A stretch of DNA of 37,515 nt, taken from positions 1 to 37,515 of the forward strand of contig CAIVJW010000183.1 of the NCBI GenBank assembly GCA_903906315.1, in the 5' to 3' direction. Positions 1 to 37,515 of this stretch are shown here, piece after piece (within the stretch, counting starts at the first letter, position 1; every line of letters starts with the position of its first letter). Origin of the DNA: an uncultured delta proteobacterium. GTDB lineage: Bacteria > Myxococcota_A > Polyangia > Polyangiales > Polyangiaceae. Under the pieces are notes generated by a model that searched no databases, was not told the DNA's origin, and saw nothing but the letters and a program-made list of their open reading frames with translations. A program made the position numbers and the translations under genes.

Positions 1-2
1 CA

Positions 3-788
3 GGCACCGGGACCGGGACGGGGACGGCGGGCGGCGGCGCGACGGGCGGTGGCGGCGCGACCGACGGCGTCCCGTGCGACGTCGCGAACGTGCTCGCGGC
101 GCGGTGCCTGAGCTGCCACGGGCAGGCCCTCGCCGGCGGCGCGCCGATCGCGCTGGTGACGTACGCCCAGCTGACGGCGACCTCGCCCGGCTACGCCCCC
201 GCGACGCAGATCGAGCGGAGCCTCGCGCGCATGAAGGACGCGCAGTCGCCGATGCCGCCCGGCCAGCCGGGGTCCGTGTCGGCCGCGGATCTCGCGGTGA
301 TCCAGGCGTGGATCGACGGCGGCACGCCCAAGGGCGCGTGCGGCGCGGGCCCGGGCGGGGCGACGCCGAGCCCGTTCGACGCGCCCGCGAAGTGCACGAG
401 CGGCAACCTCCAGAGCCCGGAGGAGGGCGGCAGCATGGCCCCGGGGCGCGCATGCCTCTCGTGCCACGACGGGTCGGGTGAGGCGCCGCGATTCTACGTC
501 GCGGGGACGGTGTATCCGTCGGCCCACGAGCCGAACGACTGCCAGTCGACCGGAGTGAGCGGGTCGTTCGTCGAGATCACCGACGCGAACCAGCACGTGA
601 CCCAGATCCAGGTCGGCCCGTCGGGCAACTTCTACCTCGGTCAGCCCATCGCACTGCCCTACTCCACCAAGGTGGTGTTCCAGGGGAGAGAGCGCCCGAT
701 GGGGGCGCAGCAGCAGAGTGGAGACTGCAACTCGTGCCACACCCAGGCCGGCGCGAGCGGCGCCCCGGGGCGCGTGCTGATTCCGTAG
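3..788 (+). CDS. Multi-CxxCH cytochrome c-like secreted protein (5' end outside window)
   Basis: The frame is open from the first complete codon at 3, so the gene begins upstream of the window. The visible part starts with a Gly/Thr/Ala low-complexity linker, the kind that follows a lipobox or signal peptide in myxobacterial surface proteins. Three CxxCH haem c attachment motifs are present: CLSCH (nt 105-119), CLSCH (nt 453-467) and CNSCH (nt 726-740). An SPMPPG segment near nt 250 resembles the Met axial-ligand loop of small cytochromes c. Between motifs 2 and 3 lies a roughly 80-residue beta-rich stretch without cysteines. The likely role is a periplasmic or surface electron carrier, or a c-type domain protein with structural haem. 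Redox partner and localisation are inferred. No downstream cytochrome genes follow, so it appears to end its transcription unit. Confidence 0.75.
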   Translation, partial: GTGTGTGTAGGGATGGGGATDGVPCDVANVLAARCLSCHGQALAGGAPIALVTYAQLTATSPGYAPATQIERSLARMKDAQSPMPPGQPGSVSAADLAVIQAWIDGGTPKGACGAGPGGATPSPFDAPAKCTSGNLQSPEEGGSMAPGRACLSCHDGSGEAPRFYVAGTVYPSAHEPNDCQSTGVSGSFVEITDANQHVTQIQVGPSGNFYLGQPIALPYSTKVVFQGRERPMGAQQQSGDCNSCHTQAGASGAPGRVLIP

Positions 789-938
789 GCAGACTGGCAT
801 GCTCGGATCCCTCCGCGAGGTTCCGAGATCGCGCAATTCAGGAAGAACGAGGGGAGGTCGGCCGGTGGGGCGGCCCCCCCGCCTTCTCAGCCCGCGCCGG
901 CCGTAGTAGGCCGAACCGCAGGGGGTCGTGAGGTAGCC

Positions 939-1265
939 ATGGCTGAGCATGAGTTCGGAGAGATGACGCTGGAGTGGTTCGACGCGGCGGGTGCCGGGAA
1001 GACGGCCACGGTCGCCCTCGTCACGGTGCCGGCGCCCATCGGCGCGTGGGTCACGGCCGTCGGCACGGCGCGGCCGGCGGGGATTGGGGCCGGCGGGCCG
1101 GCGATCGCGCCGGACGTCCGCAAGGTGCTCGCCGCGCTGAACGAGGTGCTCGCGGGCGGCCGCGTGACGATCGAGGTGACGCGGGCCGGCGATCCGGCGC
1201 GCCGCGCGGAGCTCGACGGCGTGCTCGACGCGGCCGCTCCGTGGCTGGCGCGAAGCGGGAAGTAA
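939..1265 (+). CDS. Small hypothetical protein upstream of Ser/Thr kinase
   Basis: A 108-residue protein of unrecognised family. The ATG is preceded by a GAGG Shine-Dalgarno at about 928-931. The sequence is acidic at the N-terminus (EFGEMTLEWFD), has a short Gly/Pro-rich middle and ends in an amphipathic helix containing DVRKVLAALNEVL. There is no signal peptide or membrane segment, so it should be cytoplasmic. Its stop lies only 10 nt before the start of the Ser/Thr kinase, which implies co-transcription and possibly a functional link such as regulator, adaptor or substrate. That role is inferred from position alone. Codon use is as G/C-biased at third positions as in its neighbours, supporting a real gene. 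Confidence 0.7.
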   Translation: MAEHEFGEMTLEWFDAAGAGKTATVALVTVPAPIGAWVTAVGTARPAGIGAGGPAIAPDVRKVLAALNEVLAGGRVTIEVTRAGDPARRAELDGVLDAAAPWLARSGK

Positions 1266-1275
1266 GCCGCCTCCC

Positions 1276-3471
1276 ATGGACGCCGAACCAGCGCCCCGCC
1301 GGGCGCGGCCGTCCGAGGTCACCGTGCTCGAGGGCGCGGGCGGCCGAGCCCCACGCGCGAGCGACGCGGGCACGCGGGTCGACAGCGCCGCGCGGCGGTT
1401 CTCGGTCCCGAACGACGCGGGATCGCGCCTCGATGGCGAGCCCGCCGTCGACGCCGATCCGCTGATCGGCTTCGTCGTCGCGGACCGGTACCGGATCCTC
1501 GAGCGCCTCGGCAGCGGCGCGATGGGCGTCGTCTACGAGGTCGAGCACACCCAGCTCGGCAAGCGGCTCGCCATGAAGCTCCTGTCGGGGGGGATCGCGC
1601 ACGCCGGCCCCACCGTGGGGCGCTTCAAGCGCGAGGCGCTGCTCGCCTCGCGGCTGTCGAGCCCGCACACGGTCCAGGTGTTCGACTTCGGCGCCACCAA
1701 CGGCCTCACGTGGCTCGTGATGGAGCTCGTCCAGGGCGTGGACCTCGCGCGCGTGATCCGCGACGGCGGGCCGCTGCCGTTCGCGCGGGTCTCTCGGATC
1801 GTCGCGCACGTCTGCACGGCGCTGTCGGAGGCCCACGCGCTCGGGATCGTGCACCGGGACATCAAGCCCGGGAACATCATGATCGCCAGCGACGAGTCCG
1901 GCGAGGACGTCGCGAAGGTGCTCGATTTCGGGCTCGCGAAGCTCCGCGACACGCCCGTCGTCAGCGACCTCAGCGCCGTCGGGACGATCCTCGGGACGCC
2001 GTTCTACATGGCGCCCGAGCAGATCCAGGGCGGGCCCGTCGACGGGCGCACCGACGTCTACGCGCTCGGCGCCGTGATGTACCGAGCGCTGACGGGCCAG
2101 CCGGTGTTCGCGGCGTCGTCGCCGGCCGAGGTCTACGCGCGGCACCTGACCGACCCGCCGATCGCGCCACACCTCCGCGCCCCCGATCTCGCGATCCCCG
2201 AGGCCGTGAGCCGGGTCGTGCTGCGGGCCCTCGAGAAGGCGCCGGCGCAGCGGTACGCCAGCGTCGACGACCTTCGGCGCGCCGTGCTTGACGCCGCCTC
2301 GGTCGGCGCGGCGCCCGAGGTGGCCGCCGAGCCGGCCGCGGCGCAGGCCGAAGCGCCGGCCGTCGCGGCGGCCGCCGAGCCCGCCGTCGCGGTCGCCGGC
2401 CGCGACACCGCCACGCGCGACGAGCTCGCCGCGTACGAGCGCAGGCTCGCGCGTCAGCTGTGGATCGGGCGCGGGATCGCCGCGGCGATCGTCGCGGGCG
2501 CGCTCGCTGCGGGGGCTTTCGTGGGGCTGCGGGCCTACCGCGCGGGCACGGGGGAGAGCTTCGACGGCACCGAGAGCGAGCCGAACGACGACGCGGCCCA
2601 CGCCGACGACGTGCCGTTCGGACGCACGGTGAGCGGGCACCTCGGCCAGCGGCTCCGTGATGGGCAAGGGGACCGCGATTTCTTTCGGATCGACGTCCCG
2701 CCGACGTCGAACGGGGTCTCGATCCACACGACCGCCCTGCCGAACATGGCGACGTGCACGCTCGTGTTCGCGAGCGGCACGCCCGAGCCCGTCGCCCGCT
2801 TCTGCCTGGCGCGCCCACGGCTGGGCCTGGCGCTGCCCGCGCTGCGCCTCGCGCCGGGCACCTACTACTTCGCGGTGCTCCAGGACCGCGAAGCGCGGGG
2901 GGCGACGCCGGCGCCCGACGTGGTGGAGAACGTGTCGGACGCCTACCACCTCACGGTGGAGCCCGCGGCGGCGGCGCCCTCCGACGAGGTCGAGCCGAAC
3001 GACGCGGTGTCCGAGGCGAACGAGGTCGCGCCGGGCGGCACGCTGGGCGGGCAGCTCGCGTGGCCCGACGACGTGGACGTCGTCTGCGTGGAGCCGGGCC
3101 AGGGACCGCCCGTGCGCTGGGTCGTCCGCGACGTGGGCGACCACCTCGAGGACCGGGGCGCGCTGCTCGAGGTGACGCCGATCGGCGGGGGCCTCGCGCG
3201 CGGGCCGGTCCGCGTCCATCGGGCCGCGGTGACGGGCCCCGGCGGCGCACGCGACGTGCCGACCCCCTGGCGGAGCGATCCCATGGCTCGCCCCGGTGCG
3301 GCGCGCGAGACCTGCGTCCGGCTCCGGCTCGTGGCCGACCCGGCGAAGGCCGCGGCGAGGCTCCCGCCCGGGGGCCGGGAGACGTGGTCCGTCGCCGTCG
3401 AGGAGGTCGCCGAGCCGCACGCTCCGCCGGCCCACGACGCGGCGCCCGGGGGCGGCCGATCACCGCGGTGA
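1276..3471 (+). CDS. Membrane Ser/Thr protein kinase (PknB-like) with tandem PPC-like extracytoplasmic repeats
   Basis: A 731-residue eukaryote-like kinase. The catalytic domain spans about residues 70-340: Gly-rich loop GSGAMG 79-84, ATP-anchoring Lys 101 (AMKLL), catalytic loop HRDIKPGN 193-200, DFG 217-219 and APEQ 246-249, all intact, so it should be active. An Ala/Glu/Pro-rich juxtamembrane linker leads to one transmembrane helix at about 396-418. The exterior part (about 420-731) contains two repeats beginning EPND, followed by a GxL turn and a DxD-F/V core. These resemble PPC (bacterial pre-peptidase C-terminal) beta-sandwich domains. Usual myxobacterial kinases end in TPR, GAF or FGE modules, so this sensor architecture is notable. 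It is encoded 10 nt after a small unknown protein, probably in one operon. The ligand is unknown. Confidence 0.92.
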   Translation: MDAEPAPRRARPSEVTVLEGAGGRAPRASDAGTRVDSAARRFSVPNDAGSRLDGEPAVDADPLIGFVVADRYRILERLGSGAMGVVYEVEHTQLGKRLAMKLLSGGIAHAGPTVGRFKREALLASRLSSPHTVQVFDFGATNGLTWLVMELVQGVDLARVIRDGGPLPFARVSRIVAHVCTALSEAHALGIVHRDIKPGNIMIASDESGEDVAKVLDFGLAKLRDTPVVSDLSAVGTILGTPFYMAPEQIQGGPVDGRTDVYALGAVMYRALTGQPVFAASSPAEVYARHLTDPPIAPHLRAPDLAIPEAVSRVVLRALEKAPAQRYASVDDLRRAVLDAASVGAAPEVAAEPAAAQAEAPAVAAAAEPAVAVAGRDTATRDELAAYERRLARQLWIGRGIAAAIVAGALAAGAFVGLRAYRAGTGESFDGTESEPNDDAAHADDVPFGRTVSGHLGQRLRDGQGDRDFFRIDVPPTSNGVSIHTTALPNMATCTLVFASGTPEPVARFCLARPRLGLALPALRLAPGTYYFAVLQDREARGATPAPDVVENVSDAYHLTVEPAAAAPSDEVEPNDAVSEANEVAPGGTLGGQLAWPDDVDVVCVEPGQGPPVRWVVRDVGDHLEDRGALLEVTPIGGGLARGPVRVHRAAVTGPGGARDVPTPWRSDPMARPGAARETCVRLRLVADPAKAAARLPPGGRETWSVAVEEVAEPHAPPAHDAAPGGGRSPR

Positions 3472-3530
3472 GGCGCCCGGAGGGCACCTCGAGGGACGTC
3501 TCTCCGAGTCCCGCGCCGCCCCTGTACGAC

Positions 3531-3544
3531 GCCCGTTTGCGGGC
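3531..3544 (+). terminator. Small GC hairpin downstream of kinase
   Basis: GCCCG (3531-3535) pairs with CGGGC (3540-3544) around a TTTG loop, about 60 nt after the kinase stop, followed by an AT-richer CTACATTT. It could be a weak intrinsic terminator. A TTTGCG direct repeat overlaps it, so an operator is an alternative reading. Confidence 0.25.
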
Positions 3545-3732
3545 CTACATTTGCGTGACCGACGCTGCGGCGCGGCCGACCGGGTCACGGCGGCGAGCCG
3601 CCAGTCCGGGGAGGCGCAATGGGTTTCGACGAGCGCGGCGCGAGGCCGATGCGCACCCCGGCGACGGCTTCAGGTTCCGGCGTGGGCTTAGAGACTCGCG
3701 GCGATGCTGCGGACGGAGGCTGAGGAGGACCG

Positions 3733-5892
3733 ATGACGCACGACGAGCACCGACGCGAGGGCGGGGACGGTTCGGCGATCGCGGTGCGAGCGCGCGCCGA
3801 GGACCTCGCGCGGGAGAGGTCCGTGGCGACGCACGACCCGCTCGAGGCGGCGCTCCCCTCGGCGATGCAGGCGGCGCTGCACGAGCTGCGCGTCCACCAG
3901 ATCGAGCTCGAGCTGCAGAACGAAGAGCTCCGGCGGACGCAGGCGGAGCTGAAGCTCTCGCGAGCGGCCTACTTCGACCTCTACGACCTGGCGCCGATGG
4001 GGTACTGCACCCTCGACGAGGCCGGGATCGTCGTGCGGGCCAACCTCGAGGCGGCGGCGCTCCTCGGGGTGGCCCGCGGCGCGCTCGTGCGGCGGCGGCT
4101 GTCGGGCTTCCTCGTGCAGGCCGACCAGGACGAGCTCTATCGGCTGCGGAGGCGGCTCGCCGGGACCGGTGAGCCGCAGTCGTGCGAGCTGCGGCTGCAA
4201 CGCAGCGACGGCGTCGCGATCTGGGCGCAGGTCCGCGCGAGCCCCGTCACGAACGTCGAGGGCTCGCCGGAGCTGGCCGTGATCCTGACCGACATCACCG
4301 AGCGCAAGCGGGCCGAAGCCGCGCTCCAGGCCGAGCGCGACAACCTGCGCGCGGTGCTCGACGCCGCGCCGACCGCCATCGTGGTGCTGAGCGCCGACGG
4401 CAAGGTCGCGCACCTCAACCCGGCCGCAAGTCGGCTGTTCGGAATCGCCGAGCCCGGTCCCCCTCCGCGCCTGGGCGACCTCGTCGACTGCCCCCATCGG
4501 CAAGAAACCGCCTGTGGGCAAGGGCCGCTCTGCGAGAGCTGCCCGCTGTCACGCTGCCTCGAAGCCGGCCTCGCGGGTCACTCCGTCCGCGACGCCGCGA
4601 TGGCGCTGACGACCGGGAGGGGCGGGCGGAGCGATCGCCGGCCATTCCTCGTCGGCGCGGAGGGGCTCCTGCTCGACGGCCGGCGCGCGGTGGCGCTGAC
4701 GATGCAGGACATGACCGAAGTCCGCCGCGAGCAGCGGGAGCGCGAGGCGCTGCAGGCGAGGATGTCGCAGTCCGACCGGCTCGCCAGCGTGGGCATGCTC
4801 TCGGCCGGCGTCGCGCACGAGGTCAACAACCCGCTCTCGTACATCCTGTCGAACCTCACCTTCGCGATGGAGGCGCTGCGAGGCGAGGCAGGGTCGATCT
4901 CCGAGGCCGGCCTCGCGGACGTCGTCTCGGCGCTGACGGAGGCGTTCGACGGCGCCGAGCGGGTGCGGCTCATCGTGCGCGGGCTCATGGCCTTCGCGCG
5001 GACCGACGACGACCGGAGGGCGCCGGTCGACGTCGAGAAGGTGATCGAGGCGACGTTCCGGATGGTCGGTCACGAGGTCCGCAACCGGGCGAGCCTCGTC
5101 TGCGACTTCGGCGCGGTGCCGCCCGTCGACGGGAGCGAGCTGCACCTCGGCCAGGTGTTTCTGAACCTCGTGATGAACGCGGTCCAGGCGATGCCCGAGG
5201 GCGACGTCGATCACAACGAGCTCCGCGTGACGACGCGCCTCGACCCGAGCGGGAGGGTCTGCGTCGAGGTGCGGGACACCGGCTCGGGGATCCCGGCCGA
5301 GCTCCTGGGCCGCGTCTTCGACCCGTTCTTCACGACGAAGCCGGTGGGGGTCGGTACGGGGCTCGGGCTGTCGATCTGCCACGGCCTGGTGACGAAGGAA
5401 GGCGGCGAGATCACCGTCGAGAGCACGGTCGGCCGAGGCACCTCCTTCAAGGTCTTCCTGCCGCTGGCGACCGCGCGCCCGGCGCCCCGCGCGAAGACCG
5501 ATCCGCCCGTCGCGGTGCGCCGCGGGCGGGTCCTCGTGGTCGACGACGAGCCCATCGTGGCGCGGGTGCTCGGCCGCCTGCTCGAGCCCGACCACGAGGT
5601 CGTGGCGCTGACGAGCGCCCGCGAGGCGCTCGCGCGCATCGCGGACGGCGATCGCTTCGACGCGATCCTCTGCGACCTGATGATGCCCGAGCTGAGCGGC
5701 ATGGAGCTTCACGAGGCGCTCGGGCGGCTGGCGCCCGACCAGGCGGCGCGCATGGTCTTCGTCTCCGGCGGAGCCTTCAGCCCTTCGGCCGCGAGCTTCC
5801 TCGACCGGGTGCCGAACCAGCGCCTGGTCAAGCCCTTCGACAACACCAAGGTTCGCCGGGCGGTCGGCGCGCTCCTGGTCGAAAAGCCCTAG
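3733..5892 (+). CDS. Hybrid sensor histidine kinase: PAS-PAS(Cys-rich)-HisKA-HATPase-REC
   Basis: A 719-residue cytoplasmic sensor kinase with no membrane segment. The start is set by an ATG with GAGGAGG just upstream (about 3722-3728). The order is: N-terminal coiled coil (HELRVHQIELELQNEELRR), PAS1 ending in the PAC-type DITERKRAEAAL, PAS2 from about 205, then HisKA with phospho-acceptor His 362 in HEVNNPL. The HATPase has N-box N478/N482, G1 box DTGSG 515-519 and G2 box GTGLG 541-545. The C-terminal receiver has D604/D605, phospho-Asp 648 and Lys 700. PAS2 carries five cysteines (253, 261, 267, 270, 275) including a CxxC, a pattern found in a subset of bacterial PAS kinases and compatible with metal or redox sensing. 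That function is inferred. With a receiver but no output domain, phosphate presumably passes to a partner encoded elsewhere. Confidence 0.93.
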   Translation: MTHDEHRREGGDGSAIAVRARAEDLARERSVATHDPLEAALPSAMQAALHELRVHQIELELQNEELRRTQAELKLSRAAYFDLYDLAPMGYCTLDEAGIVVRANLEAAALLGVARGALVRRRLSGFLVQADQDELYRLRRRLAGTGEPQSCELRLQRSDGVAIWAQVRASPVTNVEGSPELAVILTDITERKRAEAALQAERDNLRAVLDAAPTAIVVLSADGKVAHLNPAASRLFGIAEPGPPPRLGDLVDCPHRQETACGQGPLCESCPLSRCLEAGLAGHSVRDAAMALTTGRGGRSDRRPFLVGAEGLLLDGRRAVALTMQDMTEVRREQREREALQARMSQSDRLASVGMLSAGVAHEVNNPLSYILSNLTFAMEALRGEAGSISEAGLADVVSALTEAFDGAERVRLIVRGLMAFARTDDDRRAPVDVEKVIEATFRMVGHEVRNRASLVCDFGAVPPVDGSELHLGQVFLNLVMNAVQAMPEGDVDHNELRVTTRLDPSGRVCVEVRDTGSGIPAELLGRVFDPFFTTKPVGVGTGLGLSICHGLVTKEGGEITVESTVGRGTSFKVFLPLATARPAPRAKTDPPVAVRRGRVLVVDDEPIVARVLGRLLEPDHEVVALTSAREALARIADGDRFDAILCDLMMPELSGMELHEALGRLAPDQAARMVFVSGGAFSPSAASFLDRVPNQRLVKPFDNTKVRRAVGALLVEKP

Positions 5893-5898
5893 CGCAGG

Positions 5899-5926
5899 CC
5901 GATCGCCGCGGCGCGGCGCGGATCGG
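5899..5926. terminator. Bidirectional hairpin between convergent genes
   Basis: CCGATC (5899-5904) plus GCCG pairs with CGGC and GATCGG (5921-5926), with a 3-nt bulge and a short loop. It lies in the 39-bp gap between the stop codons of the convergent histidine kinase and thiolase genes. There is no T-tract on either strand, so a Rho-assisted or hairpin-only end is likely. Confidence 0.4.
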
Positions 5927-5931
5927 ATCGA

Positions 5932-7125
5932 CTAGACGCTCTCGAGGACGACGGCGATGCCCTGACCGCCGCCGATGCAGGCGCTGCCGACGCCGACGCG
6001 CTTGCCGTGACGGGCAATCTCGTAGGTCAGGTTCGCCAGGATGCGCGCGCCGGACGCCGCGAGCGGGTGGCCGAGCGCGATCGCGCCACCGTTGACGTTC
6101 GACCTGTCCATGGGCAGATCGAGGTGCTTGGCGACGGCGAGCCACTGCGGGGCGAACGCCTCGTTGATGTCGTAGACGTCCACGTCGCCCGCTCCCTTGC
6201 CGGCGCGCGCGAGCGCCTTCGGGATGGCGTACGCGGGGCCGATGCCCATCAGCGCCGGGTCGACGCCGGCGACGCCCCAGCCCGTCACGCGCGCGAGCGG
6301 CGTGAGGCCCTTCGCCCGGGCGTACTCCGCGCTCGTGACCACGATCATCGCGGCGCCGTCGCAGATGCCGCTCGCGTTGCCCGCCGAGACGACGCCGTCC
6401 TTCTTGAAGACGGTCGGGAGCTTGCCGAGGCTCTCCATCGTGACCTTCGGGCGCGGGTGCTCGTCGACCGCGAACGAGACCGGGGGCGCGCCGCGCTTGC
6501 CGGGCAGATCGTAGGGGGCGATCTCCTCCTGGAACTTGCCGGCTGCGCTCGCGGCCGCCCAGCGCTGCTGGCTCAGGAGCGCGTACGCGTCGCAGTCCTC
6601 GCGCGTGAGGCCGTACTTGGTCGCGAGGCTCTCCGCCGTGATGGCCATCGGCGCGTTGCAGTAGCTGTCGGTGAGCGCGGCCCAGAGCGAGTCCTCGAGC
6701 GCGGGCGCCTTGCCGAAGGCGAAGCCCTCGCGACCGCCGCGCAGGACGTGCGGCGCCTGCGACATGTTCTCCGTGCCGCCGGCGAGCACGACCTCGGCGT
6801 CGCCGAGCTGGATGAGCTGCGCGGCCTGGATGACGGCCTCGAAGCCCGACCCGCAGAGGCGGTTCAGCGTGATGGCGGGCACCTCGATCGGCAGGCCGGC
6901 GCGCAGGCCGACGTGGCGCGCGCAGTAGATCGCGTCGGCGCTGCTCTGCACGACGTTGCCGACGAGGACGTGGCTGACGTCGGCCAGGGCGACGCCGCTC
7001 TGCGCGAGGGCCGCCTTGGCCGCGTGCACGGCGAGGTCGGTCGCCGTGACGGCCTTGAGCGCGCCGCTGAGGGCGCCAAAGGCGGTGCGCTTGGCGGCGA
7101 CGATGACGATCTCTTTCTTGATCAT
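5932..7125 (-). CDS. Acetyl-CoA C-acetyltransferase (thiolase)
   Basis: A 397-residue thiolase II family enzyme that condenses two acetyl-CoA to acetoacetyl-CoA, or runs the reverse cleavage in fatty-acid degradation. The N-terminus MIKKEIVIVAAKRTAFG is typical. The nucleophilic Cys 91 lies in NRLCGSG, NEAFAPQ carries the conserved Asn, GHPLAASGAR holds His 353, and the second catalytic Cys 383 lies in SACIGGGQG. All catalytic residues are present and the length is standard. An upstream in-frame start would add 21 residues, but the ATG at 7125 has a GGAAGGA Shine-Dalgarno and matches the family start. It stands alone between the convergent kinase and the sigma-factor operon. Biosynthetic (PHB or mevalonate) versus degradative use cannot be decided from the window. 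A broken PHB-depolymerase-type gene occurs at 23.4 kb. Confidence 0.95.
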   Translation of the reverse strand: MIKKEIVIVAAKRTAFGALSGALKAVTATDLAVHAAKAALAQSGVALADVSHVLVGNVVQSSADAIYCARHVGLRAGLPIEVPAITLNRLCGSGFEAVIQAAQLIQLGDAEVVLAGGTENMSQAPHVLRGGREGFAFGKAPALEDSLWAALTDSYCNAPMAITAESLATKYGLTREDCDAYALLSQQRWAAASAAGKFQEEIAPYDLPGKRGAPPVSFAVDEHPRPKVTMESLGKLPTVFKKDGVVSAGNASGICDGAAMIVVTSAEYARAKGLTPLARVTGWGVAGVDPALMGIGPAYAIPKALARAGKGAGDVDVYDINEAFAPQWLAVAKHLDLPMDRSNVNGGAIALGHPLAASGARILANLTYEIARHGKRVGVGSACIGGGQGIAVVLESV

Positions 7126-7287
7126 GGTGCCGGGTCCTTCCGTCGTGGATCGCGCGGCGCGAACGGCCGCGCGCGGCAGGCCTACCACGGATCGGGGGCC
7201 GCGCTCAGGCGCCCCGCGGGGGGATCCGCCGCCGCCGAGAGGCCGAGTCGCGGAGGCCTCCGGCGAGGTCGCGACGCCCGCGCGCGG

Positions 7288-8097
7288 TCAGCGCCGCGTG
7301 CGGCTGGCGCGCAGGGCCGCGACGCGCGCGCGGGTCTCGTCGTCGGCCTCGAAGCGAGCCGGCGTGGGGCGCGGCGGCTCGGGGGCGGCGGCGCGCTCGA
7401 CCACCTCCACGCGCAGCCGCGCGAGCGCCTGCGAGTGCAGCTGCGACACGCGCGACTCGCTCACGCCGAGCGTCGCGCCGATGTCGCGGAGCCGCAGATC
7501 CGAGCCGTAGTAGAGGTCGAGGATCTGCCGCAGCCGCGGCGGCAGCGCGCTGACGGCGAGCTCGAGGGCGCGGGTCTCCTGGCCGCGCGCGACGACGTCG
7601 TCGACCGCGGGCGCGTCGAGGTCCGGCACCTCGAACGTGGCGTCGCCCTCGGCGAGCGCCTCCAGGCTCCGGGCCCCACGGACCGAGATGCGCGCGAGGG
7701 CATCGTGCAGCTGATCGATCGTGAGCGAGAGGGCCGCGGCGAGCTCTTCGTGCGTCGGCGCCCGACCGAGCCGCTGCTCGAGGGCGTGCCGCTCGGCCGC
7801 GACGCGCTTGGAGGTGGCGCGCGCGTCGCGCGAGAGCGGGTCGCGCGCGCGCAGCTCGTCGAGCATCGCGCCCCGCACGCGCTGCTCGAAGAGCGCGTCG
7901 AGCTGATCGCCCCGCGCCGGGTCGGCGCGACGATACGCCTGCACGAGCGCGACGAAGCCGACGCCGACGAGATCGTCGACGCACACGTCGGGCGGCAGGC
8001 GCCGCGCGAGGCGCAGGGCGGCGCGGCGGATGAGCGGGACGTACCGCACCGCGAGCTCTCGCGGCAGCGGCGGCCCGATCTCCGGTTCGTCGCTCAC
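7288..8097 (-). CDS. Sigma-70 family factor, FliA/WhiG (sigma-28) type
   Basis: A 269-residue alternative sigma factor. Region 2 (about 20-95) contains VDDLVGVGFVALVQAYRR and the FliA-like RVRGAMLDELRARDPLSR. Region 3 (about 97-140) has the typical LGRAPTHEELAAAL helix. Region 4 (about 184-232) ends in the helix-turn-helix RLRDIGATLGVSESRVSQ that reads the -35 element. A short unstructured tail follows. The GTG start at 8097 uses a GAGG that overlaps the stop of the upstream PilZ gene, 7 nt away, so the two are transcribed together and probably coupled. No flagellar gene or anti-sigma factor (FlgM) is in the window, so a motility role is not shown. Members of this family also control development or sporulation (WhiG) and general stress responses. 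Confidence 0.9.
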   Translation of the reverse strand: MSDEPEIGPPLPRELAVRYVPLIRRAALRLARRLPPDVCVDDLVGVGFVALVQAYRRADPARGDQLDALFEQRVRGAMLDELRARDPLSRDARATSKRVAAERHALEQRLGRAPTHEELAAALSLTIDQLHDALARISVRGARSLEALAEGDATFEVPDLDAPAVDDVVARGQETRALELAVSALPPRLRQILDLYYGSDLRLRDIGATLGVSESRVSQLHSQALARLRVEVVERAAAPEPPRPTPARFEADDETRARVAALRASRTRR

Positions 8098-8104
8098 CCG
8101 CGCC

Positions 8105-8512
8105 TCACTCCCAGAAGAGCGGCTCGCACCGCTCGACGTAGCGACGGATGGACTCGGCGTCGGGGTCCTCGAGCTCGACGTAGGCGAGGCCGACGGCGTG
8201 CGGCAGATCGGGCGTGCCCTCGGGGCGGCACCACACGATCTCGGCGACCCCGGTCGTGGGCGCGGCCTCGCCGGGCAGGTCGATCTCGACGAGCGCGAGG
8301 GATCCCGCGGGCACGGCCTCGACGAGCAGCGCGTGGACGCCGCCCTCGGAGAGGTTCACCGCGCGCCCCGTGACCGACCGCCCCTCGAGGCCGAGCACGA
8401 GCGGCGCGTCGACCGCGGCGCGCGCGAAGAAGCGGGGCTCGATCGGCGGACGCGCGCCGCCCGGGGACGGCGCCGGCGGGGGCGTGCTGCGCGGGCTAGA
8501 AGGGGCGGTCAT
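8105..8512 (-). CDS. PilZ domain protein (c-di-GMP receptor)
   Basis: A 135-residue protein. A Pro/Ser-rich tail of about 24 residues is followed by one PilZ domain. The c-di-GMP-binding motif RxxxR is present as RFFAR (27-31), and the second motif (D/N)xSxxG as NLSEGG (53-58). Both arginines and the serine/glycines are kept, so nucleotide binding is expected. There is no membrane segment. It is the first gene of an operon with the sigma-28-type factor 7 nt downstream, suggesting that c-di-GMP sensing and sigma activity are linked. The link is inferred from gene order. The product could also act on pili or gliding machinery, as many single-domain PilZ proteins do in Myxococcota. Confidence 0.88.
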   Translation of the reverse strand: MTAPSSPRSTPPPAPSPGGARPPIEPRFFARAAVDAPLVLGLEGRSVTGRAVNLSEGGVHALLVEAVPAGSLALVEIDLPGEAAPTTGVAEIVWCRPEGTPDLPHAVGLAYVELEDPDAESIRRYVERCEPLFWE

Positions 8513-8530
8513 GGCGTGAAGCTCGCGCGT

Positions 8531-8536
8531 AGCCTA
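8531..8536 (-). promoter_or_regulatory. Putative -10 element of PilZ-sigma operon
   Basis: TAGGCT on the minus strand, 18 nt before the PilZ ATG, is a good -10 match. No TTGACA-like -35 is visible at 17 nt. The PilZ start has no clear Shine-Dalgarno. Confidence 0.35.
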
Positions 8537-8579
8537 GCGCACTCGCGCGGCCCCGGAGCGAGAGGTCGACCCTCGGGGG

Positions 8580-9440
8580 CTAGCCGCCGTCGAACAGCCA
8601 ACCGAGGACGTCGCCCATGGCGCGGTCGGCCTCCGGGCCGTACTCGCCGTGGTGCGCGCCCGGCAGCTCGAAATACGCGGCGTCGAGGCCGGCGGATCGA
8701 AAGGCTCGCGACGCCTCGAAGAGGTGCTGCCGGCGGTCGAGGCCGCCCGCGACGAGCGCCGCGCGGATCGGCGAGAGCCCGTCGGGCGAAGGCGCGGTCG
8801 GCGAGGCCGCGAGCACGACGCGGCGGTAGCGGGCCGGGAAGCGCCGCGCGAGGCCCGCCGCGCGGAGCGAGCCCTGCGAGTAGCCGACGACGGTGACGGC
8901 GCCGAGGTCGATCGGATCGCCGCGGACGTCGCCGACCGCGCGCAGGGCCGCGGCGACCCGCGCGTCGAGGTGCGCGACGTCGGGCCCCCACGAGAAGCGC
9001 CCGGTGCCCTCGCAGGGCTTGTCGCCGAGGAGCGCGACCACCGTCCCATGCCGCACCGCCGCGTGCTCCCAGGCGCGAAACGCCTCGATCCGGCCGCAGA
9101 CGCCGTGCAGGTACACGAGGGCGCGCCGATCGCCGGGCGAGCCGTGGGCGACCTGCACCGGCCGGTCACCGGCGACCGGCACGCGCGTCGGAAGCTCGGG
9201 GGTCGGCGCCGCGGCGATCGCCGCGAGCCCCGCGGCAGGCGTGGCGAGGGCGGGATCCGCCTCGCCGTGGGGCGACCGCGGCGCGCCCTCCGTGCCGAGG
9301 CCGCGCGCGGGCGGGGCGGCTGTCGCCGGCGAGGCCGGATCCGCGCGGATCACCGACGCGGCCGCGAGGGCGATCGCGAACGCGAGAGGTGCGAGGACGC
9401 GCGGCGGGGGCTTCACGGGGGACGTCGAGGAGGATGCCAC
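8580..9440 (-). CDS. Exported alpha/beta-hydrolase
   Basis: A 286-residue protein. The N-terminus is a signal peptide (basic start, hydrophobic LAPLAFAIALAAASVI at about 16-31, likely cleavage near the following ADPA). A Pro/Ala-rich linker then runs to about residue 100. The hydrolase core has an LHG oxyanion-hole motif at 111-113, the nucleophile elbow GYSQGS with Ser 188, and a C-terminal catalytic His in GAHHGEYG (263/264). The acid residue is probably Asp 235 or nearby, which is less certain. The fold is closest to small serine esterases or PHB-depolymerase-like enzymes. Substrate is unknown. It lies 67 nt upstream of the PilZ gene on the same strand, but a separate -10-like site in that gap suggests independent transcription. 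Confidence 0.8.
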   Translation of the reverse strand: MASSSTSPVKPPPRVLAPLAFAIALAAASVIRADPASPATAAPPARGLGTEGAPRSPHGEADPALATPAAGLAAIAAAPTPELPTRVPVAGDRPVQVAHGSPGDRRALVYLHGVCGRIEAFRAWEHAAVRHGTVVALLGDKPCEGTGRFSWGPDVAHLDARVAAALRAVGDVRGDPIDLGAVTVVGYSQGSLRAAGLARRFPARYRRVVLAASPTAPSPDGLSPIRAALVAGGLDRRQHLFEASRAFRSAGLDAAYFELPGAHHGEYGPEADRAMGDVLGWLFDGG

Positions 9441-9746
9441 GAGGGGGCCCCGGGCGACGAGAAGTCGGCCGCCGTTCGCGGCGCAGGCGCGAAGAGGCTT
9501 CGATCAGGGCGCCACCGAGCTGAACGGCACCGGCGCGAACGACGCGCAGCAGCGCAGCGTCACGCTCGAGGACGCGCGAGGAGGCACCGACGTTTGCCCG
9601 CGACGGATCGCCGAGGCGCGAGAAGCCTGGAGTCAGCGAGCCCGATCGCCGGGAGCGCGATCACCGCCGCGACAAGGACGCATGATTTGCCACGTGTCGC
9701 GGCCGGTCGTCGCCTAGCATCCCCGCTGCCCAGCAAGAGAGGTGCC
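9441..9746. other. Intergenic region between divergent genes (306 bp)
   Basis: This gap separates the divergently transcribed hydrolase and methyltransferase and should hold both promoters. The only clear site is AAGAGAGG (about 9735-9742), the ribosome-binding site that fixes the GTG start at 9747. TAGCAT at about 9716-9721 could be a -10 on the plus strand. I see no gene with coding-like codon use and a credible start. Confidence 0.4.
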
Positions 9747-10781
9747 GTGGACATTCTCACTCGTCTGAATTCGAAGACCGCTTACTCGACGCCTGCGCTC
9801 CAGGCAATCATCGGCGCGTGGGTCGCGAGCACCCTCCTCGAGCGGTTGCCGAAGATCTCGACGACCAATGGAAACGTCTCCGAGGACCATTACGACAAGG
9901 GATCGATCTACGCGCTGCTTTACTCGCTGTACCGGTCGGTCGGCACGGTGCGCAGCGAGACCGGCGAGCCGTACGAGCTGACGTTCAACACGTGGGGTTA
10001 CGCCTGGCCCAAGGACTGGGGCACCAACCGCACGACGACCGGCTCCGACCCGCAGCGGTTCGGGCGCAACGCATACACGGGCCTCTTCGAGGCGCCGGCG
10101 GTCAAGGCGTTCCTCGAGGAGCGCGGCGGGCGCGTGCACATCGTCGAGATGGGCTGCGGCACCGGCGCCGGCGCGCACCACATCTGCAAGAACGTGCTGC
10201 CGAGCTGTACCTACGAGGCCGTCGACATGCAGCAGGCCGCCATCGCGACCTGCCGGCGCAAGTTCGTGCCGGAGCTCGGCGGCCGCCTCGTCGCGACGCA
10301 CGCGAACGCGACCGCGCTGTCGATCCAGCCCGCGAGCGCGGACCTCGTCGTGGTCTGCGAGACGCACGTGACAGAGCACGCCGGCGAGGTGACGAAGGAG
10401 GACGAGCGCTTCTTCCAGACGGCGTTCCGGCTGCTCAAGCCGGGGGGCTTCCTGGTCTGGGGCAACGCGATCCCCGACTCCACGTGGAAGCCGTGCTTCG
10501 CCTACCTCGAGTCGATCGGGATGAAGGAGATCGCGGTCCGCGACGTCACGAAGGAGGCCGTCGTGGCGCGCGACGAGGACCGGCGGCGCGTCGATGCGTA
10601 CGTCGACCAGTGCGTCGACCGGTTCTACGGCTTCCGCATCCCCGTGATCGGGCGCCGCAGGCGCGCCGAGGCCGAGGCGGCGCTCAAGAACTTCTACCGG
10701 AACCCGGGCACGAACCTCTACGACAACATGACGAACGGCACGGACAGCTACAAGGTCGTCGCGTTCCAGAAGCCGGCCTGA
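9747..10781 (+). CDS. Class I SAM-dependent methyltransferase
   Basis: A 344-residue enzyme. The start is GTG 9747 (MDILTRLNSKTAYS after initiation) because AAGAGAGG sits 4 nt upstream. The Rossmann-fold SAM-binding motif I is VEMGCGTGAGAHH (Gly 136, 138, 140), followed by an acidic residue at the end of strand 2 (AVDM), motif II around ADLVVVCETHVTEH, and motif III LLKPGGFLVWGN. An N-terminal extension of about 120 residues containing HYDKGSIYALLYSLYRS precedes the core, as in small-molecule or lipid methyltransferases of the sterol/polyketide type. There is no membrane segment. The substrate is not identifiable and no biosynthetic cluster surrounds it. Codon use is slightly less extreme than in its neighbours at the start (TTC, AAG, ATT codons). 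Confidence 0.88.
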   Translation: MDILTRLNSKTAYSTPALQAIIGAWVASTLLERLPKISTTNGNVSEDHYDKGSIYALLYSLYRSVGTVRSETGEPYELTFNTWGYAWPKDWGTNRTTTGSDPQRFGRNAYTGLFEAPAVKAFLEERGGRVHIVEMGCGTGAGAHHICKNVLPSCTYEAVDMQQAAIATCRRKFVPELGGRLVATHANATALSIQPASADLVVVCETHVTEHAGEVTKEDERFFQTAFRLLKPGGFLVWGNAIPDSTWKPCFAYLESIGMKEIAVRDVTKEAVVARDEDRRRVDAYVDQCVDRFYGFRIPVIGRRRRAEAEAALKNFYRNPGTNLYDNMTNGTDSYKVVAFQKPA

Positions 10782-10841
10782 CGGCGCGATCGACACCGCG
10801 GGTCGAGGGCGCCGCCGGCACGGGGCGGCGCCGCGATCCGC

Positions 10842-11060
10842 GGCATCGGGATCCGGTGCGCCGCCGCGCGTCGCGGCGCCCGTGAATGCATGCGACGCGA
10901 GGGCCGCTTCGCCCCGAAGGACGAATACGGGGCCGTCGTGATCGCCCACGAAGGGCGGCTCGCCACGCGACGCCGGCGACCTCGAGGTCCGCCTCGTCGA
11001 CGCGGTCGCGGATCGCACCGCCGCGCGGCGTGACGGATCGCAGGGATCTGCGGGCGCGCG
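10842..11060 (+). pseudogene. Possible frameshifted coding remnant, unrecognised family
   Basis: Within the 330-bp gap between the methyltransferase and Uma2 genes, two adjacent plus-strand segments have strongly coding-like third positions but lie in different frames. The first, from about 10842 to 10967, includes FAPKDEYGAVVIAHEGRL. The second, from 10969 to about 11045, reads DAGDLEVRLVDAVADRTAA. Omitting one C at about 10968 joins them into one reading frame. No start with a ribosome site and no natural stop before the Uma2 gene are evident. I do not recognise a family. This may be a decayed gene, a sequencing indel in a small gene, or chance. Otherwise the gap holds nothing recognisable except the Uma2 promoter. 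Confidence 0.3.
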
Positions 11061-11099
11061 CGGGCACACGGCCCGCGACGCCTCGCGGCGGCCGCGTGG

Positions 11100-11105
11100 T
11101 ACGAT
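11100..11105 (+). promoter_or_regulatory. -10-like TACGAT, leaderless start of Uma2 gene
   Basis: TACGAT ends 6 nt before the ATG at 11112, which would put the transcription start at or next to the start codon. No Shine-Dalgarno is present. See the finding on leaderless starts. Confidence 0.45.
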
Positions 11106-11111
11106 CGCCTC

Positions 11112-11741
11112 ATGGTGCGATCTGCCGCCGCGGGCGCCCGACCGCCTGCCGAGATGACGCTCGAGGAGTGGGCCGCGCAGGACGAAGACGAGGAGGGCGA
11201 GCTCGTCGACGGCCGCCTGGTGGAGGAAGAGGTGCCGAGCTTCTTGCACGAGGCGATCGTGGCGTGGCTCATCCGGACGCTGAGCGCGTGGGCCCTCCCC
11301 GCTGGCGGCTGGGTCTTCGGGTCCGAGGCGAAGTTCGCCGTCGGGCCGCGCCGCGGGCGCAAGCCGGACGTGTCGGTGTTCCCGGCGGGGTCGACCGCCC
11401 CGTACGGGCGTTCGTCGCTCGGCCGCACGCCGCCGGGGATCATGGTCGAGGTCATCACCGCGCGACCGCGCGACGCGCGCCGGGACCGGGTGGAGAAGCT
11501 CCGCGACTACTCCCTGTTCGGCGTCGGATCGTACTGGCTCGTCGACCCGCGCCAGCGGACGCTCGAGGTGCTGCTCCTGGCAAGCGGCGGTTGCTACCAG
11601 ATCGCGCTCGCCGCGAGCGAGGGCGCGCACGCCGTCCCGGGCTGCGAAGGCCTCGTGATCGACCTCGACGCGCTGTGGGCCGAGGTCGACCGGCTGCCGG
11701 AGATCGTCGACGATTCGGGCACGCAGGACGAGGACGCGTGA
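11112..11741 (+). CDS. Uma2 family (DUF820) PD-(D/E)XK-like endonuclease
   Basis: A 209-residue protein of the Uma2/DUF820 family, a restriction-endonuclease-like fold expanded in cyanobacteria, actinobacteria and myxobacteria and with poorly known function. Family motifs appear in order: TLEEW near the start, GELVDGRLV with Glu 30, RKPDVSVF with catalytic Asp 86, VEVIT with Glu 113, then a D-R-x-EKLRDY segment, and YWLVDP before the C-terminal beta strand. The nuclease core is therefore intact. An acidic run (DEDEEGE) precedes the first motif. It appears monocistronic: a -10-like site sits directly at its start and a strong hairpin follows its stop. No toxin, transposase or restriction partner is adjacent. 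Confidence 0.88.
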   Translation: MVRSAAAGARPPAEMTLEEWAAQDEDEEGELVDGRLVEEEVPSFLHEAIVAWLIRTLSAWALPAGGWVFGSEAKFAVGPRRGRKPDVSVFPAGSTAPYGRSSLGRTPPGIMVEVITARPRDARRDRVEKLRDYSLFGVGSYWLVDPRQRTLEVLLLASGGCYQIALAASEGAHAVPGCEGLVIDLDALWAEVDRLPEIVDDSGTQDEDA

Positions 11742-11742
11742 C

Positions 11743-11763
11743 GGGCGCCTGATCGAGGCGCCC
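11743..11763 (+). terminator. Strong hairpin after Uma2 gene
   Basis: GGGCGCC (11743-11749) pairs perfectly with GGCGCCC (11757-11763) around a 7-nt loop, starting 1 nt after the stop codon. No T-tract follows, but its position and stability fit a terminator. Confidence 0.5.
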
Positions 11764-11882
11764 CGTACGCGGCGGGCCGCTCGCCCACCTTGCCGGTCGA
11801 GCGGCAGCACGATCGAGGGCAGATCGGCTACTCTTCATCCGACGCGATACGCGCCGGTGGTTTCGCCCACAGAGGTGCTCCG

Positions 11883-13088
11883 ATGCCTTCGCGCCCGCCC
11901 GACTCGCCCCGCATCACGACCGCCCCGGCACGGGACGACCGCGACCGCGCCTGGCTGGCGACGCTGACGGTGCTCTACGTCGAGGACGACGCGACCACGC
12001 GCGCCCTGCTCGCCCGCTACCTGCGGCGCCGCGTGGGTCGCCTCGTCGAGGCCGAAGACGGCGCGGCGGGGGCGCGGCGGTTCCTCGAGGATCGCCCCGC
12101 CATCGTGATCACCGACATCCAGATGCCGGGCCTGGACGGGCTCGGCATGGCGAGCGCGATCCGCAGGATCGATCCGGTCGTCCCGATCCTGGTGACCACG
12201 GCCTTCGAGCAGGTCGACTACCTGCGCCGCGCGATCGAGGTGGGGGTCGACGAGTACGTCACCAAGCCCATCGACGTCGACAAGCTCGAGGCCGCGCTGC
12301 TCGCGTGCGCGCGCCGCCTGCGGGCCGAGGCCCTGTTCGCGGCGGAGCGCGAGGCCGAGGTCGAAGGGATCCGGGCGCACGAGCGCGAAGCGCTCGGCCT
12401 GCTCGCGGGCGGCATGGCCCACGACTTCAACAACCTTCTCCAGGCCGTGATCGGCAATCTCAGCCTCGCCGTCCCCCTCGCGACCCCCGGCACCGAGCTG
12501 CGCGAGATCCTCGACGAGGCCGCGAAGGCCGCCGACCTGACCGTGGAGCTCGGCGCTCGCCTGCGCACGCTCGCCGACGGCGGGTTCGCGGCGTTCCGCA
12601 CGGAGTCCCTGGCGCCCGTGCTGTCCGCGGCGCTCGCCGGCGCGCTCGCGGGGTCGCGCACGACGCTGCGCCTCGACCTGCCGGCGGACCTGCCCGACGT
12701 CGCGCACGATCCCGAGCTGCTCCGCCGCGCGTTCGCGCAGCTGGCCCAGAACGCGCGCGAGGCGATGATCGACGCCGGGCAGCTCTCGGTCCAGGGCGAG
12801 CTGTGCGCGTTCGGCGACGGAGAGGCGCCCCGGCCGCTCGGCGCGGGGCGGTACGTGCAGCTGAGCTTCCGCGACACGGGCCCAGGGATCGCGAAGGAGA
12901 TCCTGCCCAGGGTCTTCGATCCCTACTTCAGCACCAAGGAGCGCGGAGGCGTGCGCGGGATGGGGCTCGGCCTCGCGCTCTGCGCGGCCATCGTGCGCAA
13001 GCACCACGGGGCCTGCACCGCGGCGTCGACGCCCGGGGAGGGAGCCGTCTTCACCGTGCTGCTCCCCACCTCGCCCGATCCGGCCTGA
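11883..13088 (+). CDS. Receiver-histidine kinase (REC-HisKA-HATPase)
   Basis: A 401-residue cytoplasmic protein starting at ATG 11883, with an AGAGG ribosome site. A receiver domain comes first (about 28-145): acidic pair in VEDD, phospho-Asp 78 in ITDIQMPG, and Lys in VTKPID. A short coiled linker (AEREAEVEGIRAHEREALG) leads to a HisKA with His 180 in MAHDFNNLLQ, then an HATPase with N-box AQNAREAM, DTGPGI and GMGLGLAL. Receiver-first kinases often work as phosphorelay intermediates, switched by an upstream kinase. The obvious candidate is the PAS kinase whose start lies 4 nt after this gene's stop. No output domain is present. Upstream in-frame codons have no ribosome site, so the shorter start is preferred. 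Confidence 0.92.
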   Translation: MPSRPPDSPRITTAPARDDRDRAWLATLTVLYVEDDATTRALLARYLRRRVGRLVEAEDGAAGARRFLEDRPAIVITDIQMPGLDGLGMASAIRRIDPVVPILVTTAFEQVDYLRRAIEVGVDEYVTKPIDVDKLEAALLACARRLRAEALFAAEREAEVEGIRAHEREALGLLAGGMAHDFNNLLQAVIGNLSLAVPLATPGTELREILDEAAKAADLTVELGARLRTLADGGFAAFRTESLAPVLSAALAGALAGSRTTLRLDLPADLPDVAHDPELLRRAFAQLAQNAREAMIDAGQLSVQGELCAFGDGEAPRPLGAGRYVQLSFRDTGPGIAKEILPRVFDPYFSTKERGGVRGMGLGLALCAAIVRKHHGACTAASTPGEGAVFTVLLPTSPDPA

Positions 13089-13092
13089 TCCC

Positions 13093-15327
13093 ATGGACGA
13101 GCGCCACCTCCGGTTCCTGTTCGACCACCTGTCGACCGGGCTCGCGCATTGCCAGGTGATCGTCGACGGTCCCCCGCCGCACGACTTCGTCTATCTGGAC
13201 GTCAACGCCTCCTTCGAGGCCCTGACGGGGCTGCACGACGTCGTCGGCAAGAGGGCCTCGGAGGTGATCCCTGGCATTCTCGAGACCGAGCCCGAGCTCC
13301 TCGGCATCTACGCCGAGGTGGCCTCCACCGGGCGGCCTCGCAGGTTCAACCGATACCTGGGCGCGCTCGGCAAGCAACTCTCGGTCTCGGCGGTGTGCCC
13401 CGAGGCGGGCCAGTTCATCGCGATCTTCGAGGTGACGGCCGACGCGCAGCTCGCGGACGCGCTGCGCGAGAGCCGGGAGCGCCGGCGATCGGTCGAGCGG
13501 TCGATGACCGAAGGGGTCGTCATCCAGGCGGCCGGCGGCGGCATCCTTTCGTGCAACCAGGCCGCCGAGCGCATCCTCGGCCTCTCGCGGGCACAGCTCG
13601 AGGGGCGCACCTCGCTCGACCCTCGCTGGCGCGCCCTGCGCGCGGATGGCCTGGCGCGGAAGGTCTCGCTGACGGTGCAGCCGGTGGTCGACGCGAACGG
13701 CGCGGCGCTCTTTCACTTCGGGCTGGTCGAGGACGTCCCCGATCGCAGGCGGGCGCACGAGGCGCTGCGCGCCAGCGAGGCCCGCTTCCGCAACCTCTTC
13801 GAGTCCCACAGCGCGGTGATGCTGCTGATCGATCCGGCCGACGGGCTCATCGTCGACGCGAACCCGGCGGCCGCGCGGTTCTACGGCTACGCGCAGGACG
13901 CGCTGCGCGGCATGCCCATCGGGAGCCTCAACATGCTGCCCCGCGACGAGCTGCGGCGCGCCATGACGAACGCCGCCGACACGGCCCAGAACACCTTCGT
14001 CTTCCCGCATCGCCTGGCCGACGGCCAGATCCGCACCGTGGAGATCCGATCGTCGCCGGCCACCATCGACGGGAGGACCCTGCTCTTCAGCATCGTCCAC
14101 GACGTCACCGAGCGCGAGCGCGCGATCGCCGCGATCACGCGCGAGCGGCAGCGCTACCGGTCGCTCATGGACATCTCGCAGGACGGCATTCACCTGCTCG
14201 ACGACCAGGGCCACCTGATCGAGGCCAACCGGGCCTTCCTGCGCATGATCGGCCAGGCCCGCGTCGACGGCCTCCGCGTCTCCGACTGGGACGCGCAGAT
14301 CCCCCCGGGCGAGCTGGTCTCTCGGGTAGAAGCCCTGATCGATCGGCCGGGCCTGTTCCAGACGAGGCATCGGCGATCCGACGGGAGCGTGTTCGACGTG
14401 GAGGTGCACGCCGGCCCGGTCGAGCTCGACGGGCGACGCTACCTCCTGGCCGCCTCGCGCGACGTCAGCGCGCGCAGGGCCTTCGAGGAGGCGCTGGCCA
14501 CGCAGCAGGCGCAGCTCGAGCACCTCAATCGGTCGCTCGAGGAGCGCATCGCTCACGACGTCGAGGAGATCCGCGAAAAGGATCGGCTGCTCGTCGCGCA
14601 GCACAGGCAGGCTGCCATCGGCGAGCTGATTGGCTACATCGCCCACCAGTGGCGACAGCCCCTCAATGCGCTCGGGCTCGTGCTGTCGAACCTCCGCGAC
14701 GCGTCGCGCTTCGGCGAGCTCGACGCGCCCGCGGTCGAGGCGGCGTACACGGACGGCACCCGCCTCGTGAAGAAGATGTCGTCGACCATCAACGATTTTC
14801 GCGATTTTCTCCAACCCGACAAGGAGAATCGAGCCTTCTCCGCCCTCGCCAAGATCGGCGAGGCGGTCACGCTGCTCGACGCGAGCTTCCGCGACGCGGG
14901 CATCGCGCTCGAGGTCGACGCGCCCGCCGACGTCCGGCTCTTCGGGGTCGCCAACGAGTACTCCCACGTGCTGATGAACCTCCTGTCGAACGCCAAGCAG
15001 GCGATCCAGTCCACGCGGCGCGCGAGCGGCCGCGTGACGCTGCGCCTGGTCGAGCAGGACGGGTTCGGCTGCCTCACGGTGCGCGACGACGGGGGCGGCA
15101 TCGCCGACGCCGTGCTGGGCCGCCTCTTCGAGGCCTACGTCACGACGCGCGAGGGGGGCACGGGGATCGGCCTCTACATGTCGCGCAAGATCGTCGAGCG
15201 CAGCTTCGGGGGGAGCCTCGAGGCGCGCAACGTCGAGGGCGGCGCCGAGCTCACGGTGCGGGTGCCGGTCGCCGAGGCGGGGGCGCCCGGATCGCAGGCG
15301 GGCGACGGCTCCACGCCCCCGGCGTGA
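13093..15327 (+). CDS. Multi-PAS sensor histidine kinase
   Basis: A 744-residue soluble kinase. About four PAS domains fill residues 1-470: PAS1 at 1-115, PAS2 at about 130-220, PAS3 around LLIDPADGLIVDANPAAARFYGY ending near DVTERERAI, and PAS4 around GIHLLDDQGHLIEANRAF. A coiled coil (about 475-512) precedes the dimerisation domain, with phospho-His 518 in AHQWRQPLNAL. That H-box variant is frequent in delta- and epsilonproteobacterial kinases. The HATPase follows with LMNLLSNAKQAI, DDGGGIA and GTGIGLYMS. There is no receiver and no transmembrane helix, so cytosolic signals (redox, ligand or light) are sensed. It is the second gene of an operon, 4 nt after the receiver-kinase, which is its likely partner. 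Confidence 0.92.
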   Translation: MDERHLRFLFDHLSTGLAHCQVIVDGPPPHDFVYLDVNASFEALTGLHDVVGKRASEVIPGILETEPELLGIYAEVASTGRPRRFNRYLGALGKQLSVSAVCPEAGQFIAIFEVTADAQLADALRESRERRRSVERSMTEGVVIQAAGGGILSCNQAAERILGLSRAQLEGRTSLDPRWRALRADGLARKVSLTVQPVVDANGAALFHFGLVEDVPDRRRAHEALRASEARFRNLFESHSAVMLLIDPADGLIVDANPAAARFYGYAQDALRGMPIGSLNMLPRDELRRAMTNAADTAQNTFVFPHRLADGQIRTVEIRSSPATIDGRTLLFSIVHDVTERERAIAAITRERQRYRSLMDISQDGIHLLDDQGHLIEANRAFLRMIGQARVDGLRVSDWDAQIPPGELVSRVEALIDRPGLFQTRHRRSDGSVFDVEVHAGPVELDGRRYLLAASRDVSARRAFEEALATQQAQLEHLNRSLEERIAHDVEEIREKDRLLVAQHRQAAIGELIGYIAHQWRQPLNALGLVLSNLRDASRFGELDAPAVEAAYTDGTRLVKKMSSTINDFRDFLQPDKENRAFSALAKIGEAVTLLDASFRDAGIALEVDAPADVRLFGVANEYSHVLMNLLSNAKQAIQSTRRASGRVTLRLVEQDGFGCLTVRDDGGGIADAVLGRLFEAYVTTREGGTGIGLYMSRKIVERSFGGSLEARNVEGGAELTVRVPVAEAGAPGSQAGDGSTPPA

Positions 15328-15352
15328 CGACGGCCGGAGCCGGCGTGAGGCG

Positions 15353-17278
15353 TCAGGCCGCGCCGAGCTCCGCGAGCTCGGTCTCGATCGCTTCCCACTC
15401 GTTCAGGAGCGCCTCGATCTTCGGCCCCAGCGACTCGTCCTCGGCCGCGAGCTTCGCGACCTCGTCGGCCGAGGTGCGCTCGAAGAAGCCGTCGCTCGCG
15501 TAGAGCTCGAAGATGGCCTTCTTGCGGGCCTCGGCCACGTCGGTCGCGGCGAGGACCTTCTCGCGGCGCTGCTCGAGCTCCCGCTTGCGGTTGCGGCGAC
15601 GCTTGGACTCCTCCCACGACGCGCCCGCGGCGGGGCCGGCCGGCGCGCCGGGGACGCGGTCCTTCTTCGCAAGCAGCACGACGGCGTCGGCGTCGAGGTG
15701 GTCGTCGCCGCAGCGCGCGAGGTACTCGTCGTACGTGCCCGGGAAGTCGCGCGGGCCCTCGCGGCGAATCTCGAGGATGCGCGTGGCGAGGCGCGAGACG
15801 AAGTGGCGGTCGTGCGACACGAAGAGCAGCGTGCCGTCGTAGGACGACAGCCCCGAGACGAGCGCGTCGATGCTCTCGAGGTCGAGGTGGTTGGTGGGCT
15901 CGTCGAGCACGAGCACGTTCGGGTGCTCGACCATCAGCCGGCAGAAGACGAGGCGCGCGGCCTCGCCGCCCGAGAGCGCGCCGACGCTCTTGTCGACGTC
16001 GCTGCCCGAGAACAGCATCTTGCCGAGCTCGCCGCGCGCGTACGAGGGCGACGGGTCCGAGGCGGCGGCGTCGATGACGCGCAGGGGCGTCGAGCCGGGG
16101 TCCTCGAGCACCTCGCGGTGATCCTGGGCGAAGTAGCCGACGCGCACCTCGTGGCCCCACACGGCCTCGCCCGCGTCGGCCTCGAGGTTGCCGGTGACGA
16201 TCTTGAGGAGCGTGGACTTGCCGAGGCCGTTGGGGCCGATGATCGCGACGCGCTCGCCGCGCGTGACCGAGAGCGACACGTCGACGAGGACGCGGTTGTC
16301 GGCGTAGGCCTTGGAGACGTGGCGGACCTCGAGCACCTCGCGGCCGCTCTTGCGCAGCGGCACGAAGCGGAACGCGGGCGCGCGCCGCGAGGTGGCCGCG
16401 AGCTCCTCGACCTCGATCTTCTCGATCTGCTTGAGGCGGCTCTGGGCCTGCTTGGCCTTCGTGGCCTTGGCGCCGAAGCGCTCCACGAACGCGCGCTTCT
16501 CGGCGATGATCTTCTCCTGGCGGGCGATCTCGCCCTCCTTGCGATCGCGCACGAGGCGCTTCTCGGCGGCGAAGGCGGAGTAGTTGCCGGTGTAGAGCGT
16601 GATCGTGCCGTAGTCGACGTCGAGGACGTGGGTCGCGACGTTGTCGAGGAAGCGCTGGTCGTGCGAGATGACGAGCGCGGCGCCGCGGTAGCCCTCGAGG
16701 AAGCGCTCGAGCCAGCGGATGGACAGGATGTCGAGGTGGTTCGTCGGCTCGTCGAGCAAGAGCGCGTCGGGGCCGCCGAGCAGCACCTGAGCGAGCAGGA
16801 CGCGGAGCTTGAAGCCGCCCGAGAGCGTGCCGAGCGGGCGGCCGTGGGCCTCGACCGGGATGCCGAGGCCCTCGAGGATCGCGCTCGCGCGGGCCTCGAG
16901 CGTGTAGCCGTCGTGCGTGCGGATGACGTCCTCGAGGTCGGCCAGGCGCGCCGGGTCGCCGCCGTGATCGGCCAGGCGGTGCTGCTCGCCGAGCGCTCCC
17001 CAGACGACCTCGTCGCCCATCATCGCGAGGTCGCGGATGATCTTGTCGTCGTCGAGGAAGCGGTCCTGGCGCAGGACGCCGACGCGCGCCGACCGCGGGA
17101 TGGCGATGGACCCGTCGGTCTGCGGCTCGTCGCCCGAGAGGATGCGGAGGAAGGTGGTCTTGCCCGATCCGTTGGCGCCGACGAGGCCGTAGCGGTTGCC
17201 GGGGACGAGCTTGAGCGAGACGCCTTCGAAGAGGACGCGGTCGCCCCAGGCCTTCGCGAGGTTGGTGGTGCCGATCAT
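15353..17278 (-). CDS. ABC-F family ATPase with C-terminal extension
   Basis: A 641-residue duplicated ATPase without membrane segments, as in ABC-F translation factors that act at the ribosomal E site. Cassette 1 has Walker A GANGSGKTT 34-42, signature LSGGF 152-156 and LLLDEPTNHLD 173-183. Cassette 2 has Walker A GPNGLGKST 348-356, signature LSGGE 435-439 and LVLDEPTNHLD 456-466. The catalytic glutamates are 177 and 460. The charged linker between cassettes (about 240-310, KATKAKQAQSRLKQIEK) is the P-site tRNA-interaction motif region. A tail of about 110 residues, rich in Lys/Arg/Glu, forms a predicted coiled coil like that of Uup, unlike the shorter YbiT or EttA. Housekeeping or antibiotic protection cannot be separated here. 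It starts 6 nt after the stop of the upstream dehydrogenase gene and so is co-transcribed with it. Confidence 0.92.
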   Translation of the reverse strand: MIGTTNLAKAWGDRVLFEGVSLKLVPGNRYGLVGANGSGKTTFLRILSGDEPQTDGSIAIPRSARVGVLRQDRFLDDDKIIRDLAMMGDEVVWGALGEQHRLADHGGDPARLADLEDVIRTHDGYTLEARASAILEGLGIPVEAHGRPLGTLSGGFKLRVLLAQVLLGGPDALLLDEPTNHLDILSIRWLERFLEGYRGAALVISHDQRFLDNVATHVLDVDYGTITLYTGNYSAFAAEKRLVRDRKEGEIARQEKIIAEKRAFVERFGAKATKAKQAQSRLKQIEKIEVEELAATSRRAPAFRFVPLRKSGREVLEVRHVSKAYADNRVLVDVSLSVTRGERVAIIGPNGLGKSTLLKIVTGNLEADAGEAVWGHEVRVGYFAQDHREVLEDPGSTPLRVIDAAASDPSPSYARGELGKMLFSGSDVDKSVGALSGGEAARLVFCRLMVEHPNVLVLDEPTNHLDLESIDALVSGLSSYDGTLLFVSHDRHFVSRLATRILEIRREGPRDFPGTYDEYLARCGDDHLDADAVVLLAKKDRVPGAPAGPAAGASWEESKRRRNRKRELEQRREKVLAATDVAEARKKAIFELYASDGFFERTSADEVAKLAAEDESLGPKIEALLNEWEAIETELAELGAA

Positions 17279-17284
17279 CGCGAG

Positions 17285-18163
17285 CTAGCGCTTCTTGCGC
17301 TGCTGCCAGTAGCGGGCGACGGCGGCGTAGTCGAGGTCCTCGTCGGCCGCGCCGCGGACGGCGCTGTAGACCTCGCGCGAGGCGGCGGCCATCGGGACGG
17401 ACACGCCGAGCTGGTTGGCGAGATCGAGCGCGAGGCCGAGGTCCTTGTGCATCAGGCGGATCGGGAAGCTCGGCGCGTAGCGCTGCTCGATCATCAGGGG
17501 CGCCTTGATGTCGAGCACCGGCGCGCGGCCCATGCTCGCCTGCATGACCTCGACGAGCCGATCGGCGGGCAGGCCCGCGCCGACGACGATCGACATCGCC
17601 TCCGACAGGGCGCCGACCTCGAGGGCGAAGAGGAGGTTCATCGCGAGCTTCACGGTCTGGCCGGCGCCGTGCGGGCCGAGGTGAAAAAAGCGCTTGCCCA
17701 TGGTCTCGAGGACGGGGCGCGCGCGGTCGAGGACCGCCGCTTCGCCGCCCACGAGGAAGACGAGCTCGCCCTTCTCCGCGCCCCAGGTGCCGCCCGTGAC
17801 GGGCGCGTCGAGGAAGCCCGCGCCGATCGCCGCGCAGGCGGCCGCGGCGCGCGTGGCCAGGCCGGGCGACACGGTGCTCGAGTCGACGAGCAGCGCGCCC
17901 TCGCGCAGGCCTGCGAGCACGCCGTCGGCGCCCCAGAGCACGCCCTCGACGGCGGGCGGGTCGCTCACGATCGTGATCACGACGTCCGCCGCCGCGGCGA
18001 GCTCGCGCGGGCTCCTGGCGAGGCGCGCGCCCGCGACCACCAGGTCGTCGGCCTTGGACGCCGTGCGGTTCCACACGACGAGCGGGAAGCCCGCGCGCGC
18101 GAGGTTCAGCGCCATCGGGCGCCCCATCAACCCGAGCCCCACGAATCCGACGGTCGGCTTCAT
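17285..18163 (-). CDS. Beta-hydroxyacid dehydrogenase (3-hydroxyisobutyrate dehydrogenase family)
   Basis: A 292-residue NAD(P)-dependent dehydrogenase. The N-terminal Rossmann motif VGFVGLGLMGRPMALNL binds the cofactor. The substrate motif follows as DAPVTGGTWGAEKGEL, and the catalytic Lys lies in GAGQTVKLAMNLLFA, the family's GxGxxxKxxxN signature. The second helical domain ends normally (YWQQRKKR). Family members oxidise 3-hydroxyisobutyrate or tartronate semialdehyde, or reduce glyoxylate/succinic semialdehyde. This one resembles the glyoxylate-reductase-like subgroup, but the substrate is not settled. I prefer ATG 18163, because GAGGCGG lies just upstream and the family begins here. An ATG at 18175 would add four residues. 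It is followed 6 nt later by the ABC-F gene. Confidence 0.9.
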   Translation of the reverse strand: MKPTVGFVGLGLMGRPMALNLARAGFPLVVWNRTASKADDLVVAGARLARSPRELAAAADVVITIVSDPPAVEGVLWGADGVLAGLREGALLVDSSTVSPGLATRAAAACAAIGAGFLDAPVTGGTWGAEKGELVFLVGGEAAVLDRARPVLETMGKRFFHLGPHGAGQTVKLAMNLLFALEVGALSEAMSIVVGAGLPADRLVEVMQASMGRAPVLDIKAPLMIEQRYAPSFPIRLMHKDLGLALDLANQLGVSVPMAAASREVYSAVRGAADEDLDYAAVARYWQQRKKR

Positions 18164-18203
18164 CGGCCGCCTCATAACACGGGCGCCCCGGGTTGGCGCG
18201 CGA

Positions 18204-19052
18204 TCAGGCAGCGACCGCCGGCGCGCCGGTGAGCGCCTCGCTCGCCTCCCAGAGCCGGCGCGCGACCTCGGGATCGCGGGCCTCGCGGCTGGGCTTCGCG
18301 GGCTTCTTGCGAATGAAGTAGCCGCCGGTCAGGCCCTCGACGTCGGCCGAGCACGCGAGGTGGATCGTGGTCTCGGCGCCCTTGTCGGCGTCGATGAGGA
18401 AGGGCTGGACGAGCTTCACGGCGAAGCGGAACAGGCTCGACCCGGTGGTGCCGAAGCTCGTCGCGACCACGCCCGGGTGCAGGCAGTTGGCGGTGACGCC
18501 GTGGCCCTCGAGCCGGCGGGCGAGCTCGAGCGTGAAGCAGATGTTCGCGAGCTTGGAGGTGCCGTACGCGCGCATCGGCGACCAGCGGCGCGCCGCGGAC
18601 AGGTCGTCGAAGTCGAGGTGACCGGCGCGGTGCGCCTCGGACGCGACGTTCACGATGCGCGCGGGGCGGCTCGCGACGAGCACGTCGGTGAGCTCGCGCG
18701 TGAGCAGGAAGTAGCCGAGGTGGTTGACGGCGAACGTCGTCTCGTGGCCCTCCTCGGTGGCGCTGCGCGTGCCGAGGATCGCGCCCGCGTTGTTGACGAG
18801 CACGTCGAGGCGCGCGTGGCGGTGGCGGAAGTCGTCGGCGAGATCGCGGATGCTGCGCTGCGAGGCGAAGTCGCAGACCATGAGCTCGATCGTGCCCCCG
18901 GTCTGCCGGCGGATCTCGGCGACGGCGGCCTCTCCGCGCGCCGGATCGCGGCAGACGGCGACGACGTGCGCGCCCCTCCGCGCGAGCTCGCGCGCGGTGA
19001 CCTTGCCGATCCCGCTGTTCGCGCCGGTGACCATCACGAGCTTGCCGTGCAT
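18204..19052 (-). CDS. Short-chain dehydrogenase/reductase (retinol dehydrogenase-like)
   Basis: A 282-residue classical SDR. Cofactor loop TGANSGIG at 9-16, NNAG at 87-90, catalytic Ser 138, Tyr 163 and Lys 167 (YGTSK), with Asn 110 completing the tetrad. The order and the segment HPGVVATSFG match the eukaryote-like RDH11-14/WWOX subgroup that acts on lipophilic carbonyl compounds. The substrate here is unknown. The ATG at 19052 is preceded by GGGAGG. A longer in-frame start (to 19106) lacks a ribosome site and would add an unstructured Pro/Gly tail. A TTGACG/CTAATG promoter-like pair lies upstream and overlaps the stop of the CvfB-like gene, so it is probably transcribed separately. Confidence 0.92.
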   Translation of the reverse strand: MHGKLVMVTGANSGIGKVTARELARRGAHVVAVCRDPARGEAAVAEIRRQTGGTIELMVCDFASQRSIRDLADDFRHRHARLDVLVNNAGAILGTRSATEEGHETTFAVNHLGYFLLTRELTDVLVASRPARIVNVASEAHRAGHLDFDDLSAARRWSPMRAYGTSKLANICFTLELARRLEGHGVTANCLHPGVVATSFGTTGSSLFRFAVKLVQPFLIDADKGAETTIHLACSADVEGLTGGYFIRKKPAKPSREARDPEVARRLWEASEALTGAPAVAA

Positions 19053-19076
19053 GTGCCTCCCGCCCCCCGGGGCCGG

Positions 19077-19106
19077 CATTAGCGGCGCTCGCGACGCTCC
19101 CGTCAA
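19077..19106 (-). promoter_or_regulatory. Putative sigma-70 promoter of SDR gene
   Basis: On the minus strand TTGACG (19106-19101) is followed after 18 nt by CTAATG (or after 19 nt by TAATGC). The distance to the ATG at 19052 leaves a short leader containing GGGAGG. The -35 overlaps the stop codon of the upstream CvfB-like gene. Confidence 0.5.
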
Positions 19107-20053
19107 GGAGGCGCCCCGCGGCGGTCGCGCGCGGCCCGGGCGCCTGCGTCGCGCCCCGCCGGCCCGGCTCCGCGATCAGGCGCGGCGGCGCGATCGGCCG
19201 CGGTCGTCGGCACGAGGAAGCCTCGATCGTCGATCCGCGCGGCGCGCTCCCGGAGCAGGCGCCCCGCCGCGCGCTTGAAGGACTTCTTGCTGAGCCCGAA
19301 GACGCGCCGCAGCTCGTCGGGGCTCGATCCGTCGCCGACGTCGGGCGCGCCGGGCCGCGCGAGCACCTCGAGGATCCGCCGCGCGTCGCCGTCGACCTCC
19401 TCGTGCGCGAGGCCGCGCATCGAGAGCTCGAACTTGCCGTCGGGCAGGACGCTCGTCACGCGGAAGCGCGCCGCGTCGCCGCGACCGAGCGCGTTCGGCT
19501 CGCTCTCGGGGACGAGGCCGACGAAGCGCTTCTGCACGATGATGAAGACGCCGATCCCGGGCTCCTTGCGCCACGCCTCGCCCCAGACCCACTCGTCGAG
19601 GTCGAACTCGCCGCGCGCGCGCAGGCGCTCGCTCACGCGCATGGTGCCCGCGAGGCGGCCGGTGTCGTCGAGGTAGAGCGCGATCGGGTGGCGATCGCCG
19701 CGCCGCACCTCGCGCGTCTGCTCGGCGAACGGCACGAGCAGCTCCTTCAGGAGGCCCCAGTCGACGAAGGCGCCGAAGCGGCCGACGTCGGTCACGGGGA
19801 GGAACGCGACCTCGTCGAGGAGGATCGCCGGGCGGCGCAGCGTCGCGATCGGGCGGTCCTCGGAGTCGAGGTGGATGAAGACCTCGACGAGGTCGCCCTC
19901 GTGGAGATCTTTCGGGGCCTCCGTGCCGGGCAGCAGGATGGTCGCCGCGTGCGGGTGCACGTCTTCGGGGTCGGCGGCGAGGAACACGCCCGGCGGGCCG
20001 AGGCGGCGCACGGGCAGCGAGACCACGCGCCCGAGGAGGTCGTCGAGGGACAT
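19103..20053 (-). CDS. CvfB/YitL-like S1 RNA-binding protein
   Basis: A 316-residue protein of the CvfB family (three S1-like OB folds plus a C-terminal winged helix), RNA-binding regulators first seen in Firmicutes. The first half has the pattern LLPGTEAPKDLHEGDLVEVFIHLDSEDRPIATL and DVGRFGAFVDWGLLKELLVPF, the second S1 unit typical of the family. Then comes GIGVFIIVQKRFVGLVPESEP (S1-like), and the winged helix contains DELRRVFGLSKKSFKRAAGRLLRE, which matches CvfB closely. The Ala/Arg/Pro-rich last 25 residues are extra. The frame stays open far upstream, but this is antisense to other genes. The ATG at 20053, with the -10-like AAGACT six nt before it, is the natural start. Role: post-transcriptional regulation, inferred from family. 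Confidence 0.88.
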   Translation of the reverse strand: MSLDDLLGRVVSLPVRRLGPPGVFLAADPEDVHPHAATILLPGTEAPKDLHEGDLVEVFIHLDSEDRPIATLRRPAILLDEVAFLPVTDVGRFGAFVDWGLLKELLVPFAEQTREVRRGDRHPIALYLDDTGRLAGTMRVSERLRARGEFDLDEWVWGEAWRKEPGIGVFIIVQKRFVGLVPESEPNALGRGDAARFRVTSVLPDGKFELSMRGLAHEEVDGDARRILEVLARPGAPDVGDGSSPDELRRVFGLSKKSFKRAAGRLLRERAARIDDRGFLVPTTAADRAAAPDRGAGPAGRDAGARAARDRRGAPP

Positions 20054-20059
20054 GCGGGC

Positions 20060-20065
20060 AGTCTT
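20060..20065 (-). promoter_or_regulatory. -10-like AAGACT, possible leaderless start of CvfB-like gene
   Basis: On the minus strand AAGACT lies exactly 6 nt before the ATG at 20053, with no Shine-Dalgarno between. It mirrors the arrangement at several other starts in the window. Confidence 0.35.
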
Positions 20066-20107
20066 GCACGAGCGGCGCCGCGGACCGAGCGCGCCGCGCG
20101 GGCGGCC

Positions 20108-20137
20108 TTGACGCGCCCGCGGCGGGCGACGTACGGC
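20108..20137 (+). promoter_or_regulatory. Sigma-70-like promoter of MMPL exporter
   Basis: TTGACG (20108-20113), an 18-nt spacer and TACGGC (20132-20137) form the best promoter match in the window. The expected transcription start falls close to the TTG at 20147, suggesting a leaderless or nearly leaderless message and supporting that start codon. Confidence 0.55.
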
Positions 20138-20146
20138 TCGGGCGCT

Positions 20147-22573
20147 TTGTCCCGCCCTCGAAAACTCGCCATCGCCGCGATGCTGGCGATCACCGCGCTT
20201 TCGTTCGTGGCCGTCACCCTGCGGCTGCGGCTCGAGCCGAACGTCGCCTCGCTGCTGCCGGACCGGGGCGACGCCGCGTCGCTCCGCCGGTACGTGCGCG
20301 GCTTCGGCGGCGGCGACCTCGCGGTCGTGATGGTCAAGTCGGAGGACGCCGACGACGCCGCCGCGGCGGCCGCGGAGATCGTGAGGCAGCTCGGCGGCAA
20401 GCCGAGCGTGAAGGTGGCGGCCGACCGCGTCGACGTGTCGCGCGCGCTCGATCCGATGCTCGCGTTCCGGCACGCCGACGCGCGGGCGCGCGAGCGGCTG
20501 GCGCAGGCGCTCACGCCCGAGGGCATGCGCGTCCGCCTGAAGGACACGCGCGCGATGCTGCTCGCGCCCGGCAGCGGCGCCCTCGCCGAGACGCTCGCGG
20601 CCGACCCGCTGCGCCTGTCGCAGCTCATCTTCGAGACGGGCGGCGTCGGCGGCGGCGTGCGCACGCAGGCCGACGGGGCGTTCGCGACCGACGACGGCAC
20701 GATGCACCTGGTGCTCGCGCAGCCCGCGGGGCAAGCGCTGCGCGGCGCGGACGCGCGCGCCTTCGTCGCCGACGCGAACGCGGCGATGGCGCCCGTCGCG
20801 GCCGCGCACCCGAAGGTGACGCTCGGGCTCACCGGCGGCCACGCGATCGCCGAGGCCACCGAGCGCATGCTGACGCGCGACCTCACGCTGTCGGGGTCGC
20901 TGTCGATGATCCTCGCGTCGGCCGTGTTCGCCCTGATTTTCAGGCGAATCCGCGCGCTCGTCGCGGTGATGCCGCCGCTCGTGATCGGGACGATCTGGAC
21001 GGCCGGGCTCGCGACCGTCCTGCCGGGCGGCCTCTCGGCGATCGCGGTCGCGTTCATGTCGGTCGTGGTCGGCGTGGGCGTCGACACGGGCGTGCACGTC
21101 TACGCCGCGCTCCTCGATGCGCGCCGCGAGGGCTTCTCGCCCGAGGACGCGGCCCGCGTCGCCCGGCAGCGCACCACGCGGTCCGTGATGACGGCCGCGG
21201 TGACGGCGGGGCTCGCGTTCGGCGCGCTCGCGCTGTCGGACATCAACGCGGTCCGCCAGCTCGGGATCCTGAGCGGGGCGGGTGAGATCCTGACGGCCAT
21301 CGCGATCGTGGTGGTGACGCCCGAGATCGGCGCGCGCCTCGAGAAGGGGCCGCCGCCGCCCGCGCGCCACCCCGCGTGGACCGACGCCGCCGAGTGGCTC
21401 ACGCGCACCCGCACGCGCGCCGCCGTGCTCGCCTGCGTCGCGATCCTGCCGATCGTCGCGGTCGCGGCCGGCTACGGGCCGCCGCTCGCCGAGTCGATCG
21501 TCGCCATCCGGCCGAAGAAGCTCGAGCCGCTCAAGGTGCAGCAGCAGGTGTTCGATGCGTTCGGCGGCAAGAAGGGCCAGTGGGTCGTGCTCGTCGCCGA
21601 TCGCGACCGCGACCGCGCGCGCGTGCGGGCCGACGCGGTCGCCGAGCGCTTGGCCCTGATGAAGGACGACGTCGAGAGCGTGGACGCGCTGACCGCGCTC
21701 GCGCCCGCCGCGGCCACGCAGCGCGCCCGGTTCGACGCGCGCGACGCGCTCGACCTGCCCCGCAAGGCGGGCGAGCTCGAGCGGGCGCTCGCCGAGACGG
21801 GGTTCGCGCCCGCGCGCTTCGCGGCGGCGATCGACCGCATGCGCCACGCGCCGCGGCAGGAGGTCGTGCTCGAGGACCTGCAGAAGGGCGCGGCGGCCAT
21901 CCTGCTGACGCGCTACCTCGGCGCCGACGAGGGCGACGAGCTCGTCGCCGTCTACGTGCGTCCGCGCGAGGACCCAGGGGCGATCGGGCGCATCGAGGCC
22001 GCCCTGCGGGAGACCGACCCGGGCGCGACGCTCACCGGCTACAGCCGGCTCGAGTCCTCGCTGCGCGCGACGCTCTCGCACGACCTGCCGCGCATCGGCC
22101 TGGTCGCGCTCGTGCTCGTCGTGGCGGCGCTCGCGACCTCGCTGCGGCGCGCCCGCGACGTCGGGATCGCCACGCTGGTCGTCGCCGCGGAGGTCGCGCT
22201 GGTGCTGCTGCTCGTGCGCGCGCTCGGCATCCCGCTGCACGCCTACGACGCGCTCGTGCTGCCCGTGCTCCTCGGCATCACGGTCGACGAGGGCATGTTC
22301 CTCCTGCACCGAGCGCGGACGACCTCGGATCCCGACGTCATCGGCGAGACGCTGCGCCACGAGGGGCCGTCGATCGCGGCCACCGCGCTCACGACGGCGG
22401 CCGGGTTCGGGGCGCTCGCGTTCTGCGACTTCGACGGGCTCGCGGACCTCGGGAAGGTCGGCGCGATCGGGAGCGCCGCGGGGCTCGTGGTCGCGATCGT
22501 GGTGGTCCCGGCGGGGCTGCGCCTCACGCAGCGCGCCGGGGCGGCGCCCGCGACGGCGGAGGGGCGCGGCTAG
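20147..22573 (+). CDS. MMPL/RND superfamily exporter
   Basis: An 808-residue polytopic membrane protein, duplicated as in all RND permeases. One N-terminal helix (about 7-27) is followed by a large extracytoplasmic loop. A five-helix block (about 247-397) contains VVVGVGVDTGVHVYA, the MMPL-type GxGxD motif in helix 4. A second single helix (about 424-445) and loop follow. The last block (about 645-800) contains LLGITVDEGMFLLHR, the matching motif. The conserved Asp residues should relay protons. MMPL proteins export lipids, hopanoids or glycolipids. The cargo is unknown and no adaptor or outer-membrane channel is adjacent. The TTG start at 20147 gives a basic MSRPRKLA N-terminus before helix 1 and agrees with the promoter. 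ATG 20180 would remove that charge and start inside the helix. Confidence 0.9.
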   Translation: MSRPRKLAIAAMLAITALSFVAVTLRLRLEPNVASLLPDRGDAASLRRYVRGFGGGDLAVVMVKSEDADDAAAAAAEIVRQLGGKPSVKVAADRVDVSRALDPMLAFRHADARARERLAQALTPEGMRVRLKDTRAMLLAPGSGALAETLAADPLRLSQLIFETGGVGGGVRTQADGAFATDDGTMHLVLAQPAGQALRGADARAFVADANAAMAPVAAAHPKVTLGLTGGHAIAEATERMLTRDLTLSGSLSMILASAVFALIFRRIRALVAVMPPLVIGTIWTAGLATVLPGGLSAIAVAFMSVVVGVGVDTGVHVYAALLDARREGFSPEDAARVARQRTTRSVMTAAVTAGLAFGALALSDINAVRQLGILSGAGEILTAIAIVVVTPEIGARLEKGPPPPARHPAWTDAAEWLTRTRTRAAVLACVAILPIVAVAAGYGPPLAESIVAIRPKKLEPLKVQQQVFDAFGGKKGQWVVLVADRDRDRARVRADAVAERLALMKDDVESVDALTALAPAAATQRARFDARDALDLPRKAGELERALAETGFAPARFAAAIDRMRHAPRQEVVLEDLQKGAAAILLTRYLGADEGDELVAVYVRPREDPGAIGRIEAALRETDPGATLTGYSRLESSLRATLSHDLPRIGLVALVLVVAALATSLRRARDVGIATLVVAAEVALVLLLVRALGIPLHAYDALVLPVLLGITVDEGMFLLHRARTTSDPDVIGETLRHEGPSIAATALTTAAGFGALAFCDFDGLADLGKVGAIGSAAGLVVAIVVVPAGLRLTQRAGAAPATAEGRG

Positions 22574-22580
22574 CACGACT

Positions 22581-22596
22581 CCGATCCGGCGATCGG
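22581..22596. terminator. Bidirectional hairpin between convergent genes
   Basis: A perfect CCGATC-CGGC-GATCGG hairpin lies in the 50-bp gap between the stop codons of the MMPL exporter and the VTT-like gene. It lacks a T-tract. The same CCGATC/GATCGG arms occur in the convergent gap at 5.9 kb. Confidence 0.45.
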
Positions 22597-22623
22597 TTGG
22601 CCGCGCCGGGCCGCATCGGTCGA

Positions 22624-23211
22624 TCACGGATCGACGCCCACGGCGACCGTCTCCTCGACCGCGGCGGGCTCCGCGGCGCGCGCCCCGCGCAAGCGCCCGC
22701 TGCGGTGAGCGACCGCGGCGATCGCCGCGATCACGGCGGTGCCGACCATCAGCGCGACGAGGATCTCGTTCGGAAGGAAGCCGCTCCACGCGGTGCCGAA
22801 CGCGGCCAGCGCGAAGACCCTCGCGTAGCGGCCCAGGGACACGGCGGCGACGTAGCGCGCGAGCGGGTAGCCCGAGACGGGCACCAGGACGCGCACGATC
22901 ACGAACGGCATCGGCAGGGCGGCAAACAGCAGCGTCGTCAGGAACGGGGCGAGCCGGGCCCAGCGCTCCACCTTCGCGAAGATCGCGCTGCGGCGCACGC
23001 GCTCGAGGGCGCGCGTGCGGAAGGCGCGACGCACGAGCGCGTAATCGCCGACGGCGATCAGCGCCGCGGCGAGCGCCGCCACGGCCGCGACGAGCCACGG
23101 CGCCGCGACCTTCGCCACGATCAGGGTCGCCGGCGCGATGGGCAGCCCGGCGGCCATCGTGCCGATCATGATCGCGAAGTAGAGCGCGAGGCTCTCCGCC
23201 ACACCCGGCAT
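22624..23211 (-). CDS. Small VTT/DedA-like integral membrane protein
   Basis: A 195-residue protein with about four to five hydrophobic helices (LALYFAIMIGTMAAGLPIA, LVAAVAALAAALIAVGDYALV, APFLTTLLFAALPMPFVIVRVL, AAVSLGRYARVFALAAFG, LVALMVGTAVIAAIAAVA). The middle segment, P-x-P followed by R and a GR-x-x-R helix, resembles the VTT (SNARE-associated, DedA/TVP38) fold linked to lipid scrambling. The match is loose and the protein is shorter than typical DedA. The C-terminus is a charged cytoplasmic tail. ATG 23211 is chosen; a GTG one codon earlier is equally possible, and neither has a strong ribosome site. It is convergent with the MMPL exporter. A shared role in lipid handling is conceivable but not shown. 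Confidence 0.65.
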   Translation of the reverse strand: MPGVAESLALYFAIMIGTMAAGLPIAPATLIVAKVAAPWLVAAVAALAAALIAVGDYALVRRAFRTRALERVRRSAIFAKVERWARLAPFLTTLLFAALPMPFVIVRVLVPVSGYPLARYVAAVSLGRYARVFALAAFGTAWSGFLPNEILVALMVGTAVIAAIAAVAHRSGRLRGARAAEPAAVEETVAVGVDP

Positions 23212-23384
23212 CACCCGCCATGCTGCGGTGAGGCCACCGTCGCCGCAAGGCGAGGCCGGGGCCGTTCAGGATCGGACCGCGATCGTCGATCGCCCCGCGC
23301 GCGCCTCCCGCGTCGCCCGCGGCGCCGGCAGCGGCCCGGCTCGCGGACGTCCGGCAGGGTCCGCACGGCCGGGGTAGAATCGCG

Positions 23385-23727
23385 AAGTGCGGGGCCGAGG
23401 AGCCGGTCGCCGTGCTGCAGATTCACGGGGACGCCGACGCGACGGTCCCGTACGACGGAGAGGCGGCCTATCCGGGCGCGGTCGACACGGTGAAGCGGTG
23501 GGCCGCGATCGACGGCTGCTCCGCCGCGGCGACGGACGGCGCCTCGATCGACCTCGACACGGGCCTGGCCGGCGCGGAGACGCACCGTCGCGCGCTTCAC
23601 CACGGGCTGCAAGCCGGGGGGAGCGGCGGAGCTGTGGACGATCCGGGGCGGGACGCACGTGCCCGCGTTCGGACCGGCGTTCCTCGAGGATCTCACCGGG
23701 TTCCTGCTCGCGCACCCGAAGCCCTGA
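23385..23727 (+). pseudogene. Broken PHB depolymerase / feruloyl esterase (LpqC-type), C-terminal fragment with frameshift
   Basis: From about 23385 the plus strand reads CGAEEPVAVLQIHGDADATVPYDG, the strand-loop with the catalytic Asp typical of the poly(3-hydroxybutyrate) depolymerase/esterase family. It continues through AVDTVKRWAAIDGC to DLDTGLAGAET. There the frame breaks: dropping one base near 23583 restores TVARFTTGC, ELWTIRGGTHVPAFG (catalytic His) and a natural end at TGA 23725-23727. The N-terminal half, including the signal peptide and the GxSxG nucleophile, is absent upstream. A -10-like TAGAAT (23375-23380) precedes it. The gene is therefore both truncated and frameshifted and should be inactive. 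The frameshift alone could be a sequencing error, but the missing N-terminus could not. Confidence 0.75.
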
Positions 23728-23858
23728 CGCCCGGGCGGACGCCGGCCAGCGGGCGCCGAATGCGGCCGAAGGGCCGAAGGGTCGGTGAGGATCGAGCGGC
23801 CCCCGCCCTGCGTCCTCGCGCTCGTCGCGAGCTCGCGCCCCCTGCTCTGGGCAGTGCT

Positions 23859-23874
23859 GGACAGGCAGCTGTCC
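23859..23874. terminator. Hairpin downstream of esterase remnant
   Basis: GGACAG-GCAG-CTGTCC is a perfect 6-bp stem. On the plus strand it is followed at 8 nt by a CCCTTTT run, so it could have ended the esterase transcript. Confidence 0.35.
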
Positions 23875-23954
23875 GCGAACCCTTTTCGGCGAGGGTCGAG
23901 CGACGCACGAGGCCACGCCGGCCCGCGGCATGGCGAAGGTTCGCGGTGTAGGGG

Positions 23955-26204
23955 CTACTTCTCGCCGTCGCCTGCGCGACGCGCGACGCCGACGCGCAGG
24001 AAGCGCCGGAAGCGGTAGGAGTCGAGCGGCGGGCGCGGGGGCGCCTCGGGGGCCTCGGCCGTGGCCGTCAGGTCGGCGACGAGCGCGCGCAGGCCGGGGC
24101 CGTCGGCGATCGGCGTCGTGATCCCGAGCTGCGAGGCGAGCGCGACGGGCGCGAGCGCCGCGCACAGCGCGGGCAGCGGGGTCGCGGTGTCGAGCGCCTG
24201 GAGGTCGATCCGCTCGAGGGTCGCTCGCGCGACGTCGTCGGGCAGCCCTTCGAGGAACGCCGCGACGAGGAGGATCTGCCGCGACAGCCGGCGCGCCTCC
24301 GGGTCGCGCAAGCGCGCCCCCTGGTGCCGATCGAGGTAGTCGTAGACGTTGTGGACCACGGTCGGCGCGAGCACGCGGTAGCTCGCGAGCGATCCGAAGG
24401 CGCCGACGACCGGGGGGACGGGCGGGTCGATCAGGGCGGCGGAAACCAGCGCGGCGCGCACGATCTCCGATCGACTGCGGAGCAGGCCGACGACGGCCGG
24501 GCGCACGGACGCCGCCGACTTGCCGGGCGGCACGAGGCGCGCGAGGAACGACCCGGCGTTGCCCTCCGAGCGCGAGCCCGGCGTGGCGGTCACGGCGACA
24601 GGCTTGGCCTTGCCGCGCAGGAGCTTCATGAGCTTCGCCTTCGGCGTGAGCTTGTCGGCGACGGTCGCGCCGGCCGCAGGCGCGAGCCCCGCGGGCGCCG
24701 CGGGCAGCTCCGCATCGAGGTCGAGCACCAGCCACATCGCGCTCGGGTCGAGCGCGAGGGCGTTCGTCGACGATCGCGCGTCGAGCCCGCTCCGCAGCAG
24801 CTTCGAGGCGACGGGCGTGAGGTCGAGGTCGTCCTCGGCGAGCAGCGCACCGTCGGGGCGCGGCTTCAGCCCGAACGCGGAGAATGGGCCAATGCTCACG
24901 AGCGCCGCGTCCTCTGGGAGGACGAACGCGGCATTGGTGACGATCGCTTCGAGGGCGCCGGTGGCGCGCGCGACCGGGCGCAGCTCGATCCTCCTGCCGC
25001 CGAGGATCCCCAGCGCGGGGTCGCCGTCGTCGCTGTGGCCCGGCATGTCGGCGTCGACGACCGGGGGCTCGAGCCGCAGGTCGGTCGGCGCCAGGGAGAG
25101 CTCGACGGTCCACGTCGCGCGCGCGGGCGAGGACGTCGAGGCGACCTCGAGCACGAGGAGCTCTTTCGCCCCGCAGCGCCCCGAGACGACGATCCTCGGG
25201 AGCGTGACGACGGCCGACTCGCCCGCCTTCACCTCGGGCACGACGATCTCCTTCCACCCGACGGCCATGCAGCTCGGCACCGATTTCGGGACGATCGACT
25301 CGCTGAGCAGGCCGTCGGCCCCCGCCGGCCGCACCTCGACGGCGAGCTCGATCACCTCGCCCGGGTCGACTCGGCCGTTGTTGTGCCCGGCCATGCCCGA
25401 GTCGGACCCTCCGACGGCGCCCACCGCGACCACGCCGGTCGCCGCCGACAGCTTGAGCCCGCGCAGCACGCCGGGCGCACCCGGCTTCGCGCCTATCGAC
25501 AGCATGCGCCGAGCGACCTCCGCGACCGCGCGGCCCTGCGACTCCCACGGGTCGGCGGTGGGGGGCATGATGACCCGAGCGAACGGCGCGCCGAACACGG
25601 CGAACGCCGTCTGGTAGATCGCCTCGGTCGACGTCGCCCACGCGAGGATCGCGCTCGGCCAGCGGATCGCGTCGGAGGCGTCGGCGCACACGGCGGCGTC
25701 GAGGCCTTCGGAGGCGAGCCACAGGAGGGCGGTCGGCACGTCGACCACGGGGAGCTTCGCGGCCTCGAGCTGGCGCGCCACGGCCGACGCGAGCTGCGAG
25801 ACCTCGACGTGCGGATTCGCGTCGGCGAAGGACCGCGCGACGAGCGGCAGCACGGGGGCGAGGGCCGCGCGAACGGACGCCCGGCGCTCGCGCGAGGTCG
25901 GGTCGTCGACGCACTGGTTCCTCAGCTTCACGAGCGCGCGGAGGAGCTCATCGTGCGTCACCTGGAGGGCCTCGGCGCCGTGAGGTGCCTCGGGGAAGGC
26001 CCCCCAGTCCGGCGCTTCGACGGCCTTCGCGCGCGGCTTGGGGCGCGGCGAGCTGACGTACGGCGGCGGCTCCGGCTCCGGCAGCTCGCCTCCGCAGGCC
26101 GCGAAGGCGCCGAGGAGGGCGGCGGTCGACGCGAGGCGAGCGGCGGAAACGAGGCGAGAACCGCCGCCGCGGCGACGAGCGAGACAGAGCGCGCGGACCG
26201 GCAT
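23955..26204 (-). CDS. Large lipoprotein of unknown function
   Basis: A 749-residue exported protein that I cannot assign to a family. An Arg-rich n-region leads to a hydrophobic stretch and lipobox ending AFAAC, with Cys 37 as the acylation site. A Pro-rich linker (PEPEPPPYVSSPRPKP) follows. The N-terminal third (about 60-260) looks alpha-helical. The middle contains GMAGHNNGRVDPGEVIELAVEV, a Gly/Asn/Asp-rich, CARDB-like beta-sandwich opening that may bind calcium, then another Asp-rich turn (DADMPGHSDDGD). The last 200 residues appear helical again, with HEAT-like helices. Start choice: ATG 26204 has GGAGG at the right distance, whereas a GTG at 26252 would make an over-long signal region. 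It lies 243 nt downstream of the saccharopine-dehydrogenase-like gene on the same strand and probably has its own promoter. Confidence 0.75.
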   Translation of the reverse strand: MPVRALCLARRRGGGSRLVSAARLASTAALLGAFAACGGELPEPEPPPYVSSPRPKPRAKAVEAPDWGAFPEAPHGAEALQVTHDELLRALVKLRNQCVDDPTSRERRASVRAALAPVLPLVARSFADANPHVEVSQLASAVARQLEAAKLPVVDVPTALLWLASEGLDAAVCADASDAIRWPSAILAWATSTEAIYQTAFAVFGAPFARVIMPPTADPWESQGRAVAEVARRMLSIGAKPGAPGVLRGLKLSAATGVVAVGAVGGSDSGMAGHNNGRVDPGEVIELAVEVRPAGADGLLSESIVPKSVPSCMAVGWKEIVVPEVKAGESAVVTLPRIVVSGRCGAKELLVLEVASTSSPARATWTVELSLAPTDLRLEPPVVDADMPGHSDDGDPALGILGGRRIELRPVARATGALEAIVTNAAFVLPEDAALVSIGPFSAFGLKPRPDGALLAEDDLDLTPVASKLLRSGLDARSSTNALALDPSAMWLVLDLDAELPAAPAGLAPAAGATVADKLTPKAKLMKLLRGKAKPVAVTATPGSRSEGNAGSFLARLVPPGKSAASVRPAVVGLLRSRSEIVRAALVSAALIDPPVPPVVGAFGSLASYRVLAPTVVHNVYDYLDRHQGARLRDPEARRLSRQILLVAAFLEGLPDDVARATLERIDLQALDTATPLPALCAALAPVALASQLGITTPIADGPGLRALVADLTATAEAPEAPPRPPLDSYRFRRFLRVGVARRAGDGEK

Positions 26205-26447
26205 GGTCGGACCTCCAGGGGCGCGCGTCGAAGCGACGCATCGCGTTTTCACGGTGTACCCCTAGTGCGCTCGTTCTAGAAACACAACGCTTGGCAAATG
26301 TTCCTCGATTCGCCGTCGAGGCCCGCGAGCCCGCGGCGCCGGCCGCCGATCGCCTCGCCGCCACGACGACGGTCGGGCTCGAGTGGACCACCCGAGACGA
26401 TCGGCGCGTGGTCGGGTGCGATCCCGCCTCGTCCGCGCCGCGCGCCG

Positions 26448-27677
26448 TCAGTCGTCCGCTTCGACCCGGAACGTCATCCCCGCCGCGCGCAGGCGGTCCA
26501 CGAGCGCCGCGCCCTGGCACGACGCCGTCGTGAGCACGCCGCCGGAGGCCGGGAGGTCGTCCTCGGCGAGCGACAGCGCGGACTCGCCCACCATCACGGC
26601 CGTCTCGCCATAGCCCGGGTCGAGGTCGCCCGAGACCGTGGCCCGCACGCGCTCGCCGTCGGTCGCGACCGCGCGGATCTCGATCGCAAACGACCCGCGC
26701 TCGCGCGCCTCGCGCGACGGGCCCTCGCCGGGCGCAGGCAGCGCGCGCGCGAGGAGGCCGCGGCCCGGGCCGAACGCGGCGACGGCGAGCGCGGCGCCGA
26801 GGCCGGCGGTCATCGCGCAGGCGCGCGCGAGGCCGACCGGCCCCGGGCCCACGTCGACGGCCTCGTCGTAGCGGAAGTCGCGCCCGTAGGCGTAGCCGAG
26901 CAGCGCGTTCGATCGGCGCACGATGCGCGTGTTGATCGCGGCCATCACGAAGGGCGCCGTGAACCGGCCCGTGTCCGCGTCGCGCCGCGGGCCGCGCGAG
27001 TCGCCGCCGTCCGGGCCGCGCGGCTCGCCGGGGCAGAGCGCGTACGGGTCGCCGAGGACGCGCCGCACCGCGGGGTCGCCGGCCTCCTCCGCCAGCGCGA
27101 GCACGCTCGCGGCCGTGCCGCCGCTCACGCCGCCCTTCATGCGGCGCACGCGATAGTGGGCCTCGGCGAGCTGCTTGCCGCGCGCGGCGAGGTGCTGGTG
27201 GACGACGAACACGCCGAGATCGCTCGGGATCGAGTCGAAGCCGCAGCACGGCACGAGGCGCGCGCCGGTCTGCGCGGCGCGCGCGTGGTGGGCGTCGATG
27301 AGGGCGCGGACGAAGTGGGTCTCACCCGTCGAGTCGCAGTAGTGAGTGCCCTGCTCCGCGCACGCGCGCGCGAGCTCGCGACCGTACCTCGCGAACGGGC
27401 CCACGGTGCTGCACACGACGCGAGCGCGCGCGGCGACCGCGCCGATCGAGGCCGCCTCGAGGGCGTCGGCGAGGACGAGGGGGAGGTCGCGCGCGGCCGG
27501 GTCGAGGGCGGCGAGATCGTCGCGGACGCGCTCGAGCTTGTGGCGGCTCCGGCCCGCGAGCGCGAGGCGCAGCGCGGGGCGCCGCCGGACCACGTGCTCG
27601 GCCACGAGGCGGCCGGTGAAACCGGTGGCGCCGAAGAGGACGAGGTCGAAGTCGCGCTCGGGTCGCCCGTTCTTCAT
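26448..27677 (-). CDS. Saccharopine dehydrogenase-like NADP oxidoreductase (trans-acting enoyl reductase type)
   Basis: A 409-residue enzyme. The N-terminal Rossmann fold has GATGFTG (16-22) and AGRS after strand 2, as in SCCPDH and mycobacterial trans-acting enoyl reductase proteins that reduce polyketide-type lipid chains. VCSTVGPFARYG, THYCDSTGE, CCGFDSIPSDLGV and MKGGVSGGTAAS are hallmark motifs of that group and are in the usual order. The C-terminal region ends GVLTTASCQGAALVDRLRAAGM, also typical. The likely role is NADPH-dependent reduction of a lipid or polyketide intermediate; no polyketide synthase is nearby. The ATG at 27677 has GAGG and a TAGGAC hexamer just upstream. An earlier in-frame start to 27713 lacks support. 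Divergent from the TPR operon. Confidence 0.88.
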   Translation of the reverse strand: MKNGRPERDFDLVLFGATGFTGRLVAEHVVRRRPALRLALAGRSRHKLERVRDDLAALDPAARDLPLVLADALEAASIGAVAARARVVCSTVGPFARYGRELARACAEQGTHYCDSTGETHFVRALIDAHHARAAQTGARLVPCCGFDSIPSDLGVFVVHQHLAARGKQLAEAHYRVRRMKGGVSGGTAASVLALAEEAGDPAVRRVLGDPYALCPGEPRGPDGGDSRGPRRDADTGRFTAPFVMAAINTRIVRRSNALLGYAYGRDFRYDEAVDVGPGPVGLARACAMTAGLGAALAVAAFGPGRGLLARALPAPGEGPSREARERGSFAIEIRAVATDGERVRATVSGDLDPGYGETAVMVGESALSLAEDDLPASGGVLTTASCQGAALVDRLRAAGMTFRVEADD

Positions 27678-27742
27678 GCGCCTCGTCCTAGCGCATCGGA
27701 CGCCCGCGGCCATCGGCGGCGGCGCCGGCGCGCAACGGTTGA

Positions 27743-27748
27743 TAGACT
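27743..27748 (+). promoter_or_regulatory. -10-like TAGACT, leaderless start of TPR operon
   Basis: TAGACT ends 7 nt before the GTG at 27756, with no Shine-Dalgarno in between, predicting transcription to begin at about the start codon. Confidence 0.45.
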
Positions 27749-27755
27749 CCCGCCC

Positions 27756-28760
27756 GTGCTGACCGCCTGGATCGTGGGGCTCGTGGTGATCGGGGCGACG
27801 CCTCCCGCGGCCGGAGGCGGGCTCGCGGCCGCGGCGGCCTCGTCCGGACGGCCTCGCGAGTGCGCGGCGGGCGTCGGCGCGGCGGCCGGGCGCGGGCCGA
27901 CCGTGTGGCAGGCCGCGCGCCTACCCGGCCTCGAGCGATACTGCGACCTCCTCGCCAAGGCGCAGGCCGAGCTCGCCGCCTCGCCCACCTCGGCGCGCGC
28001 CGCTGCGGAGAGCGCCGCAGCCCTGCTTCCCGGGCGCGCGGCGCCGGCCGCCATGATCGCGCGCGCCGCGCTCGCGACGGGCGATCTCGACGAGGCGGCG
28101 CGCGGCTTCGAGGCCGCGCGCGCGATCGACCCTCGATCCATCGAGGACCCGCCGACGATGCACGACCTGGCGCAGACGCTCCGGCGCACCGGCAAGGGGC
28201 CGGAGGCGATCGCCGTCTATCGCACGCTGGTGCCGCGCATCGACCTCCTCGCCTCGGCGGAGCGGCGCGTGGTCGTGCTGCTCGAGGCCGCCCACGCGGC
28301 GATGGCCATCGACGACGACTTCGCGGGCCGCGAGGGTGCGCGCCGCGGCCACCTCGAGGAGGCCGTCGCGTACCTGCGCGAGGCGCGGCTGCGCCCGCCG
28401 ACGATCTGGACGGGCGACGTGCTGTTCGGGCTCGCGATCGCGCTCGATCGCGCCGGGGACCGCGCCGCCTCGGACGCGGTCCTCGCCGAGGCGCACCGGA
28501 CCGGGCGGGCGCCCCGCGCGGACGCGCCGCGCTACCTGGCCCGCGCCGACGACGCGATCGCCCTCACCGCGATCGCGGCCGAGGGCGACGACCGCGCGGG
28601 CGCCGCGCGTTCCTGGGAGGCGTGGCTCGCGACGCCGGCCGGGCGCGGGCCGTGGGCCGCCGCCGCGCAGGCGCGCCTCGAGGCGCTGAAGAAGCCCCTC
28701 GCCGCCGCCCGCCCCGCCGCCTCGACGAAGGCGCGCGCCGCCGGGAGCAAGCCGCGGTGA
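27756..28760 (+). CDS. Exported TPR-repeat protein, first of a coupled pair
   Basis: A 334-residue protein. The GTG start gives MLTAWIVGLVVIGATPPAAGG, a short signal peptide without a lipobox. Helical hairpins with TPR spacing run from about 60 to 280 (ALLPGRAAPAAMIARAALATGDLDEAARGFEAARAIDP is the clearest unit, followed by RTGKGPEAIAVYRTLVP and GDVLFGLAIALDRAGDRAASDAVLAEA). The tail is basic and Ala/Lys/Pro-rich (AASTKARAAGSKPR). TPR arrays usually scaffold protein complexes, and the location should be periplasmic. Its TGA overlaps the GTG of the next TPR gene (GTGA), implying translational coupling and a stoichiometric complex. Specific partners are unknown. Confidence 0.75.
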   Translation: MLTAWIVGLVVIGATPPAAGGGLAAAAASSGRPRECAAGVGAAAGRGPTVWQAARLPGLERYCDLLAKAQAELAASPTSARAAAESAAALLPGRAAPAAMIARAALATGDLDEAARGFEAARAIDPRSIEDPPTMHDLAQTLRRTGKGPEAIAVYRTLVPRIDLLASAERRVVVLLEAAHAAMAIDDDFAGREGARRGHLEEAVAYLREARLRPPTIWTGDVLFGLAIALDRAGDRAASDAVLAEAHRTGRAPRADAPRYLARADDAIALTAIAAEGDDRAGAARSWEAWLATPAGRGPWAAAAQARLEALKKPLAAARPAASTKARAAGSKPR

Positions 28761-29749
28761 GCCGCGCCGGCGCGATCGTCCTCGCCGGCGCGATCGGCCT
28801 CGGCCTCGCGGCGCCCGCGCACGCCGATCCGAGCGTGTGGGCGCGCGCGCGCGATCCGCGCGTCGAACAGCGGCGCGAGGTCCTCCGCCAGGTCGACGCG
28901 CTGCTCGGCCGCTACCGCCGCGCCGCGCGCCTGCACGCCGACGCCGCCGGGCTCGCGACGGCCTACCTCGACGAGGCCCGCGGGCTGCTCTCCCGCGCCG
29001 ACGCCGCGACCTCGCCCGATCCGGCCCTGCGCCTGCGCGCCGCCGAGGTCCTCCAGAGCCTGCGGGATCTGCCCGCGGCCACGCGGATCTACGAGTCCGT
29101 CGCCAACGCGGACGCGCCCGCGCCGCTGCGCGCGCAGGCGTGGGCCGAGCTCGCCATCTGCTACGTGAAGGCGGGCCGCCACCACGACGAGGTCCGCGCG
29201 TACGGCGAGGCGCTCGCGCTCGAGCCCGGCAGCCTGTCGCGCGCGCGCCTGCTCGCCAATCGAGCCGAGGCGTACATGGCCGTCGGTGATCTCGAGTCCT
29301 CGGTCGCCGGCTATCGCGCGTCGCTCGCCGCGCTCGGGACGGCGCCCTTCGACATGCTGCGATCGGGCGTGACGACGCTCTGGGGGCTCGCCGTCGCGCT
29401 CGACCGGTCGGGCGACCTCGACCAGGCGCTGCGGCAGATCGACCTCGCCCGCACCTACGATTTCGCCGATCGCGCGCTCACCGACCCCGCGTGGTTCTTC
29501 GTGCCACCCTACGACGAGGCCTGGTATTCGGCCCTCGGACAGTGGGCCACCGCGCGCCACGCCGAGCTCGCCGCGGTCCGCGTCGAGGCCTACGCCCGCG
29601 CCGTGGCGCGCTGGCGAGACTACCTGTCTCAGGCGCCGCCGGACGACCGCTGGGCGCCCCTCGCGCGGCATCGCCTCGCGCAGTGCGATCGCGAGCGCGC
29701 CGCGTACGTCGAGGGGCTGCGCCTCGGGAGGCGATCGCGCTCGCCGTAG
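28757..29749 (+). CDS. Exported TPR-repeat protein, second of a coupled pair
   Basis: A 330-residue protein beginning with a clear Sec signal peptide (SRAGAIVLAGAIGLGLAAPAHA, cleavage before DPS). TPR-like helical repeats cover about 70-250, for example RAQAWAELAICYVKAGRHHDEVRAYGEALALEPG and RARLLANRAEAYMAVGDLESSVAGYRASL. A C-terminal helical region contains YAVARWRDYLSQAPPDDRWAPLARHRLAQCDRERA-type sequence. The GTG start overlaps the preceding gene's stop by 4 bp. The annotated end at TAG 29747 is abrupt: another frame remains open with coding-like codons past this stop to 29910, where its TGA overlaps the next gene's TTG. A missing base near 29730 would therefore lengthen the protein by about 55 residues and couple it to the PH-domain gene. 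That extension is not asserted here. Confidence 0.75.
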   Translation: MSRAGAIVLAGAIGLGLAAPAHADPSVWARARDPRVEQRREVLRQVDALLGRYRRAARLHADAAGLATAYLDEARGLLSRADAATSPDPALRLRAAEVLQSLRDLPAATRIYESVANADAPAPLRAQAWAELAICYVKAGRHHDEVRAYGEALALEPGSLSRARLLANRAEAYMAVGDLESSVAGYRASLAALGTAPFDMLRSGVTTLWGLAVALDRSGDLDQALRQIDLARTYDFADRALTDPAWFFVPPYDEAWYSALGQWATARHAELAAVRVEAYARAVARWRDYLSQAPPDDRWAPLARHRLAQCDRERAAYVEGLRLGRRSRSP

Positions 29750-29906
29750 CCGGCCGAGGCGATCGCTTCGACGCCTGCGCGACCGACTTTCCGCTCTTCG
29801 CCGATCCGATCGCCCGCGCGCTCCTCGCCCCGGCGATTCGGCCGGCGCCCCTTGTCGGCCCCGCCGGAGCGCCGCACCCTTTGCAGCAGGCCGCGGAGGG
29901 CCCGTC

Positions 29907-31031
29907 TTGAGCCGACGCGACTCGCTCTTCGGTGACCTCGTCCTCTGGTCCGGCCGCCCGAAGGTCCTGACGACGCCCGCGATCTACCGCGTCTCCGCCC
30001 TCGTCGCCGCCATCGCCTCGGCGACCTCCACCGCCTCGGCGGTCGTCGTCTCGACCGCGGTCGGCGCGTCGCCCGGCCAGCTCCTCGCGTTCGCCGCGTG
30101 GATGGCCACGCTCGCGGTCGCGCTCGGCATGCTGCCGCGCTGGTGGCAGGGCGCGCTCGAGTACGTGCTGACCGACCGCAACGTGGTCGTCCGGCGCGGT
30201 CGCGTGCGGCGCACCATCGACCGGCGGGCGATCAGCTTCGCGCGCATCCACTGGGACCCGAGGCACCCGGGCGTCGGCGACCTCGAGCTCGTACGCGCGG
30301 TGCCGACCGGCGCCCTGCGCAGGAGCCTCAGCGTCGTGCTCACCGGCCTCGTCGCGCCGGACCGCGTGTGGGCGATCATCCGGGGCGTGACGCCGTCGGG
30401 CCCCGCGGGCGACGGGCAGCGCCTGCTCGCGCAGCGCCTCGACGACGGCGAGCGCGTGCTGTGGTCCGCCCACCCCGCCCCGCGGCGCTGGCTCCCGACC
30501 GGCGCGCGGCCGCTCGGGTCGATCGCCCTCGGCCTCGGCCTCGGCGCGATCGCGCTGACGACGGCGCTGCACGCGAACCACGGCCTGCGCCTCGTCCTGC
30601 GCGCGGGGCTCGCGGCCGGGTCGCTGCCCTTCGTCGCGCTCGTCGTGTCGGTGGCGCTCACCGTGCTCCTGCTCGCGGTCGCCGGCGTCGCGATGGTCTA
30701 CGCGGCCCTCGTGCGGCCCGCGCGCCTCGACGCGCGCACGCGCTACTGGGTCACCGACCGCCGCGTGCTCATCCAGCGCGGCGACGAGGAGCTGCACCTC
30801 GACCGCGCGCGCGTCGCCGACGTCATCGAGGCGCCGCTCGGCCACGGGCGGTCGGACGTGTACCTCGTGCTCGACGGGCCCGCCGCGCGCGCCTTCGCGC
30901 CGAGCGGCGCCTTCGGCGAGCCGGGCGCGAGCGGGCTGCAACCGGTGCTCCACCGCGTCGCGGACGCGAGCGAGGTCGCGCGCCTGCTGCGAGGCGAGGG
31001 CGCGGCGCCGCCCGAGCGCGCCGCGGCCTGA
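29907..31031 (+). CDS. Membrane protein with two bacterial PH-like (bPH_2) units
   Basis: A 374-residue protein made of two similar halves. Each begins with an LW-S-x-x-P motif (LWSGRP 13-18; LWSAHP 185-190), then two hydrophobic helices (about 29-52 and 57-76; about 203-223 and 240-268). Each then has a beta-rich unit starting with TDRNVVVRRG (89-98) or TDRRVLIQRG (283-292). This is the layout of the bPH_2/DUF304 (YdbS/YdbT-like) family, in which the PH-like domain follows a helical pair. Function is poorly known; some relatives affect membrane stress. The start is TTG 29907, with GGAGGG at 29895-29900. It follows the TPR pair closely on the same strand and ends 8 bp from the convergent NCS1 permease stop. 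Confidence 0.8.
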   Translation: MSRRDSLFGDLVLWSGRPKVLTTPAIYRVSALVAAIASATSTASAVVVSTAVGASPGQLLAFAAWMATLAVALGMLPRWWQGALEYVLTDRNVVVRRGRVRRTIDRRAISFARIHWDPRHPGVGDLELVRAVPTGALRRSLSVVLTGLVAPDRVWAIIRGVTPSGPAGDGQRLLAQRLDDGERVLWSAHPAPRRWLPTGARPLGSIALGLGLGAIALTTALHANHGLRLVLRAGLAAGSLPFVALVVSVALTVLLLAVAGVAMVYAALVRPARLDARTRYWVTDRRVLIQRGDEELHLDRARVADVIEAPLGHGRSDVYLVLDGPAARAFAPSGAFGEPGASGLQPVLHRVADASEVARLLRGEGAAPPERAAA

Positions 31032-31039
31032 GGCGAATC

Positions 31040-32575
31040 CTACGCAGCCGGATCGGCCGTCGGCCGCGCGGCGAGCTTCGTCCCCGCGACGTAGGCGACG
31101 AACGAGATGCCGAATCCGACGAACCACGCATAGTGATAGAGCTCCATCCAGAAGCTCCCCACGTGCGCTGCCTTGATGGTGCCGAGGAAGCCCGGCAGAT
31201 TGGGCAGGATCCCGAGCACGAGGGCCCCCAGCGCGATCGGGTTCCAGCCGGCGCGGTACCAGTACGGGCCGTCCTTCCGGTAGAGGCCCACGAGGTCGAG
31301 CTCCGTCCTGCGGAGGACGAAGTAGTCGGCGATGAGCACGCCGCCGATCGACCCGAGCAGGGCCGAGTAGCCGACGAGCCAGGTGAAGATGTAGCCCGTG
31401 GGGTCGGACACGAGCCGCCAGGGCTGGATGAGAATGCCAATCACGCCGGTGAGGAATCCGCCCGTGCGGAAGGAGATCTTGCTCGGGGCGAGGTTCGCGA
31501 AGTCGTTGGCCGGGCTGACCACGTTGGCGGCGATGTTCGTGGCGAGCGTGGCGATGCACAGCGCGGCGAGCGCGACCACGAGCAAGACGGGGTTCTTGAA
31601 GCGGGTGATCAGGACGACCGGGTCCCAGATGGTCTCGCCGTAGATGACGACGGTCGCCGAGGTGACCGCGACGCCGATGAACGAGTAGAGCCCCATCGTC
31701 GTCGGCAGCCCGAGCGCCTGCCCGACGACCTGGTCGCGCTGCGAGTACGCGTAGCGGCTGAAGTCGGGGATGTTGAGGCTCAGCGTCGCCCAGAAGCCGA
31801 TCATCCCGGTCAGCGCCGGGAAGAAGAACGAGAAGAACTGCCCCTCCTTCGGCTGCCCCGCGGAGAACGCGCTCGGGGTGGCGAACATGGGCCCGAAGCC
31901 GCCGGCGGCCGAGTAGGCCCACCCGAGCAGGGCGAGCCCGAGCAGGATGAGGAGCGGCGCCTTGATGTTGAGCAGGACGCGGATCGACTCGATTCCCTTG
32001 TGGATGACCCACATGTTGATGCCCCAGAAGAAGAGGAAGCAGCCGAGCTGGGGCAGGCTGATGCCGAGGTAGGCCTTGGGCGCGGCCTCCCACGACGGGA
32101 TCCAGATGGCGAGGATCTTGAAAATGGCAAAGCCGCCAATCCAGGCCTGGATGCCGAACCAGCCGCAGGCGACCAGCGCGCGCAGCACGGCGGGCACGTT
32201 CGCGCCGCGCATCCCGAACGCGGCGCGGCAGTAGACGGGGAACGGGATGCCGAACTTCGTGCCGGCGTGGGCGTTCAGCACCATCGGCAGGAGGACTATC
32301 GTGTTGCCGAGGAAGATGGTCAGCACGGCCTGCCACCAGCTCATGCCCTCGGCGATGAGCGACGAGGCCAGCATGTAGGTCGGCACGCACGCGGACATCG
32401 AGATCCAGAGCGCGGCGATGTCCTTTTTCGCCCACTTGCGGTCGCCGCGCCGGGCCGGGGCGAGATCCTCGTTCACGTAGGGCGAAAGGAGCACGCCCTC
32501 GATCTCGTGGATCCCGTCCCTGACGGTGACGCGGGGCGCGGTGGGGCTCTCGATCGCGAGGGCGTCGGTGGTCAT
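31040..32575 (-). CDS. NCS1 family nucleobase/hydantoin:cation symporter
   Basis: A 511-residue permease with about 12 transmembrane helices in the LeuT fold. Family signatures include the N-terminal NEDLAPARRGDRKWAKKDIAALW, where the RxW/NxDL pattern precedes helix 1; GTKFGIPFPVYCRAAFGMRGANVPAVLRA after helix 2; GWFGIQAWIGG in helix 3; and LNIPDFSRYA in helix 6-8, typical of substrate and sodium or proton sites in Mhp1-type carriers. Likely substrates are uracil, allantoin, hydantoins or cytosine. The conserved Trp/Gln in FGIQAW fit but do not decide it. ATG 32575 has no strong ribosome site; TAGCCT lies 9 nt upstream. It is divergent from the alpha-hydroxy-acid oxidase homologue, with 110 bp between them, and convergent with the PH-domain gene. 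No pyrimidine or allantoin catabolic operon is adjacent. Confidence 0.93.
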   Translation of the reverse strand: MTTDALAIESPTAPRVTVRDGIHEIEGVLLSPYVNEDLAPARRGDRKWAKKDIAALWISMSACVPTYMLASSLIAEGMSWWQAVLTIFLGNTIVLLPMVLNAHAGTKFGIPFPVYCRAAFGMRGANVPAVLRALVACGWFGIQAWIGGFAIFKILAIWIPSWEAAPKAYLGISLPQLGCFLFFWGINMWVIHKGIESIRVLLNIKAPLLILLGLALLGWAYSAAGGFGPMFATPSAFSAGQPKEGQFFSFFFPALTGMIGFWATLSLNIPDFSRYAYSQRDQVVGQALGLPTTMGLYSFIGVAVTSATVVIYGETIWDPVVLITRFKNPVLLVVALAALCIATLATNIAANVVSPANDFANLAPSKISFRTGGFLTGVIGILIQPWRLVSDPTGYIFTWLVGYSALLGSIGGVLIADYFVLRRTELDLVGLYRKDGPYWYRAGWNPIALGALVLGILPNLPGFLGTIKAAHVGSFWMELYHYAWFVGFGISFVAYVAGTKLAARPTADPAA

Positions 32576-32673
32576 GATCGGCCGAGGCTAGCCGAACCGA
32601 CGAGCGCCGGCCTAGCGACCACGGCCGCCCCGCCGTGGGCGCCGCGAGTTTGCTCGCGCGTCCGTCCGCGTGA

Positions 32674-32679
32674 AACGAT
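32674..32679 (+). promoter_or_regulatory. -10-like AACGAT before the oxidase gene
   Basis: AACGAT ends exactly 6 nt before the GTG at 32686 with no Shine-Dalgarno, matching the leaderless arrangement seen at other starts. Confidence 0.35.
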
Positions 32680-32685
32680 GGGCGC

Positions 32686-33804
32686 GTGGGTGGCAAGGAC
32701 CGGCGCAAGGGCAAGGATCGCAGAGAGGCGGACGCCCCGTCGCGCTGGCTCGAGGTCGAGGACGCGCGGAAGGCCGCGAAGCGCAGGCTCGCGAAGGCCG
32801 TCTACGAGCACGCGCGCGCGGGCGCCGGCAACGAGGCGACGCTCGCGGAGAACGAGGCGGCCTTCCGGCGTCGCGCGATCTGGCCGCGCGTGCTGCGCGA
32901 CGTCGCGGCCTGCGACCCGTCCACCACCGTCCTCGGCGCGGCGCTGCGGGTGCCGGTGATCGTCGCGCCGATGGGCTACCTGCGCCTCTTCGACCCGGAG
33001 GGCGAGATCGCGATGGCGCGCGCCGCCGAGGCGGCCGGCACGATCCTCGCGGTGTCCGAGCTCGCGAGCGTGCGCTTCGAGGACATCGCGGCCGCGACGG
33101 CCTCGCCCAAGTGGCTGCAGGTCTGCGTCGTGCGCGACCGCGGCCGCACCCGGGCGATCGTCGATCGCGCCGCCGCGGCCGGCTACGCGGCGATCGTGCT
33201 CACGGTCGACCTCCCGGTGATCGGCCGGAGGCCGCGCGAGATCGCGGCCGGGTTCGCGCTGCCGCCCGATCTCGCGCTCGTGAACCACGGCGCGGTGGGC
33301 GACGACGGCGCGGCCTGCCCGGCGACGCTCGACGACCTGACGCCGGACGCGACCTTGACGTTCCGCGATCTCGAGTGGCTGCGCGGGGTGGCGCCGCTGC
33401 CGCTCGTGATCAAGGGCATCCTGCGCGGCGACGACGCCGACCTCGCGGTGCGCCACGGCGCCGCCGCCGTGATCGTGTCGAACCACGGCGGCCGGCAGCT
33501 CGACGGCGCGCCCGCGGCCCTCGACGCGCTCCCCGAGGTCGCGGCCGCGGTGGCCGGTCGCGCGGAGGTGCTCGTCGACGGCGGCGTGCGATCGGGGGCC
33601 GACGTGCTGCGCGCGATCGGGCTCGGGGCCCGCGCCGTGCTCATCGGACGGCCTGCGCTCTACGGCCTCGCGGGCGGCGGTCAGGCCGGCGTCGAGCGCG
33701 TGTTCGCGATCCTCGAGGACGAGCTCCGCGCGACGATGGCCCTCGCGGGCTGCCGGCGCGTGAGCGAGCTGCCGCGCGACCTCGTGCGCCCGACCCCGCG
33801 CTGA
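32686..33804 (+). CDS. Divergent FMN-dependent alpha-hydroxy-acid oxidase/dehydrogenase homologue
   Basis: A 372-residue TIM-barrel protein of the glycolate oxidase/lactate dehydrogenase family. Several family residues are kept: catalytic base His 267 in SNHGGRQLDG, Arg 270, Asp 175 (TVDLP), Arg 182 (GRR), Lys 243 (IKGI) and the FMN-phosphate motif DGGVRSGADV...IGRP. Aligned by eye to spinach glycolate oxidase, three active-site positions differ: Tyr24 is His 42 (VYEH), Trp108 is Leu 126 and Tyr129 is Cys 147 (LQVCV). The two tyrosines normally hold the substrate carboxylate and stabilise the flavin, so substrate or chemistry is probably altered. The basic N-terminal tail (GGKDRRKGKDRRE) is extra. 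It is divergent from the NCS1 permease and followed by plsC after 183 bp. Confidence 0.88.
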   Translation: MGGKDRRKGKDRREADAPSRWLEVEDARKAAKRRLAKAVYEHARAGAGNEATLAENEAAFRRRAIWPRVLRDVAACDPSTTVLGAALRVPVIVAPMGYLRLFDPEGEIAMARAAEAAGTILAVSELASVRFEDIAAATASPKWLQVCVVRDRGRTRAIVDRAAAAGYAAIVLTVDLPVIGRRPREIAAGFALPPDLALVNHGAVGDDGAACPATLDDLTPDATLTFRDLEWLRGVAPLPLVIKGILRGDDADLAVRHGAAAVIVSNHGGRQLDGAPAALDALPEVAAAVAGRAEVLVDGGVRSGADVLRAIGLGARAVLIGRPALYGLAGGGQAGVERVFAILEDELRATMALAGCRRVSELPRDLVRPTPR

Positions 33805-33975
33805 CGGAGAGGCGCCGCCCTTTCGATCGAGGCGCGCGCCGGAGGACCGGAGCACCGTACGGCCCGCGGAGCGCCCCCACTGGAAGCAGGCGACGGCGGG
33901 CCGGCGGACGTCACGCGGCGCACGGACGATGCCCGCGGCGTGCCGACGGGCGAGTCGGCGCGGCTGCCTTTCTGA

Positions 33976-33981
33976 TAGACG
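33976..33981 (+). promoter_or_regulatory. -10-like TAGACG before plsC
   Basis: TAGACG ends 6 nt before the ATG at 33988, without a clear Shine-Dalgarno, consistent with a leaderless message. Confidence 0.4.
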
Positions 33982-33987
33982 ATCGGA

Positions 33988-34776
33988 ATGCCGAGCTCCG
34001 CTCCGACGCCCGCGTCCCCCACGCGTGTCGGCGCCCTCGACTGGGTCGCCACCGGCGCGACCATGTCGGGCGTCTTCGCAGCCCTCTTCTCGTTCGACGT
34101 CGTCCAGCGGGTCGCGTCGCGGTTCGGGCCGCACGCCCAGCAGCGCGCCGTCTCCCACATGGCGCGCGCCATCAACCTCGCGACGCGCCTCTCGGGGACG
34201 CGGTACCGCTGCGAGGGCCTCGGTCACGTCGACCCGAAGCAGAACTACATCGTGGTGTCGAACCACCAGTCGCTGCTCGACATCTCGCAGGCCTCCGAGT
34301 ACCTCGCCGCGCTCGAGCCCCGCTACGTCTCGAAGATCGAGCTCGCGCGCGGCGTGCCCGGCGTCTCCTACAACCTGTCGCGGGGCGGGTCGGCGTGCAT
34401 CGACCGGCGCGACCCGGCGCAGGCCCGCGCCGCGATCGAGGAGCTCGGCCGGCGCGTGCGCGACGACCACTGGACGGTGGTCATCTACCCGGAGGGCACG
34501 CGCTCGCGCGACGGCCGCATGCGCCCGTGGAAGACCGGCGGCCTGCGGACGCTGCTCGCGTGCGCCCCCGGAGTGCCCGTCCTGCCCATCACGACCTCGG
34601 GCGGGTCGAGGCTGTTTCAGTACGGGATGAAGCCGCTCGTGCGAGGCGTGCCTCTCGTGTTTCGAATCCACCCGCCCATGGCCCCGCCGGACGCGGCCGA
34701 CGACGCGGCGTTCGACGACTTCGTCCGCCGCTGCGCCGCCGTCATCGAGGGCGCCCTGCCGGATCCGCCCCTCTGA
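33988..34776 (+). CDS. plsC: 1-acyl-sn-glycerol-3-phosphate acyltransferase family
   Basis: A 262-residue acyltransferase of the PlsC/LPLAT family, which acylates lysophosphatidate to phosphatidate at the inner membrane. The HX4D catalytic box is NHQSLLD, with His 93 and Asp 98. The glycerol-phosphate-binding box is YPEGTRSRDG (167-176), a Y variant of FPEGTR. A hydrophobic segment near residues 20-38 may anchor it. Length and box order are normal. The protein resembles human AGPAT1/2-like forms more than E. coli PlsC in the RYRCEGLGHVDP lead-in. It is the only phospholipid-synthesis gene here, and a family member acting on another acyl acceptor cannot be excluded. It is followed by greB after 141 bp of featureless DNA. 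Confidence 0.88.
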   Translation: MPSSAPTPASPTRVGALDWVATGATMSGVFAALFSFDVVQRVASRFGPHAQQRAVSHMARAINLATRLSGTRYRCEGLGHVDPKQNYIVVSNHQSLLDISQASEYLAALEPRYVSKIELARGVPGVSYNLSRGGSACIDRRDPAQARAAIEELGRRVRDDHWTVVIYPEGTRSRDGRMRPWKTGGLRTLLACAPGVPVLPITTSGGSRLFQYGMKPLVRGVPLVFRIHPPMAPPDAADDAAFDDFVRRCAAVIEGALPDPPL

Positions 34777-34917
34777 ATCTCGCGACCGGGCAGGTCCCCG
34801 GGAGCCGGGCAAGCGCCCCGACGGGCCGCGTTCGACCGCGGCGCGCACCGCCCCGACGGTCCCCCACCGCGGTCGTGCTGGACGTGCAGCGCGGACCGCG
34901 CGATAGCCCCGGACGCG

Positions 34918-35391
34918 ATGGGCGACCCGAACTACATCACCCCGGACGGCGCGCGCCGGCTGTCGGAGGAGCTCGGGCGGCTGCGCTGGGTCGATCGGGC
35001 GAAGGTCGTGCAGGAGGTGCAAGACGCCGCCGCGCAGGGCGACCGATCGGAGAACGCCGAGTACATCTACGGCAAGAAGCGGCTGCGCGAGATCGACCGG
35101 CGCATGCGCTTCCTCACGAAGCGGCTCGAGGCCGCGGTGGTGGTCGACCCGGCCCTGAAGCGGGGCGACAAGGCCTTCTTCGGCGCGTACGTCACGATCG
35201 AGGACGCGGAGGGCCGCGCGAGCGAGGTCCGCATCGTGGGCGAGGACGAGATCGGGGACGCCGAGGGCTACATCTCGTGGCGGTCGCCGGTCGGCCGCGC
35301 GCTGCTCGGCAAATCGGCCGGCGACACGGTCATGGTGCGGCGCCCGGCGGGCGAGGCCGAGATCGAGGTCGTCGCCGTGCGCTACGGATGA
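34918..35391 (+). CDS. greB: Transcription elongation factor GreB
   Basis: A 157-residue Gre factor that enters the RNA polymerase secondary channel and stimulates cleavage of backtracked RNA. NYITPDGARRLSEEL begins the coiled-coil hairpin. The loop GDRSENAEYIYGKKRLREIDRRMRFL carries the catalytic acidic residues Asp 42 and Glu 45 and is diagnostic for GreB over GreA (YIYGKKRLREIDRR). The C-terminal FKBP-like domain ends with SPVGRALLGKSAGDTVMVRRPAGEAEIEVV. Length and all key residues are normal. The ATG has no obvious ribosome site; a TAGCCC hexamer lies 8 nt upstream. Neighbours (plsC upstream, a small antisense reading frame and a TauE transporter downstream) give no functional clue. Confidence 0.95.
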   Translation: MGDPNYITPDGARRLSEELGRLRWVDRAKVVQEVQDAAAQGDRSENAEYIYGKKRLREIDRRMRFLTKRLEAAVVVDPALKRGDKAFFGAYVTIEDAEGRASEVRIVGEDEIGDAEGYISWRSPVGRALLGKSAGDTVMVRRPAGEAEIEVVAVRYG

Positions 35392-35405
35392 AGGCGCGAG
35401 CCTCG

Positions 35406-35510
35406 TCAGCGCCGGTGACCCCGCGAGCAGCCGCACGCCGCTGGCGCGCGCGGGCCGTCGACGCAGCCGAGGACGGTCAGCGAGAGCAGCAGGAGGACGA
35501 TCGCGCGCAC
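35406..35510 (-). CDS. Possible micro-lipoprotein (34 aa)
   Basis: A GTG-initiated frame on the minus strand encodes 34 residues: a textbook lipoprotein signal (basic start, LLLLSLTV, lipobox VLGC with Cys 16) and an 18-residue Cys/Arg/Gly-rich mature part ending at TGA. Almost every third base is G or C, as in real genes here, whereas the frame on the opposite strand lacks that bias. A TTGACC/CTCTGA promoter-like pair places the transcription start at the GTG. It sits between greB and the TauE gene, antisense to both. No homologue is recognised, so expression is uncertain. Confidence 0.4.
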   Translation of the reverse strand: MRAIVLLLLSLTVLGCVDGPRAPAACGCSRGHRR

Positions 35511-35517
35511 GGGCCGA

Positions 35518-35546
35518 TCAGAGCGCGACGCGGCCCCTCGGGTCAA
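35518..35546 (-). promoter_or_regulatory. Putative promoter of the micro-lipoprotein
   Basis: On the minus strand TTGACC (35546-35541) is followed after 17 nt by CTCTGA (35523-35518). The GTG at 35510 lies 7 nt further. The -35 is good and the -10 weak. Confidence 0.3.
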
Positions 35547-35563
35547 CGTTCCGGCGAGGGGCG

Positions 35564-36319
35564 ATGAGCCTGCTGCTCCTCGCGATCGTGGTGCTCGCGG
35601 CGTTCTCGGTCGAGGCCGTCGTCGGCTTCGGCAGCACCGTGATCGCCGTCACGTTCGGCGCGCAGATCCTGCCGATCGACGCGCTCCTGCCCGCGTTCGT
35701 CCCGCTCAACCTGGCGCTCTCGCTCGTGATCGTCGCGAGGAACGCGCGATCCGTCGACGCGCGGCTGCTCGTCCGCCGCGTCCTGCCCGCCGTCGGCGTG
35801 GGCCTCGCGATCGGCCTCGGGGCCTTTCGCCTCCTGCGGGTCGGCGACACGGCCGCCCTCGAGCTCGTCCTCGCCGCCTTCGTCGTGAGCCTGGCCGTGA
35901 TCGAGCTCGCCCGGCTGGCCCGCCCCGCCGCCGCGGCGACCGGTCGCCCGATCGCCCCGATCGCCGCCGCGGCCTTGCTCGCCCTCGGCGGCGTCGCTCA
36001 CGGCCTCTTCGGGTCCGGGGGGCCGATGGTCGTCTACGTCGCGAGCCGCGAGCTCGAGGGCAAGGCCCGCTTCCGCGCCACGCTGTCGGCGCTGTGGCTC
36101 GTGCTGAACGTCACGCTCGTCGTCAACTACGCCTCCCTCGGCCTGATCGGCCGCGCGTCGGCCGGCCGGAGCCTCGCGCTCGCCCCGTCGCTCCTGCTCG
36201 CGATCCCGATCGGCGAGTGGCTTCATCACCGCCTGCCCGAGGCTCGCTTTCGCCCCGTCGTCTACGCCGTCCTGCTCGTCGGCGGGCTGGCCCTCGGCGC
36301 CCGCCATGTGCTCCCCTGA
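35564..36319 (+). CDS. TauE/SafE family sulfite/anion exporter
   Basis: A 251-residue membrane protein with about eight helices in two repeats. Each repeat opens with the family's G-F-G-x-x motif: EAVVGFGSTVIAV in the first helix region, and GGVAHGLFGSGGPMVVYVAS in the second. ATLSALWLVLNVTLVVNY also fits. TauE/SafE proteins export sulfite, sulfoacetate or related organosulfonates, and some act on other anions. The substrate is not identifiable. The ATG at 35564 has GAGGGG just upstream. The amidohydrolase gene begins 42 bp after its stop on the same strand, so the two may form an operon, perhaps for turnover and export of a common metabolite (inferred). Confidence 0.88.
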   Translation: MSLLLLAIVVLAAFSVEAVVGFGSTVIAVTFGAQILPIDALLPAFVPLNLALSLVIVARNARSVDARLLVRRVLPAVGVGLAIGLGAFRLLRVGDTAALELVLAAFVVSLAVIELARLARPAAAATGRPIAPIAAAALLALGGVAHGLFGSGGPMVVYVASRELEGKARFRATLSALWLVLNVTLVVNYASLGLIGRASAGRSLALAPSLLLAIPIGEWLHHRLPEARFRPVVYAVLLVGGLALGARHVLP

Positions 36320-36361
36320 CGGGGCCCGCCGCCGACGGCTTCGCTTTCATCCGGAGACCCA

Positions 36362-37372
36362 ATGAACGCCACGTCGACCCGCTTCGCCGATCTTCTCGAC
36401 CTCGCCCGACTGCCGTACTTCGAGGCCGTCGACGGCCGGCTGCGCCTCGCCGACCCGGCGCTCGGCCCGGCGATCGACGTGCACACGCACCTCGCGCTCG
36501 CCTACGTGGTAGCGAGCCAGATCGATCTGCACCGCGAGTGGCCGGCGACCGAGCACTACCTGCCGTCGTACCGGGCGTTCGAGCTCGACGTGTACGCCAA
36601 TCGCAATTTTCTCCCCGAGGACATGGCGCGCATGAAGCGCGACCTCGCGCTCGGCAGCGTGACGGCCGGCGGCATGCGCCGCACGCACACGGTGCCGAAC
36701 CTCGCGCGCGAGATGAGCGACCTCGGCATCCGCGCCTCGGTGCTCCTGCCCATCGACTTCCCGGTGCTCTCGGACAACGCGAGGACGTGGCTCCGCGCCG
36801 TCGCCGGCCGCGGCGACTTCGTCGGCTTCGGGTCGGTGCACCCGTACGCGGCGGACGTGGAGGGCAAGCTCGACGAGCAGATCGCGCTCGGCGCGCGCGG
36901 CGTGAAGGTGCACCCCGCCGTCCAGCACGTCCGGCCCGACGCCGAGCGCGCGAAGCGGCTCTACCGGCTCTGCGGCGAGAAGGGCCTGGTCGTCTTCTTC
37001 CACTGCGGGCCGGTCGACATCGAGACGCGCCTCGGCCGCTACCTGTCGCAGGTGCGCCACTACGAGGAGGCGGTCGCGGAGTGCCCGGCGACGACGTTCG
37101 TCCTCGGTCACTCGGGCGCGCTGCAGATGCCCGAGGCGCTCGGCTTCGCGAAGAAGTACCCGAACGTGTGGCTCGAGATTGCCAGTCAGTCACTCTCCGG
37201 CGTGCGCCGGCTATGCGACGAGGCGCCCGAGGATCGCCTGCTCTTCGGCACGGACTGGCCCTTTTACCCGCAGGCCGCCGGGCTCGCGAAGGTCTTCCTC
37301 GCGACCGAGGGGAGAGACGCCCTGCGCCGGAAGGTCCTGCACGAGAACGCCGAGCGGCTGCTCGGCCTCTAG
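36362..37372 (+). CDS. Amidohydrolase-2 family metal-dependent hydrolase/decarboxylase
   Basis: A 336-residue TIM-barrel enzyme. Metal-binding motifs of the ACMSD/amidohydrolase_2 group are seen in order: HTH (His 41, His 43) after strand 1, the strand containing GARGVKVHPAVQ, FFHCGP, VLGHSG, and FGTDWPF with Asp 298. The ending NAERLLGL is also characteristic. The group includes decarboxylases of aromatic acids (ACMSD, gamma-resorcylate) and lactonases, so hydrolysis or decarboxylation are both possible. A helical insertion after the HTH (SQIDLHREWPATEHYLPS to MARMKRDLALG) would cover the active site. The start ATG 36362 has GGAG at 7-10 nt. It follows the TauE transporter by 42 bp. Confidence 0.88.
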   Translation: MNATSTRFADLLDLARLPYFEAVDGRLRLADPALGPAIDVHTHLALAYVVASQIDLHREWPATEHYLPSYRAFELDVYANRNFLPEDMARMKRDLALGSVTAGGMRRTHTVPNLAREMSDLGIRASVLLPIDFPVLSDNARTWLRAVAGRGDFVGFGSVHPYAADVEGKLDEQIALGARGVKVHPAVQHVRPDAERAKRLYRLCGEKGLVVFFHCGPVDIETRLGRYLSQVRHYEEAVAECPATTFVLGHSGALQMPEALGFAKKYPNVWLEIASQSLSGVRRLCDEAPEDRLLFGTDWPFYPQAAGLAKVFLATEGRDALRRKVLHENAERLLGL

Positions 37373-37464
37373 CGCGACCCTCGCCGAAAAGGCCCCGATC
37401 TGCGTGCGAGGTCCCCTGTCGCGGCGCAGCGTGCGGGGTCGTCGCCGGGCGATGGTCGGCGAAA

Positions 37465-37478
37465 TCGACGCGCGTCGA
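37465..37478. terminator. Palindrome followed by TTTT
   Basis: TCGACGCGCGTCGA is a 14-nt perfect palindrome followed by CGGTTTT on the plus strand, 92 nt after the amidohydrolase stop. It may be a terminator or, because it is fully symmetric, a protein-binding site. Confidence 0.3.
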
Positions 37479-37515
37479 CGGTTTTCGGGAGCCTGACGGT
37501 CTGACCGGGTCCCGC

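Follow-up and report, generated by a model that had tools for sequence, protein, structure and literature searches.

The window analysed here, a stretch of 37,515 nucleotides from an uncultured delta proteobacterium, encodes a homologue of the FMN-dependent alpha-hydroxy-acid oxidases and dehydrogenases in which both tyrosines of the substrate pocket are replaced, one by histidine (His42) and the other by cysteine (Cys147). Cysteine at the latter site was found in this single sequence in the data seen. Judged by its sequence, the protein is a variant inside a well-known family and stands alone in those data. Since the catalytic histidine and the two arginines that anchor the substrate are still in place, we tentatively read it as an alpha-hydroxy-acid enzyme that is active but has an altered pocket, in which oxidative decarboxylation is probably favoured.

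The gene, its product and its surroundings

The oxidase frame was uninterrupted over its 372 residues, with a GC3 (0.97) like that of most genes in the window (Table 1). Its product matched the FMN_dh profile PF01070 at 407.6 bits (cut-off 24.9) over profile positions 1-349 of 350. Five NCBIfam models were matched at 1e-5, none of them up to its own cut-off; scores stayed below the cut-offs of the models for the L-lactate dehydrogenase LldD (NF033901, 241.2 against 550 bits; NF008398, 274.4 against 376 bits) and for lactate oxidase (TIGR02708, 248.8 against 645.5 bits). The genome of origin (8.8 Mb, 455 contigs) held a single further FMN_dh-type match at 1e-3, weak and partial. The AlphaFold model of the protein was of high fold confidence (pLDDT 92.9, pTM 0.92). 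In a fold search with this model, glycolate oxidases ranked first among solved structures, at about 42% identity, and structures of p-hydroxymandelate oxidase (Hmo) appeared from rank 19 on, with 5zzz in the top 50 at 1.2 A rmsd.

Table 1. The oxidase gene, its pocket and catalytic residues, and the flanking genes (positions in the window; GOX, glycolate oxidase in presumed spinach numbering)
Feature	Position	Strand	Remarks
FMN-dependent alpha-hydroxy-acid oxidase/dehydrogenase homologue	32686..33804	+	372 aa; GTG start, start codon uncertain
His42, codon CAC	32809..32811	+	GOX Tyr24 position
Leu126, codon CTC	33061..33063	+	GOX Trp108 position; residue ordinary in bacteria
Cys147, codon TGC	33124..33126	+	GOX Tyr129 position, Hmo Tyr128
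Asp175 to Arg182	33208..33231	+	catalytic Asp and substrate-binding Arg (GOX D157, R164), kept
Lys243	33412..33414	+	GOX K230 equivalent, kept
SNHGGR segment with His267 and Arg270	33478..33495	+	GOX H254 and R257; catalytic base and carboxylate-binding Arg, kept
NCS1 nucleobase:cation symporter	31040..32575	-	divergent upstream neighbour; profile match
PlsC-like acyltransferase	33988..34776	+	downstream neighbour; profile match

None of the nearby genes in the window hints at a hydroxy acid, at a keto acid or at a product of decarboxylation. Beyond the PlsC-like acyltransferase lie GreB, a TauE-type permease and an amidohydrolase; the last two (35564-37372; the permease of TauE/SafE type, the enzyme after it of Amidohydro_2 type) matched no NCBIfam model at 1e-5. 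Elsewhere in the window, a 374-aa frame with a TTG start (29907-31031) had no Pfam match at 1e-5 and by eye resembled a membrane protein of two similar halves. The second part of a 1056-aa frame (19403-22573) looked, again by eye, like an RND/MMPL-type transporter, and the gene probably starts far downstream of the GTG given for that frame. ARAGORN found no tRNA genes in the window, and no Rfam matches were found there at gathering score.

The best specific model for the NCS1 permease was that of allantoin permease (270.5 bits against a cut-off of 620), and this resemblance led us to consider ureidoglycolate, a 2-hydroxy acid, as substrate. The ureidoglycolate or allantoin idea was dropped: the genome's best match to the allantoinase model scored 298.7 bits (cut-off 357.85) and was a dihydropyrimidinase at 603.9 bits (cut-off 393.25). 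When the proteins of the window were compared at 1e-15 with the loci of relatives, with flanks of ~1.5 to 6 kb, no conserved partner genes were found. Besides the oxidase, three window frames matched those loci, all kinase- or sensor-type by eye; the NCS1 permease had no match at that threshold, many flanks being only ~1.5 kb long. A separate observation concerns one locus (L140:7210-8292, G020), in which an FMN_dh protein is preceded by two frames (311 and 255 residues) that look oxygenase-like by eye; the gene lies between very large frames (1732 and 2206 residues), an arrangement resembling a biosynthetic gene cluster.

Pocket residues and their frequency

Residue equivalences were taken from phmmer (HMMER) alignments of the window protein to solved chains. 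The aligned letters were computed; the glycolate oxidase numbers attached to them are those we take to belong to the spinach enzyme. His42 stood opposite tyrosine in human HAO1, plant glycolate oxidase and lactate oxidase, Cys147 opposite tyrosine in HAO1, lactate oxidase and wild-type Hmo, and Leu126 opposite tryptophan in HAO1 but opposite leucine in Hmo. No substitute tyrosine appeared in either aligned column (42 or 147), as far as the sequence alignments indicate. The aspartate, lysine, histidine and both arginines expected of an S-2-hydroxyacid oxidase (EC 1.1.3.15) were all present (D175, R182, K243, H267, R270), Lys243 presumably being an FMN contact like K230 of glycolate oxidase; neither tyrosine of the Tyr/Tyr/Arg substrate triad was (H42, C147). 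An earlier, sequence-only reading of this DNA had equated His42 with Tyr24, Leu126 with Trp108 and Cys147 with Tyr129, and had named Asp175, Arg182, Lys243, His267 and Arg270 as retained; the alignments to solved enzymes bear out the three equivalences, and the five other residues are indeed present. According to PMC4908395, the corresponding triad of lactate oxidase (Tyr40, Tyr146, Arg268) positions the substrate, the carboxylate lying by Tyr40 and Arg268 and the C2 keto group by Tyr146.

Residue frequencies were counted over 178 rows, 165 of them distinct over residues 36-330, the window protein included, after leaving out L002, L025, L026, L028, L125-L128, L137-L140, L164, L195-L200 and translations of 300 aa or less. 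The 165 distinct proteins are a non-random sample: its species-collection part consists of the best 80 among the matches listed, and 30 rows of the count set came from a Tyr-or-Cys pattern search that is blind to phenylalanine. Among the matches listed, position 42 was tyrosine in 150, phenylalanine in 11, histidine in two (the window protein's own included) and alanine in two; position 147 was tyrosine in 162, phenylalanine in two and cysteine in one, the window protein. Among the other 164 distinct relatives, within the same matches, His42 thus occurred once and Cys147 never, nor did the two together. Position 126 presented a different picture (leucine in 83, methionine in 55, valine in 10 and phenylalanine in five of the 165 among the matches listed, with tryptophan in one). 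The sequence-only reading had counted Leu126 among the changes; it does occupy the Trp108 site, but since leucine is the commonest residue there it represents neither a loss nor a peculiarity.

Genomes were also searched directly at the DNA level. Out of 317 genomes in the class, a pattern for the cysteine in its context matched only the one from which the window comes; because the tyrosine form of the same pattern finds 121 of 160 collected rows, the cysteine form sees about three quarters of the members. Among 149 Actinomycetota genomes, the Tyr-or-Cys pattern gave 40 matches in 36 genomes, all 40 with tyrosine and none with cysteine at the site. No report of natural variants at the Tyr129-equivalent position was found in the open-licence literature searched.

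Fifty-five columns were at least 90% conserved among the 177 other rows, and the window protein keeps 51 of them; its four departures are Y42H, F144L, Y147C and D185E, two of which are the pocket tyrosines. The probability that four random departures would include both pocket tyrosines is 0.004, a post hoc figure for a finding that was chosen because of them. In a smaller row set the window protein departed at five conserved columns, which placed it at rank 5 of 119, with ties: high, not highest.

Relatives and descent

The window protein was used as query against overlapping genome sets: 97 relatives, 183 members of its order, 317 members of its class and 377 members of its phylum. Thresholds ran from 1e-20 to 1e-95 (strict in the later searches), and at most 30 loci were read per search. 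The nearest relatives among the matches listed were at most ~56% identical (about 50-56%). These nearest sequences (L003 to L008 and L129 to L133), glycolate-oxidase-like proteins from the same family or class, all have Tyr129, and all except L130 have Tyr24. In L130 (genome G313; 54% identical to the window protein), histidine occupies the Tyr24 site and Tyr129 is kept; the same protein also has serine at the Ala79 site. A second protein with both His42 and Cys147 was found neither in the relative, order, class and phylum sets, among the matches listed, nor around G313 when L130 was used for the search, nor in the species collection, again among the matches listed (best 80; one of the six peptide patterns holds cysteine). 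Plasmid relatives of the window protein comprised 23 records, all below 60% identity.

In a quick tree of 132 rows, the window protein and its nearest glycolate-oxidase-like relatives shared one starred group of 32 rows. A 40-row tree gave the window protein the longest end branch of its group (1.52 compared with a median of 0.37) and a placement that was not fixed. A sister relation with L130 was neither rejected nor supported (p-AU 0.40), and His42 may accordingly be ancient or may have arisen twice, as far as sequence relationships go. The sequence-only reading had suggested a family tree to test whether the paired Y24H and Y129C changes define a conserved clade. In the genomes searched they do not: the nearest relatives are canonical, L130 combines His42 with Tyr129, and the pair is absent from all 164 other proteins. 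Conservation of the His42/Cys147 pair cannot be demonstrated for an orphan sequence at the end of a long branch. The sequence-only reading had named canonical residues in close relatives as evidence that would refute it; the nearest relatives do have the canonical tyrosines, but at 50-56% identity they are not close.

Phenylalanine at both sites was observed in two other proteins, one gammaproteobacterial (L067:6034-7194) and one from Rhizobiales (L106:5573-6772). They have glycine at the Trp108 site and keep the other catalytic residues, and they form one group (SH-aLRT 100 in the quick tree) while being 59% identical to each other; loss of the hydroxyl therefore occurs elsewhere in the family and has been kept over some divergence. 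Plasmid relatives of L067 numbered 315 records, all below 60% identity. At the L106 locus, an amidohydrolase-like frame overlaps the end of the FMN_dh gene and is followed by a LysR-type frame, both judged by eye.

A candidate oxidative decarboxylase and its rivals

The reaction that we envisage for the window protein is modelled on lactate monooxygenase and on the engineered Hmo variants Y128F and Y128C. The substrate would be an (S)-2-hydroxy acid, whose side chain may be bulky; bound through Arg182, Arg270 and possibly His42, it would reduce FMN through His267. In Hmo, the phenol hydroxyl of the tyrosine that corresponds to Cys147 aids release of the keto acid and H2O2. Lacking this hydroxyl, the window protein would retain the keto acid beside the flavin peroxide and oxidise it further, in a four-electron oxidative decarboxylation, to CO2 and an acid one carbon shorter. 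Cys147 might in addition be oxidised to sulfenic acid, as in Hmo Y128C. Oxidative decarboxylation is extrapolated here from the Hmo mutants to a protein in which position 42 is changed too, and we put it forward as a possibility, with some reserve. Rather doubtful is the complete proposal of a natural FMN hydroxy-acid oxidative decarboxylase that arose by a Tyr-to-Cys change at the oxygen-controlling tyrosine, with histidine supplying the lost carboxylate contact and a cysteine sulfenic acid possibly acting as a switch.

The Hmo mutants carry most of this argument. As reported in PMC6677016 and PMC6778850, Y128F turns mandelate into benzoate with a kcat of 4.5 per s and into benzoylformate with one of 0.05 per s; the reaction is described as a four-electron oxidative decarboxylation whose product takes its oxygen from O2, and the flavin peroxide signal lasts ~ten times longer in this mutant. 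Y128C too can convert mandelate to benzoate, according to these papers, and activity is lost in R163A, H252F and R255A. The counterparts of these three residues are kept in the window protein, R182 by direct alignment and H267 and R270 by family motif. The sequence-only reading had raised the possibility of an adduct between the cysteine and the flavin; in the engineered equivalent, Y128C, the thiol is instead reported as oxidised to S-OH (PMC6778850). The tyrosine appears to set a balance rather than to act as an on-off switch, because wild-type Hmo also performs some four-electron oxidation and keto acids lead to dead-end flavin N5 adducts in Y128F (PMC6778850).

The window protein could instead be a two-electron oxidase or dehydrogenase of the usual type whose specificity has changed, a reasonable possibility in which His42 would replace the carboxylate hydrogen bond of Tyr24, Cys147 together with Ala43 would admit a bulky side chain, and the product would be the 2-keto acid. 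The carboxylate-binding arginines are kept, and His42 also occurs in L130 beside an intact Tyr129. Position 42 tolerates change, since it is phenylalanine in 11 of the 165 distinct proteins among the matches listed, and the gradation between wild-type Hmo and its mutants (PMC6778850) fits this alternative as well. Set against it is the behaviour of the mutants themselves: Y128F yields mainly the shortened acid, which Y128C is also able to form (PMC6677016, PMC6778850). The new specificity proposed in the sequence-only reading is possible, but what the published mutants suggest in the first place is a different outcome of the reaction.

That reading also preferred a new specificity to a dead enzyme. 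Loss of activity is not our leading explanation either, because the catalytic histidine, both substrate-binding arginines, the aspartate and the lysine are intact and the fold is confidently predicted. A related scenario is relaxed constraint, with an orphan copy drifting to very weak activity or to loss. The codons CAC and TGC can each be reached from TAC by one GC-raising transition, so that both changes are single AT-to-GC transitions in a window of 74% GC; the end branch is the longest of its group (1.52 as compared with 0.37), and no closer relative was found in the genomes searched, among the matches listed. Tyrosine is scarce in the protein, with four in the core compared with a median of seven, a count of four or fewer being reached in 21 of 178 rows, but L130 and L010 likewise have four. 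Drift would also have had to spare the 372-aa frame, a GC3 of 0.97 and 51 of 55 conserved columns, the other catalytic residues included. With a pocket that is changed and a catalytic core that is kept, sequence considerations make decay by general loss of constraint improbable, though still a live rival.

A non-hydroxy-acid enzyme of the kind represented by the pre-mycofactocin synthase MftD, in which loss of the carboxylate-binding tyrosine would signal another substrate class, is very improbable. MftD oxidises an amine-bearing intermediate and is not known to act on a hydroxy acid. The Tyr24 site is changed in MftD as it is in the window protein, to alanine in two MftD proteins (L156, L157) that exceed the TIGR03966 cut-off, but both of these have asparagine for Arg257 and keep Tyr129, the reverse of the window protein, which scored 246.8 bits against that cut-off of 470.85. 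Assembly or base-calling errors, conceivable in a draft genome of 455 contigs, are scarcely credible, since two separate errors would have had to fall exactly on both pocket tyrosine codons in a clean frame.

We return to the candidate decarboxylase in comparison with characterized enzymes. The plant and human glycolate oxidases (1gox, HAO1) share with the window protein the catalytic aspartate, both arginines, lysine and histidine. Differences from glycolate oxidase are Y24H, Y25A, T78M, A79G, W108L and Y129C, in what we take to be spinach numbering; of these, W108L, Y25A and A79G are frequent among bacterial proteins. The window protein cautions against calling proteins of its kind glycolate oxidases by homology alone. 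Against the proposed decarboxylation, Tyr-to-Phe mutants of glycolate oxidase (at the Tyr24 and Tyr129 sites) and of flavocytochrome b2 are slow two-electron enzymes and are not known as decarboxylases.

Lactate monooxygenase (PDB 6dvh) has the decarboxylating outcome proposed for the window protein but is distant from it (181.7 bits). It keeps the seven conserved residues of the family and has a long loop 4, according to PMC8491902. This long loop is absent from the window protein: loop 4 (residues 193-228) has 36 residues there, compared with a median of 43 and a maximum of 67 across 178 rows, and is shorter than in HAO1 and L130; L067 and L106, by comparison, have a long one of 62 residues. 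A further reservation comes from a screen of 24 FMN_dh proteins (PMC8491902): all seven conserved residues were present in 12 of the 14 active proteins, so that two of the 14 were active without the full set, and at least one was missing in 8 of the 10 inactive proteins.

The closest parallel is the Y128C mutant of Hmo from Amycolatopsis orientalis (PDB 5zzz), which has the same fold, a cysteine at the aligned position of Cys147 and, as in the window protein, leucine at the Trp108 site. The 5zzz chain scored higher against the window protein than the wild-type Hmo chain did, both over residues 120-208 (54.5 as compared with 49.5 bits) and over the whole protein (255.5 as compared with 250.7 bits). 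The window protein differs from Hmo Y128C also by histidine at the Tyr24 site, and its use of mandelate is only conjectural. At the Tyr129 site, L067 and L106 are the natural counterparts of Hmo Y128F; if the proposed activity is real, then together with those two proteins it would mean that this chemistry was reached at the same residue more than once, and in the window protein without the long loop that lactate monooxygenase has. Engineering of Hmo has traced its balance between oxidase and monooxygenase-like activity to one tyrosine. The cysteine put there in place of wild-type Tyr128, in a mutant that has been crystallised, occurs naturally in the window protein, which therefore allows a direct check on whether this lever is used in nature.
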